From a virus, in IMG/VR virus record IMGVR_UViG_3300012929_000009, positions 1-45,185 of that record: a stretch of 45,185 bases of DNA. The stretch is one strand, 5' to 3'. Made by a program: the position numbers and the translations under genes. The notes below the pieces were generated by a model. That model saw nothing but the letters and a program-made list of their open reading frames with translations. It was not told where the DNA came from and searched no databases. Positions 1 through 45,185 of the stretch are shown piece by piece (within the stretch, counting starts at the first letter, position 1; every line of letters begins with the position of its first letter).

Positions 1-123
1 GGCCAAGCTCGAGGGTCCATTTGCGCAGGCTCGTCAATGGTGACCCCATCATGGTAAAGCCCCCGGAGTCGGTCGTAATTGTCAGCACCGTACAAACGTA
101 TCCGGGCTCCGTTTGGATATTCA
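1..123. repeat. Terminal direct repeat, left copy
   Basis: Bases 1-123 are identical to 45063-45185. The repeat lies inside the terminase large subunit reading frame and joins it seamlessly, so it marks the overlap of a circular assembly (unit length 45,062 bp) rather than a biological terminal repeat. A headful-packaged, circularly permuted genome or a circular prophage excision product would give this pattern. Confidence 0.95.
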
Positions 124-419
124 ACCCACAACTCCGATTCCGACATCTGCAAGCCAGGTATCGGCGCAGAATAATATTTCAAATAGCTCCAAGCGACGTC
201 CTTTGCCTGACTGTAGGTCGGCGCGATGTAAGCAAACCGCGGAGGACGTCCTGCCCTATTCGAACAATCAATCGTTAGAGCCGCTCGAATTTTATCGTTT
301 ATGCATCCAACAGTCTTACCAAACCGACGATGAGCAACGATCTTGGCAAATCGCTCTTCGCGATCGTGATAAGCTTCGAACTGTGCCCGCGGCTTATAAG
401 GAATAACTACTTTAGCCAC
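1..419 (-). CDS. terL: Terminase large subunit, N-terminal part (gene continues at 45062)
   Basis: This is the first 139 codons of the DNA-packaging motor; the rest is at 44183-45062 across the circle junction, giving 432 residues in all. The ATPase has a Walker A-like motif HRRFGKTVG (K35, T36) and, just across the junction, a Walker B motif DGVTIDE (residues 124-130). The start is a GTG at 419 that overlaps the end of terS by 13 bases; no ATG occurs earlier in this frame. The protein hydrolyses ATP to pump DNA through the portal and cuts the concatemer. The family assignment is firm; the exact start is less certain because the ribosome binding site is weak. Confidence 0.92.
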
Positions 420-850
420 GTGACCGTCAGAGGTCCGCCATCAGCTCCAGTCACTTCCGACTTCTCACTCAATCCAAGATCGCGGGCAATAATATTGGGA
501 TTCAATAGGCCAGCAGCAGCGCCTTGGAACTTCTGGGTTCGAATAATTTCTTCCGCACATGTAGTGATCGGCAAGAAATCTTCGCGCTCTCTATATTCTC
601 CCCATCCCCTAACTGAAATATCTAAGAAAATACAAAGACTTGATATCGTCATGGCTCGCATCTTAGGAAGCGGCTCGACTTTCACGTTGCCTTGGTATGC
701 GAACGCTTCTGCTTCATAAAGAGGATTGGCCTCAATCCAGTCGAAATATTCGCAGCAGGCATTCCAGAGGACATCAGGCGATTCAAAGATCGGCTTCCGG
801 CCATGAGAGCTACGGGCCATCCAGAAGCTATTACCGAGCGGTGCGGCCAT
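407..850 (-). CDS. terS: Terminase small subunit (P22 gp3-like)
   Basis: This 147-residue protein sits directly upstream of terL and overlaps it by 13 bases, the standard position of the DNA-recognition subunit of the packaging motor. Its layout resembles the P22 gp3-type packaging family: an N-terminal helical part with a YFDWIEANP segment near residue 35, a middle region with [11 protein letters not shown] and W-G-Y residues, and a conserved-looking [19 protein letters not shown] stretch near the C-terminus that is typical of small terminases of this group. It should bind the pac site and form the ring that recruits TerL. The start ATG at 850 has only a weak GAAG upstream and overlaps the end of the preceding zinc-binding gene by 20 bases. 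Confidence 0.85.
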
Positions 851-1007
851 GCAGCTTCAGTGTTGGTTTGATACTATTCACGTTATGCTCTTGATACTCC
901 CCGCACCAATGCTCTCGACTGCAGCGAGTTGGAACCGGATACCTTCTACATGATCCATCGTATTCGCCGTCTTTCGGACGGGCGTAGATGCAGGTTTGAC
1001 AGGTCAC
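831..1007 (-). CDS. Small cysteine-rich (probable zinc-binding) protein
   Basis: A 58-residue protein starting at GTG 1007, which overlaps the stop of the upstream gene as GTGA. It begins with C-x2-C (residues 3 and 6), followed by a Cys-Arg-Arg-Tyr-Pro segment, a further Cys and a W-C-G-E motif. This spacing resembles short phage proteins expected to hold one zinc ion. Its end overlaps the start of terS. The role is unknown; the position in the replication-to-packaging transition would suit a regulator or packaging accessory, but that is only an inference. Confidence 0.75.
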
Positions 1008-1210
1008 TTGATCTTTCCAAGAACGCCGCGGGCCCTGGCTTTGATCTTGCTTTCCATGGCCGGCGAGATGTTTCCAGCGCGCTCTGATCTCGTGGCGCCT
1101 GATATCGCCAGTCTGGCATGATTTTGATCATTGACCGGAAAACTACGGTTCGGTCCTGCGAATTGGCTCTTTGGCATAGATTTGCGCTTGCCCGCACTCA
1201 GCTTAGCCAT
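1004..1210 (-). CDS. Small basic conserved phage protein
   Basis: A 68-residue, strongly basic protein with the segment KSQFAGPNRSFPVNDQNHAR followed by AISGATRSERAGNISP. I recognise this as a recurring small protein of phages and prophages, usually unannotated, but no function is established to my knowledge. Its ATG overlaps the end of the 165-residue gene upstream by 8 bases and its stop overlaps the next GTG, so it is translated in a tightly packed chain. The charge suggests nucleic-acid or virion contact. Confidence 0.8.
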   Translation of the reverse strand: MAKLSAGKRKSMPKSQFAGPNRSFPVNDQNHARLAISGATRSERAGNISPAMESKIKARARGVLGKIK

Positions 1211-1700
1211 GACCTTCCCCGGTATCGTTCGTAAATTGGCCGAATACCTGCATCAAATAATCAACTTCCGAATGAACCGAGGCCACGATGTTCTTGCCGA
1301 CCTGCTTGGCTTGCTGAGCCCGTTGCAAAGCCTCTGCCAGTTCTCCAGGAAGCCGATCGAAGTCAGCCTTGAGCGCCTGCATCTGGTCCTTGAAGGATTG
1401 CCCTACAAATCCCGCTCCCGTCACGTTCAACCGCTGTACGGCTCGCCCAGCCGGTTTGGCGAGCGCTGTAGAGCCGTTCAATGTCAGGGGCGGAATGGGG
1501 GTTTCAGACATCTTGTGCGTTGCAACCTTTCGGATTGCCTTCTCGATCGTTTCCTGATTAGCCATCGGGTCGACCGCGACTAAGAGACCGTTCCAGCCGA
1601 ACTGTTGCCGGTCCGCGATCGTGTCCATTCTCAGGGTTTCAATTCCTGGAACATCAGCCAAAGCAAGCTTCAGCTCGGCAATGGACATCGGGTTGGTCAT
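1203..1700 (-). CDS. Hypothetical protein, 165 aa
   Basis: No known family recognised. The N-terminal 60 residues have an alternating alpha/beta pattern (LADVPGIETLRMD), the middle is proline- and alanine-rich, and the C-terminal 60 residues form a predicted amphipathic helix (DQMQALKADFDRLPGELAEAL). The ATG at 1700 overlaps the stop of the small membrane gene at 1697-1795 as ATGA. It lies between replication and packaging genes. Confidence 0.75.
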   Translation of the reverse strand: MTNPMSIAELKLALADVPGIETLRMDTIADRQQFGWNGLLVAVDPMANQETIEKAIRKVATHKMSETPIPPLTLNGSTALAKPAGRAVQRLNVTGAGFVGQSFKDQMQALKADFDRLPGELAEALQRAQQAKQVGKNIVASVHSEVDYLMQVFGQFTNDTGEGHG

Positions 1701-1795
1701 TTACCGCGTTTCGGATTGTCAAAAACCATGTTCGCGATCACGAAAATCAGGCCGATGACGGAGATAATTCCTATCGTCCAGTAGATTTTTTCCAT
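1697..1795 (-). CDS. 32-aa single-pass membrane peptide
   Basis: A 32-residue product with one hydrophobic segment (residues 5-24, WTIGIISVIGLIFVIANMVF) and a short basic tail. It has a strong ribosome binding site, AGGAG six bases before the ATG at 1795, and its stop overlaps the next start as ATGA. These two signals make it a convincing gene despite its length. The function is unknown; short phage membrane peptides can act in superinfection exclusion or host membrane control, but nothing here decides this. Confidence 0.7.
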   Translation of the reverse strand: MEKIYWTIGIISVIGLIFVIANMVFDNPKRGK

Positions 1796-1842
1796 GGCGC
1801 GCTCCTGTTGAATGCAAACTCAACGGGAACCCAAAAGATCAG

Positions 1843-1854
1843 TTGACATGTCAA
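1843..1854. promoter_or_regulatory. Perfect 12-bp palindrome TTGACATGTCAA
   Basis: A perfect palindrome TTGACATGTCAA spans the stop codon of the DUF6456-like gene, 48 bases before the next start. Read leftward, its first half matches a -35 hexamer, but no convincing -10 follows at 16-18 bases. It may be an operator or part of an activator-dependent promoter for the packaging genes; no second copy was noticed. Confidence 0.35.
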
Positions 1855-2432
1855 GAGATGTTACCTTCTAGCGACTGATTTGCTGGACCAGCAAACCTTT
1901 TCAGGTTTTCCCCATTGGAGAACCCGTAGAGCAGCGCAAGCTCGTCCAATGCGACCCGGAAAAGCTTCCCGTGAAACTTAAGAATCGTAGAAACACGGGA
2001 TTGAGCCAATTGCTCCATGGTCTTCCCTTCGATTAGAACGTCCTCCAGGACTCTTGTCAGGCGACGGCCCAACTCCGCCTCGATCTTGATTATCCGCTTC
2101 CTTGCCTTCGCCTGGCGATCTGTGAGGGGCTCTGGAATCATTCCTCCGTCAACAGCTTCCTTGGTCGGATCGATCGCCTTGGCCCCTCGTTCGGCGATCT
2201 CCCTGTCCTTCTGATATTCCCGGCCGGCTTGGTATTGCGTCTCGTCAATCTGACGGTGAGCGTGGAGACGTCCAAGTGGATCGCAACGGGTCTGACGAAT
2301 AACCGAGATCTGATCCTGCGGCGCATAGGGATCGTCAACCTCGATTGCCGAGTATTGCCCTGCCTTGAGCAAATCAGTCGAGCGGCGATCGTGAACTCTC
2401 TCCGCGGGATTGTAGGGCCTGCCTCGTTTCAC
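1851..2432 (-). CDS. DUF6456-like helical protein, possible DNA-binding regulator
   Basis: A 193-residue basic protein. The C-terminal half (from about residue 130) reads ELGRRLTRVLEDVLIEGKT, then a variable stretch, then FRVALDELALLYGF. This resembles the alphaproteobacterial DUF6456 domain, in which a helical region ends in LRLALDxLAxHYG. That domain looks like a sigma-factor-type helix-turn-helix, so a role in switching on late leftward genes is plausible but unproven. The N-terminus is rich in Arg and Asp and appears unstructured. Its start overlaps the upstream gene as ATGA. Confidence 0.7.
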   Translation of the reverse strand: MKRGRPYNPAERVHDRRSTDLLKAGQYSAIEVDDPYAPQDQISVIRQTRCDPLGRLHAHRQIDETQYQAGREYQKDREIAERGAKAIDPTKEAVDGGMIPEPLTDRQAKARKRIIKIEAELGRRLTRVLEDVLIEGKTMEQLAQSRVSTILKFHGKLFRVALDELALLYGFSNGENLKRFAGPANQSLEGNIS

Positions 2433-2599
2433 TCTGCCGCCTCCGTCGTTGAAATAATTGCCCTAGCCCGCTTCCCCGTCTCGTAGGCCATCAGCATTTG
2501 ATCCGCCATGTGCTCGACCGTGCAGTAGCGTTTTCCATTGAGGTAAACGTATTCCGCGCCCGGTGGGATGTAGATGACTTGCGTGTTGTCCTGTTTCAT
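2429..2599 (-). CDS. Hypothetical protein, 56 aa
   Basis: A 56-residue protein of unknown function. The open frame extends upstream, but the ATG at 2599 is chosen because it overlaps the preceding stop as ATGA, like its neighbours. It has a beta-hairpin-like N-terminal half (VIYIPPGAEYVYLNGKRY) and a helical C-terminal half. Confidence 0.65.
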   Translation of the reverse strand: MKQDNTQVIYIPPGAEYVYLNGKRYCTVEHMADQMLMAYETGKRARAIISTTEAAE

Positions 2600-2778
2600 T
2601 CGGCAGCATCTTTCTTCGGAGTGATCTTCTCCTCGATCAGCCGAACATACTCGCCCAATAGTTTCCATTCGTCTTCATCACGAATATCGATTCCGTGCTG
2701 TTCTTTGAACTCGCGCTCACGATCAACGATCTCGTTTAGCGTCGCTGTCGTTGACTTGCGAAGAAATTCATCGGTCAT
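2596..2778 (-). CDS. Hypothetical acidic helical protein, 60 aa
   Basis: A 60-residue, highly charged, helical protein (TTATLNEIVDREREFKEQHG) coupled by ATGA overlaps to the helicase upstream and the next gene downstream. No family recognised. Its place directly after the helicase suggests a replication accessory, which is inference from order only. Confidence 0.7.
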   Translation of the reverse strand: MTDEFLRKSTTATLNEIVDREREFKEQHGIDIRDEDEWKLLGEYVRLIEEKITPKKDAAE

Positions 2779-3602
2779 AGCGCCTGCCCTCCTCCGGGCT
2801 GCTCGCGGAAAATTCCTGTGTGCTGATCAACCAGAAAAATGCAGTGGCCGATCTGGCCTGCGTAAGGCTGTTCACGAACCTTCGCGCTGATGACGGTCGT
2901 ATCCTTCGATCCAGCTTCGTGCTTAACGATCAGACCGTTGTCACACTTGTTGAACCAATGCATTGAACCTTCGATATCGCTTAGCGTCGGATCGCGTCCG
3001 TTCGCTGCTTTCGTGGGATGCGCAACCATGAACACCGTGCAACCGGTCTGTCGCGCAAACATCTTCACGCGCATCAAGCAGCGGCCGATATAGTCCGTAA
3101 GATTTTCGTCCTTCAGGCGAGCACGCTCGAGTTCGTTCCATGGATCAATCAAAACCAGACTCACGCCGTCCTTTTCGTAAGCTGCGAACGCATGGCTGAG
3201 AATCCATTCGATATCGCGCGGATCATCATTGTAGTGCTCGTAATTCGATGATTGAACAAAGCAACGCGTACTCGCAAAGTTTGCGAATTGCTTGTCATGA
3301 TGATTGAACATCTTCTGCATTTTCTGGAAAAGATTTACCTCATTTTCCGGCGCATACATCCAAGCGCGCTTGCCGTGAACCCAGCAAAGGTTGATCAGCA
3401 AATTGAAAAGGAATGTGCTCTTGCCGCTGCCAGCATTGCCCGTGGTTACGACCAGTTGGCTCGGATAGATTTTGAAAATCTTATCCATCTCTTCCCAGCC
3501 GGTTGACATCGTGCATTCGCTCAGCGGCGATCCCTGAGGCAGATCAGCGAGCGCGTAGTAGCCTGCGATTCCATGCCGCGGGAACGGAATAGGTTTGTTC
3601 AT
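2775..3602 (-). CDS. RecA/DnaB-fold replicative helicase-like ATPase
   Basis: A 275-residue ATPase with the RecA-like core of DnaB, Twinkle or RepA-type helicases and no N-terminal primase or DnaG-interaction domain. Walker A is GNAGSGKST (K61, S62), Walker B is VSLVLIDPWNEL (D153), and a sensor-like HPTK motif follows near residue 196. It should unwind phage DNA at the fork. It follows the DUF1376 protein with an ATGA overlap, a pairing common in phages where the DUF1376 protein acts as initiator or loader. Being about 275 residues, it resembles stand-alone AAA_25/RepA-type helicase cores rather than full-length DnaB. Confidence 0.85.
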   Translation of the reverse strand: MNKPIPFPRHGIAGYYALADLPQGSPLSECTMSTGWEEMDKIFKIYPSQLVVTTGNAGSGKSTFLFNLLINLCWVHGKRAWMYAPENEVNLFQKMQKMFNHHDKQFANFASTRCFVQSSNYEHYNDDPRDIEWILSHAFAAYEKDGVSLVLIDPWNELERARLKDENLTDYIGRCLMRVKMFARQTGCTVFMVAHPTKAANGRDPTLSDIEGSMHWFNKCDNGLIVKHEAGSKDTTVISAKVREQPYAGQIGHCIFLVDQHTGIFREQPGGGQAL

Positions 3603-4396
3603 ACGAGGTGGCTCCGGATGTCAAAAACCTGGGCAGGCGGCGGCGCGTCGGAAAAACCTTCGAAGCGCCGCTGCGAAAGAAATCGGCAGGCATGAACCGT
3701 TTCGAGATTTGGTTTTGTTTTGAGAAACCGCCTGTAGGGCTCGATGGCCTGGCAGGCTTTAAGCTGATCGTCCGGAGAGAGCTTCGCCCACGTCTTCCAG
3801 GTTTCAAGCTTCGCCATGTTTGGCGTACGGGGATAGGGAATCCAAAAATCTCTTTCGAACTCTTCCGAATATTCGTTTTTGGTCCGCGTCGTTTTTACGA
3901 CCGGACAATATATTTCTTTCTTCTCTTCTCTAGTCTCTTCTTCTCTAGTCTCTTGGTGTTGGTTATCTAACAGTGCTACTGTTGGCTGATGATTAGTTTT
4001 CAAATGGTTAGCTTCGATATCGCACTGCGATATACCATCAACCACGGATTCATCACGCCGCGACCCCTTAGCGACCCCGGCCGAACCCCTACCCCCTTTG
4101 GCAGAGGTTACCCGGTGGTTGGCGACAGATTGAAGCTCGGTTGCGGCGCGATCGTTCGATAGGCGCCCGTCGATCAAGACCAGTTTTTTGAGTTCCATCA
4201 GCGTGCGCAGATTGCGCCGGAAGGCGAGGATATGTTGCTTGCATCGGCCAGCGATTCCGATCTCGTTTAGAGCGATCGGTCCCTCGTTCAGATAGATCAG
4301 TTGGCAGATGATGTGATAAGCTCGATACGGCCCATCATCGAGACCCTCGGTGCCGTCCATCCAAGCCGGAATGTCATGTTTGTACCAAGAGACCAT
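3599..4396 (-). CDS. DUF1376 replication initiator-like protein
   Basis: A 265-residue protein whose first 85 residues match the DUF1376 (YdaU-type) winged-helix domain: WYKHDIPAWMDG at the start, YRAYHIICQLIY, then GRCKQHILAFRRNLRTLMEL. Such proteins are thought to bind the phage origin and help load the helicase. The middle is low-complexity and carries an in-frame 15-bp tandem repeat; the C-terminal 90 residues (FWIPYPRTPNMAKLETWKTW) resemble the tail of phage initiator proteins. It overlaps the helicase gene by four bases and the nuclease by one (TAATG). The phage origin may lie in this gene, but no iteron array was seen. Confidence 0.8.
   Translation of the reverse strand: MVSWYKHDIPAWMDGTEGLDDGPYRAYHIICQLIYLNEGPIALNEIGIAGRCKQHILAFRRNLRTLMELKKLVLIDGRLSNDRAATELQSVANHRVTSAKGGRGSAGVAKGSRRDESVVDGISQCDIEANHLKTNHQPTVALLDNQHQETREEETREEKKEIYCPVVKTTRTKNEYSEEFERDFWIPYPRTPNMAKLETWKTWAKLSPDDQLKACQAIEPYRRFLKTKPNLETVHACRFLSQRRFEGFSDAPPPAQVFDIRSHLV
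3926..3955. repeat. 15-bp in-frame tandem repeat
   Basis: TTCTCTAGTCTCTTC occurs twice head to tail (3926-3940 and 3941-3955, one mismatch). It lies in the linker of the DUF1376 gene and encodes two ETREE units, so it could expand or contract without a frameshift. Confidence 0.7.
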
Positions 4397-4794
4397 TACT
4401 CAGCAGCCTCTACGTGCTGCAAAATGCCTCTCATCGTCACTGACGGCCGGATAATGCCCCACGCTTCCAACGTCGCTAATGCCGCATCCACACCCGTGGC
4501 AAGGGCTGTGAAGGCCCCTGCCCGATCAGCTTCGGATAGGAAGGCCATCTGCTCTTCCGTCGCCCTGCCTCCCTGCGCTTTGAGCTCAAGGGCGAATGTC
4601 TTGTTCTGGTGCAGGAGGATCAGGTCCGACACACCGGGACGGACACCCATCGCTTTCAGGATTCCGGCCTCGGCTTTTGTTCGATAGCCGCCGTTCGGAA
4701 CGTGGAAAAACACAAGGCCTGGCATCCCTCGAGCTTGAAGATGCTGCACGATCGTGCATTGGAGGGCGGTTTCTGGGTTCCTCTTGCGGCTCAT
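4396..4794 (-). CDS. VRR-NUC domain nuclease
   Basis: A 132-residue nuclease of the VRR-NUC group, a PD-(D/E)xK fold related to Holliday-junction resolvases. Visible core residues are E8 in NPETALQ, D57 in RPGVSDLIL and E70-x-K72 in FALELKAQGG. It could resolve branched replication or recombination intermediates before packaging. An open frame extends further upstream, but the ATG at 4794 is preferred because it overlaps the methyltransferase stop as ATGA and gives a standard-length domain. Confidence 0.85.
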   Translation of the reverse strand: MSRKRNPETALQCTIVQHLQARGMPGLVFFHVPNGGYRTKAEAGILKAMGVRPGVSDLILLHQNKTFALELKAQGGRATEEQMAFLSEADRAGAFTALATGVDAALATLEAWGIIRPSVTMRGILQHVEAAE

Positions 4795-5315
4795 GGCCCA
4801 TACGCCAGCGTCGGCGCTCCCTGATGCCGATGATCCCAAATAAACCAAGCATGATTGAAGGAGGGTGAACCCTTGGAGTCCTCGAACCATTGAATGCGCT
4901 TCGTCAGCACAAGTTTCTTAGCGAACGTTTGGCTTTTGAAGAGGCGGGCTCGCGTCTTGGCGTGATCGAAGTCGGTACGAAGAAGCATCATCACCTGACC
5001 CTTTTGGGGTTCTGTAAGCATGAGGGCGTGATCAATGAAGTCGGTGGCTATTTCGTAAGGCGGATTGGTGATGATCGTGTCGGCAGCCGTCATGGTGAAA
5101 GAAAGGAAGTCCTCGCCGGTCTCGTGAATATCGGTCCCGCGGATTTCTGCGTCGAGCATTTCGAGCATGCGGAGCATCTTGCCGCTGCCGCAAGCTGGTT
5201 CCCAGACCACATCGGGTTTGCGGAATCCCTCTGCCAGAAGCGCTGCCGTCACCCACTCAGGTGTTTCGTAGAGATCACGTTCTTTACGTTCGTATCCGGA
5301 ATCGCGCTGGCTCAT
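4791..5315 (-). CDS. DNA adenine methyltransferase-like protein
   Basis: A 174-residue S-adenosylmethionine-dependent methyltransferase. Motif I is EPACGSG (residues 39-45) and motif IV is NPPYE (84-88), the pattern of N6-adenine or N4-cytosine DNA methyltransferases. It is short, without an obvious separate target-recognition domain, like many phage orphan methyltransferases. It probably modifies phage DNA against host restriction or marks replication. It is coupled by ATGA overlaps on both sides. Confidence 0.85.
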   Translation of the reverse strand: MSQRDSGYERKERDLYETPEWVTAALLAEGFRKPDVVWEPACGSGKMLRMLEMLDAEIRGTDIHETGEDFLSFTMTAADTIITNPPYEIATDFIDHALMLTEPQKGQVMMLLRTDFDHAKTRARLFKSQTFAKKLVLTKRIQWFEDSKGSPSFNHAWFIWDHRHQGAPTLAYGP

Positions 5316-5755
5316 GCCGCCATCCTTGCTTGCACGATGAACAGCGGCACATCCGCGATCTCGGCGACGATCTCTTCGAGCCGATCCATGAAGTCGTGAG
5401 GACAGAAGCCGCGCTCGCTAAGCTCGAACCACGAAAGCCCTTGGTGCCCAAAGCTGACCAGGAGCTCGGGGATGTGGAGCTCGGCCGGCGCCCAATCCTG
5501 CAGTAATGCGGGATCACCCTTTTCCGAGGGAAAAGAGCTGCACTCTCCGGCCGAGCTTTCTGATGAGCTCGCCCTCTCTCGGTCGTTGGACCTGTCAGGG
5601 CCGCTTATTAGGCTGCCATCCCCTGAGAGCTGCTCGTCAGAACCCAGAATAAGTTGGCCGTCACCATGGAGGGGGTGAGACACAGCGACGACCTCCGCAG
5701 CGTCAGAGCAACTTGCTGCCGCGGGATCTATGAATGGGTTTGGAAGCTCTGCCAT
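5312..5755 (-). CDS. Hypothetical protein, 147 aa
   Basis: No family recognised. The first 85 residues are low-complexity and acidic or serine-rich; the last 50 (LSWFELSERGFCPHDFMDRL) look folded. The start ATG at 5755 directly follows the preceding stop, and the stop overlaps the methyltransferase start as ATGA. The unequal halves suggest a disordered linker joined to a small domain. Confidence 0.7.
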   Translation of the reverse strand: MAELPNPFIDPAAASCSDAAEVVAVSHPLHGDGQLILGSDEQLSGDGSLISGPDRSNDRERASSSESSAGECSSFPSEKGDPALLQDWAPAELHIPELLVSFGHQGLSWFELSERGFCPHDFMDRLEEIVAEIADVPLFIVQARMAA

Positions 5756-6052
5756 TCAGGCTTCCAATCGTTCGGCAATGTAATCGATGTAAACCCGGCC
5801 GAACCATTCGCCGACAAGCATGTAACGTCTGCCATAGCCGACGTGCCTGATGTCCAATCCCCAAATGTCGCGTAGGTTAGTCAATGCTGAACAAAGCGAT
5901 TTCTTCGGAGGAAGAATAACTGGAATACCCTTATTTTCTTGAAGAAAATCAAAAAGAGCCCGGATGTTTGTTCCGGGCAACGGCATTGCATGAAGCACAG
6001 CGCCTTGATTGCGGTACTGTCCCTTCACAGAATTTGCGGTCGCGCATCGCAT
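5756..6052 (-). CDS. Hypothetical protein, 98 aa
   Basis: A 98-residue protein with an IWGLDIRHVGYGRRYMLVGE segment and a helical C-terminus; it resembles a small winged fold but no family is recognised. Starts at 6052 or at an internal ATG (residue 23) are both possible. The 6052 start overlaps the stop of a 21-codon GTG ORF (6052-6117) as TGATG, which mildly supports it. Confidence 0.65.
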   Translation of the reverse strand: MRCATANSVKGQYRNQGAVLHAMPLPGTNIRALFDFLQENKGIPVILPPKKSLCSALTNLRDIWGLDIRHVGYGRRYMLVGEWFGRVYIDYIAERLEA

Positions 6053-6131
6053 CAGGTGGTCTTTTCAGATGATAAAACCGGATTTCCGGCGAAGTTTATA
6101 TGCACGAGAATCAACACAGCGCTTGACGCCG

Positions 6132-6359
6132 CTAATTTTTCATTCGCAAGATGCGTTCGCCGGGATGGATGTAGTTTTGTGGAGTGTTCGATGCGTTGTC
6201 CTTGGCCTCATGCGACCAAAGTAGTTGTTCCACCTTGGAACTGCACTCTCCGGTGGAGAGCAACGAATTGTGACTATCTTGGAGGCAGCAGATGCGCCAT
6301 TTTCCCGCCGCAAATTCACGGGGGGTTGAATGGAGAATGTCGTTTGGGTCCCGGATCAC
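6132..6359 (-). CDS. Hypothetical protein, 75 aa
   Basis: A 75-residue frame starting at GTG 6359, which overlaps the stop of the HTH gene as GTGA. It has no recognised domain. The overlap is the main support; composition is neutral and the C-terminus (HPGERILRMKN) is basic. It is the second gene of the leftward operon. Confidence 0.5.
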   Translation of the reverse strand: MIRDPNDILHSTPREFAAGKWRICCLQDSHNSLLSTGECSSKVEQLLWSHEAKDNASNTPQNYIHPGERILRMKN

Positions 6360-6595
6360 GTGTGGACCTCACAAGAAGGCCGCGGCACATCCGACGGCCA
6401 ATCACCATCCGGCCAGTGCTCGGAAAACCAACGCAAGACATCTTCCAAACGACCAACAGTGATATCGGCGCCAGACTCCAGCGCGCCGAGCTTCTTCCCG
6501 TCATTGAAAGCACGCGACGAGACAGTCGACAGCGGGACCTTTTCGATCTCACCGTACCGACGGGCGACAGAGAGCAATGCGTCTATGGCTGACAT
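6356..6595 (-). CDS. Cro-like small HTH-type protein, first gene of leftward arm
   Basis: A 79-residue protein with a compact helical pattern (LLSVARRYGEIEKVPLSTVS, then SRAFNDGKKLGALESG, then a helix ending WFSEHWPDG). Similar small proteins sit opposite repressors in alphaproteobacterial prophages and look like Cro- or YdaS-type regulators. It is the first gene read from the leftward promoter; the -10 hexamer ends only six bases before the ATG, so the transcript seems to be leaderless. Operator O1 lies inside its promoter, so the divergent repressor should silence it. Likely role: lytic regulator of the switch. Confidence 0.75.
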   Translation of the reverse strand: MSAIDALLSVARRYGEIEKVPLSTVSSRAFNDGKKLGALESGADITVGRLEDVLRWFSEHWPDGDWPSDVPRPSCEVHT

Positions 6596-6601
6596 TTACG
6601 C

Positions 6602-6630
6602 ATTATCGGTAGACCTACCGGTGTTGTCAA
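6602..6630 (-). promoter_or_regulatory. Leftward promoter (sigma70-like)
   Basis: On the minus strand TTGACA (6630-6625), a 17-base spacer and GATAAT (6607-6602) form a near-consensus sigma70 promoter. Transcription should begin at or within a base or two of the ATG at 6595. Operator O1 fills the spacer. Confidence 0.8.
6607..6620. promoter_or_regulatory. Repressor operator O1
   Basis: CGGTAGACCTACCG, the 14-bp inverted repeat CGGTA-N4-TACCG, lies between the -35 and -10 of the leftward promoter. It is identical to O4. Confidence 0.75.
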
Positions 6631-6644
6631 CGGTAAACTTGCCG
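6631..6644. promoter_or_regulatory. Repressor operator O2 (one mismatch)
   Basis: CGGTAAACTTGCCG matches the operator consensus with one substitution in the right half. It lies just upstream of the leftward -35 and 24 bases from O1. Confidence 0.6.
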
Positions 6645-6664
6645 GGTGCACGAGCCCGTGATTC

Positions 6665-6678
6665 CGGTCATTCTACCG
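6665..6678. promoter_or_regulatory. Repressor operator O3 (one mismatch)
   Basis: CGGTCATTCTACCG has one mismatch in the left half and ends two bases before the repressor ATG, the expected place for autoregulation. No clear promoter for the repressor was found beside it. Confidence 0.6.
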
Positions 6679-6680
6679 GA

Positions 6681-7001
6681 ATGGACCTGACAACATTGCT
6701 GACCAATATTGATCGGCATCTCCGCGTCAGCGGAGCAACCGACAATGCAATTTCGAACAAAGCCGGTAAGGCTGATGCGATCAGGAACCTGCGCCGCTAT
6801 GCCTCTGGCGAAATCAAGGGCATGTGGACACTGGACACCCTTGAAGCAGTAGCCGGCGCACTCGGAACCTCTTCTTGGGAGCTGCTACGGCCGCCAGGCG
6901 CCGTTCCAGAAGACGAAAGCCTCCGCAAATACATTGATGCTGTGGTCGATGAGAAGCTCGCCCGCGACGCCTTACCGCAGCCTAAAAGAAAAAAGCGGTA
7001 G
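6681..7001 (+). CDS. CI-like HTH repressor
   Basis: A 106-residue DNA-binding protein of the Cro/CI helix-turn-helix type: LLTNIDRHLRVSGATDNAIS, then SNKAGKADAIRNLRRYASGE and LDTLEAVAGALGTSSWELL, the usual HTH_3 spacing. It has no LexA/S24 peptidase domain, so induction by RecA-stimulated self-cleavage is unlikely. The ATG at 6681 is chosen because longer in-frame starts would run through the leftward promoter and operators. Operators flank the gene on both sides, and its own TAG stop lies within O4. It most likely maintains lysogeny by blocking both arms. Confidence 0.85.
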   Translation: MDLTTLLTNIDRHLRVSGATDNAISNKAGKADAIRNLRRYASGEIKGMWTLDTLEAVAGALGTSSWELLRPPGAVPEDESLRKYIDAVVDEKLARDALPQPKRKKR

Positions 7002-7009
7002 ACCTACCG
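6996..7009. promoter_or_regulatory. Repressor operator O4, containing the repressor stop codon
   Basis: CGGTAGACCTACCG, identical to O1. The repressor's TAG stop (6999-7001) is inside it. It ends eight bases before the rightward -35. Confidence 0.75.
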
Positions 7010-7016
7010 ATTTCTC

Positions 7017-7045
7017 TTGACCGGTAGCCTTACCGGTTTTATGGT
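7017..7045 (+). promoter_or_regulatory. Rightward promoter
   Basis: TTGACC (7017-7022), a 17-base spacer and TATGGT (7040-7045) form a sigma70-like promoter for the rightward early arm. O5 fills the spacer, mirroring the leftward promoter. Confidence 0.65.
7022..7035. promoter_or_regulatory. Repressor operator O5
   Basis: CGGTAGCCTTACCG, a perfect CGGTA-N4-TACCG site (extended to CCGGTA/TACCGG), overlaps the last base of the -35 and the promoter spacer. It is 26 bases from O4. Confidence 0.75.
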
Positions 7046-7069
7046 GATTTCCGTCAAAGGAGATCGCCA

Positions 7070-7390
7070 GTGCGTCGCACGTGCCAAGATTGCGGAAATA
7101 CCTGCGAAGTCCACAAAGGACAACATAGGAATAATTGGCGGTGCCGAACGTGCGCGCGCAAGCGGCAGCACAGCATCTCCGCATTACACCGAGCAGTGAG
7201 ACGATCCGTCAGGGATGGGATCGTAATCAAATTGAGCTGCGAAATCTGCGGCTCTGAAAAATCCGAAGCTCATCACGACGATTACGCCGCACCGCTCGAC
7301 GTGCGCTGGCTATGTCGTGCTCATCATCGCCAACATCACGTTCAACATGGCCCCGGTCTGAACGCCTTTTCCGAGGAGACTTCCGCATGA
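7070..7390 (+). CDS. HNH-like zinc-finger protein
   Basis: A 106-residue protein starting at GTG 7070 with AAGGAG seven bases upstream. The N-terminus has C-x2-C...C-x2-C (CQDCGNTC, CRTC) and the C-terminal half has CEICG, then EAHHDDYAAPLDVRWLCRAHHRQHH, the layout of HNH-type phage endonucleases. It could nick DNA in recombination or packaging; the N-terminal zinc ribbon may give DNA binding. It is the first gene of the rightward arm, under direct repressor control. Confidence 0.75.
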   Translation: MRRTCQDCGNTCEVHKGQHRNNWRCRTCARKRQHSISALHRAVRRSVRDGIVIKLSCEICGSEKSEAHHDDYAAPLDVRWLCRAHHRQHHVQHGPGLNAFSEETSA

Positions 7391-7587
7391 GCCCAGCATT
7401 CTGCGCCGACGGCTACACCATCTATCGCGACTGGTGTCTCGAACATCACCGCATGCCGCCGACACGCGCATGGTGGGATCATTGGTCCCCGCAGTGGCGC
7501 AAGTCGCCGCCGGCCCGCGTGCTCTCCGAGGACGAGTTCGACATTGAAACCGAGCAGCGGGAGGGCTGGACTTATGATCCTTCCTGA
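7387..7587 (+). CDS. Hypothetical protein, 66 aa
   Basis: A 66-residue tryptophan-rich protein (DWCLEHH, RAWWDHWSPQW). Start ATG 7387 overlaps the HNH stop as ATGA. No family recognised. Confidence 0.65.
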   Translation: MSPAFCADGYTIYRDWCLEHHRMPPTRAWWDHWSPQWRKSPPARVLSEDEFDIETEQREGWTYDPS

Positions 7588-7747
7588 GCTCTGCGGCGCC
7601 AAAGAGGTCGCCGTCCTCGTCAAGTGCATGCCGAACATTGAGGCCTGCGCCGAGCTGATCGAATTGTACGCCAGGAATGTTGCGGCCGGCGCCAAGCTGG
7701 ATCGCACGCTCGCGGATTTCGATCGCATCCAGACACGTGTCGCCTAG
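7574..7747 (+). CDS. Hypothetical protein, 57 aa
   Basis: A 57-residue, mostly helical protein (MPNIEACAELIELYARNVAA) overlapping the previous gene by 14 bases. Unknown function. Confidence 0.6.
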   Translation: MILPELCGAKEVAVLVKCMPNIEACAELIELYARNVAAGAKLDRTLADFDRIQTRVA

Positions 7748-7758
7748 GAGTTTGCCCA

Positions 7759-7851
7759 ATGATCAAGCTTGCAATCGGCCTGCTGTTCGAAGCGGCCGCC
7801 ATCAGCTTCTTCGTCTTCGCTTCTCAGTTTCTCGCGGAGTTACTGGCATGA
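7759..7851 (+). CDS. 30-aa membrane peptide
   Basis: A 30-residue product that is almost entirely one hydrophobic helix (LAIGLLFEAAAISFFVFASQ). AGGAG lies about nine bases before its ATG and its stop overlaps the next gene as ATGA. Unknown role. Confidence 0.6.
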   Translation: MIKLAIGLLFEAAAISFFVFASQFLAELLA

Positions 7852-7955
7852 CGAAACGGCATCCCTACGAAATCAACCTGTGGTCTACCGGGCTTATCGC
7901 GGTGGCCGCCCTCGTGATCGGGATTTTGGGCCTGACAGCGGTGATGACGCCATGA
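7848..7955 (+). CDS. 35-aa membrane peptide
   Basis: A basic N-terminus (MTKRHPYEINLW) is followed by one membrane helix (GLIAVAALVIGILGLTAV). Coupled by ATGA overlaps on both sides. Unknown role. Confidence 0.6.
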   Translation: MTKRHPYEINLWSTGLIAVAALVIGILGLTAVMTP

Positions 7956-8098
7956 CTGCTTACAACTGGTTCATGCTCTGGATCGATATCAACGCCATCG
8001 TTTTCACGGGGGTGATCGCAAATTCCGGAATGGCAGGATTGCGCGAGGTCAAGCAAGCATTGATCGACCGGCTCAAGCGCGGAGTATACGGGCGATGA
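7952..8098 (+). CDS. 48-aa possible membrane-associated protein
   Basis: An N-terminal hydrophobic segment (WFMLWIDINAIVFTGVIA) precedes a basic amphipathic helix (LREVKQALIDRLKRGVYG). ATGA overlaps on both sides. It is the third consecutive tiny hydrophobic gene here, which may form a functional group. Confidence 0.6.
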   Translation: MTAYNWFMLWIDINAIVFTGVIANSGMAGLREVKQALIDRLKRGVYGR

Positions 8099-8298
8099 GC
8101 ATATTTTGCCCAGACCTGTTTCCAACGCGTCGAACCAGCGGCCGAACACCAGCGCGAGACGCCTATCTGCGCGCAAACCCCGATATCTCCGCCGCGATCC
8201 TCGCCGACGCCATGGGCCTGAGCGAGGCGTTCATCATCAGGTACCAGCTCAAGTTGGGCTTAAGGAAGTTCGCGCCGTGCGGGAGGAAAAAGACATGA
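8095..8298 (+). CDS. Small HTH-like protein, 67 aa
   Basis: A 67-residue basic protein in which ISAAILADAMGLSEAFIIRY looks like a helix-turn-helix (helix, AxxMGLS turn, recognition helix). It may bind DNA; no specific family is assigned. ATGA overlaps at both ends. Confidence 0.65.
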   Translation: MSIFCPDLFPTRRTSGRTPARDAYLRANPDISAAILADAMGLSEAFIIRYQLKLGLRKFAPCGRKKT

Positions 8299-8534
8299 TG
8301 CCGATTGAGGAAATCGTACAATTCGCTCTCGACGATGAGCCAGTTGGACAATCTGTAAATTCGATATTGAATGCCTTGGATGATCTCATAGCAATGGCTG
8401 CCAATCCTGCAACGGTCAACGAGATCGCAGCGGAAGCCATCGGGATTGGGCAGATCAGGTCGAGGGCGGAATTAATTCTCTCATTCCTTGAGGCGCGAAA
8501 AACGTTGAGCCTGAAGGTTGTCAAAAATGGCTAA
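8295..8534 (+). CDS. Hypothetical helical protein, 79 aa
   Basis: A 79-residue helical protein (SVNSILNALDDLIAMAANPA). Two adjacent ATGs exist at 8295 and 8298; the first overlaps the upstream stop as ATGA and a GGGAGG precedes it. It overlaps the Rad52-like gene by eight bases and may be a recombination accessory by position. Confidence 0.65.
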   Translation: MMPIEEIVQFALDDEPVGQSVNSILNALDDLIAMAANPATVNEIAAEAIGIGQIRSRAELILSFLEARKTLSLKVVKNG

Positions 8535-9204
8535 TTTCGAAACCGATCAAGCGTTGTTCGATGAACTTTGCCGGCCGTTTGCTGCCGAGGAGATCGATTG
8601 GCGGATTGGTTCGACAACGAAGGACAAAGCCAAGGGTATGGCCTTGTCCTATATGGACGCTCGCGCCGTGATGGATCGGCTTGATGGCGTCTGCGGTCCC
8701 GGCGGATGGCAATGCAACTATGCGCTCACCGGGCCGATCGCGGTTTGCAATATCGGCATCCGAATGCCTTCAGGGGAATGGATCTGGAAGGCTGATGGCG
8801 CCGGAGCAACTGACGTCGAAGGCGAAAAAGGAATGCTGAGCGATGCCCTGAAGCGCGCAGCCGTGCGCTGGGGTGTGGGCCGCTACCTTTACGAGATGAA
8901 GGCTCCTTGGGTTGCTCTCGAGGCCGCTGGAAACTCCTATCGGATTCCTGAAGCCGAGCGAAAGAAACTTGACCAGGTTCATGAGGATTTCTGCAATTCG
9001 GCTGGATGGGGGCTCCGTGCCGGAAGGGTCGCCTATTCGTTCGCAAATCAGGTCGTGAAGCACTTTGTCACCAGCGCGGCTGAGGCCATCGATCTCAAAG
9101 AGCGGAACGCAGGAATGATTGCACAGATGCCGGTCGGGATGCGCAAGCATCTCTCTGAGACCCTTGATCGGATCGGCGCCAAAAGTTCTGAGGCTGCGGA
9201 ATAA
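8527..9204 (+). CDS. Rad52/22-family single-strand annealing protein
   Basis: A 225-residue member of the Rad52-like recombinases. The signature region is WRIGSTTKDKAKGMALSYMD, GPGGWQCNY and DVEGEKGMLSDALKRAAVRW with GVGRYLYEM (residues about 20-130), the conserved annealing core. The C-terminal 60 residues are variable and may contact a single-strand binding protein. It anneals complementary strands for phage recombination and genome repair. No RecE/lambda-exo-type exonuclease was seen nearby; the HNH and VRR-NUC proteins may supply nuclease activity. A TTG start three codons earlier is possible. Confidence 0.88.
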   Translation: MANFETDQALFDELCRPFAAEEIDWRIGSTTKDKAKGMALSYMDARAVMDRLDGVCGPGGWQCNYALTGPIAVCNIGIRMPSGEWIWKADGAGATDVEGEKGMLSDALKRAAVRWGVGRYLYEMKAPWVALEAAGNSYRIPEAERKKLDQVHEDFCNSAGWGLRAGRVAYSFANQVVKHFVTSAAEAIDLKERNAGMIAQMPVGMRKHLSETLDRIGAKSSEAAE

Positions 9205-9362
9205 TGCGAGATCGAATCGATGTCGAGAAAGCAATCCTTCTGTACTTTTTCTTTCGCAACTGGAGACATGTTGCGATGCAGATGCGCCGGAAGAATGGCA
9301 TGCGCTATACGACAGACGCGATCATGCGAGCTGTTCGAAAGCACGATCTGAGACTGCAATGA
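9204..9362 (+). CDS. Small basic HTH-like protein, 52 aa
   Basis: A 52-residue basic protein (VEKAILLYFFFRNWRHVAMQ, then TTDAIMRAVRKHD) that resembles short helix-turn-helix proteins of rhizobial phages. Its ATG overlaps the Rad52 gene's TAA as TAATG, and its stop overlaps the next ATG. Function unknown. Confidence 0.65.
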   Translation: MRDRIDVEKAILLYFFFRNWRHVAMQMRRKNGMRYTTDAIMRAVRKHDLRLQ

Positions 9363-9676
9363 ATACAAATCTACCATGGTCCGAGCAATTTCGCATCGTT
9401 GCAAAGCAATGGGTTGATGCAGATGCAGGCGCTTCTCTCTTGGAGGACACCAAGAGCGCTGTCCTATCTGAGCGCATGCAGGCTCTTGGAGATATCCCGG
9501 TTTCGAAAGCTGAGGCGACTGTCAAAGCCTCTCCGGAATGGCGCGATCACGTCGAGAAGATGGTTAATGCCAGGAAGCAGGCGAACCGGCTCAAGGTCCA
9601 GATGGAATATCTGCGGATGAAATTCTCGGAATGGCAATCGCACGAAGCGACGAAGCGAACGGAAGCCAGGCTATGA
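9359..9676 (+). CDS. Conserved coiled-coil phage protein, 105 aa
   Basis: A 105-residue protein with a conserved-looking start (NLPWSEQFRIVAKQWVDADA) and a long helix ending LEYLRMKFSEWQSHEATKR. I recognise the pattern from alphaproteobacterial phages, where it lies beside Rad52- or RecT-like genes, but no function is known. Starts at ATG 9359 as an ATGA overlap. Recombination accessory is the best guess. Confidence 0.75.
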   Translation: MNTNLPWSEQFRIVAKQWVDADAGASLLEDTKSAVLSERMQALGDIPVSKAEATVKASPEWRDHVEKMVNARKQANRLKVQMEYLRMKFSEWQSHEATKRTEARL

Positions 9677-9975
9677 TCGAACTCAGACAGCGCCAGCCAA
9701 GGGAACGTGACGAGAAGCATTTGGACTTCATCCGCTCGCTTCCCTGCTGCATATGCGGAGATGACATTCATACGGAGGCTGCTCACATCCGCGCCGGTTC
9801 TATTGAGAACGGAAAAGTTTATACGGGGATTGGCGAGAAGCCAAGTGATGCATGGGTTTTGCCGCTCTGCAACGGACATCACCGAGAGCAGCACTCGATG
9901 AATGAAATGAAGTTCTGGGAAAAATACGAGATCAATCCATTCCTCCTAGCAATCTCATTGCAGAGGCCGAAATGA
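9673..9975 (+). CDS. HNH-type nuclease-like protein (DUF968-like)
   Basis: A 100-residue protein with CCICGDDIHTEAAHIRAG and, downstream, LPLCNGHHREQH. This Cys-x2-Cys, AAH, Cys-x2-HH pattern matches the small HNH or DUF968 nucleases near phage recombination genes. It could cut recombination or replication intermediates. ATGA overlap with the coiled-coil gene; the longer in-frame start is not preferred. Confidence 0.78.
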   Translation: MIELRQRQPRERDEKHLDFIRSLPCCICGDDIHTEAAHIRAGSIENGKVYTGIGEKPSDAWVLPLCNGHHREQHSMNEMKFWEKYEINPFLLAISLQRPK

Positions 9976-10094
9976 GAAGGATGGATCATGTCGCTCTTGC
10001 TGCAATCATGTTCTTCGGAGGCTGCCTGGTGGTTGCCATACTAGCTGGACTTGGAGTGATGGCAGGACCGGCATGTTCAGGCTTCTGCCCATGA
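9972..10094 (+). CDS. 40-aa membrane peptide
   Basis: A single hydrophobic helix (LAAIMFFGGCLVVAILAGLG) with two further cysteines near the C-terminus (ACSGFC). ATGA overlaps at both ends. Unknown role. Confidence 0.6.
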   Translation: MRRMDHVALAAIMFFGGCLVVAILAGLGVMAGPACSGFCP

Positions 10095-10273
10095 GAAGCA
10101 CCGCACGAAACAACGGCAATTGGTGGCGGTTTCGGTTCGAGGACGAAATCGAGAAACAGGAGCGTCATTCATGGAAAAGAGCTACGCGGAACGCGCAGAC
10201 AGCGGCGAACTTCCGCCATTCGATCCAGAACGGCAATTCGACCGAGACATCGAACGATATCTTAAGGAAGTGA
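10091..10273 (+). CDS. Hypothetical basic protein, 60 aa
   Basis: A 60-residue basic protein (NNGNWWRFRFEDEIEKQERH, SWKRATRNAQTAANF). Its second half overlaps the gene at 10171 in another frame by 103 bases. ATGA coupling and the RFEDEIEKQERHSWKRATRN pattern, which I recall from related phages, support it. Confidence 0.6.
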   Translation: MRSTARNNGNWWRFRFEDEIEKQERHSWKRATRNAQTAANFRHSIQNGNSTETSNDILRK

Positions 10274-10314
10274 CAGAGGAAGAAGTTTCGGTTCTGAGAA
10301 ACAAAGGCAAATGA
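10171..10314 (+). CDS. Hypothetical acidic protein, 47 aa
   Basis: A 47-residue acidic protein starting at 10171 after GGAG, out of frame within the preceding gene. The stop overlaps the next start as ATGA. Composition (FDRDIERYLKEVTEEEVSVL) looks like a real helical peptide, so both overlapping genes may be used. Confidence 0.5.
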   Translation: MEKSYAERADSGELPPFDPERQFDRDIERYLKEVTEEEVSVLRNKGK

Positions 10315-10499
10315 GAAAACCAAATTTGCATAAGCGAATGTACGCCGTGTCTTTAGAGCGGGTCGGCATCATCGCTGGAACCATGGCGTATACGCGCCGT
10401 GCGGCTATTGAACATTTCACGCCGCTTGGGAATTGGGAAAAGTACAAGCGGGAAGGATATCGAACGGTTATGACTCGCGTCGAGATCATCCGTCGTTGA
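10311..10499 (+). CDS. Hypothetical basic protein, 62 aa
   Basis: A 62-residue basic protein (AYTRRAAIEHFTPLGNWEKY) with ATGA overlap to the previous gene. No family recognised. A 69-base gap with no clear promoter follows. Confidence 0.65.
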   Translation: MRKPNLHKRMYAVSLERVGIIAGTMAYTRRAAIEHFTPLGNWEKYKREGYRTVMTRVEIIRR

Positions 10500-10568
10500 T
10501 TGGGAATCAGCGGAAGAGAATAAGCACTCACACACTTACCTGTGTCCCCCGCCTAGGAACATTGAACG

Positions 10569-10739
10569 ATGAAGATCCATAACATCAGCAGCGTCGAGAT
10601 TATCGAAGTGATTCGTGTTTCGATCACGGCCGGAACAGGCGTCGATGAGACTGACGTGCTCAGGCCAGCCTTCCAATATTGGTCGAAGGATGGAGAACTG
10701 CTCGCCGAAACTGATCAGTACGCAAAAAAGGAATCCTGA
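10569..10739 (+). CDS. Hypothetical protein, 56 aa
   Basis: A 56-residue protein (NISSVEIIEVIRVSITAGTG, then VLRPAFQYWSKDGELLAETD) resembling a small beta-sheet phage protein. GGAA precedes the ATG by nine bases. Unknown function. Confidence 0.65.
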   Translation: MKIHNISSVEIIEVIRVSITAGTGVDETDVLRPAFQYWSKDGELLAETDQYAKKES

Positions 10740-10740
10740 C

Positions 10741-10923
10741 ATGAGCTATCTCTGGGATTTCCTCCACAGCTTGCGGTACGGCCCGACGCCAATCACGCGC
10801 GATCAACTCGGCAAGCTCGGTGGGAATCCTCATTTTGTCGAGCCGCCCTACGATCCGATCAGCGACAGGCTGCAAGGCGTTGCGCCGGACTGGAAGCGAA
10901 ACGAGAGGGAGAAGCAGGGATGA
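10741..10923 (+). CDS. Hypothetical protein, 60 aa
   Basis: A 60-residue protein (YLWDFLHSLRYGPTPITRDQ) with AAGGA eight bases upstream. The start at 10741 lies one base after the previous stop, and it ends in an ATGA overlap. No family recognised. Confidence 0.65.
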   Translation: MSYLWDFLHSLRYGPTPITRDQLGKLGGNPHFVEPPYDPISDRLQGVAPDWKRNEREKQG

Positions 10924-11339
10924 GCGATCTGGATGCCGAATCTCCCCTCAAAGACGCGCACGATAATCTGAAGGCCGCCATTGAGGAGATGAAGAGCATC
11001 GGCAACGAGCCGTCAATGTCGATCTATAAGGCCATGCACGCATTGACTTATGCATTAAGGGAGGCGAACGAGCGCGTCCACTACGCCGAGGGAACGGCCG
11101 CGCTCGCGATGAAGCACCGGGACGAAGCGGAGGCCAAGCTCGCGGATGCGAGGAAGGCGCTGGAGCCGTTCTCTGATGCCGCCCGCTCGTTTACGTCAGC
11201 GATCGGGCCGGACGGAATCGATGATGGTGTAGCCGTGACCGTTAAAATGCATGGCGCCCAATATGAGATCGTTATGTCAACTGAAGACTTCAGTCGCGCC
11301 CGAGCAACATTAACAGGCGAAGAAGGAAACCAACCATGA
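10920..11339 (+). CDS. Hypothetical coiled-coil protein, 139 aa
   Basis: A 139-residue protein with a long helical first part (residues 10-85, alanine- and glutamate-rich, e.g. MKHRDEAEAKLADARKALEP) followed by a small beta-rich end (VAVTVKMHGAQYEIVMSTED). Coupled by ATGA on both sides. No family recognised. Confidence 0.7.
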   Translation: MSDLDAESPLKDAHDNLKAAIEEMKSIGNEPSMSIYKAMHALTYALREANERVHYAEGTAALAMKHRDEAEAKLADARKALEPFSDAARSFTSAIGPDGIDDGVAVTVKMHGAQYEIVMSTEDFSRARATLTGEEGNQP

Positions 11340-11464
11340 TGCAGGCAATGTTTGCCGGAATTGCCGCCGGTCTGACAGTTATCTGCGTGATCGTTGCCGT
11401 TGCGATTGGTTTGGCGGGCATCGCCTATGTTGTAGGTGCCGTGATTGCCAACTTTTTGTTTTAA
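11336..11464 (+). CDS. 42-aa membrane peptide
   Basis: Almost wholly hydrophobic, with one long or two short membrane helices (GLTVICVIVAVAIGLAGIAY). ATG at 11336 overlaps the previous stop; a second ATG follows at once. Unknown role. Confidence 0.6.
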   Translation: MMQAMFAGIAAGLTVICVIVAVAIGLAGIAYVVGAVIANFLF

Positions 11465-11484
11465 CTTCTGCGAAGGAAAATCAG

Positions 11485-11706
11485 ATGATTGACCCACTAT
11501 ACGATAGCCGCAATCCTAACCACGATCGGATAGGTGGCCTTCGCGTGATGCGCTGTTCCATCTGCGACTGGCCGATGGCGGAGAGCCGGGAGAGGGGTTG
11601 CATACCCGGCGATTGTTCGTATCGCCCTGACAATCCGGTCGAGCAATGGCGCATCAAAGAGCGTCGAGATTCCATAAAGACCGCTTCAGGCAAACAAGGA
11701 GATTGA
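11485..11706 (+). CDS. Cysteine-containing hypothetical protein, 73 aa
   Basis: A 73-residue protein with C-x2-C (RCSICDWP) and two more cysteines (GCIPGDC), a likely zinc knuckle. AAGGA lies upstream of the ATG. No family recognised. Confidence 0.65.
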   Translation: MIDPLYDSRNPNHDRIGGLRVMRCSICDWPMAESRERGCIPGDCSYRPDNPVEQWRIKERRDSIKTASGKQGD

Positions 11707-11707
11707 G

Positions 11708-12040
11708 ATGCTTTATGACAAGCGTTGGGACAAGACCGCAGTCAAAGCCGATCCGTTCACGCTGGATAGCCTGATAGCATGGCTGGAGAAGCAGCCGGCG
11801 GACGATACCTACTGCTACATCGATAATGGCATGTGTCTGCTCGCTCAATATTTTACGGCTAGCGGGTTTTCGAGAGTCTCCGTGTATAGCACAAAATTCC
11901 AATGGCATGATGGCCAGCGCAAGCTGCCTCCACACTTCAATAAAATCGCAATCGGTTTGACGATGCTCCCAGAGCGCACCTTTGGTGCTGCTCTTGAGCG
12001 AGCGAACAGAATCAAAAGCCGACGCCGCGCGCAGCATTAA
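11708..12040 (+). CDS. Hypothetical protein, 110 aa
   Basis: A 110-residue protein (SLIAWLEKQPADDTYCYIDN, then AIGLTMLPERTFGAALERAN) with a basic tail. GGAG seven bases before the ATG. I recall similar small early proteins in alphaproteobacterial phages without known function. Confidence 0.7.
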   Translation: MLYDKRWDKTAVKADPFTLDSLIAWLEKQPADDTYCYIDNGMCLLAQYFTASGFSRVSVYSTKFQWHDGQRKLPPHFNKIAIGLTMLPERTFGAALERANRIKSRRRAQH

Positions 12041-12061
12041 CGAGTTGCAAAGGCACATAAC

Positions 12062-12394
12062 ATGCGAACGCGAGACAAGTTGGCAAGCGAGCTTCGGAAG
12101 ATCGGCTCCAACTCGCCGGCAGACAAGGCCGCCAAGTACGAGGCTTTCGCCAAACGTGCAGAGACAGGCGAGTTCGACGATTACGCCGATACGTACACAT
12201 GCCCGATCACTCAGCTTTATTCCGAGCTGATGGCCGCCGGCCTCCGAACCTTTGCGTCCCGCGTTGCCAATGGCGAGTTCGATGCGACCAAGGAAGAAAG
12301 CGACGAATGGGCCCGGAGCCCATCGGGACAGGAAGCGGCCAAACTCTTGTCGCCAGAAATGCGCAAGGTGCTTGGTCTAGACCTCAACAACTAG
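12062..12394 (+). CDS. Hypothetical protein, 110 aa
   Basis: A 110-residue helical protein (DKAAKYEAFAKRAETGEFDD, YSELMAAGLRTFASRVANGE). Two AxRxxxGEFD segments (residues 31-38 and 66-73) suggest an internal duplication. No family recognised. Confidence 0.65.
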   Translation: MRTRDKLASELRKIGSNSPADKAAKYEAFAKRAETGEFDDYADTYTCPITQLYSELMAAGLRTFASRVANGEFDATKEESDEWARSPSGQEAAKLLSPEMRKVLGLDLNN

Positions 12395-12405
12395 GAGAAA
12401 TGACA

Positions 12406-12657
12406 ATGCCCGGCCCCACCATGAACAACCAAGAAGCCATCGAGATGATGAATTGTTGCAAGCAGGAAATCGTCAGTTTGCGGGCGACGATAGACCGACT
12501 GCAACCGAAGGCCGACGCCTATGACAACCTCGCGATTGTCCTGCATCTGTTGCCGCGACAGAGCGTCGGCATGGGAGAAAATGTTGTTTGGGTATTGGAC
12601 AAGCGGATTCGGGAATTGGAGTCAAAGCCGCAGCCTATCGCTGACGCGGCCGAATAA
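12406..12657 (+). CDS. Hypothetical coiled-coil protein, 83 aa
   Basis: An 83-residue protein with a central helix (CCKQEIVSLRATIDRLQPKA). Of two in-frame ATGs, 12406 is preferred because AGGAG lies eight bases upstream; the one at 12400 is too close. It ends in ADAAE, a sequence also seen at other gene ends here. Confidence 0.65.
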   Translation: MPGPTMNNQEAIEMMNCCKQEIVSLRATIDRLQPKADAYDNLAIVLHLLPRQSVGMGENVVWVLDKRIRELESKPQPIADAAE

Positions 12658-12685
12658 ACTAGCCATATCCACTGGGAAAAAGTAC

Positions 12686-12940
12686 ATGACACCTCTTCAG
12701 GTCGCCAGGGCTTGGCATAGCGTGAAAGATGAATGGATTGTGCGTCGGAATAAAATGCATGATCGCAGGCAATGGGAAGTCGTGCATGATTGGGGGCGCA
12801 GCTTGGTATCTGAAGCAACCATGAAAGTTGTTAGTCGACACGAGACGAACGAGGCGGCCATACGCAAGGCAGAACGCCTTGAAGATGCAGCGCGCGGTGC
12901 TGCGGTGCTCGCTGCTTTAACCATCGGAAAAGGCACATGA
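12686..12940 (+). CDS. Hypothetical protein, 84 aa
   Basis: An 84-residue basic helical protein (RQWEVVHDWGRSLVSEATMK, then RKAERLEDAARGAAVLAALT). Stop overlaps the next start as ATGA. No family recognised. Confidence 0.65.
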   Translation: MTPLQVARAWHSVKDEWIVRRNKMHDRRQWEVVHDWGRSLVSEATMKVVSRHETNEAAIRKAERLEDAARGAAVLAALTIGKGT

Positions 12941-13107
12941 TCGAAATAACCGAAAAAATGGTTGAAGACGGAGCGCAGGCGCTGGCGAATGATGTTTGGC
13001 ACCCGCCGGTGCCGTTAAAGAGTCTGTCAAAGCTCGAAGCTGGCAGATTTAGACGCCTCTCTCTCATCGTGCTGAAAGCAGCCCTAACATCGGTTCAAGG
13101 CATATGA
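12937..13107 (+). CDS. Hypothetical protein, 56 aa
   Basis: A 56-residue protein (MVEDGAQALANDVWHPPVPL) with ATGA overlaps on both sides. No family recognised. Confidence 0.6.
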   Translation: MIEITEKMVEDGAQALANDVWHPPVPLKSLSKLEAGRFRRLSLIVLKAALTSVQGI

Positions 13108-13325
13108 TCGACAGAACTCATTTCACGATCGTCTTTGAGGGCGATATCACCAAGCTCAAGGGCAATCCATTGAAGATGGAAACAGCCTACGGAAAGCCTG
13201 TGGCGTCCGGCGCCGGCAATGCTTTTGATGTGATCGAAGGCATTCACGAGATCGAGGATGCGGCGACTAAACTTCTTCAGACCATTAAGAAAAATCTCGA
13301 TCGATCATCGGTACAAGGCACATGA
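13104..13325 (+). CDS. Hypothetical protein, 73 aa
   Basis: A 73-residue protein beginning with a likely beta-strand (HFTIVFEGDITKL) and ending in a helix (EIEDAATKLLQTIKKNL). ATGA overlaps on both sides. Confidence 0.65.
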   Translation: MIDRTHFTIVFEGDITKLKGNPLKMETAYGKPVASGAGNAFDVIEGIHEIEDAATKLLQTIKKNLDRSSVQGT

Positions 13326-13537
13326 CGAAGAAACGGATCGAGCATTGTAAAGCGGCAGCTCGCGCTCACACTGATCTGAATATTTTCTACGGCATTATCG
13401 CGCTGCTGGAGGGGGGTCTGGTCAGTTCTCAAACCTATGCCAACGCCGATCGCATCATAGCCATTTGCAAACGAGAAGCCGCCAAGGCGCTCGTTCGATA
13501 CGACAAGGCAATCGCCCAGAACTCGGAACAGCACTGA
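13322..13537 (+). CDS. Hypothetical protein, 71 aa
   Basis: A 71-residue basic, helical protein (IFYGIIALLEGGLVSSQTYA, then DRIIAICKREAAKALVRYDK). ATGA overlap with the previous gene; the next ATG follows its stop directly. Confidence 0.65.
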   Translation: MTKKRIEHCKAAARAHTDLNIFYGIIALLEGGLVSSQTYANADRIIAICKREAAKALVRYDKAIAQNSEQH

Positions 13538-13636
13538 ATGTCGGACACGCTCGACCATGACACCCGCGATACTCTCTACGTTACAGACGCGGAGCTGATC
13601 CGGCGCATGGGCGTGCCGGAGAAGGTGGCGACATGA
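13538..13636 (+). CDS. 32-aa DUF4224-like fragment next to excisionase
   Basis: A 32-residue peptide (DTLYVTDAELIRRMGVPEKV) that resembles the N-terminus of small DUF4224-type proteins, which sit before phage integrases and may act in excision. The usual tryptophan-containing C-terminal half is missing, so this looks like a shortened version that still keeps ATGA coupling to the excisionase. Confidence 0.55.
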   Translation: MSDTLDHDTRDTLYVTDAELIRRMGVPEKVAT

Positions 13637-13980
13637 TCGGCGACAGCGATACCATAACCCTGAAGGATGCTGCCCAGCATTTCGGGTTTACCGTCTGGAC
13701 GCTTCGTGCGGAGGCTGATCGCGGTCGCCTGACGATTTACAAGATCGGCAAGCGGTTCTACACCACTCCGGCAGACATCAAGGAAATGATCCAGCTATGC
13801 CGCGTCGATCAAAAGGGCCGCGACTTTACCTTGATCCTAAACGCAAGCAGTACGTTATCCGAGACGGTGCGCGCTTCGTCCGCACTGGTTGCAGCGAACG
13901 AGACCGCGCTCAGGCTGAAAAATTCCTCGCGCAGTATATTGGGCAAAAGCATCGCCCTACCCCGTCGAGCTCGCCCATGA
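13633..13980 (+). CDS. xis: Excisionase-like MerR/Xis HTH protein
   Basis: A 115-residue protein. Residues 6-60 are a winged helix-turn-helix of the excisionase type (TLKDAAQHFGFTVWTLRAEA, DRGRLTIYKIGKRFYTTPAD, IKEMIQLCR). The C-terminal part (SETVRASSALVAANETALRL) matches what I recall of this family, even though 184 bases of the gene overlap the integrase in another frame. It should direct Int towards excision. The long overlap ties Xis and Int synthesis together. Confidence 0.8.
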   Translation: MIGDSDTITLKDAAQHFGFTVWTLRAEADRGRLTIYKIGKRFYTTPADIKEMIQLCRVDQKGRDFTLILNASSTLSETVRASSALVAANETALRLKNSSRSILGKSIALPRRARP

Positions 13981-14804
13981 TCGCCGAAGTTCTAGCCGCC
14001 TATGGAAATGAGGTCGCGCCGGAAAAGCCGAGCGCGCGCAATATCGGCTATCACATTTCGAACCTGCTCAAGTGGTGGGGAGATAAGCGCGTTGCTGATA
14101 TCGGAACCAAGAGCTGTAAGGCCTACGTCAAGACCAAGACGGAACCGGCGGCGACCGCGGACCTTAAGGTTTTGAAAGCCTCTGTCAAATACTGGCATGA
14201 TGAATATGGGCCGCTTGACGCGATGCCCATATTCTGGCGGCCGGTGGGGAATGAGCCGAAAGAGCGATGGCTGACGCGATCGGAGGCTGCGCGCCTGCTA
14301 TGGGCCGCCCGGCGCTATCAGCACATGCGGCGCATGATCCTGCTGGGACTTTACACAGGTTCGCGGCCAGGCGTCCTGCTTAGCCTGCAATGGAGCCAAG
14401 TCGATCTCGATACGGGCGTGCTGACGCGCCTCAAGGCTGGCGCGCGCAAGGACAAGAAGAAACGCGCCCCCAAGGTCAAGTTAGGCTCACGGATTCACAC
14501 GCACCTGCGACGCTGGAAGCGCCTCGACGGGGACCAGAAGATCGTCTGCCACTTCAAGGATCCTTGGCATCCCGAGGCCCGGCAGGTCGAGGACCCCCAT
14601 GGGGCATGGAAGAAGATCATCGAGGCGTCCGGCTTGTATGGCGTCACGCGCCACACGCTGCGCCACACCCGCGCGACATGGATGGCGCAGGCTGGCGTGC
14701 CTCTGTGGGAGGCCGCTGGCTTCCTCGGAATGACGACAAAGACGCTGGAAGGCATCTATGCCCACCACTGTCCGGACTTCCAGGGGCGGGCTGCTAATAT
14801 CTGA
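13797..14804 (+). CDS. int: Tyrosine site-specific integrase
   Basis: A 335-residue tyrosine recombinase. The catalytic domain shows arginine I in YTGSRPGVLL (about residue 192), a lysine-rich beta-hairpin (ARKDKKKRAPKVKLG), HTLRHTRATWM with the H-x-x-R pair (about 285-290), and the nucleophile tyrosine in LEGIYAHHCPDF (about 320). The N-terminal SAM-like domain spans about residues 60-120. It integrates the phage into the host chromosome and, with Xis, excises it, so the phage is temperate. It starts inside xis. The attP site is expected nearby but was not identified. Confidence 0.93.
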   Translation: MPRRSKGPRLYLDPKRKQYVIRDGARFVRTGCSERDRAQAEKFLAQYIGQKHRPTPSSSPMIAEVLAAYGNEVAPEKPSARNIGYHISNLLKWWGDKRVADIGTKSCKAYVKTKTEPAATADLKVLKASVKYWHDEYGPLDAMPIFWRPVGNEPKERWLTRSEAARLLWAARRYQHMRRMILLGLYTGSRPGVLLSLQWSQVDLDTGVLTRLKAGARKDKKKRAPKVKLGSRIHTHLRRWKRLDGDQKIVCHFKDPWHPEARQVEDPHGAWKKIIEASGLYGVTRHTLRHTRATWMAQAGVPLWEAAGFLGMTTKTLEGIYAHHCPDFQGRAANI

Positions 14805-14807
14805 TTC

Positions 14808-14823
14808 CTGTGCCAAGGCACAG
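14808..14823 (+). terminator. Inverted repeat after int (weak terminator or recombination site)
   Basis: CTGTGCC-AA-GGCACAG forms a 7-bp perfect inverted repeat three bases after the int stop. No T-tract follows directly, so it is a poor rho-independent terminator; a regulatory or attachment-site role is also possible. Confidence 0.35.
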
Positions 14824-14930
14824 ATATTCACTTGTTTTGTGTAATAGTTTCAAGTCCGGCTTGTTTCCAGCCCAGAAAGATGAGATGTATAAGTTGTTGA
14901 TTTTTCATAAGTGACCGCGAGGTTTGGATC

Positions 14931-15161
14931 ATGAACGGAACGGGAAAGTCACCATCAATCGGTGCCGTAGCTGTGCCACGTTACGAGCTGATCGACAAGG
15001 ACGGCAAGGTAAAGAGAGGTAAGTTCGGTTCCGCGGAGCAGGCTGTCTATTGGGCAAAATGCTACTGGCCAGACCAGGAGCAGGACGAGGACCGCGCCGG
15101 CAGGGGCTGGGACGTGCAGGTTGTGGGGTGCGATCTCAGCGCGACCTCTCGCGGCGCTTGA
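14931..15161 (+). CDS. Hypothetical protein, 76 aa
   Basis: A 76-residue protein (VPRYELIDKDGKVKRGKFGS, then SAEQAVYWAKCYWPDQEQDE) with a beta-hairpin and helix pattern. Its last 26 bases overlap the convergent RHH gene. The 126 bases before it hold the int hairpin and two CTTGTTT copies (14831 and 14860) but no firm promoter. Confidence 0.6.
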   Translation: MNGTGKSPSIGAVAVPRYELIDKDGKVKRGKFGSAEQAVYWAKCYWPDQEQDEDRAGRGWDVQVVGCDLSATSRGA

Positions 15162-15294
15162 GTTCCCGCTCGACCGCCTCCCGGATCAGGTCGGATCGCT
15201 TCTCCTGCTCATCCAAAACGGCTTCGATCCGAGCCAGCGTACCCGCCGGAAACCGCGCAGGAGTTTGTTCGTCATTGATCTTTTTGCGGCCCAT
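15136..15294 (-). CDS. Ribbon-helix-helix (CopG/Arc-type) regulator
   Basis: A 52-residue basic protein on the strand opposite to its neighbours. TPARFPAGTLARIEAVLDEQ followed by EKRSDLIREAVERELKRRE fits the ribbon-helix-helix fold: one DNA-contacting strand, helix A, a turn with R-S-D, and helix B. AGGAG lies nine bases before the ATG. Its promoter region carries a perfect 12-bp inverted repeat, so it probably represses itself and the divergent early block at 15364. No toxin gene lies beside it, so an antitoxin role is less likely. Confidence 0.75.
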   Translation of the reverse strand: MGRKKINDEQTPARFPAGTLARIEAVLDEQEKRSDLIREAVERELKRRERSR

Positions 15295-15335
15295 ATGTGA
15301 TATCTCCTATTGACTGGATATAAGATATCACATAT
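15293..15335. promoter_or_regulatory. 12-bp inverted repeat, putative RHH operator
   Basis: ATATGTGATATC (15293-15304) and GATATCACATAT (15324-15335) are perfect inverted copies 19 bases apart. Extra GATAT half-sites occur at 15317 and 15342. They cover the divergent promoters. Confidence 0.65.
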
Positions 15336-15338
15336 ATA
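15310..15338 (+). promoter_or_regulatory. Rightward promoter of second early block
   Basis: TTGACT (15310-15315), 17 bases, TATATA (15333-15338): a good sigma70-type promoter reading into the gene at 15364. The right arm of the inverted repeat overlaps its -10. Confidence 0.65.
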
Positions 15339-15349
15339 GGGGATATCAA
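15322..15349 (-). promoter_or_regulatory. Leftward promoter of the RHH gene
   Basis: On the minus strand TTGATA (15349-15344), 16 bases, TATCTT (15327-15322) is a plausible promoter for the RHH gene, lying across the rightward promoter. Confidence 0.4.
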
Positions 15350-15363
15350 CAACGGGGCGATCC

Positions 15364-15558
15364 ATGAACACCAGATTTGTCTATGTCGATGATGTCAACA
15401 AAGGCGAAGTTTTCAAGCGCGCCGGCCGCTGGTTCTGGCGCCGAGGAGAGGTTGCCGTCGAGCTCTTTGCAAAAGGCTCTACATTAGATGACGTGGCAGA
15501 ATGGGCACGCAAGTGCTGCAACGGCCATGAGGCCAAAGTGCATGAATTGGAGATTTGA
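15364..15558 (+). CDS. Hypothetical protein, 64 aa
   Basis: A 64-residue protein (VYVDDVNKGEVFKRAGRWFW, then DDVAEWARKCCNGHEAKVHE). First gene of the second early block, controlled by the RHH operator region. No family recognised. Confidence 0.65.
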   Translation: MNTRFVYVDDVNKGEVFKRAGRWFWRRGEVAVELFAKGSTLDDVAEWARKCCNGHEAKVHELEI

Positions 15559-15561
15559 GCC

Positions 15562-15846
15562 ATGGCTAAGCAATACAAGCCGCCTCGCGGCCCCCGAAAT
15601 CTTAAAGCAAGCGGGTTCACCAATGGGCTATGGCGGCTTGAAGAGCGCAGAGAAGCGCTGCTGACAAAGCTCCGCGCTGACCGCGATGCTGCGGCAGCCA
15701 GGGGCGATCATGCCGAGGCGCTGATCCTGAATGACCGCATCAAAGATCTAAAGGACGGAGGCTCCGTAGCGGTCGAGAGCGTGATGCAGAGATTCGAAAG
15801 TGCCCTAACTCGCAAGCGGTTCTATGGGCCGCCATCTTCGCATTAA
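15562..15846 (+). CDS. Hypothetical coiled-coil protein, 94 aa
   Basis: A 94-residue basic protein with a helical centre (LEERREALLTKLRADRDAAA, then RGDHAEALILNDRIKDLKD). Directly follows the previous gene. No family recognised. Confidence 0.65.
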   Translation: MAKQYKPPRGPRNLKASGFTNGLWRLEERREALLTKLRADRDAAAARGDHAEALILNDRIKDLKDGGSVAVESVMQRFESALTRKRFYGPPSSH

Positions 15847-15862
15847 CGGCAAAAGAACGCAC

Positions 15863-16042
15863 ATGGGCAACGAAAGAATTTGTAGTCACGGCAGAGCCTT
15901 TAAAGGCCGCTGCATCGAGTGTGAATTGATTATGGCACGCGAAGCGGTAGCGCATGCAAAGGATAACTTCGACAAGTACAGCAAGCTTGTAGTGAAGCTT
16001 GAGAGCGAGAAGAAGATGTTTGATATCTTGAATATGCCTTAA
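15863..16042 (+). CDS. Zinc-knuckle-like small protein, 59 aa
   Basis: A 59-residue protein beginning with ICSHGRAFKGRCIECE (Cys, His, Cys-x2-Cys), a probable zinc site, followed by a charged helix. Start at 15863 chosen over an upstream ATG because the Cys motif then sits at the N-terminus. The pattern recurs in phage early genes; function unknown. Confidence 0.65.
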   Translation: MGNERICSHGRAFKGRCIECELIMAREAVAHAKDNFDKYSKLVVKLESEKKMFDILNMP

Positions 16043-16064
16043 CTTCACAGAAGGATGAAGCCCC

Positions 16065-16298
16065 GTGAGGGTAACGGCTGCTTACATTGAGAGGCTTATT
16101 CGCAACTACCAGAAAGCCTATGAAGCGGCCAACAATAAGCCGTGTCCTCCTCTTATATGGGAGGACGGATGGTTTTCGATCGGAGAAAGTCGGCGAACTA
16201 AGCATCGTCGAGCCAAGCTAGAGGAAATGCTGGCTAACCTGCGCTGGAGAGCTTGGAATGAAAAGGGCATCAATTGTCGTAAAGAAGGTTTACCCTGA
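16065..16298 (+). CDS. Hypothetical protein, 77 aa
   Basis: A 77-residue protein starting at GTG with AAGGA nine bases upstream. It contains AAYIERLIRNYQKAYEAANN and PPLIWEDGWFSIG. No family recognised. Its end overlaps the next frame by 41 bases. Confidence 0.6.
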   Translation: MRVTAAYIERLIRNYQKAYEAANNKPCPPLIWEDGWFSIGESRRTKHRRAKLEEMLANLRWRAWNEKGINCRKEGLP

Positions 16299-16599
16299 CG
16301 AGCTGCTAGCAGACAGTCGAGCAATATCAATATCCACGTCAGTCGCGAAACCGACGAGAAACCGCATGAAACCGCAAATGAGTGCCAAAAGTCAGCTAAC
16401 CGAGTTTTTCGATCAGGAGATCGATCCGGAAGCAATTTGCGGCAATTGTGATAGCTGGAAAGAGGATTTGAACGGCAATCATCACTGTATGAACGGTCAG
16501 TCGAATCTCGAAACTTTATTGACGGACTACAACGATCATTGTGCCAAGTTCTTTCCTGATCCCATCCGATGGCCTGATGCAGATCACGGCGACGACTAG
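16258..16599 (+). CDS. Cysteine-rich hypothetical protein, 113 aa
   Basis: A protein of up to 113 residues. The C-terminal half contains CGNCDSWKEDLNGNHHCMNG and a later HC, a probable four-ligand zinc site. The start is uncertain: 16258 has GGAG upstream, but 16366 or 16378 would avoid overlap with the previous gene. Confidence 0.6.
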   Translation: MKRASIVVKKVYPDELLADSRAISISTSVAKPTRNRMKPQMSAKSQLTEFFDQEIDPEAICGNCDSWKEDLNGNHHCMNGQSNLETLLTDYNDHCAKFFPDPIRWPDADHGDD

Positions 16600-16646
16600 C
16601 CCGCGTCAGTCATCGAATTGAGTTTTTAACGCATGGAGCCGCAAGG

Positions 16647-16931
16647 ATGTCAGAGGACAGCAGGCGTATCGACGAGCACAACAACAGGGACCGGTCAAAG
16701 ATCAATCGGTCGGAGAAGACCGCGAGTGTCGAAAGTCAGTGGAGGAATATCGAGACGGCGCCGCGCGATGGAACTAAATTTTGGGCATTTGAACGCCGGC
16801 GCGGTCAATATGAATGCTGGTACCATACTGACGGTTACTGGATGGACCATGCCGACAGCGAGCCTGGCCCAACCCACTGGATGCCGCTGCCGGCCCCGCC
16901 GCACGGGGCTTCAGATGTCAGGAGAGGATGA
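16647..16931 (+). CDS. DUF551-like protein
   Basis: A 94-residue protein whose C-terminal 65 residues match the DUF551 pattern: WRNIETAPRDGTKFWAFERR at the start and PTHWMPLPAPP at the end. DUF551 proteins are common in phage early regions and have no known function. GGAG lies eight bases before the ATG. Confidence 0.8.
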   Translation: MSEDSRRIDEHNNRDRSKINRSEKTASVESQWRNIETAPRDGTKFWAFERRRGQYECWYHTDGYWMDHADSEPGPTHWMPLPAPPHGASDVRRG

Positions 16932-17092
16932 TGGCAGAAACATACCGCACGATAGATTGCAACTATGTCATTCCGGTTCAGCTCCGTCCTGATGTCTTAG
17001 TCAGGATTTATGTGCCAGTTGACGACCTGAAGAAGGCTGAAGCTGAGAAGATCGCTCGGATAATCCAGGCATTCGCCGAAGACAAGTCATAA
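16931..17092 (+). CDS. Hypothetical protein, 53 aa
   Basis: A 53-residue protein (VIPVQLRPDVLVRIYVPVDD, LKKAEAEKIARIIQAFAED), a beta-hairpin and helix. ATG at 16931 fits the GGAGAGG upstream better than the one at 16928. I recognise the RPDxxVxIxxPxDL-x-K pattern from small phage proteins of unknown function. Confidence 0.65.
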   Translation: MAETYRTIDCNYVIPVQLRPDVLVRIYVPVDDLKKAEAEKIARIIQAFAEDKS

Positions 17093-17113
17093 CGACCAGA
17101 AAGGCATATCGAG

Positions 17114-17209
17114 ATGCGCTGGTACATCTGGTTTTTCTCAGCCCCAATTGTCGCGCTGTTGCTGACGCCGTTCGTCTTTGCGTTCCTCCGTTGGAGCTCC
17201 ACTCCATGA
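17114..17209 (+). CDS. 31-aa membrane peptide
   Basis: One hydrophobic helix (WFFSAPIVALLLTPFVFAFL) with a short polar end. Its stop overlaps the next ATG. Unknown role. Confidence 0.55.
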   Translation: MRWYIWFFSAPIVALLLTPFVFAFLRWSSTP

Positions 17210-17478
17210 ATAGGTCCGATCTTGGGTTCATTACTGCTAAAGAATTTCAGCAGTGGCTGCGCCTACGCTATCCCCGCGAGAATGGCTGGACGCACGCTCG
17301 CATCGGCGAAGAATTGGACCTGTCGGATGGTTTCGTCGGGATGCTGCTTGACGGCACCCGGAAGCCATCAAAAGCGGCACTGGAAGCGCTTAAGATGGAG
17401 GCGGTCACTTTCTATCGTCTGAAGAATGATCCCTTCACCGGCCGCCCATGGGGATGCGTGAAAATAAAGGCAGAATAG
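17206..17478 (+). CDS. HTH domain protein, 90 aa
   Basis: A 90-residue protein with a Cro/CI-like helix-turn-helix: TAKEFQQWLRLRYPRENGWT, HARIGEELDLSDGFVGMLLD, GTRKPSKAALEALKMEA. Probably a DNA-binding regulator of the second early block. ATGA overlap with the membrane peptide sets the start at 17206. Confidence 0.75.
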   Translation: MNRSDLGFITAKEFQQWLRLRYPRENGWTHARIGEELDLSDGFVGMLLDGTRKPSKAALEALKMEAVTFYRLKNDPFTGRPWGCVKIKAE

Positions 17479-17481
17479 ACA

Positions 17482-17811
17482 ATGAGTACAAACATCAAAC
17501 CAAAAAACAAAAGACCTCCGTGGGAATGTGCCGCCCGCAAACAAGGCACTCCTGGCGGGAACGACGCGGCCGACTGTGACTGGCCCTGCTGTGACTGCGA
17601 CGCCTACGCCAATCCCGATAAATTTGAACAGCAAATAGTCCAATCTCTTGAACACCTTCGAAAGAAGGATGTTCTTACCGGATGCACCAGCTTCGTCCAA
17701 AGGATGCTTCAGATCGGATACGGGCATGCCGCAGCCATCATGAAACGCTTGGAGGATGACGAGATAATCAGCGAACCAGACAATGCCGGTAAGCGACATT
17801 GGCTTACGTAA
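17482..17811 (+). CDS. FtsK-gamma-like winged-helix protein
   Basis: A 109-residue protein with two parts. The N-terminal 45 residues are cysteine-rich (CDWPCCDCDAY). The C-terminal 60 residues (GCTSFVQRMLQIGYGHAAAI, MKRLEDDEIISEP) match the winged-helix gamma domain of FtsK, which reads polar octamers near the dif site and activates XerD. Stand-alone phage gamma domains may bind the same host sequences. The function here is inference; homology looks sound from the SxxQRxxxIGYxxA pattern. Confidence 0.75.
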   Translation: MSTNIKPKNKRPPWECAARKQGTPGGNDAADCDWPCCDCDAYANPDKFEQQIVQSLEHLRKKDVLTGCTSFVQRMLQIGYGHAAAIMKRLEDDEIISEPDNAGKRHWLT

Positions 17812-17828
17812 ACGGCAAGGAACGGCAA

Positions 17829-18068
17829 ATGGATGAGACCTTGAATAAGACCAGCGAACATGTCGATCCGAAGATTGATGATAAGCACGTTCTGCCATGC
17901 GACTTCGTGGTTGGGCACATGCGATTTCGCAAAGGGGTGAAGATGGAGACCCTGCGAAAAGCTGCCGAACGCTGGTTTAAAATCGCGTCGGATGCTTATT
18001 TCACCCCAGATCCGGAGAAGGTGAAGAAACTCGATGAGATGATGAAGGATATTCTGGCAGGCAAATAG
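17829..18068 (+). CDS. Hypothetical protein, 79 aa
   Basis: A 79-residue protein (VVGHMRFRKGVKMETLRKAA, then AERWFKIASDAYFTPDPEKV). The ATG at 17829 with GGAA upstream is preferred over one inside the previous gene. About 120 bases without a convincing gene follow (18069-18188). Confidence 0.6.
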   Translation: MDETLNKTSEHVDPKIDDKHVLPCDFVVGHMRFRKGVKMETLRKAAERWFKIASDAYFTPDPEKVKKLDEMMKDILAGK

Positions 18069-18188
18069 TTGCCTTGCCGCGTCGATACGCCGGCACGACC
18101 TACGCTTAGCGCTTTGTGGGGCGGCGAATGTAGCGACGACCTAGGCTTCATCGTGCGAAGTCGTTACGTAAATAGACAGGAACCGAAA

Positions 18189-18365
18189 ATGGACAAAGAC
18201 ACCTTGTATGTCCTGAATGACTACTACGATGCGATCGAGGAATTGACGAACATAGTTCAAGAGCTGAACCCTGGTGCAACACGCCAGATCGCTCGCATTA
18301 GATTCATGCTTCAAAGGGCGGAGCGTACTCTCACTCAGCACGCAGAAGATCGCCAGAATAGGTAG
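18189..18365 (+). CDS. Hypothetical protein, 58 aa
   Basis: A 58-residue helical protein (LNDYYDAIEELTNIVQELNP). AGGA lies upstream of the ATG. A longer frame from a TTG exists but is less likely. Confidence 0.6.
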   Translation: MDKDTLYVLNDYYDAIEELTNIVQELNPGATRQIARIRFMLQRAERTLTQHAEDRQNR

Positions 18366-18371
18366 TCAACG

Positions 18372-18569
18372 ATGGAAGACATCCTGAAGGATTTACGCAA
18401 GAGAGGCTGGCGAGTTGCTGTCCACAATGACTATAGACTCGATGGGGTCGAAATGACGTTCTGGCTGATGACTCACGGGATCGGCATATTCCTTAAGGGC
18501 GAGGCTCGCACTGATCTCGGCGCACTGAGAATTATCGAGCTGCAACGCAGCGAACAGAAACTTCCGTAG
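18372..18569 (+). CDS. Hypothetical protein, 65 aa
   Basis: A 65-residue protein (ILKDLRKRGWRVAVHNDYRL, then EMTFWLMTHGIGIFLKGEAR) with an alpha/beta pattern. Six bases after the previous stop. No family recognised. Confidence 0.65.
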   Translation: MEDILKDLRKRGWRVAVHNDYRLDGVEMTFWLMTHGIGIFLKGEARTDLGALRIIELQRSEQKLP

Positions 18570-18589
18570 ATCAGCAGTGAGGGAAAACC

Positions 18590-19333
18590 ATGCCTCGGAC
18601 TTTGATTTGGTGGTCGACTGGAGCGGCGAGCGCCGTCATGACAAAGCTCATGCTGCGCGAGCAACCGGATGCTCTTATCGTGCGGTGCGAGACTGCCAAT
18701 GAAGACCCGGACAATTACCGATTCGAGACCGACGTGATGTGTCTGCTCGATCGCTCAGTCACTTTGCTGAAATCGGAAAGATTTGAGAGTGTTCCCGATG
18801 TGTGGCGCAAAGAACGCTATATGGCCGGTATCAACGGCGCATCCTGCACGCGGGCAATGAAGATTGTGCCCCGCATTGCGTTCCAATTGCCAACCGATAT
18901 CCACGTCTTTGGCTACACGGCCGACAAGAAAGACGCGACCCGGTACGACAGTCTCAAGAGCAATTACCCCGAACTGATGGTGCGGGCGCCGCTTATTGAG
19001 CAAGGGGTGAGCAAGGCCGGATGTTTGGCGCTGGTAGAGCGCTGGGGCCTTAAACTACCCCGTTCCTATGCGATGGGTTTCCCGAACGCAAACTGCCTTG
19101 GAACGGGCTGTGTGAAAGCACAGGGCCCAAATTACTGGTCGCTCTATCGCTATCACTTCCCCGAAGAGTTCGCGCGGACAGCCGCCCAGGCACGAGAGAT
19201 CGGAGCCAGGTTGGTTCGCATCAAGGGCAAGCGCATTTTTATCGACGAAATCCCGGCCGACTGGCCGATGACAGATCCTATCGTCCCGACCTGTGACTTC
19301 CTCTGCCACCAAGCAGAGCCAGAGCCCGCATAA
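18590..19333 (+). CDS. PAPS-reductase-like / adenine-nucleotide alpha-hydrolase protein
   Basis: A 247-residue protein of the phosphoadenosine phosphosulfate reductase-like superfamily. The nucleotide-binding PP-loop near the N-terminus is WWSTGAASAV (residues 7-16) instead of the canonical SGGxDS, a variant typical of phage members. Further features are VRCETANEDPDN, SCTRAMK (C86), NCLGTGCVKAQGPNYW (C169, C174) and CDFLCH (C235, C239), which could bind a metal or iron-sulfur cluster. Relatives act in sulfur transfer or in adenylating chemistry on nucleic acids. The substrate cannot be told from sequence; DNA or tRNA modification are candidates. Confidence 0.82.
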   Translation: MPRTLIWWSTGAASAVMTKLMLREQPDALIVRCETANEDPDNYRFETDVMCLLDRSVTLLKSERFESVPDVWRKERYMAGINGASCTRAMKIVPRIAFQLPTDIHVFGYTADKKDATRYDSLKSNYPELMVRAPLIEQGVSKAGCLALVERWGLKLPRSYAMGFPNANCLGTGCVKAQGPNYWSLYRYHFPEEFARTAAQAREIGARLVRIKGKRIFIDEIPADWPMTDPIVPTCDFLCHQAEPEPA

Positions 19334-19365
19334 TTTGCCATATCATCACAACACAGGTAATCGAC

Positions 19366-19530
19366 ATGACAGAAGATAAAAAAGAAGAACTTGTGTATCG
19401 CCTTTGGGAAGAGTTTGCTGCTTCCATTAAAGTTTCGTCTGATGACGAGAGGAAGTTCGCATTTCTCGCCGGAGCCAGATCAGCAATCTACGAACTGACG
19501 CACGAGCAGGAGAAAGCGCATAAACGATGA
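19366..19530 (+). CDS. Hypothetical acidic protein, 54 aa
   Basis: A 54-residue helical protein (KKEELVYRLWEEFAASIKVS, then FLAGARSAIYELTHEQE). CAGG precedes the ATG and the stop overlaps the next ATG. Confidence 0.6.
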   Translation: MTEDKKEELVYRLWEEFAASIKVSSDDERKFAFLAGARSAIYELTHEQEKAHKR

Positions 19531-19664
19531 CACAGGGCAAAAATCACTGGGACTTTTTCAATTATGAAAATATCCTTCAGGAGGCCTATGCCCGCTGGAA
19601 CGAGGCGCGGCTAAACCACCAAAACATCGGCAATAAAGACACGCTCCAATATTTGACGGCTTGA
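19527..19664 (+). CDS. Hypothetical protein, 45 aa
   Basis: A 45-residue protein (NHWDFFNYENILQEAYARWN). ATGA overlap with the previous gene. No family recognised. Confidence 0.6.
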   Translation: MTQGKNHWDFFNYENILQEAYARWNEARLNHQNIGNKDTLQYLTA

Positions 19665-19753
19665 CTCTCGCTGCACTTTACATTTTCCCGAACGTGACCG
19701 GACGATGGCTGTTTCCTTCGGAGCCGACGCCCGACTACTCGCGATATGATTAG
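19661..19753 (+). CDS. Possible 30-aa membrane peptide at arm junction
   Basis: A TTG at 19661 overlaps the previous stop (TTGA) and opens 30 codons: a short hydrophobic N-terminus, then TGRWLFPSEPTPDYSRYD. Its end overlaps the end of the convergent tail gene by four bases, and it fills the only gap between the two arms. Low certainty because of the TTG start. Confidence 0.4.
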   Translation: MTLAALYIFPNVTGRWLFPSEPTPDYSRYD

Positions 19754-22350
19754 GTCTTAACTAAAAATCGACGCTTGCGATTGTTAAATAATCTAACACC
19801 ATCAAAGAGCGCGAGCTTTTCTGATTTTATGTCACCCGCTAGGTCTGCACTCACGCCGTCTGTTGGCGACAGACCAACCTTTGCACCACCAAGCAAAGAC
19901 CATGGATTATAGCCAATGACTTGAAGTTGGCAGGCGGCAAGAGAACTCGAGTCGGCCGAAAAATCCTTCATCTGTTTGTAGATGGTCTGGAGTCCGTATT
20001 GACTCTGTTTCCATGCATAGCACAAATTTATGATTTTCTGGGTATACCCGGTGCTAATACCTAGCGTCGTACATGAAGCGTTTGAAGGGTGCCAAATCGC
20101 GATGCCTCCCTCATAAAGAATCACAGGCTTATTGTATGTCTGAGAATAGGCTTTCCAAAACGCAAGCCTGTCGGTCGCCCAGAACAAAAGCGTCTGCCCC
20201 ACTCTTCCATATTCAAAAGTCCCCGGCGTGGCGCTCCCGATCGCCGACCCTCCAGATGTCGCAGAAAGCTTGAACGTGTTTGTTGCCGAACTAACAACAT
20301 AATATAACGTGTTGGCCTGGAACTGTGCCGGAAATGTTAGTGCTTGAACAATGTCGTTGTTGCTGAGGCCGTGCGAGGTCCGCGTTATCGTTCCATCGCT
20401 CGCTATAGTTCCGCCTGTTATTTTTGCCTCGGTGCCGTGCCTGATATCGTTGTCGAGCCATTGAAGGGCCGAATCCATCGTGGCTGGAACGCCCGTTGCA
20501 TAGTTATCGGCAGCCGTGATCAGATCAGATAGCCTCGTCGAACTGCTCCCAACATACTCCGTGTCAAACTGAAGAGTCTGAGAGCCGTAATAGTAAACGG
20601 CATAAGAAATGTAATCCGCAAAATCAATTGGACGATTACCGTTGACTGAATAATCGACAGGATTGAAAGACCAATACCTGATCGTCGAAGATTTCAGGGA
20701 GGTCCCCTTGAAGTAACTCGTATCGACCGTCGTGTCACCAGCGCCTTGAACAGCCATGACTGCCTTTGCAGCCGGATAGGCGACCTTAATTGCAGCCATG
20801 ATCTCGGCAAAGCGATATCCAAAATAGGACATCCAAGAAACGTTATTGCCAAAACTCAAGCCGAATTGAGCGCCGCGCGTGATCCCCTGATGCCACTGAT
20901 CGAAACCTGAATTCCAGAGCTCGTTGCCGTATTCAAAATGTGCCACCAATCCTGGGGACAGATTGTTTTTAACATACGTGGCATCGGCAACACAATCAGC
21001 GGTCCTCGCCGAAACATAAAAACAATACCAAAGGTCTTTTTGCAGTTTGTTGCAGAGAGCCACGAGCACCTCAATTGGAGGCCCCATGTCAGATCCAGCA
21101 TTATTAAGTTGCCAGGCATCCATGAGCGCGTCGTAATAGAGCGTCCCCCCTTGCCCGCTGGTGACTTTCTGCACCCCGGTATTGAAGAAATCCGAATAGG
21201 GGTTGCAGAACTTCGCGGCGTAGATCGCCTTGCGCGGATAACTTCCGACCGTGATGCTTGGGACGTACTGAACCTTATGTGTGCCAGATGGACTTCCGCT
21301 AAATGTGCCGTACGCCGTGATTGTGAACGTGATGGCATTCACGATTGTCGGAGTATACCACCAATCGATCCCTGAACCCGTAGTAAGGCCCCCGCCGACA
21401 TCGCTAACACCCGGGATCTCGACGACAACGCGATCATGGATGAGCGTTGTGTCTGCAACAGTGCAAGTGATCGTTGTTGAGTTCGTCACGACTGCCGTCA
21501 TCGTGGTTGATGCGGGTTGCGTGGCGCTAAAATTGCCCTGGACGGTTTCTCCCTGCGTTAAAGACGCACCATTTAGCGGCGTCGGAGGAGCCGAGCATGT
21601 ATATAGACCATTCGACCCGCTTATCGTTCCCACCCACCAGCTCGGCGAAACTTTGGAACCGAACAGTCCGATCGAGGTTGGTTTTTTTCGGGTGACTATA
21701 TTGGCAGTCGCGGAGAAATTAATCGCCTGAGGTCCCATAAAGCGCAGGGTGCCAGGATTTTCGAGACTGATCGTATTCAGGAAGTCATCGTTGAATATGC
21801 GGGTCAGATCACCCGAAAGAACATCGGCCTCATCTCCGGTGATGGTGATGCCGCCATCCCCATAAGGAGCCGTACAGCGGGCCACAACCAGGCCAGAACA
21901 TGAACTTTGAGTCGCAACACCCGAGCCTCCGACATTAGAAAATTTGGCCGATGAAGCGGGAAAGCTCATCGATCCGCTCGGACTCGATGGCGTCGTCAAC
22001 TGGATCACTACCCGAGAATATCCCCGAGCTTGGCTTGCCGTGTTTGAACGCACTGTGAGATTTGATGTCGTTGCGCCTACAACGCATGAGTCTACGTCTG
22101 AAATAACTGTGCAGGCCGCGCCGTTCCAAAAGAATTCGCCACTACCACTGAAGCGTACGACGTACCTTCCACTATATGCTTTATCCAAAGACGCAGAAAA
22201 AAGCACATTAGAAGCTGGTGAGCTTATCGGATATTGATCCTCGTCGAGAATACCCCCAAAACTGATCGACTGACTGGTCGAATTCTGAGCCACGTTCTTA
22301 AAAGGATAAGAGGATTGATCGAGACAGTTCTGAACGATACGCCCTGACAT
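19750..22350 (-). CDS. Large tail protein with glycoside-hydrolase-like domain
   Basis: An 866-residue virion protein, last gene of the leftward arm. The first 260 residues are beta-rich. From about residue 370 a TIM-barrel glycosidase-like domain appears: HFEYGNELWNSGFD with the Asn-Glu pair of clan GH-A acid/base residues (about 474-475), and ILYEGGIAIWHPS with a possible nucleophile Glu (about 746). A small beta domain (SHGLSNNDIVQALTFPAQFQ, NTLYYVVSSATNTFKLS; about 637-717) seems to be inserted between the two catalytic regions, and a similar element lies near 290-370. It probably degrades or binds surface polysaccharide during adsorption. Overlaps the upstream tail gene by one base. Confidence 0.72.
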   Translation of the reverse strand: MSGRIVQNCLDQSSYPFKNVAQNSTSQSISFGGILDEDQYPISSPASNVLFSASLDKAYSGRYVVRFSGSGEFFWNGAACTVISDVDSCVVGATTSNLTVRSNTASQARGYSRVVIQLTTPSSPSGSMSFPASSAKFSNVGGSGVATQSSCSGLVVARCTAPYGDGGITITGDEADVLSGDLTRIFNDDFLNTISLENPGTLRFMGPQAINFSATANIVTRKKPTSIGLFGSKVSPSWWVGTISGSNGLYTCSAPPTPLNGASLTQGETVQGNFSATQPASTTMTAVVTNSTTITCTVADTTLIHDRVVVEIPGVSDVGGGLTTGSGIDWWYTPTIVNAITFTITAYGTFSGSPSGTHKVQYVPSITVGSYPRKAIYAAKFCNPYSDFFNTGVQKVTSGQGGTLYYDALMDAWQLNNAGSDMGPPIEVLVALCNKLQKDLWYCFYVSARTADCVADATYVKNNLSPGLVAHFEYGNELWNSGFDQWHQGITRGAQFGLSFGNNVSWMSYFGYRFAEIMAAIKVAYPAAKAVMAVQGAGDTTVDTSYFKGTSLKSSTIRYWSFNPVDYSVNGNRPIDFADYISYAVYYYGSQTLQFDTEYVGSSSTRLSDLITAADNYATGVPATMDSALQWLDNDIRHGTEAKITGGTIASDGTITRTSHGLSNNDIVQALTFPAQFQANTLYYVVSSATNTFKLSATSGGSAIGSATPGTFEYGRVGQTLLFWATDRLAFWKAYSQTYNKPVILYEGGIAIWHPSNASCTTLGISTGYTQKIINLCYAWKQSQYGLQTIYKQMKDFSADSSSLAACQLQVIGYNPWSLLGGAKVGLSPTDGVSADLAGDIKSEKLALFDGVRLFNNRKRRFLVKT

Positions 22351-23510
22351 TACGGTACCGGAATCCCGAGCGAGGTCATCATGGCATTATGGGCCGAATA
22401 GAAATTTGCCGCTTGTGCTGCGGACCACCCGGAACCGACAAAGAACGAGGCTATCGTATCGCCAGGTGTCGTAGAAATAGAAGCCCCCTGCTTAAATGTT
22501 CCAATTATCATGGAAGTCGTCGAACGGCCGGCTGACGTTTGCGAGATGTTCAAGGCGGAAGAACCGTTCAGATACACCGCGCCAACACCGGCTCCTGTTC
22601 TTGTACATGTCCATAGCCCCTTTGCCTGCGCCGCAGAGGTAGAGTCGGCGTTAGCGCTATTCACTCGCGAAGCAAGAGTGGAAGCCGCAGAGAACGCCAC
22701 AAAACTATCAACAACGGTGAAACCTGCGTCAGAGCTTCCAAAATTTGGGGTATTGTTGGCCGCCGCAGATGTCCTAGAGTTACTTATCTGCCCGCCAAAG
22801 GTGGCATTATCCTGAGTGAACAGCGAGCTGCTACTCGGAACATAGTTTGAGTCGAAATATCCCGTGTTGCTTACCGGTATAACACCAACATTCGCGGAAA
22901 AAGGAGTTCCAACCTGCGTCGCAGATTGCAAACTCACCATGTCGATCAAGGCGGACTGGATGTTCTCTCCAGCGAGAAGCCAGAAACGATCCAGTGTGGA
23001 AAACAGTCCTGCCGACTTCAACGCGCGAATAAAAGTGTCAACGATCGCTTCGCGCGGTGCACTAACGGAGCCACCGGCCGCCACCACCGCCGCAACCCAT
23101 GCAATAGTTGCCGCGTCAAAGCTAACGGTGAACGGAACTATATTCGACCATCCGCTTGCGATGCTACCCAACGCGCGAATGACGCGCGCTCGCGCTTCGA
23201 AGTTTCCAGCAGCAAATCCAGCCGGCGTCAGGTCAATCTCGTTTGCAGAATCTTCTCCAGACGTGATAATATGCGTCGTATCCGTCACGGTCGGAGACCA
23301 GGCACCGCCTGCAACTTGTATCTGCAACTGCACACTATCCCCGGCCTCGATCGTATTATCGACGTCAATTGAAAAGGTCGCGGCGTTACTGACGACGGAG
23401 ATCAGGGCTAGGACTGGGGCGTTCGGGGCGGAACTTCCGATGTGGCCCTGCGCGCCCAATCTGCCGAACGAAATCCCCAGCCCGCCAAGGGCTGCTAGAA
23501 ACAGAGACAT
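22350..23510 (-). CDS. Tail-associated structural protein
   Basis: A 386-residue protein. It opens with a hydrophobic stretch (LFLAALGGLGISFGRL) that could be a membrane or assembly segment, then a fibronectin-like beta domain (residues 25-130), then a lectin/concanavalin-like part (LWTCTRTGAGVGAVYLNGSS) that occurs in phage tail proteins. Likely a tail fibre or appendage subunit working with the glycosidase-like protein downstream. Confidence 0.65.
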   Translation of the reverse strand: MSLFLAALGGLGISFGRLGAQGHIGSSAPNAPVLALISVVSNAATFSIDVDNTIEAGDSVQLQIQVAGGAWSPTVTDTTHIITSGEDSANEIDLTPAGFAAGNFEARARVIRALGSIASGWSNIVPFTVSFDAATIAWVAAVVAAGGSVSAPREAIVDTFIRALKSAGLFSTLDRFWLLAGENIQSALIDMVSLQSATQVGTPFSANVGVIPVSNTGYFDSNYVPSSSSLFTQDNATFGGQISNSRTSAAANNTPNFGSSDAGFTVVDSFVAFSAASTLASRVNSANADSTSAAQAKGLWTCTRTGAGVGAVYLNGSSALNISQTSAGRSTTSMIIGTFKQGASISTTPGDTIASFFVGSGWSAAQAANFYSAHNAMMTSLGIPVP

Positions 23511-23520
23511 TTGATTTTCC

Positions 23521-23568
23521 TTATTCGCCGCTTACAGTGATGTCGGAAATGTCGATTTCGAATTTCAT
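23521..23568 (-). CDS. 15-aa micro-ORF between coupled genes
   Basis: ATG 23568 overlaps the stop of the coiled-coil gene as ATGA and opens 15 codons (MKFEIDISDITVSGE). GGAAAA for the next gene follows directly. It may be a translated peptide or only a re-initiation bridge. Confidence 0.4.
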   Translation of the reverse strand: MKFEIDISDITVSGE

Positions 23569-23981
23569 TTTCGTCCCCCGATTTCCAGTTGACGAACCCG
23601 GTCGCTGACCTTTTCTATCTTCTCATCGGTGATGCTGTGACGTTGATCCATGCCGCCCTGCAGTGTGTGGCGGGTATCTTTCAGTTCGTCTCGAATCCAC
23701 AACTCTACTTGAGTTACCTTTTCGCGGATTCCGAATACAGTTTCACCGAACTCCCGGTAGGCCACGTTGGTGGTTTCTGCCATCTCCTTACGCAGGATTT
23801 TGTATTCCTCATAGGCCGCGCTTCGTAGCGCCGATAACTCATCGTTCAGCTCTTCCTTGTTTTTCTCAATCCGGTTCAAGATCTGGTTTCGGTTGTCTGT
23901 CTGGCGGTAGAAGATTCCTAGGAATGCTCCCGCGATGAGGACGCACAAGCTCCCAAACGCTATCCATTCCGGAGTGATCAT
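23565..23981 (-). CDS. Membrane-anchored coiled-coil protein
   Basis: A 138-residue protein with an N-terminal membrane helix (WIAFGSLCVLIAGAFLGIFY) and a long coiled coil to the C-terminus. ATG 23981 is chosen because it overlaps the previous stop as TGATG and AAGGGA lies seven bases upstream. In a lysis cassette this layout suits an inner-membrane spanin, but its length and position after the lipoprotein gene leave other roles open. Confidence 0.6.
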   Translation of the reverse strand: MITPEWIAFGSLCVLIAGAFLGIFYRQTDNRNQILNRIEKNKEELNDELSALRSAAYEEYKILRKEMAETTNVAYREFGETVFGIREKVTQVELWIRDELKDTRHTLQGGMDQRHSITDEKIEKVSDRVRQLEIGGRK

Positions 23982-24193
23982 CAAGTTGTCCCTTGCGGGC
24001 ATAACGAGCGGTAGGTCAGTTCGTTCGCCAGCAGCCGCTTCTTAACGCCCTCCGATGCAACTATTTTTCCGTCACCTTTCTCCACAACAACCTTGTTGTA
24101 GACCTGACAGAAACTATCGACCTGAGTTGTCGTACAGCTACTTGGGCTCAAGACCGACAAGGCCAGCATCAACATCGGCAGACGACATAGCAT
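23981..24193 (-). CDS. Outer-membrane spanin-like lipoprotein
   Basis: A 70-residue protein with a signal peptide (LPMLMLALSVL) ending at SPSSC, a loose lipobox with Cys at residue 20. GGAG lies eight bases before the ATG. The first 56 bases are encoded out of frame inside the 24138-24362 gene, the arrangement of overlapping spanin pairs. It would link to an inner-membrane partner and fuse the membranes at lysis. Confidence 0.65.
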   Translation of the reverse strand: MLCRLPMLMLALSVLSPSSCTTTQVDSFCQVYNKVVVEKGDGKIVASEGVKKRLLANELTYRSLCPQGTT

Positions 24194-24362
24194 TAACTTT
24201 CTCCATGATAGTCTTCCCCGCGGCAGTCTTTTGCAAGATCGCCGCGGAGACATCTGCGATGGCTTTGTCATACCCGGACTGAACAAGTTTCTCCTGGTTC
24301 ACATAATCCATGATCGAACTAACGACCTTGAGGATTGCGAGAACCAGAGAAACCCAAGTCAT
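24138..24362 (-). CDS. Small membrane protein, possible inner-membrane spanin
   Basis: A 74-residue protein with a short N-terminal hydrophobic helix (WVSLVLAILKVVSSIMDYV) and a helical polar remainder. It overlaps the holin-like gene upstream (ATGA) and the lipoprotein gene downstream out of frame. These relations fit an i-spanin; the short periplasmic part is unusual. Confidence 0.55.
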   Translation of the reverse strand: MTWVSLVLAILKVVSSIMDYVNQEKLVQSGYDKAIADVSAAILQKTAAGKTIMEKVNAMSSADVDAGLVGLEPK

Positions 24363-24634
24363 TTGGTCACATTGCTCGGAGTTGCCGCAACGGTTGCAGC
24401 CGGGGCAGAAGGTTCAAGCTTGATCGATTGAACCTCGGGAAGCGCCGCCGCCTGCGAAATAACTGCAGTGTTGCGAGTGGCGAAGGCCGACCAGATCAGG
24501 CTTCCAAAAGCAACAATACCTCCGATGAGTTGCCCCCAGGTGCCGGCATCGAAGTATGGAACACGAGCGGCAATAAGCCCACTTATCAAAGCAATGATCG
24601 GCGCGAGAGTGGTCTGAATCTGCGTAGAGTTCAT
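24359..24634 (-). CDS. Holin-like protein
   Basis: A 91-residue protein with two hydrophobic segments (LAPIIALISGLIAARVP and WGQLIGGIVAFGSLIWSAF) and a proline/alanine-rich tail. Size, topology and position between endolysin and spanin-like genes indicate a holin that times host membrane permeabilisation. A specific holin family could not be assigned. Confidence 0.62.
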   Translation of the reverse strand: MNSTQIQTTLAPIIALISGLIAARVPYFDAGTWGQLIGGIVAFGSLIWSAFATRNTAVISQAAALPEVQSIKLEPSAPAATVAATPSNVTK

Positions 24635-24666
24635 GATAATTTTTTCCTATTAAAAGCGCGAGGCCG

Positions 24667-25032
24667 TCACGCGGCGGGCGGCGGAGTATTGGCGTCGATC
24701 GCAGCCGTCACAGCGGCCGTCTCGGTATCGAGGTCGGACGATGCCTGGTCTAGATCTTTCTGCACCTGAGCCAGCGCGGCCGGGTCATTGCTGGCGATAG
24801 CCGCAGCGAGCTGCGCGCTCAAGTCTTTCATGGTCACGGTTTGGCCGTTAGCCAATGCGATCAGCGAATCCACCTTGGTTTTTTCAGCGGCCACGGCGGC
24901 AAGGATTTTGGACGTGTCGATCATGATAAACTCCATGTTTTGTGTGATATTGCTGAGCTTTCGTTCTAACCGACGCAGCCGCTCAGCGGTCTCTTCGTCG
25001 GGATGACTGGTATGGTGGATTTCGAATCTCAT
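24667..25032 (-). CDS. Coiled-coil protein in lysis cassette
   Basis: A 121-residue protein, helical and alanine-rich (LDQASSDLDTETAAVTAAID), with a proline-rich end. It overlaps the endolysin stop as ATGA. An internal Met at residue 37 could be an alternative start. Similar proteins recur in phage lysis regions without a known role. Confidence 0.6.
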   Translation of the reverse strand: MRFEIHHTSHPDEETAERLRRLERKLSNITQNMEFIMIDTSKILAAVAAEKTKVDSLIALANGQTVTMKDLSAQLAAAIASNDPAALAQVQKDLDQASSDLDTETAAVTAAIDANTPPPAA

Positions 25033-25628
25033 GCGAGATGTCCCCCGCCCGGATGCCGGCGCAAAATCTCAGCCTGTACGGCATCGATCAGATCGTGCTT
25101 GATCATGTTCTTGCCGGGACAATTCTTATGTGTCGTGATCGGGTCTTCCTTGTGGAAATGCAGCCCGCGAGTGCCCAGCGCATAAGGCAACGGCTGTAGC
25201 CCGGCCGCGGAGTGCAGGATGGCTAGCGCGGCTACCAGGTTGTTGCGGATAGGACCGACAAACGGCTCATGCTCGAACTCGCCACAAGTCTCCACACCCC
25301 AGCTAATCGAATTCCAAGCCGGCGAATGCGTACCTGGTCCGGTCAGAGGCGAGAACGCAAGGATGCCTCGCGGCGTCACGAACAGATGTGGGCCGGCAGA
25401 CCATTTCTGCTGATCCCGATAATAGCCAACTAGGTTCTGCGCCCATTGTTCATCCGTTACTGGATGGGCGCGAGTTTGCCACCCCTCCCAAGTCTTCAGG
25501 TCGGGAGCGCTGGTGTTGTGGACAACGATGAAACGCGGGCGCCATAGATTGAATTTCAGTGTCGAAACATAGGTTTCAAAGGCATCCGGCGTGAACGACT
25601 TCCCGACGATTCCGCGCCATGTAGTCAT
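25029..25628 (-). CDS. N-acetylmuramoyl-L-alanine amidase (endolysin)
   Basis: A 199-residue Amidase_2-type endolysin. Zinc ligands are visible in FIVVHNTSAPD (first His) and THKNCPGKN (His and Cys near the C-terminus); SWGVETCGEF contains the catalytic-region Glu. It cleaves the amide bond between muramic acid and the peptide stem to lyse the host. No signal peptide, so it needs the holin. Start ATG 25628 follows GGGAG by eight bases. Confidence 0.85.
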   Translation of the reverse strand: MTTWRGIVGKSFTPDAFETYVSTLKFNLWRPRFIVVHNTSAPDLKTWEGWQTRAHPVTDEQWAQNLVGYYRDQQKWSAGPHLFVTPRGILAFSPLTGPGTHSPAWNSISWGVETCGEFEHEPFVGPIRNNLVAALAILHSAAGLQPLPYALGTRGLHFHKEDPITTHKNCPGKNMIKHDLIDAVQAEILRRHPGGGHLA

Positions 25629-25645
25629 GTTTATTGCTCCCAACT

Positions 25646-25667
25646 AAAAAGAGCGCTAAAAGCGCTT
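25646..25667 (-). terminator. Rho-independent terminator-like hairpin
   Basis: AGCGCT-AAA-AGCGCT (25652-25666). Read leftward, the stem is followed by C and five T's. It lies between tail collar and endolysin genes and would reduce read-through into the lysis genes; a plus-strand gene begins beyond it. Confidence 0.6.
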
Positions 25668-25682
25668 CTTTGGAGGAAAATA

Positions 25683-25865
25683 ATGATTTGGATTTATCTA
25701 TCGATTGCAATCGTAGCGTTTCTCGTCGTGAGAAAGTCCTATCGCAGGTACAAGGTCCGAAAAGTCGCCAAGGAAATCTGGCGCGATCACGGACAAGACT
25801 GGGATCAAAACCACAAGCCTTCTACTTTCACGCTAGACTACTTCATGCGCCACGGGGCGATGTGA
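25683..25865 (+). CDS. Plus-strand 60-aa membrane protein within virion operon
   Basis: A 60-residue protein with an N-terminal membrane helix (MIWIYLSIAIVAFLVV) and a very basic stretch (RKSYRRYKVRKVAKEIWR). GGAGG lies seven bases before the ATG, a strong signal. It runs against all surrounding genes and ends one base before the convergent tail-collar gene. A weak promoter, TTGCTC-N17-TAAAAG (25634-25662), may serve it. It looks like a moron-type accessory gene; function unknown. Confidence 0.7.
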   Translation: MIWIYLSIAIVAFLVVRKSYRRYKVRKVAKEIWRDHGQDWDQNHKPSTFTLDYFMRHGAM

Positions 25866-25866
25866 C

Positions 25867-26886
25867 TCAAATTATGCGAAGAATGTAGTTGCATAGGATC
25901 GTCGGCTGCAGATTATCATGCGCCGAGCCGCTGGTGTTATTTGACGTAACGCTGATCGAGTTGTTGCCGGTCGAAACTATAGAACCACCAGTAGCGATGG
26001 TGCTGCAGGGCGTCGGTCCGTTCTGGAACGAGGGTGAAGCATATGGCGAAATTACAATTGAGCTGTTGGTGGATGTAACGCTGATCGCCTGCGATCCGTT
26101 AACAGACGTAATCCCGGTCGGTAATTGAGCAACCGTGAGAGTCTCTGTATCCGCGCCACCAGCACCGCCAAGACTATGCCGAACCGCAGCCATACTGCCA
26201 GCAGCAAGACGGTTTGCAGATGAACCTCCCATGTTATCAACGGAAGCCGTTAAACGCCCGCGTTTGTCTGGCAGGTTGAACGTTGTCGAACCGTCACCCG
26301 CCCCATAAGTTGTGCTCATGATCGCAAATAGCGTGGCATAAGTTGTTCGCGAGATGGCCTGTCCAGCAGGAAACGCGAACGAACTATTCGGCGTCGTGCT
26401 TCCCCAAAAATCCATTCCGGCCGCCAGCGGTATGACGTACGGATTAGTCATGTTGTGAAGATAGAATACGCTATCAGCGTTATTATAGACCACAACGTAA
26501 GGGGTTCCTGAAACCAGCGTTCCTCCTGGTAAAGCAACACTCGGCTGCATCCTGATTGGTTTTGCCCCGAGGCTATCAACATTTAAAGTTATATCTACGC
26601 CGACTGCGTTTGTGCTGGTGGCGTTTGGTGCAAAAGCGATAATCTGTCCGTTAAGATGCGCGAGCGTGTCGAAAACAGAATTGCTCGCCACTGTGTAGGC
26701 TGTGGAAGAACCTGACGTTACAATTGCCCCTGAGATATCGTCTCGATATTTGGCTATGACAGACATCATCGCACGAGCGGAATCATTCACTGAAGAAGGT
26801 GCTTGGCCTTCTGCCCATCCGATAGCGCTATCGGCCGTTGCGTTCGATGAAGAGGTTTGGCTCCAAATATACAGTCCAGTCGTCAT
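25867..26886 (-). CDS. Tail collar domain fibre protein
   Basis: A 339-residue protein. Residues about 155-215 show the phage Tail Collar domain: DFWGSTTPNSSFAFPAGQAI, YATLFAIMSTTYGAGDGSTT, FNLPDKRGR. The C-terminal part is a serine/threonine-rich beta region (SVTSTNSSIVISPYASPSFQ), ending in a short LQPTILCNYILRI motif that is typical of microcystin-dependent/collar proteins. Likely a tail fibre or tip protein in host contact. Confidence 0.8.
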   Translation of the reverse strand: MTTGLYIWSQTSSSNATADSAIGWAEGQAPSSVNDSARAMMSVIAKYRDDISGAIVTSGSSTAYTVASNSVFDTLAHLNGQIIAFAPNATSTNAVGVDITLNVDSLGAKPIRMQPSVALPGGTLVSGTPYVVVYNNADSVFYLHNMTNPYVIPLAAGMDFWGSTTPNSSFAFPAGQAISRTTYATLFAIMSTTYGAGDGSTTFNLPDKRGRLTASVDNMGGSSANRLAAGSMAAVRHSLGGAGGADTETLTVAQLPTGITSVNGSQAISVTSTNSSIVISPYASPSFQNGPTPCSTIATGGSIVSTGNNSISVTSNNTSGSAHDNLQPTILCNYILRII

Positions 26887-26889
26887 TGA

Positions 26890-27585
26890 TTAGCCTCGAG
26901 GGAAAACGGGAGCTTTAAAAGCAGCCCTAAGATGCGATAAGTCAGGCGATCGCCGCGGCGCAAAGAAGATCGGCGGCGCCTGAACGTCTGGGATTTGAGC
27001 GAAAGACGGAGCGGCCTCTTGGCCCTGCTGCTGTTGGGCGGTCTGAATAGCTTGAGGCAGGATCGGCGGTGCCGCCTGCGGAATGACATTTGCCGGGCCT
27101 GGGGCGTCCTGTGGCTGAGCTCCCGGTTGAGGCAGGCTCGCCCCCATCTTTTTCGCCGCCCAAGCCTGGAGGCCCTGCGCGGTCATCCCAGACAGGAATG
27201 GATTGGCCTTGACGACGGTTGGTCCAAGAATGTCCGAAACCAAGGCGCTCGGGTCGGCTTGGAGGACTTTGATAGCCCCTTGAGGACCGCTAAAATGAGC
27301 AAGATATGTGGTCCCGGGGGTTACAGGGACGCCAGCTTTTGCTAAAGCGGATTGGTTCTGCTGCGCATAGGCTTCCGTCATCTGACGGGATAATTGAGGA
27401 TCGGCGCGCAGCGCGAGAAGCTCGTCATCCGATTTGCCTTGCGCGAGATCAGGCCGCGCAGATTTGATTGTGTCCAGCCAGGTCCCTGAGACAAATTGAC
27501 CCAATCCGGATGCCGAAGAATTAGGATTGCTGGCGTTCGGATTGCCCCCGCTTTCAGCGCCGATAATGGAGTCGATTAAACTCAT
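26890..27585 (-). CDS. Virion-associated lytic transglycosylase
   Basis: A 231-residue protein with an N-terminal transglycosylase (SLT-like) domain: IIGAESGGNPNASNPNSSAS with the catalytic Glu11, then GLGQFVSGTWLDTI and TYLAHFSGPQGA. The C-terminal 75 residues are Pro/Gln-rich. It lies among internal virion proteins, so it is probably ejected to make a local hole in peptidoglycan for DNA entry. Confidence 0.82.
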   Translation of the reverse strand: MSLIDSIIGAESGGNPNASNPNSSASGLGQFVSGTWLDTIKSARPDLAQGKSDDELLALRADPQLSRQMTEAYAQQNQSALAKAGVPVTPGTTYLAHFSGPQGAIKVLQADPSALVSDILGPTVVKANPFLSGMTAQGLQAWAAKKMGASLPQPGAQPQDAPGPANVIPQAAPPILPQAIQTAQQQQGQEAAPSFAQIPDVQAPPIFFAPRRSPDLSHLRAAFKAPVFPRG

Positions 27586-27757
27586 GTGGATGCTATTTCA
27601 GTCCCTGATCATGTTCGCTGTCGTATCTTCAAACATCGTTTGGCATTGGACGCCAAATCATTATATCGCATCGATACTCGGATTTATCGCCGCGCTTCTC
27701 GCCACGGTCGGCCTAAGCAATCTATTGTTTTGGACGCGCCAGAAGCGCCGGCAATAG
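27584..27757 (+). CDS. Plus-strand 57-aa membrane protein within virion operon
   Basis: A 57-residue protein with two hydrophobic segments (MLFQSLIMFAVVSSNIVW and SILGFIAALLATVGLSNLLF) and a basic end (RQKRRQ). It fills a 136-base gap between two leftward genes; its start overlaps the transglycosylase start head to head and its end overlaps the adjacent virion gene by 36 bases. I recall similar membrane peptides in Hyphomicrobiales prophages. Function unknown. Confidence 0.65.
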   Translation: MWMLFQSLIMFAVVSSNIVWHWTPNHYIASILGFIAALLATVGLSNLLFWTRQKRRQ

Positions 27758-29227
27758 AGCTCCAAGAGCCGTGCTGGTCTGGGGCGGCGCAATGAAAGGC
27801 ACGCTATGACCAAGCGGCGATCGACGGCGAATGCCTTCAGCCACTCTCTGAGCCTGCGCTGCAACAGCGCGGTTGTTTGCCATCTTAAAGGCCCTACCAG
27901 CAGCAGCCCCGGCGAGTGCCCCAGGCAAGCCACCAGCCTCATAGCCGGCCGTTCCGCCCGCGAGCATGCCGAGACCACCTCCTCCACCTAGGAGGTTGGC
28001 AACATGACGCACAACGTTTTGCGTTGCGGTACCACGCACAATTTTTTCCAGTTCAGCCTTGGTATCAGCCGAGAGGTATCTTGCTTCGTTGCTCAGGAGA
28101 TAGCTTGTCACCTGCTGACGAATTTTGTTACCGACATTCATTCCAGAATGTTCGCCAGACGCCCTGAGATCAGCTCGAGCCAACCGCTTATCAAGCGCCT
28201 CATTGGCCTTCACAGCGGCGTAATTCTTATCCGCTTCTTTGATCTTCGCCATTGTGCCCGGCGAGTTCTGCTCGATCGCATTTTCGATCTTGCCGAGCGC
28301 GACAAAGGCGCCAGCTTTGTTGGCGTCTGGAGCAGACAAAAGGCTTTTCACATTCTGACGGGCCGCGACGAGATCTGCGACATCCGCGGCTCCTGCCGTA
28401 GCCGGAGACTTGATTTCATCCACCGCATTATGAATACTCTGCGCCGTCGAGGGCCGAATGCCCTTATTGTTTAGGGTCGTCGTGATATCGCTTGCCAGAT
28501 TATCCAAAGTCGATTGAGCAAGTGGCGTTGCAACATTTCGACTTGTCAACGCATCATAGGCATTTGTTGCTTCAGCTTTGACATCGGCCAATGCTGGCGT
28601 AGCCGCCTTTAAAGCCTTGGCTTCTGACATTGCATTGCTAAGTTTGCTGGCGCCCGCTCCTCCAAGAAGCGCCCCAGCAACCCGCGCAAAGGGCTCAGCA
28701 TCTGTTCCCTTGGTGACTTGGCCTGCGGTTTCGCTGGCAGCGGCTGGTGCGGCGACTCGACTGGCAAATAATTTTGCTGCGGCCTTGAAGGCATTCGGCC
28801 CGGCCAATTCTGGATCTGCCATGGCTGGTAGAAACTCAGCCCCCGTTTTTAGATAGCCGCCCAAGGTCGTTTGCGGCTGATAATCCGGCGAGACAATCGG
28901 ATCGGCGCTATTGATGATATCGCGCGAGGTCGGCGCATTGGCGATAATTCCCGCTGGTGTCATTCCAACCGCCTTGGAGGCCAAATCCTTGAAGGCTTGA
29001 ACCTTGTCGGGCGCGGCACCAAGCTTACCGCCAAGATAGTCGGTTGCGGCGGACAGACCGGATCGCACATCTCCAGCCACTCCGAACGTTCCTGCGGTCG
29101 CACCGGCCAGACCCGCCCCGATCGATTTGGCGGCATCCTCAATGCCTGACGGGGTATCCAGCGTAAAGCCGGCGGGGATTGCCGCTTCAGTATGGTCTAG
29201 AACGAAGCCTGGAGGCAGTTCGCTCAT
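27722..29227 (-). CDS. Internal virion / DNA ejection protein (501 aa)
   Basis: A large helical, alanine-rich protein with glycine-rich hydrophobic patches (LLGGGGGLGMLAGGTAGYEA, GLPGALAGAAAGRA) near residues 415-455, typical of ejected proteins that enter membranes. The N-terminus repeats PPGFVLD/PAGFTLD, a motif seen in phage internal proteins. ATG 29227 is chosen for its ATGA overlap; 29233 is possible. Probably helps DNA cross the cell envelope. Confidence 0.7.
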   Translation of the reverse strand: MSELPPGFVLDHTEAAIPAGFTLDTPSGIEDAAKSIGAGLAGATAGTFGVAGDVRSGLSAATDYLGGKLGAAPDKVQAFKDLASKAVGMTPAGIIANAPTSRDIINSADPIVSPDYQPQTTLGGYLKTGAEFLPAMADPELAGPNAFKAAAKLFASRVAAPAAASETAGQVTKGTDAEPFARVAGALLGGAGASKLSNAMSEAKALKAATPALADVKAEATNAYDALTSRNVATPLAQSTLDNLASDITTTLNNKGIRPSTAQSIHNAVDEIKSPATAGAADVADLVAARQNVKSLLSAPDANKAGAFVALGKIENAIEQNSPGTMAKIKEADKNYAAVKANEALDKRLARADLRASGEHSGMNVGNKIRQQVTSYLLSNEARYLSADTKAELEKIVRGTATQNVVRHVANLLGGGGGLGMLAGGTAGYEAGGLPGALAGAAAGRAFKMANNRAVAAQAQRVAEGIRRRSPLGHSVPFIAPPQTSTALGALLPALLARPKQ

Positions 29228-30822
29228 TGCCATTTTCCATTGCGGAAAGTGATCTTCTGGCCCGTCTGAGGATTGGTCGCGGTCGCGCCTTCCTGAATTG
29301 TTGGAGCGGCCTGACCGCCCTTCAGGCGAGACACATTTTCCTCAACCTTGGTAAGGGCCGCCTGTCCATCAGGACGAAGAACAGGATATTGTTTCAATCC
29401 TTCGTCACCCAAGACACCCTTGATCTGACCGCCCAATGCATCCAATCGCGAACGCATAAGTTCGCCTTCGGTCGAGAGAATTGCCGCGAGCTCCTTCGGG
29501 CTTCTGGCGCCATTCACACTTTCAATAAAACGATCACGCTCTGCAACGCCACCAGGCGAACCCGCATAGAACTTGGTGATTTCCTGGCCGTAATGCTGGG
29601 CAGCGCCTTTGAGTGCTTCCATCTTGGCTGCCTGCTCGGTGCCGAGCCCGCGGACTGAGTTGACTGCGGAAGTCAGAGGAGCAATGCCGGTATCATAATT
29701 TCCGAGTTCAAGTGCCTTCTGACTGAGATCAGCCAAATGACCGGCCGCAGTATTACCAATGTTGATTTGCCCACCTAAAGAGCTTGGCGCGCTCGAACTG
29801 AGCTGATTGCGCATCGTCTTGCGGGCGGCAAAACTAGCGTCGTCAACGGACTGGCCGTTGTCCGCGCCGACTTTCTGGGCAATCATCTTGACGGCTTGCG
29901 TAAAGCCCTTGCGCGGGTTTCCAGTTGGTGTGGATTTACCATCGATGTAGTTATTTACGGCCGCCTGCACTTCCGGTGAGAACTGCTTGAGATAGTCCGA
30001 ACCGGTCAAGTTACTATCAATTTGCTTGACGCCAGAGGCGAGGAAACTGCTGGTGCCAGACTCGCCTGAGCCCAATGGCTTCCCGTTGATGGTCTGGTCA
30101 CGCTCGTTGACAAACCCATATTGCTTGTTGCCGAACGCATCCTCGCCCGTTTGAGTATATTTCTCCTTGTTAGTTAGAGCCTCATTCAAGATGGTTTTAC
30201 CGGCTTCCGGATTCATCACGGCCAGCATGGCTTTTGAAGCGGCCTCGCGCGGAGACATGCCGCCATCGATCAATGTTTGCTGGACGGCCTTGTATTGAGC
30301 ACTCAAGTTCTGCTGGGCGAGCGATCTAGGATCATTCCCCGTCAGCCTGGCAATAATGCCATCTGGGCTGAACATCCGTCCGAAGGATTGTCCTCCACCA
30401 AGAGCCGGCGGAAGCTCCTGAGGTTGAGCCTGCTGCTGGGGAAGCTGCTGCTGCATGGGAAGCTGTCCCTGCATCGGCTGAGCGTTCTGTGGAATCGCGT
30501 CGGTCTGCGGGGTGAACTGCTGAGCATCGCCGATGCGCGGCATCTGATAATTGCCGATGGCAATAGGCTGCGCCTGGTTAGGTGCGAAAGTAGATGGATC
30601 GTAATTCGCAGGGTTAATACCCTGAGGGGCCGGCTGATAAGCCGCAGGCGCTCCTGGCAATGCGCCGAAGCGATCGGCAAAGGTGGGGATAGGAGGCAAA
30701 CCAGCACTCGGCTGGTATTGATCGTTCTGCATCTGACTTTGACGCAGGAAATCCAATAACCCTCCCTGTTGACCGCCAAAGTCGGCGCTTTGGCCAATAA
30801 GGAGGTTGTCAAGCAGGCCCAT
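29224..30822 (-). CDS. Internal virion protein with Q/P-rich N-terminus (532 aa)
   Basis: A 532-residue protein. The first 160 residues are low-complexity, with Gln/Pro-rich segments (PMQQQLPQQQAQPQELPP); the rest is helical (SQKALELGNYDTGIAPLTSA, KFYAGSPGGVAERDRFIESV). The latter pattern recurs in internal proteins of podoviruses near a transglycosylase. Last base overlaps the upstream gene. Likely an ejection protein. Confidence 0.65.
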   Translation of the reverse strand: MGLLDNLLIGQSADFGGQQGGLLDFLRQSQMQNDQYQPSAGLPPIPTFADRFGALPGAPAAYQPAPQGINPANYDPSTFAPNQAQPIAIGNYQMPRIGDAQQFTPQTDAIPQNAQPMQGQLPMQQQLPQQQAQPQELPPALGGGQSFGRMFSPDGIIARLTGNDPRSLAQQNLSAQYKAVQQTLIDGGMSPREAASKAMLAVMNPEAGKTILNEALTNKEKYTQTGEDAFGNKQYGFVNERDQTINGKPLGSGESGTSSFLASGVKQIDSNLTGSDYLKQFSPEVQAAVNNYIDGKSTPTGNPRKGFTQAVKMIAQKVGADNGQSVDDASFAARKTMRNQLSSSAPSSLGGQINIGNTAAGHLADLSQKALELGNYDTGIAPLTSAVNSVRGLGTEQAAKMEALKGAAQHYGQEITKFYAGSPGGVAERDRFIESVNGARSPKELAAILSTEGELMRSRLDALGGQIKGVLGDEGLKQYPVLRPDGQAALTKVEENVSRLKGGQAAPTIQEGATATNPQTGQKITFRNGKWQ

Positions 30823-31676
30823 TAAAGTGATCCAAATCCCTTGAGGAGATTACCGATGCCGCCAGAGATCAACCCGAACTGTTGGGCACCTGACATCTGC
30901 TGGGTACCCTGTGATTGCCCCGTCGATTGAGAGCCCAAGCCCGCGATCGGAATCCCGATCTGCGCCAGAAGCCCGAGAGCCTGAACCGGAATGCCGCGGC
31001 GCTGGGCTTCGGCCTGTAATGTCGCATTCGCCCCCGCATTGGCTGCATCATTGGCCTGCCCGGCCGCTGTGACGCCCTGTCCTTGATTGCCGAGATATTG
31101 CTGCTGCAAGCCCGACAGAAGCCCGCTGGTACTGTTCTGGGCGTTGTAGAGCTGTCCAGCAGCATTCATTTGATTGGCAACGTCCTGATTATATTGCCCT
31201 GCAATAACAGGCGCCTCTCCGGCCGCTACACCTCGCCCGTAAGCCATCTGGTTGGCGCCAGAGAAATCCCGGCCTGCCGCGGCAAACTGACCATTGACCG
31301 AATTGCCAACATCGGTCTGGATCTGCTGCAATTGGGCCTGCAAAGCAGGATTATTCCCCACCATGGAACCGTTGGCATAGGGCGTGAGCTGCTGCTGATA
31401 GGTCGAAAGACCGCCCTGGATATTGCCCGCCTGGTTGTTGGCTCCGCCGCCCTGTAGGAGGCTTTGCGCGTAGGACTGAATTGCCGGGGCAAACTGGCTT
31501 GCAGACCCTGCGTTTTGCTCAAGCGTACCGAGCGCGCCGGTTTCTTGTCCCGTCAGACCGGTATTGTTTAATCCGGTGACGAGCTGCCCAAGAATGCCTT
31601 GCAAAGCAGGCTGAGCTTGCTGCCAAGGCGCAGTTGTGGATTGCTGTGTGGTTTTCGATGAGGATTCTCCGCCCAT
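30822..31676 (-). CDS. Internal virion protein, Gln/Gly/Ala-rich (284 aa)
   Basis: A 284-residue protein dominated by Gly, Ala, Gln and Asn (e.g. QGVTAAGQANDAANAGANAT) with a polar SSSKTTQQSTTAPWQ start and hydrophobic GLLAQIGIPIAGLG near the end. It is the first of three adjacent internal virion genes and probably forms part of the ejected complex. Confidence 0.65.
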   Translation of the reverse strand: MGGESSSKTTQQSTTAPWQQAQPALQGILGQLVTGLNNTGLTGQETGALGTLEQNAGSASQFAPAIQSYAQSLLQGGGANNQAGNIQGGLSTYQQQLTPYANGSMVGNNPALQAQLQQIQTDVGNSVNGQFAAAGRDFSGANQMAYGRGVAAGEAPVIAGQYNQDVANQMNAAGQLYNAQNSTSGLLSGLQQQYLGNQGQGVTAAGQANDAANAGANATLQAEAQRRGIPVQALGLLAQIGIPIAGLGSQSTGQSQGTQQMSGAQQFGLISGGIGNLLKGFGSL

Positions 31677-31689
31677 TATATTTTTTCCA

Positions 31690-32202
31690 TCATTTCAGGC
31701 CCAGCAACGATAACAGGCCGCCCGATTGAGGCTGGTTCTTCAAATAATCCGACGTGTCTTTTTCCATGTAATCGTGCATCTGCTGATAACGATCATCAGC
31801 CTGCTGACCCGTTGGATAGGACGGGAAATTCTGCCATCCCATATTCTGAACGTTCTGAAGAGACTGCGGATTTGCTATATCCATCACGCGCGATGGATCA
31901 TTTGGATCAGTCCATTTTTGTGATTGAATCTGACCGTTCCAAACGGTCGGAACATTGTAGTACCGGCCATTGTGAGGCTCAACGGACTGATAAAGAGTCG
32001 AACGACTGCCATTTAGATTGTTTACGCCTCCAGGACCACTCAGGTTAGCAAGGTGCATCTGATAGAGCATCTGCTCTTGCGGCGTTAAATTCATGGCGTC
32101 TCTGGCAGCAACGAAATTCGGCGACGTGGGACCAGCCGCTGGTGCTTGAATGTTTGGAAATATCGGAGCCGCAAATGGATTGTAATTTGGTATGCTTCCC
32201 AT
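31690..32202 (-). CDS. Hypothetical virion protein (170 aa)
   Basis: A 170-residue protein, Pro/Asn/Gln-rich, with a central NGRYYNVPTVWNGQIQSQKW region that resembles short structural domains of phage virion proteins. It lies between the GNAT-like and internal virion genes. No family recognised with confidence. Confidence 0.6.
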   Translation of the reverse strand: MGSIPNYNPFAAPIFPNIQAPAAGPTSPNFVAARDAMNLTPQEQMLYQMHLANLSGPGGVNNLNGSRSTLYQSVEPHNGRYYNVPTVWNGQIQSQKWTDPNDPSRVMDIANPQSLQNVQNMGWQNFPSYPTGQQADDRYQQMHDYMEKDTSDYLKNQPQSGGLLSLLGLK

Positions 32203-32603
32203 CAGAGTACCTTTTCCAAGATCACATTTTCAACCCGATAGCCATCCAGCACGCGTTGCCATCCAGGTCGCCCAAAGATGCGCATGCAGGCTGCTCCCTC
32301 ATCCTTCGCGTATTTCTCAACCTGTTTGAAAAGAGGGAGCCAGCGATCACGCTGATATCCTCCGCATGCCGTCAGAATACAGACCGTCCGATTGTCGATC
32401 TTGATCAGATGCGTTGTCGCCGCGGCCTCTATATCTGGCCCATGAACGGCCAGCCAAAGAAGTTGATCGCCCTTGAGGACCTGAGCCTCGAGTTCGCCGA
32501 AATCGCTCAACCCGGTTCGGTCGGTCGCGCTCTTGATCAGTCCTTTTGCCAGTGGCCAGATCCTCGCAACGAGGGCTGGATCGACACAAACAAGGTCAGC
32601 CAA
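32202..32603 (-). CDS. GNAT-like acetyltransferase-fold phage protein
   Basis: A 133-residue protein beginning VCVDPALVARIWPLAKGLI, with WLAVHGPDIEAAATTHLI, VCILTACGGYQRDRWLPLF, then ARIFGRPGW-type and GYR-x5-LEK segments. This order recalls GNAT-fold proteins next to tail nozzle genes in many podoviruses. Catalytic residues cannot be assigned. Overlaps both neighbours. Confidence 0.65.
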   Translation of the reverse strand: MADLVCVDPALVARIWPLAKGLIKSATDRTGLSDFGELEAQVLKGDQLLWLAVHGPDIEAAATTHLIKIDNRTVCILTACGGYQRDRWLPLFKQVEKYAKDEGAACMRIFGRPGWQRVLDGYRVENVILEKVL

Positions 32604-32916
32604 GAATCGCCCAAAGGAACGTGCGGCTGGCTACTCCGCTGGAATGCGTGATCGTAAAAGACCCGTTTGCCACTGCTGACACGTACATCGTACCGTTCCC
32701 GACCTCGGTAGCAGCATTGGCCGTCATCGGCGTCAGGATCGGCGTAGAGCCCATAGCGATTATTCCCGCCTGCGTTGGCGTCACAGTTGTCGTAGTTCCC
32801 GACGATGCAAGGGTTACCGTCCCGGTCGCATTCGATCGACCGGCCGCCAATTGCTGGATCGCGAGGACAATTTTCTTGAGATCGGTTTCCGTAATCCCCG
32901 GAACGAAAACCGTCAA
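32596..32916 (-). CDS. Small beta-rich virion protein (106 aa)
   Basis: A 106-residue protein: a helical start (TDLKKIVLAIQQLAAGRSNA) followed by beta strands rich in Thr and Ala, ending ASRTFLWAILG. Similar proteins follow nozzle genes in related phages. Overlaps the nozzle gene by four bases. Likely a structural subunit. Confidence 0.65.
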   Translation of the reverse strand: MTVFVPGITETDLKKIVLAIQQLAAGRSNATGTVTLASSGTTTTVTPTQAGIIAMGSTPILTPMTANAATEVGNGTMYVSAVANGSFTITHSSGVASRTFLWAILG

Positions 32917-34379
32917 AGCTCAGCACCTGGAGATAGATCAGGCACGATTCCAGCCGCAAACGTCCAGGTCGTTCCCGCCGGAATCCTGACCTTGAACAGG
33001 CAATACCTCGTGTCCCGCATGATATCGACGCGGCCAGTCCTCGAGCTGGCAAGCACTTCCGAGCTGTTGATCGAATTGGCGCCCAACTGCTTGTCCCGAT
33101 AGCTCAGCGAACCATAAACCGTCGGCGAATCCGTGATCGGCCTGAAACCCCTGATATCCAACCTCGCCTCATCCGTTCCCTGCTCTCCGGTAGTGATCGA
33201 TGCCTCAAGACTAGATCCCCGGAAGAACCCTAGAATATGCGAGCCGTTGAACTGCGCTATTTCCGGCTGCACCGCGGTCGCATAAGCATCCAGGCTCAAT
33301 GTCAATGCATCCAGAGATGACGAAATGCTGTCCAGGTTCTCGATGGTCAAGCCGGTCTGCGAAATCCCCAAAAGATACTCGCCGCTGAAATTGATCTGGA
33401 AAAACCGGTCCAAAGCCGGGTCATAACCCAGGATCGTATCGTAGAGCCCGACTTGGCCCGAAACCGATTTGTAGGCCCAATAAATCCGTGACGACCTCGG
33501 ATCGGTCGCGCCCATGAAGAGCTGAAGATTGCCCTTGTCGAGATCGTTGATGAAGGTCCGATCAACACGTTCCCGGCCGATCTGCTCAGGAACCCCGCCT
33601 GGCGCAATCTTGTGAAAACCTTGCCCGGCATAGAAGTAGATCGTTTCGCCTGCCCTAATGATTGAACCCGGCGCAAAAAGACCTTTGTCCTGAGTTATGC
33701 GGTCGATCTGGAAGATGATCGGCGAACCCGGAACATAGGACATTCTCCGGATTGCCTGATCCTGGAAGATGATCCCGAATTCACCTCCCGCCACACCACG
33801 AACGATTCCGCCGTCGGGGAAATCTTGGAAATCGGAACTGTTAACACCTGATGTCCAGGTCGTAGTGGCGTTCAATCCCGACCATTGGATGCGATAGGGA
33901 TTCGAGAGAAGCCCAGAGAGCACGAGAAAGCGACCGACCACGCTGATATAGGCTGCCTGTGGAGGCGAACCAGCGCAGTTCGCAAAGGCCGTGGAAGACG
34001 AGAGGTCGAAGACCTGCAGGACGGCATTTGCTTGTGTTGCGAACACCAGATTGCCGAATTGCGCGAATAGCCAGTTGGCGGTTGATGAGACTGCGCTATA
34101 AGTCCCAGCTCCCAGCGAGACATCCGTCCAGCTATAATCTGTATTGTTGAGCTTGTAGAGCTTGGTTGACGTTCCCGCAAAAACAATGACCGATCCATCG
34201 GACTTCAGTGCATAGAAGCCACCGCGGCAGATCGCAGGGAGTGCCTGTGTGAATGCAGAGAAATCGGGAAATGGACCGTATCCATCGCCGCGGGGAATGA
34301 CGTTCGAGATATCAAAGACCGTGGTTGATTCGAAGTCGCTGGTATCAGGAACCCACGGTCCGTATTGAAGAAGCGGCAC
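32913..34379 (-). CDS. Tail nozzle / packaged-DNA stabilisation protein
   Basis: A 488-residue beta-rich protein with repeating segments typical of a beta-propeller (FYALKSDGSVIVFAGTSTKL, LFAQFGNLVFATQANAVLQV, FGIIFQDQAIRRMSYVPGSP). The start LQYGPWVPDTSDFES resembles SU10/P22 gp10-type nozzle proteins that close the portal channel and form the tail end. Overlaps its downstream neighbour by four bases and the upstream gene by one. Confidence 0.75.
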   Translation of the reverse strand: MPLLQYGPWVPDTSDFESTTVFDISNVIPRGDGYGPFPDFSAFTQALPAICRGGFYALKSDGSVIVFAGTSTKLYKLNNTDYSWTDVSLGAGTYSAVSSTANWLFAQFGNLVFATQANAVLQVFDLSSSTAFANCAGSPPQAAYISVVGRFLVLSGLLSNPYRIQWSGLNATTTWTSGVNSSDFQDFPDGGIVRGVAGGEFGIIFQDQAIRRMSYVPGSPIIFQIDRITQDKGLFAPGSIIRAGETIYFYAGQGFHKIAPGGVPEQIGRERVDRTFINDLDKGNLQLFMGATDPRSSRIYWAYKSVSGQVGLYDTILGYDPALDRFFQINFSGEYLLGISQTGLTIENLDSISSSLDALTLSLDAYATAVQPEIAQFNGSHILGFFRGSSLEASITTGEQGTDEARLDIRGFRPITDSPTVYGSLSYRDKQLGANSINSSEVLASSRTGRVDIMRDTRYCLFKVRIPAGTTWTFAAGIVPDLSPGAEL

Positions 34380-35278
34380 TATGTTTGCTCGTAAATGCCG
34401 GTAAGGACAACCGCATTTGCGCTAGCGATGTAGGTGGTATTGTCGTATTTAAGAATGCTGGATATGGTCGTGCCGCTTGCCAGGATTCGACCAAAACCTA
34501 GATTTCCAACTCCCCCAAAGTCCTGAGCAAAAACAGCAGCATTGCGATTAGCCGTGCCGGTTGGCAATGCGATGGACATGGTGCCGGCGGCAGTGCCCGC
34601 CGTCGTGATTGTGATCGTGACAGTGAAGTGAACTAGCTTACCGATCGCATACCATGCACCCGCCGCACTGACACTGGTAAATGATCCCGAGCCAGGCGTG
34701 ACGGTTGGAGTCCAAGTCGTCCAAGCTCCTGCAGTATTGCCAAGACCTCCATTGGCTGTTGCAAGCGTGCCGGTAACGCCCGTCGAGAGTGGCAATCCCG
34801 TTATATTAGTTGCCGTACCAGATAAAGGAGCGCCCAAAGCACCGTTGAAGGTAACAGGAGCTCCTGCGGAACCAACATTGAGAGCTAAGGCAGTTCCAAT
34901 CCCCGTGCCGAGACCGGTTATGCTGCCGACGGCGGGCTGTATCATTTGATTGGCTACAGCCGTAATTAAGCCTTTGCCATTCACCGTGAAAGTCGGAGAC
35001 TGCGTAGTACTTCCCCACGAGCCTACATTTCCGTTGACCGTGGCTAAGGTCGTCGCAACCGCACCTGCACTGGTCGTGATATCGCCCGTGAATGCTGGCA
35101 TTCGAGCAGCCACAACAGTACCACTCGTCAGGTTGGTGGCATTCGTCGTATCGACGTTCGGGACATTCTCTAGCCCCGTGACGGTATGCGTCGCATCCCA
35201 TTTCGGGCCGTCAACCAGCACATTCGGATTGGCAACTGCGTTAGTCAGGCTGGCGTGCTTGATGACAGGCGTTGCCAT
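34379..35278 (-). CDS. Head or tail fibre-like structural protein (299 aa)
   Basis: A 299-residue protein, Thr/Gly/Ala-rich with repeats such as TNATNLTSGTVVAARMPAFT and PLSTGVTGTLATANGGLGNT, a layout common in phage appendage proteins. The C-terminal 100 residues (GKLVHFTVTITITTAG) look like a compact beta domain. Likely a fibre or receptor-contact protein attached near the connector. Confidence 0.65.
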   Translation of the reverse strand: MATPVIKHASLTNAVANPNVLVDGPKWDATHTVTGLENVPNVDTTNATNLTSGTVVAARMPAFTGDITTSAGAVATTLATVNGNVGSWGSTTQSPTFTVNGKGLITAVANQMIQPAVGSITGLGTGIGTALALNVGSAGAPVTFNGALGAPLSGTATNITGLPLSTGVTGTLATANGGLGNTAGAWTTWTPTVTPGSGSFTSVSAAGAWYAIGKLVHFTVTITITTAGTAAGTMSIALPTGTANRNAAVFAQDFGGVGNLGFGRILASGTTISSILKYDNTTYIASANAVVLTGIYEQT

Positions 35279-35451
35279 CAGAGATTAGTCCATGTTTCGG
35301 CTTGTTTGGTTTTTACATCCCAAATGCCGTCAGTTTCGCCAGTATCGAAAATGGGGGCGCGATCGAACACATAAGGATCAAAAACACGGATTGCCTCGGT
35401 TTCAGCAGTCCACACTTCAGCCTGCTTGGTCTTCGGAGTCCAGGTGGTCAT
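35278..35451 (-). CDS. 57-aa tail protein with internal repeat
   Basis: A 57-residue protein that begins and ends with the same element: TPKTKQAEVWT (residues 5-15) and VKTKQAETWT (46-55), separated by an acidic middle. Its ATG overlaps the adaptor stop (ATGA) and its TGA overlaps the next ATG. Similar short proteins built from W-x-K-T-x-Q-A repeats occur in phage tail operons; probably a minor structural peptide. Confidence 0.7.
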   Translation of the reverse strand: MTTWTPKTKQAEVWTAETEAIRVFDPYVFDRAPIFDTGETDGIWDVKTKQAETWTNL

Positions 35452-36095
35452 GGTGTCACACCAGATGGTCGCATAGCCATTGGCCCCGAATTGAAAGTTG
35501 AAGTAAGACCGAGATTGTTCAGATCGTCCAAGGCCGTCTTGAACCCTGCACCCCAGACCTGAATGCGGCCATCAGCCTTGATGTAGGGCGAGGCTTCCAA
35601 CAGCGTGCCATAGAGATACGCGTCAGGCGCCAGAGTAAGTAACCAATTGGTTGAATTAGACGATAGAGGCGGAAGGTTCGCTCGATAGACCATCTCGATC
35701 GTGTAATTCTGGTTTGGCGTCGGGGCCAATTCCATCTCAGTGCCGAAGATCGTGAAGAACGCGGGCTGATTGGCTACGTTTCCGCTAGAGGTACGATATT
35801 CGTCCAATTGCGTGCCGGACTTGAAATCCAGATGAGGCTTTCCGCTAACGCTCGACAACCTCACCCGCCGCATGGACTGGAAATCGCTCGGCAGCGAGAT
35901 CATTTCCGGCTCGGTTGTCGTCGTGTCAATGATCGTAGTGGCCCGAGTTTCCATCTGCCTGACGAACAGGTCACGATTCATCTTGGCTTCGAAAAATTGA
36001 ATGAAGGTTGGGATACGCGCGATCAACGTCGTGTCCTGATCCCTGGCAAGATATTCGACAGCAGCAGATTGCAGAGACGTATAGTCGGTAATCAC
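35448..36095 (-). CDS. Head-tail adaptor protein
   Basis: A 215-residue protein with features of podovirus adaptor (gp4/SU10-like) proteins: ITDYTSLQSAAVEYLARDQD at the N-terminus, IPTFIQFFEAKMNRDLFVRQ, ISLPSDFQSMRRVRL, and YLYGTLLEASPYIKADGRIQ near the end. It should bind the underside of the portal ring and connect it to the nozzle. Confidence 0.8.
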   Translation of the reverse strand: MITDYTSLQSAAVEYLARDQDTTLIARIPTFIQFFEAKMNRDLFVRQMETRATTIIDTTTTEPEMISLPSDFQSMRRVRLSSVSGKPHLDFKSGTQLDEYRTSSGNVANQPAFFTIFGTEMELAPTPNQNYTIEMVYRANLPPLSSNSTNWLLTLAPDAYLYGTLLEASPYIKADGRIQVWGAGFKTALDDLNNLGLTSTFNSGPMAMRPSGVTP

Positions 36096-36097
36096 GA

Positions 36098-36379
36098 TCA
36101 GTCGACTTCTGTCACGTTCAAAACACCGCCGGATGAGACCTGAACTGCTGAAATCTTCTCCCCCGGATTGACGATAATGTACTCGGCTGACAATCCCGGG
36201 AGATAGCAGTCGGAGGTCGTTGCTGTCGGTGCCTTATCGACCTTGATGTAGCAATCCGTCGTCGCAAGAACTCGGATGCGCTGCACACCGTTTGAAAAAC
36301 CGCTCGCAACGGCCGCGGCGGTTCCCGTGTACGTCGCGTTTTGAACCAGACCAAGCCTGGCAACGCCAATATATTGCAT
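36098..36379 (-). CDS. Small beta-rich head protein (93 aa)
   Basis: A 93-residue beta-rich protein (GVQRIRVLATTDCYIKVDKA, LPGLSAEYIIVNPGEKISAV). The fold pattern resembles small head-decoration or connector-accessory proteins. It lies two bases upstream of the adaptor gene. Unknown exact role. Confidence 0.65.
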   Translation of the reverse strand: MQYIGVARLGLVQNATYTGTAAAVASGFSNGVQRIRVLATTDCYIKVDKAPTATTSDCYLPGLSAEYIIVNPGEKISAVQVSSGGVLNVTEVD

Positions 36380-36380
36380 A

Positions 36381-36692
36381 TTATTTCCACCCCATGATCA
36401 ATGCAGGTTTATCGGTTCTCAGATAGGCATAGTCCGGGTCTTGCAGCTTTCTCGCAATAATCCCGTCGAACTCATCTGAGTACATTTGAAGCGAGATATT
36501 GCCCTTCGCCTGCTCTTCATAGAACCATTGCAACATCACAGCATTGGGAATGCGCGCGATCCTTCGTCCCCAATCGGATTGCTGCGTTTCCGCACGCTGG
36601 CGCTTGTTCAGATCCAGGATCGGTTCAACGTCTTGAACATTGACGAAGGTGAGTTTGTTCTCACCCTCGTCAATGAAGAGCTTGCGTTCCAT
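36381..36692 (-). CDS. Hypothetical head-module protein (103 aa)
   Basis: A 103-residue protein (LFIDEGENKLTFVNVQDVEP, then IPNAVMLQWFYEEQAKGNIS, DPDYAYLRT). I recognise this as a conserved but unnamed protein between capsid and adaptor genes in related podoviruses. Start overlaps the previous stop as TGATG. Confidence 0.7.
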   Translation of the reverse strand: MERKLFIDEGENKLTFVNVQDVEPILDLNKRQRAETQQSDWGRRIARIPNAVMLQWFYEEQAKGNISLQMYSDEFDGIIARKLQDPDYAYLRTDKPALIMGWK

Positions 36693-36850
36693 CAGGGCGT
36701 CGGTAGCTGTGCCGCAATGGATTCGGCCTGGACGGCGAGATCGTCCACGGCGTGCTGTTCGTCAGGCACAGGATCAGGTTTTGCCAATAGCGCGTCCACC
36801 TTGAGCTTGATCTCTGCAAGAGCCGCGGTCAGTCGAGTATAGTCCGTCAT
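36692..36850 (-). CDS. Small helical head-module protein (52 aa)
   Basis: A 52-residue protein (RLTAALAEIKLKVDALLAKP, then an acidic linker and DLAVQAESIAAQL). The ribosome binding site GGAGG is strong, with the ATG at 36850. It would form a small coiled coil; unknown role. Confidence 0.7.
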   Translation of the reverse strand: MTDYTRLTAALAEIKLKVDALLAKPDPVPDEQHAVDDLAVQAESIAAQLPTP

Positions 36851-36862
36851 CACGTCCTCCTT

Positions 36863-37267
36863 TTATCCTCTACGAACTACGGCATAGAAATGCACTGGTC
36901 CGCCAGAAGCGTTACCGCCGGTAACAGCGAGCTTGATCACATCGCCTTCCAAACAAGTATTTGCAGCGGTGATGACCGAGTTTGACACAACGCCGTTTGC
37001 GACGACCCCCGAGATGCTGGATGCATCGAGATCACCGATTGCCGATGAGCTGAAGGCGATAACATATGCACCACCAGTAATGGCCGTGCCGGCAATCGAG
37101 GGTGTGACAGTCGCATCAGCGGTCGAAAGAACACTGCCGAGCATGCTTCCAATCTCTTTGACCGAGCCCTTGAAGGGAGCCCGGATTACAGCGCTACCTG
37201 CTGCGAGATTGGCCGCTGAAGTGGTAACCATGACCTCATCCAAGGGATGAGCGATAGGAAGAGCCAT
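36863..37267 (-). CDS. Capsid decoration-like protein (134 aa)
   Basis: A 134-residue, beta-rich protein right after the major capsid gene (EVMVTTSAANLAAGSAVIRA, APFKGSVKEIGSMLGSVLST, EGDVIKLAVTGGNASGGPVH). Place and composition suit a capsid stabilising or decoration protein. A strong terminator hairpin separates it from the capsid gene. Confidence 0.68.
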   Translation of the reverse strand: MALPIAHPLDEVMVTTSAANLAAGSAVIRAPFKGSVKEIGSMLGSVLSTADATVTPSIAGTAITGGAYVIAFSSSAIGDLDASSISGVVANGVVSNSVITAANTCLEGDVIKLAVTGGNASGGPVHFYAVVRRG

Positions 37268-37277
37268 TTAAGTCTCC

Positions 37278-37300
37278 AAAAAAATAGGGCCCGAAGGCCC
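37278..37300 (-). terminator. UUCG-loop terminator after major capsid gene
   Basis: On the minus strand GGGCC-TTCG-GGCCC (37300-37287) is followed two bases later by seven T's (37284-37278). The C(UUCG)G tetraloop makes a very stable hairpin. It should end or attenuate transcripts just past the capsid gene. Confidence 0.88.
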
Positions 37301-37322
37301 ATAAGGTTGAGGGAGAAGGCTC

Positions 37323-38288
37323 TTACGAGCTCGTGAGATCGAAGACGCCAGCGGAGGCCTTTTCATTGCGCGCTTCCAAAGCGTACTGGCTCAGTACCGT
37401 CCTCGCATCCGAATCGCCGGTCTTGGCGAGATTGAACGAGAGGAAGTTGCGGCCCGGCAATGGGGCATAGGCCCATTTTGCCATTTCCAGCACGAGGACA
37501 TCCCGGGTCCGCATGAATAGGTCCGGGACAGCCTTCAACTGGCCGAAGTCCGACACGTAGACATCGACAGCCGCGGTGATCTTCTTGTCTTCCTGGTCCT
37601 GGAACGGAGTGCCGCGACCAGTGAACATCGAGAACGCCTGCTTGTTGAAGGAGCCCATCAGGATCGTGGTGGGACGGCCTCCGGTATCATAGGCCTTCTT
37701 CAATGCGATCTTGAGATCGTTCTCAACGAACGACCGCTGCGTTGCCGAGTCCACCCGGAGAGACGTTCCATCTGCCGCAGTCGGATCGGCACCAGTGCCG
37801 CCGCCCTTGACGGTGTTGGTCTTGATCCATGACAGTACGTCCGCGGTTTTCGGAGCCGTGGACGAATTGCCCGTGACCTTGGCCTGATTGGCGCCGGTCA
37901 GAATGGCCTCCAGATCGCGCCGAAGCTCCATGCCCTTGAGCATGACCTGGTAGTCCATCTCATTTCCACGGCCGGCATGCTCAACTGCCTGTTGGGTACC
38001 AGTGACACGCGGTGTCTTGCGCGAAATCTGGCAGATATTGCCAAGACGAACCGTCGCCGTGGCGGCATCCGCAGCATAGCTGTCATCACCTTCAAGCTGG
38101 GCATTTGAAGTCGAAGCGGCAGCCAACGCTTGGGTCTGCCATTCGTGGTTGGTAGCAGCAGCCTTGCTCTTTTCGATGCCGGAAAAGAACGGGGTCTCGG
38201 TTGGGTCAATCCGATAGATGCGGTTCGACAAGTCTTCCCGGTTGCCAATAGCCGAGAAGGTCGTGAAAGCAGAAGTTGCGAGAGTCAT
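37323..38288 (-). CDS. Major capsid protein (DUF5309/SU10-type)
   Basis: A 321-residue protein of the DUF5309/SU10 capsid group, an HK97-fold shell protein. The N-terminal arm reads REDLSNRIYRIDPTETPFFS; internal motifs are GNICQISRKTPRVTGTQQAV, ELRRDLEAILTGANQAK and ILMGSFNKQAFSMFTGRGTP; the end has VLVLEMAKWAYAPLPGRNFL. It lies after the scaffold gene and before a strong terminator, consistent with high expression. Confidence 0.88.
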   Translation of the reverse strand: MTLATSAFTTFSAIGNREDLSNRIYRIDPTETPFFSGIEKSKAAATNHEWQTQALAAASTSNAQLEGDDSYAADAATATVRLGNICQISRKTPRVTGTQQAVEHAGRGNEMDYQVMLKGMELRRDLEAILTGANQAKVTGNSSTAPKTADVLSWIKTNTVKGGGTGADPTAADGTSLRVDSATQRSFVENDLKIALKKAYDTGGRPTTILMGSFNKQAFSMFTGRGTPFQDQEDKKITAAVDVYVSDFGQLKAVPDLFMRTRDVLVLEMAKWAYAPLPGRNFLSFNLAKTGDSDARTVLSQYALEARNEKASAGVFDLTSS

Positions 38289-38299
38289 TGTAGACCTTT

Positions 38300-39376
38300 C
38301 TAGCGACTGGCAGCTTTTCTCTCAAGCTGAAGGATCTGGGCGCTGAGGCGCGCAGCTTTGTCACCGGTCGCAGTGTTAAGTTGACGTTCGAGGGTTTGGA
38401 TCTGGGCCGCTACGCTTGACGTTGCAGGCTTGGCGGTTCCTGGTCGCTGAACTGGCGGGAGATTGGGCTTGGCAGCAGCCTTGGGAGCATTTTCGATGTC
38501 CCGAAGTTTCACGGAATCGGCGAGGAGCCGCTGCACACGATGGTCATAAATGGCGAGCTTTTGCTTGCCATTCGCCAGTGCAGTGAGTTCGCTGTCCGTA
38601 AAGCCGAGTTCTGGAAGTAGTTCCTTCGCTACCCGGGTCATCAGTTTTTCGGACTTGTCCTTATCCGCAAGCTCAGGGATCAATTCAGCCGCGCGAGTAT
38701 TTTCCTTCTGGACATAGGTTGCCCATTCGGATTGCTCGGTGGCCTGTCTTTCCTGCGCGATGCGGTCCGTTTCCTGTTTCGTGGCCTGCAACTGCATCTG
38801 ATGCACCTGCCATGCCTGAAACCGGAACGGGTCTTCCGCCTGCAGCTTTGCGACATCCTGCATAGTCTTGATGTCGGCAAAACTCGCCTGGTGAGCGCTC
38901 TCCAAGGTCTGGAGAAGCTGGGGAAGCTGGGCTTCGTATTGCTGCTTTGCCTTCTCCGCTTCTGCTCGCGCGGCTTCAGCAGCCTTGCGAATGTCAGCGG
39001 CCTCGTTTTGGCTACGGCGGATTGCGGAATCTCGTTCCTGTTCGCGCTTCGCAATTCTCTCTTGCGCCTCGCGAGGGTAGGAAGCCCACTCCTCGTCCAA
39101 CTCCTTCGCCCAAGACCTCGGTCGCTCGATTGGCGGAATTGCTTCCGGTTCGGCTTCCTTGGTTTCGCCGGGGTCCGTTTCCAGGTCGGCGTTGCCCTCG
39201 ACAGGCAATTCAGGTTCTGCGGTCGCGGATTCCGCGCTCTCGGCAGGCGGCTTCTCACCGCTCACTAATTTCTGTCTGTCCTCGGTCAAAGACCGGACAG
39301 CATCATCAAACGATAAAGTCGCGGGTGCATCAGACGCGAGCGGAATGCTCGGCGCATCGGCCAGTTCGGGGTCCAT
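38300..39376 (-). CDS. Capsid scaffolding protein
   Basis: A 358-residue, charged protein upstream of the capsid gene. An acidic N-terminus (residues 1-85) leads to a long Glu/Lys/Ala/Gln-rich helix (REAQERIAKREQERDSAIRR, AEAARAEAEKAKQQYEAQLP) and a basic C-terminus (EKIN-like coiled coil ending in ILQLERKAASR). This is the usual architecture of scaffolds, with the basic C-terminus binding the coat protein and the protein released before DNA filling. No protease domain was seen. Confidence 0.82.
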   Translation of the reverse strand: MDPELADAPSIPLASDAPATLSFDDAVRSLTEDRQKLVSGEKPPAESAESATAEPELPVEGNADLETDPGETKEAEPEAIPPIERPRSWAKELDEEWASYPREAQERIAKREQERDSAIRRSQNEAADIRKAAEAARAEAEKAKQQYEAQLPQLLQTLESAHQASFADIKTMQDVAKLQAEDPFRFQAWQVHQMQLQATKQETDRIAQERQATEQSEWATYVQKENTRAAELIPELADKDKSEKLMTRVAKELLPELGFTDSELTALANGKQKLAIYDHRVQRLLADSVKLRDIENAPKAAAKPNLPPVQRPGTAKPATSSVAAQIQTLERQLNTATGDKAARLSAQILQLERKAASR

Positions 39377-39385
39377 GGATGTCCT

Positions 39386-39649
39386 TTAGGTTTTCAATCG
39401 GTCGAGTTCAGCCTGGGCAAGCTTGCCGTTGCTGACGAACATTTGCAGCGCGTCACGATGTTTTCTGTTCGCATGGATCATGCGCCAGCACATCTCACGG
39501 CCATCCTGATCCCTTGGCTCAGATGCGATCCAAGCGGAGACCAGATTAGCCTCAATCCCCTCATATGCCATAATGAGGGTTTCATCATTGAGTAGCTGCT
39601 GGGCTTTTGCAGCCAGGTTCGTAGCGTCAAGCAGCCGATCGTCGCTCAC
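39386..39649 (-). CDS. Conserved head-module protein (87 aa)
   Basis: An 87-residue helical protein (LLDATNLAAKAQQLLNDETL, then MCWRMIHANRKHRDALQMFV). I recognise the pattern as an unnamed protein between portal and scaffold genes in related phages. It overlaps the end of the glycosyltransferase-like gene by 23 bases, suggesting that gene was inserted just upstream of it. Confidence 0.7.
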   Translation of the reverse strand: MSDDRLLDATNLAAKAQQLLNDETLIMAYEGIEANLVSAWIASEPRDQDGREMCWRMIHANRKHRDALQMFVSNGKLAQAELDRLKT

Positions 39650-40958
39650 TCAGCATGTCCTTCAGTTGATCCCTAACCTGCCTGATGCAGGGCTTCCAGT
39701 CGCCCTGCTTTTTCTGCCGGATGACCCGCATGGAATCGTACCAGACCGTCTTTTGGCTGTTTCGATTCCAGCGCCAATCGCACGCATTCGTCGCCAGCAT
39801 AAAAACAGGCTTGCCAAGAGCTCCTGCGAGATGAGCTACCGCGGTATCGACGCTGACAATGACATCCAAAGCCTGGATCAGTCTCGCTGTGTTTCGCCAT
39901 GTCGTGGCGAGGGGCTCGAGATTGGCGACAAAGCCGTCGTAGCCAAGATTTGTGGTCTCAAGTCCTGGATGGCCTGCTTGGAGCGAATAGAAAGCGGCTC
40001 CAGGTAGGTCAAACAAGGGGCAGAACTCAGTGAAAGCAATGGAGCGATGAACGTCCATCCCGTAGGCTGGATTGCCTCTCCAGACGAGCCCAACATTTAG
40101 CTTTCCTCTCAGCGGTATTTTCGCTGGCTCGGCTTTGAAGTACGGCCTGCCCGAGGCCTTAGCCAAGTCAATACCGACACGCCAAGGTACAGACATGCTG
40201 CCAATAACAACATCGCAATCGAAAGGACCGGAGAGCGGGACAATACCGTCAAAATCAATATTATCGGCAACAAGGTCAAGAAGATCGGGAACGGGTCCGC
40301 ATAGAAGGACCTTAGCCGCGCCCATCTCTCGTAAACGAGGAATGTAGCGGCAAAACTGGATAAAATCTCCCGAACCTTCCTCATGGTAAACTACCACGGT
40401 CTTGTCGGTAAGGTCTTCACCTTGCCAGTGAACAACATCAGGCGGCAGCTTGGCCTGCGAGATCAGGTGGCCCCCACTCTCATGCAGCTTCCAAACTGCC
40501 GCCTCTCTCCTGACTTCAAAAGCCTGTAACCCTGACATCAGGTCTCCGCTCGCCAGGATAGCCAAAGCACGATCCTTCAAGGTATTCGGATTTGGCTCGA
40601 TATCGTAGGATTTCTGATACCATTCCGCGGCTTTGTGGTTTTCACCCACAGCCCGATAGGCAACGCCTAAATGATGATAGACTTTGGCTCGCCAGTCATC
40701 TGGCGTGATTTTGAGACAACGATGATATATTTCCAGCGCCTTTTCGAACTCGCCGGCCCTGTGAAGACCTGAACCATAATTGAAAACAGGGCTGATATCA
40801 TTCGGAGCCAACTCAAAAGCCCGTTTGGCGAGCGGCAGATAAAGAGCCGCGTTTTCCTTCTTCTCAGAGATCAGCGAGAACTGATCGACAAGGGCAACAG
40901 CATCATCAGGATTACGGATCAGCTTATTACAGGTCGCGCGGTACTTCTCGACGTTCAC
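39627..40958 (-). CDS. TPR-repeat glycosyltransferase-like protein
   Basis: A 443-residue protein. Residues about 30-145 contain TPR-like helices (FNYGSGLHRAGEFEKALEIY, VYHHLGVAYRAVGENHKAAE, WYQKSYDIEPNPNT). Residues about 185-430 resemble a GT-B-type (family 9/41-like) glycosyltransferase: VVVYHEEGSGDFIQFCRYIP, NVGLVWRGNPAYGMDVHRSI and VSVDTAVAHLAGALGKPVFM. TPR-linked transferases commonly glycosylate proteins. Its place between portal and scaffold genes, next to an FkbM methyltransferase, suggests a virion protein or host surface as target; this is inference. Confidence 0.8.
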   Translation of the reverse strand: MNVEKYRATCNKLIRNPDDAVALVDQFSLISEKKENAALYLPLAKRAFELAPNDISPVFNYGSGLHRAGEFEKALEIYHRCLKITPDDWRAKVYHHLGVAYRAVGENHKAAEWYQKSYDIEPNPNTLKDRALAILASGDLMSGLQAFEVRREAAVWKLHESGGHLISQAKLPPDVVHWQGEDLTDKTVVVYHEEGSGDFIQFCRYIPRLREMGAAKVLLCGPVPDLLDLVADNIDFDGIVPLSGPFDCDVVIGSMSVPWRVGIDLAKASGRPYFKAEPAKIPLRGKLNVGLVWRGNPAYGMDVHRSIAFTEFCPLFDLPGAAFYSLQAGHPGLETTNLGYDGFVANLEPLATTWRNTARLIQALDVIVSVDTAVAHLAGALGKPVFMLATNACDWRWNRNSQKTVWYDSMRVIRQKKQGDWKPCIRQVRDQLKDMLSERRSAA

Positions 40959-40980
40959 TGATTTTTCCTCTTGGAAAATA

Positions 40981-41769
40981 TCAAGCCGCTTCCTTCACAA
41001 CACCGACATTCTCAAGCGTTTTGTCACTTTCGTGGATTGCCAGGATATTCATGCCGTTCGGGAGCACCCGATAACCCTCATTCCGCAATGCGGCAATGAT
41101 AGTGTCCTTGTCCGACTTGATCGTTTCCACGAACAGGATGGGCTTGCAGCGCGCGATCGTCTCAGCCGCACCTTGGAGGACCTCCGCCTCCATTCCCTCG
41201 ACGTCGATCTTGAGCAAATCCAACCGTTCCAGCTTCAGGCTGTCGATCGTAATCTGCTTTACCGTCGAAGTCGGCTTTGCGTAATCCACCGCTTGACCAA
41301 TGAACGCAGTTCCCATCCGAGCGCGAAGCTCGAAAGAGCCAAAACTCCCTTGAGCACGATAATCAGGCTCGGGGAAAGATAGCTCTCCACATTCCTCTCC
41401 CAGAGCCGCCCAGATGGCCCGTGCATTGAAGCAATTCTGAAGGGTCAGATTTCCCGCAAGGGCATAGAATATCCGCTCCTGAGCTTCGACAGCGAGGACA
41501 GAACCCCAATCCCGCATATGCCGGGACCATTCGATGGTGTGAACCCCGATATTGGCCCCAGCATCCAAAGCCACAACACCATCCCCAAAATGATTGCGCC
41601 GGCAAAGCAAAAGGTTCTTCAGATCATCCACATCACGAGGATCATAAGCACCGTTTTCCATGATCTGAGCGCCGACACCGTAGAAATCCCCGGTGAAGGT
41701 GTGATTGTAGTCCATACGGTTGACGAGAATTGGGCCGTGATCGGAGGAAACCAGGCAGAAAGCTATCAC
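40981..41769 (-). CDS. FkbM-family methyltransferase
   Basis: A 262-residue SAM-dependent methyltransferase. The binding loop is ALDAGANIGVHTIEWSRHM (about 68-86), followed by VLAVEAQERIFYALAGNL and the family-typical LDLLKIDVEGMEAEVLQGA and PILFVETI. FkbM enzymes often O-methylate sugars. ATGA overlap with the portal gene couples it to head-protein synthesis, and it precedes the glycosyltransferase-like gene by 22 bases; the two probably act on the same glycan. Confidence 0.88.
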   Translation of the reverse strand: MIAFCLVSSDHGPILVNRMDYNHTFTGDFYGVGAQIMENGAYDPRDVDDLKNLLLCRRNHFGDGVVALDAGANIGVHTIEWSRHMRDWGSVLAVEAQERIFYALAGNLTLQNCFNARAIWAALGEECGELSFPEPDYRAQGSFGSFELRARMGTAFIGQAVDYAKPTSTVKQITIDSLKLERLDLLKIDVEGMEAEVLQGAAETIARCKPILFVETIKSDKDTIIAALRNEGYRVLPNGMNILAIHESDKTLENVGVVKEAA

Positions 41770-43436
41770 TTGCCACCATTCGGAGCGCTCTGCATCTGCT
41801 CCATCTTGGTATCGTGCGCGTGTGCAGTTGCAGCAATGCCTACGACCTTCCCGGCCATGTCCGCGTGGTGCTTCTGCTGATCGTGCCGCATTTTCTGCTC
41901 GGCCTGGATCGCCTCGATATGCGCGTTGATCACAGCTAATTTGGCATCCAGTTCAGCCTTGACCTTCGCAACCTCGATATCCGCCTGCGCCTTGACCTGC
42001 TGATGGATAATATCAGCTTGACTCTTCGCCTGATCGCCTTGAGCTTTCTGCTGGGCGATCTGAAGCTGACCCTGTGTCTTGACCTGTTCAGGACTTGGTT
42101 GAGGTTGAGGAGGCGGATGCAGCAATTGTCCAGTTTGAGGGTCTTTGGCTTGCGGATCATTGAAGAACTTGTCCGCGTTCTTGTGGCCAAGAATCTTGCA
42201 CAGCTCAGTAGCTGTATTCCATAAGTTGGTGTCATCAACCAAGTTGGGCTTGCCCCCCGCCAGGATTTTCTCCTGAACCTGAGCGACCGCCATCATTCCT
42301 GCGAACTGCTGGGCTTTCCCGCCTGATCCAAGCCCGACATTGATAGTCATATCATCGCGGGTTTTCCAGTTCCTTGGATCAACGGGAATCCAGGTATTGC
42401 GGAGCCTGACTGTTTGCTCTTCCTGCCCATGCGATCGAATGGTGTGATGCAGCAATGAGAAGATATCCCGCACGCCTTCCGCTATGATGCGAGCGATTAG
42501 CTTCATCCGCATCTGAGAGGCCGAGAAAACTTGAGCGACTGCGGTAGCAGATTGGTTCTGCAGGGCGTTCGCGTCTAGTCCCTGAGATTGCTTGCTGACA
42601 CCCGTTCGTTGCTCGAGCTCGGCATCGATATACTGCATCATGGGATAGATTGAGGTAGTGATATCGGGAACAACCTGCCAGTTGAGACCTCCAGCAGTTT
42701 TAGTTCTAACAACCCCGCCTGGTCTTGAGACCAGCAAATCGTCCAGCGTGTTGGGTCCCGCATTTGCTTCGGAAACTTCAACCCTGGGATTGTTGTGAAG
42801 GTAAAGATTGTCAAGTGCGCCTCGCTTTAACGCCGTCTTCTCCCTCTGCAAAGGCATGACCAGATCGGCGATCGACCGGCCGAAGAACCTATGCGTGATC
42901 GGAACCGGAGTCGTTGCGGCGAACGGAATGACATCGATCGGCTCGATGACCTCTTTGCCGTCCTTCCTGAGGATTTCGCCCTGATCTCCTCCCGTCACCA
43001 CCATGTACAAACAGGGCTTGCCTTTGCCCTCATAGTCCATTCGGACATAATGCTCGGTGATCTTCGGAATCTGGGCAGATTCGTTCATCTCCCCAGCGTT
43101 GAAATGCTCCTGAACACTATCCCTTGAGATCGTTTCCGGGTCTTGATTGCCCATATACGGCGTGAGCGACCGAATTTGCTCCGCATCAAAGCCCTCAGTG
43201 ATCAAATCTGAAACGGTCTTGGTGACAACCTCGTGAAAGCAGTAATTGCAGGTTTTGACATCACGAGCAGCGCGTTCAATACCAAATTCCTCGGGAGGAA
43301 CCCCGAGAACGCGAGCGCGGGCAAGCTTCTTGGTAGTGACGATCGTTATATCGTGGGTTCGTAATGCCTTATTTTGCGCCATGGGATTTCCCAGGACGGA
43401 CTGACCTCCAGCGGGAGGCGCATAAGGAGCGTTCAC
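41766..43436 (-). CDS. Portal protein, C-terminal piece (556 aa)
   Basis: The major part of a P22/SU10-type portal. The first residues are a linker; LARARVLGVPPEEFGIERAA and the following sequence match the middle of one-piece portals I know. RFFGRSIADLVMPLQREKTA and RTGVSKQSQGLDANALQNQS are portal-core motifs (wing and stem/crown region). The last 150 residues form a Gln/Lys/Ala-rich coiled coil (barrel-like extension). It starts at GTG 43436, which overlaps the stop of the 28-codon ORF. The N-terminal portal domain is encoded separately at 43516-44076. Confidence 0.85.
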   Translation of the reverse strand: MNAPYAPPAGGQSVLGNPMAQNKALRTHDITIVTTKKLARARVLGVPPEEFGIERAARDVKTCNYCFHEVVTKTVSDLITEGFDAEQIRSLTPYMGNQDPETISRDSVQEHFNAGEMNESAQIPKITEHYVRMDYEGKGKPCLYMVVTGGDQGEILRKDGKEVIEPIDVIPFAATTPVPITHRFFGRSIADLVMPLQREKTALKRGALDNLYLHNNPRVEVSEANAGPNTLDDLLVSRPGGVVRTKTAGGLNWQVVPDITTSIYPMMQYIDAELEQRTGVSKQSQGLDANALQNQSATAVAQVFSASQMRMKLIARIIAEGVRDIFSLLHHTIRSHGQEEQTVRLRNTWIPVDPRNWKTRDDMTINVGLGSGGKAQQFAGMMAVAQVQEKILAGGKPNLVDDTNLWNTATELCKILGHKNADKFFNDPQAKDPQTGQLLHPPPQPQPSPEQVKTQGQLQIAQQKAQGDQAKSQADIIHQQVKAQADIEVAKVKAELDAKLAVINAHIEAIQAEQKMRHDQQKHHADMAGKVVGIAATAHAHDTKMEQMQSAPNGGK

Positions 43437-43519
43437 CTATAGTAAACCGAGGCGAAGACGATGCACAGCCCACTCATGATCATAAGATATCCAATCAGCA
43501 CATATTGAAGGCCACTCAC
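43433..43519 (-). CDS. 28-aa membrane ORF bridging the split portal
   Basis: GTG 43519 overlaps the stop of the portal N-terminal gene (GTGA) and this ORF's TGA overlaps the GTG start of the C-terminal portal gene (again GTGA). The product is one hydrophobic helix (VLIGYLMIMSGLCIVFASVY), unlike any portal segment. Each overlap shifts the frame by -1. It may be a real peptide or a bridge that allows re-initiation. Confidence 0.6.
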   Translation of the reverse strand: MSGLQYVLIGYLMIMSGLCIVFASVYYR

Positions 43520-44076
43520 GATACAGCCTCACTCGCCGGCTCATTAATCGAATGTTCGACGATCTTCATCTGCCCGTCAGATTGCATGACCTCATGAGAC
43601 AGCACCATGAACTGGTCCTCCGAGAGACCGTAATAGGTCTCTCGCTCCTCGCGCTCTTCTTCTTCCCACCAGACCTTCACAAACCCAACCTTCTGAAGCA
43701 GCGCATCCTTGATGAAGGAATACAGCACCATAAAACCCGGATTCTGCTGCATGAACACATGGTTCACATAATCGGTTTCCTGCTGCGCCGCAGGTTCATC
43801 CTCAGGACCCACAGGCTCGAATCTGACAACTTCGTCAGATCCAGCAAAGATATCCATCAGGCTCGGCATCAGCCCTTCAACAGCGTCCTGAACGTCCGTG
43901 GAGACTGCTCTGGAGCGCCCCTCCTGAGCCGGCATATCCCGGGACATATTGCCGAGATAATAGTCCATGGCCGTCTGACGCTCGGTGGATAGCTCCGCTG
44001 CATTCATGGCCGATAGCGCATCGGCCTTTTGTGCCGCCAGCATGGGCTGGAGCGCAGTAAGTTCCATCTTAGGCAT
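43516..44076 (-). CDS. Portal protein, N-terminal piece (186 aa)
   Basis: A 186-residue protein matching the first quarter of SU10/P22-type portals: MDYYLGNMSRDMPAQEGRSR, STDVQDAVEGLMPSLMDIFA, GSDEVVRFEPVGPEDEPAAQ, QETDYVNHVFMQQNPGFMVL and FIKDALLQKVGFVKVWWEEE. In one-piece relatives this runs on directly after the VEH-type strand into the VPPEEF region, which here is in another gene. Start ATG 44076 overlaps the previous stop as TAATG. Confidence 0.85.
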   Translation of the reverse strand: MPKMELTALQPMLAAQKADALSAMNAAELSTERQTAMDYYLGNMSRDMPAQEGRSRAVSTDVQDAVEGLMPSLMDIFAGSDEVVRFEPVGPEDEPAAQQETDYVNHVFMQQNPGFMVLYSFIKDALLQKVGFVKVWWEEEEREERETYYGLSEDQFMVLSHEVMQSDGQMKIVEHSINEPASEAVS

Positions 44077-44186
44077 TAAGAAATGCCCGTCCTTAGCCGC
44101 GCATTGCGTCGCTCAAGAAATAGCATCACAACGAAGCGGTATTCTCGCTTCGATAGCCAGAGTACCAATCGCCACGGTATCATCAT
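44076..44186 (-). CDS. 36-aa basic hydrophobic ORF between terL and portal
   Basis: ATG 44186 overlaps the terL stop as ATGA and the TAA overlaps the portal start as TAATG. The product has a hydrophobic/aromatic start (IPWRLVLWLSKREYRFVVML) and many arginines, amphipathic rather than a clean membrane helix. Translation is supported only by the overlaps. Confidence 0.5.
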   Translation of the reverse strand: MMIPWRLVLWLSKREYRFVVMLFLERRNARLRTGIS

Positions 44187-45185
44187 GCGTAACCCTGATT
44201 GGCATATTCGATCTTGCGCCCGAAGCCCGTATTGATGATCTGATTATCCAAGGTCATAGCCAAATATCTGAACGCATCTGCAGCATGACTTGTCCAATCG
44301 TGCAGCGGCTTTGTTTTGATCACTTGGCGCTTATCATCATATTCAGCCCGATAAAGCGTCAAAGCTTCAATGCCGCGGGCACATTTGTTTTTGTCGAACC
44401 AACAGCGAGGCAGCAACATCACGACGTTGCTGATTCCATCTTCAACACGGTGATCAGGCGCGCGCTCAACAACCTCTGACTTGATTCCAAGCGGTTCAAT
44501 AAACTCGATAGTCGTCTTTCCCGTTTGCTTTTGTGTCGCCCAAGCATCATGCGGAAAAATATGCTTTGCATAGTTATATGGCTTATTCAGCACCGCTTTC
44601 ACATCAACCGCAATATCTGAGCCAATGCATTCATAGTAGTCGATCACGTGGATTTCACGGCCGATAACCTGAACGAACCAAATGGCGGTGGCGTCCCGGT
44701 ATCCTAGATCCCATGCCGTATAGACTCGTGCTGCAGGATCATAGGGAACCCCCGCAATACGGTCTCCCTGCTGTGAGAGAGATGCCATCTGCTTACCGTA
44801 GTAAGCACCGATAATTGCCGCCTCGAATGAGCATTCAAATTCCTGAGCGTATTGCTCATCGGTGAGAGCAGTCCTGAGGCTTTCCAATTCTGCGGTCGGA
44901 ATAATACCTGTTTCCGATGCCTTGAGCGTTCGACGAAACCAGCCTTCCGCTAAAGTTCCATCTTCCATTCGATCTATTTTATAGAACCAATCTCGTCCTG
45001 CGGGAGTTCCGATAAAGGTCCCCCAACCCACATAATCAGATAGCGTGGGGCGAATGACCTCGGGCCAAGCTCGAGGGTCCATTTGCGCAGGCTCGTCAAT
45101 GGTGACCCCATCATGGTAAAGCCCCCGGAGTCGGTCGTAATTGTCAGCACCGTACAAACGTATCCGGGCTCCGTTTGGATATTCA
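44183..45185 (-). CDS. terL: Terminase large subunit, C-terminal part (gene begins at 419)
   Basis: This holds codons 99-433 when the terminal repeat is counted (codon 140 onward is unique here). After the Walker B motif DGVTIDE comes WGTFIGTPAGRDW (coupling motif) and the RNase H-like nuclease: YTAWDLGYRDATAIWF with D258 and SHAADAFRYL with D402 as probable metal ligands. The full protein has 432 residues, normal for podovirus-type large terminases. It ends in an ATGA overlap with a tiny ORF before the portal gene. Confidence 0.92.
   Translation of the reverse strand, partial: EYPNGARIRLYGADNYDRLRGLYHDGVTIDEPAQMDPRAWPEVIRPTLSDYVGWGTFIGTPAGRDWFYKIDRMEDGTLAEGWFRRTLKASETGIIPTAELESLRTALTDEQYAQEFECSFEAAIIGAYYGKQMASLSQQGDRIAGVPYDPAARVYTAWDLGYRDATAIWFVQVIGREIHVIDYYECIGSDIAVDVKAVLNKPYNYAKHIFPHDAWATQKQTGKTTIEFIEPLGIKSEVVERAPDHRVEDGISNVVMLLPRCWFDKNKCARGIEALTLYRAEYDDKRQVIKTKPLHDWTSHAADAFRYLAMTLDNQIINTGFGRKIEYANQGYA
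45063..45185. repeat. Terminal direct repeat, right copy
   Basis: Identical to 1-123; see the left copy. Removing one copy closes the terL frame and the circle. Confidence 0.95.

Follow-up and report, generated by a model that had tools for sequence, protein, structure and literature searches.

The window, i.e. the whole stretch of viral DNA analysed here (45,185 nucleotides), carries on its minus strand, in this order, a large terminase gene, portal-N, a 28-codon ORF, portal-C, two unrelated genes, the scaffold gene and the major capsid gene (Table 1). The portal forms the ring by which DNA passes into and out of the virus head, and packaging, head assembly and DNA ejection all depend on it. 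Portal-N corresponds to the N-terminal part of an SU10-type portal and ends with the first strand of a hairpin, while portal-C corresponds to the remainder, from the second hairpin strand onward. In a Pfam search the two jointly covered positions 4-592 of the SU10_portal model (PF23899) with a break at 164-168, and because the two matches are collinear and complementary, portal-N and portal-C together represent one complete portal. The portal of the SU10 type is a single polypeptide; here it is encoded by two ORFs in different frames, an arrangement conserved in relatives. The GTG start of portal-C aligns with the TTG starts of the relatives L006-L008 and L073. The layout of the two halves and the ORF between them, with its two GTGA overlaps, agreed to the base with that given in an earlier note on this DNA.

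The halves occupy the position expected of an SU10-type portal gene, between the large terminase and the scaffold and major capsid genes, with two extra genes separating portal-C from the scaffold gene. These two (39627-41769) are an FkbM-type methyltransferase gene and a TPR/glycosyltransferase-like gene, and the head region is an odd site for sugar-modification genes. An integrase gene is present at 13797-14804 and suggests that the window phage is temperate.

Table 1. Features of the split-portal locus and neighbouring head genes in the window
Feature	Coordinates	Strand	Remarks
Portal-N, 186 aa, ATG start	43516..44076 (44076..43516)	minus	PF23899 model positions 4-164, E 1.6e-56
28-codon hydrophobic ORF, GTG start, VSGLQYVLIGYLMIMSGLCIVFASVYYR	43433..43519	minus	Slot insert between the halves
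Portal-C, 556 aa, GTG start	41766..43436	minus	PF23899 model positions 168-592, E 3.6e-129
GTGA stop-start overlap, portal-N / 28-codon ORF	43516..43519	minus
GTGA stop-start overlap, 28-codon ORF / portal-C	43433..43436	minus
GAGG, Shine-Dalgarno-like, in the portal-N tail SEAVS	43527..43530	minus	7 nt ahead of the GTG of the 28-codon ORF
Terminase large subunit, upstream neighbour	44183..45184	minus	PHROG 2 and others; truncated by the window end
Head scaffold, downstream head gene	38300-39376	minus	phrog_3927
Major capsid protein, downstream head gene	37323-38288	minus	PF17236, 1.9e-85

Split and one-piece portals among relatives

Relatives were collected from IMG/VR, bacterial genomes and phage records. 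In the redundant set of 320 loci the halves were separate ORFs in 204 and one ORF in 93, and one half was absent in 23. Removal of near-duplicates left 170 non-redundant portal rows, window included: 119 share the same split site and 51 are one-piece. Because so many relatives are cut there, the split is not due to chance. In L314 the reading frame changes within the N half, which is conserved, and this row probably reflects an indel or frameshift artefact; with it excluded and the window included, the same break is found in 118 of the 170 portals, which bears out the view of the earlier note that the split is natural. The split-portal relatives number more than 100, mostly from Bradyrhizobium and soil, and all of them keep portal-N. 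Each half found a match in 45 of the 266 genomes searched in the genus Bradyrhizobium; 30 genomes carry both halves separately on the same contig, with gaps from some 26 nt to some 8 kb (coordinates read by eye), while G230 and G024 carry a fairly close one-piece portal. Many of the loci are metagenomic contigs or prophages that may or may not be active.

One split locus belongs to a published phage, Bradyrhizobium phage ppBeUSDA76-2, also written ppUSDA76Be-2 (OP596614; L002). Its portal-N (184 aa) and portal-C (553 aa) meet at a TGATG junction and are 74% and 67% identical, respectively, to those of the window; unlike the window, it has no bridging ORF. The 553-aa ORF of the C half, at 4013-5674 of OP596614, is without a CDS in the GenBank record, and the word "portal" is absent from the main text of the paper (PMC10127595). 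B. elkanii USDA 76 spontaneously releases a podophage with short-tailed particles, and DNA from phage particles was mapped to the ppUSDA76Be-2 prophage (mBio 2023, PMC10127595). As read from its genome record, the split arrangement is carried by a virion-producing phage.

In the trees, most split rows form one large clade and further split rows lie among one-piece relatives. Placing all split rows in one clade was rejected (p-AU 7e-8), therefore the split or one-piece state changed more than once. A topology holding the main split rows together received p 0.79, and one with scattered splits plus the whole main clade was not rejected (p 0.15); several independent splits are possible. Within the split clade, the Bradyrhizobium genome G230 encodes the portal in a single 727-aa frame that is 93% identical to the split L111, and its loop HTVLGAGDLPENPAPPISPASPITHDVTI resembles an N tail fused to a C leader. 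This case, from one assembly, is best read as a recent re-fusion.

Nine Bradyrhizobium genomes (G066 (L333), G241, G127, G182, G251, G225 (L332), G205 (L336), G244 (L335) and G001) hold additional partial copies of portal-C or portal-N beside or inside the gap between the halves, for example C residues 316-515 downstream in L333, C 27-83 within the gap in L332 and N 59-184 in L336. These copies are perhaps remnants of recombination, or signs of exchange by it. In four Bradyrhizobium genomes (L328, L329, L330 and L331) portal-N is reduced to its first ~130 residues; in L328, L329 and L331 it ends at KDALLS and gives way to a common stretch (70-73% identical) in which an acetyltransferase-like frame can be read.

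Selection on the halves and the site of the break

Median dN/dS was computed from pairs with dS of 0.1-1.2 only. Across the split rows it was 0.106 for portal-N and 0.174 for portal-C, and across those whose halves are over 700 nt apart it was 0.073 and 0.145. Both halves are under purifying selection, also when more than 700 nt of cargo lies between them. The N and C distances are correlated to the same degree whether the rows are split or one-piece (r 0.84 in both). These values bear on the idea that the portal consists of portal-C alone and that portal-N now serves some other purpose, as separately encoded chains could diverge in role. We regard this as highly improbable, given that the portal core is retained in portal-N, which is the better conserved of the two halves, that the N/C correlation does not differ between split and one-piece portals, and that the re-fusion in G230 returns the N part to the same chain.

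The one-piece relative L065 was modelled from a 47-row alignment (mean pLDDT 77.5, pTM 0.68), and the position of the break in the fold was read from this structure model, which matches the solved portals of Pa223, SU10 and PaP3 (9nwm, 7z44 and 7sxk) by Foldseek and likewise by sequence; the portal fold was found on this one-piece relative only. In the model, strands at 170-179 and 186-206 form a beta-hairpin and the break falls in the turn between them. The corresponding loop in one-piece portals is 5-75 residues long (median 21, 40 rows) and often proline-rich, and this variation in length means that the break site tolerates insertion in one-piece portals too. The break lies at a tolerant turn, the hairpin tip ahead of VPPEEF, in keeping with the linker position proposed earlier from the window. 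Modelled alone, the window portal-N gave a poor result (pLDDT 57), which would fit an obligate partner and equally a shallow alignment. The one-piece portals of L211 and L227 contain repeat-like peptide stretches in the hairpin loop (PSFETG, RPPQDEG), which perhaps stem from in-frame insertion of small palindromic DNA elements.

Junctions, inserts and cargo between the halves

In the non-redundant set the halves are separated by a stop-start overlap, a mini-gene or other genes of up to 7 kb. The junctions were tallied for 118 split rows, here all except the window and with L314 included. At 54 of them the start codon overlaps the portal-N stop, mostly as TGATG and in some as TTGA or GTGA, the smallest gaps being a 1-4 base overlap; gaps of 1-60 nt were found at 2, 61-300 nt at 13, 301-1000 nt at 13 and more than 1 kb at 32, and at 4 the portal-C start was not assigned. 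Portal-N of the coupled rows often ends in EATS or EAAY, a stretch that contains a Shine-Dalgarno-like motif. Such a motif precedes the coupled starts in 38 of 53 cases versus ~13% of random control windows; it is less clear at long-insert loci (11/60), which retain an in-frame start and the conserved portal-C leader.

The earlier note had offered re-initiation or two successive -1 shifts as ways of making the portal. The former is kept, as initiation of portal-C by translational coupling seems likely from these junctions, and the latter is dropped. Programmed frameshifting, by two -1 shifts or one net +1, would yield a single chain; both overlaps in the window are in -1 phase and the short-gap relatives nearly all share one N-to-C phase (51/55), the latter being what TGATG and TTGA overlaps lead one to expect. 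With gaps above 120 nt, however, all three phases occur (24/20/18) and no fixed frame links the halves, the gaps extend to kilobases and contain stops in every frame, and relatives keep the portal-C start codons and conserved leader, all of which makes frameshifting very improbable. Decay of a prophage gene, or an indel from sequencing or assembly, is a very improbable explanation as well. The family does seem to include genuine examples, L314 and genome G064, but the same split recurs in independently sequenced isolates, in metagenomes and in a phage assembled from virion DNA, and strong purifying selection acts on both halves. The exclusion of a simple indel, argued earlier from the window, therefore holds.

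The 28-codon ORF of the window is a different matter. Homologues of its peptide were sought with Pfam and PHROGs, by tblastn against the loci and by scanning viral contigs for a degenerate DNA pattern, and as nothing convincing was found, it is uncertain whether the ORF is protein-coding. Portal-C of the window starts with VNAPYAP, and L073 has LNAPYAP straight after portal-N at a TTGA junction; because this leader adjoins portal-N with no ORF between, the 28-codon ORF is read as an insert, and it looks like 83 bases flanked by two GTGA copies. The GAGG (43530-43527) that precedes it in the window is the motif that directly precedes portal-C in coupled relatives. The same site is occupied in other relatives by one or two mini-genes (40-153 codons), many of which overlap at both ends; one of them, in L005, is hydrophobic. 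The mini-genes of L015, L141 and L163 differ otherwise, yet have a common PGGIDD motif at the end. The earlier note had taken the membrane ORF for a bridge between the halves, but close relatives do without it (TTGA or TGATG junctions) and others have unrelated mini-genes or long cargo there, so that it is not a needed one; the one-piece portals that the note had proposed to look for were found among relatives, and a homologue of the bridge ORF was not.

The longer cargo was represented by 97 ORFs of at least 95 aa, picked mechanically, so that some are surely not genes. Few had Pfam matches (three M23 peptidases, one Ivy-like inhibitor and one HNH protein), to which a PHROGs search added endolysin and transglycosylase matches, and several have signal-peptide-like or membrane segments by inspection. 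A group of 42 linked, largely proline-rich ORFs recurs between the halves in 26 loci (e.g. L049:2518-3750); some members have an M23 peptidase domain, and they often adjoin portal-C. PADLOC matches in the cargo were to one member each, and the single HNH protein may account for them. A homing endonuclease as the general cause was rejected, the HNH protein of L027 being the only one among the 97 ORFs and none occurring in the window; a search for intron RNA matched no Rfam family in ten sources, window included. A self-splicing intron or intein that leaves a one-chain product, superficially resembled by the 1-7 kb inserts in an essential gene and by the HNH endonuclease in L027, is hardly credible against this lack of Rfam matches, the single HNH protein, gaps that shrink to a 1-4 base overlap, many loci without any insert and a portal-C with its own start.

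A probable portal of two chains

The portal ring of this lineage is very probably built from two separately translated chains joined at the hairpin, with the gap between their genes serving as an accessory-gene slot. In the mechanism that we propose, the portal gene would have been cut into two genes at the beta-hairpin loop, and portal-N and portal-C would be made as separate chains, in many relatives by stop-start coupling with the portal-C ribosome-binding site lying within the last portal-N codons. The two chains would come together via the hairpin strands, which would pair, and via the remainder of the fold, forming a ring of ordinary shape, presumably of 12 + 12 chains. The gap would act as a slot in the head operon that tolerates DNA, and its occupant in the window would be a very small insert, the hydrophobic ORF that overlaps both sides.

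A two-chain ring, as suggested earlier, remains the best reading in that the split is conserved and both halves are selected; the ring itself, the pairing of the chains in it, their stoichiometry, the translational coupling, any function of the 28-aa peptide and the reason for keeping the cut are points that we infer from sequence. A more specific picture, in which a temperate podophage lineage has two-chain portal subunits, keeps the cut as a swap slot for small membrane, secreted or cell-wall-active genes and occasionally re-fuses the halves, stands in our estimate at even odds.

The portals of the SU10/PaP3/Pa223 type (PF23899; PDB 7z44, 7sxk, 9nwm) resemble that of the window in sequence family over both halves, in the gene order terminase - portal - scaffold - capsid and, through the one-piece relative, in fold; they differ in being single chains, whereas the chain of the window lineage is cut at the hairpin loop. 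The closest precedents are the split enzyme genes of T4-type phages, namely Aeh1 nrdA, gene 43A/43B and the T4 topoisomerase genes 60/39, in which two genes with DNA intervening encode one protein and the two gene products are reported to form the active enzyme jointly (PMC2988022). Those proteins are enzymes and their splits are mostly explained by homing endonuclease insertion (PMC2988022), whereas the split portal is a structural ring protein, extends over a whole lineage and has hardly any endonuclease in the gap. In the open-access literature searched, judged mostly by title and abstract, we found no report of an earlier split or two-chain portal.

For annotation, the split accounts for a large ORF that the record of a published phage (OP596614) leaves unannotated, and half of the portal may be missed in other members of the lineage. 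The solved and annotated relatives compared are single chains, and the split lineage adds one-piece and re-fused counterparts with which ring assembly can be compared. The split portal marks which loop can be cut, and shows that a virion gene can be an insertion site even though it is essential.
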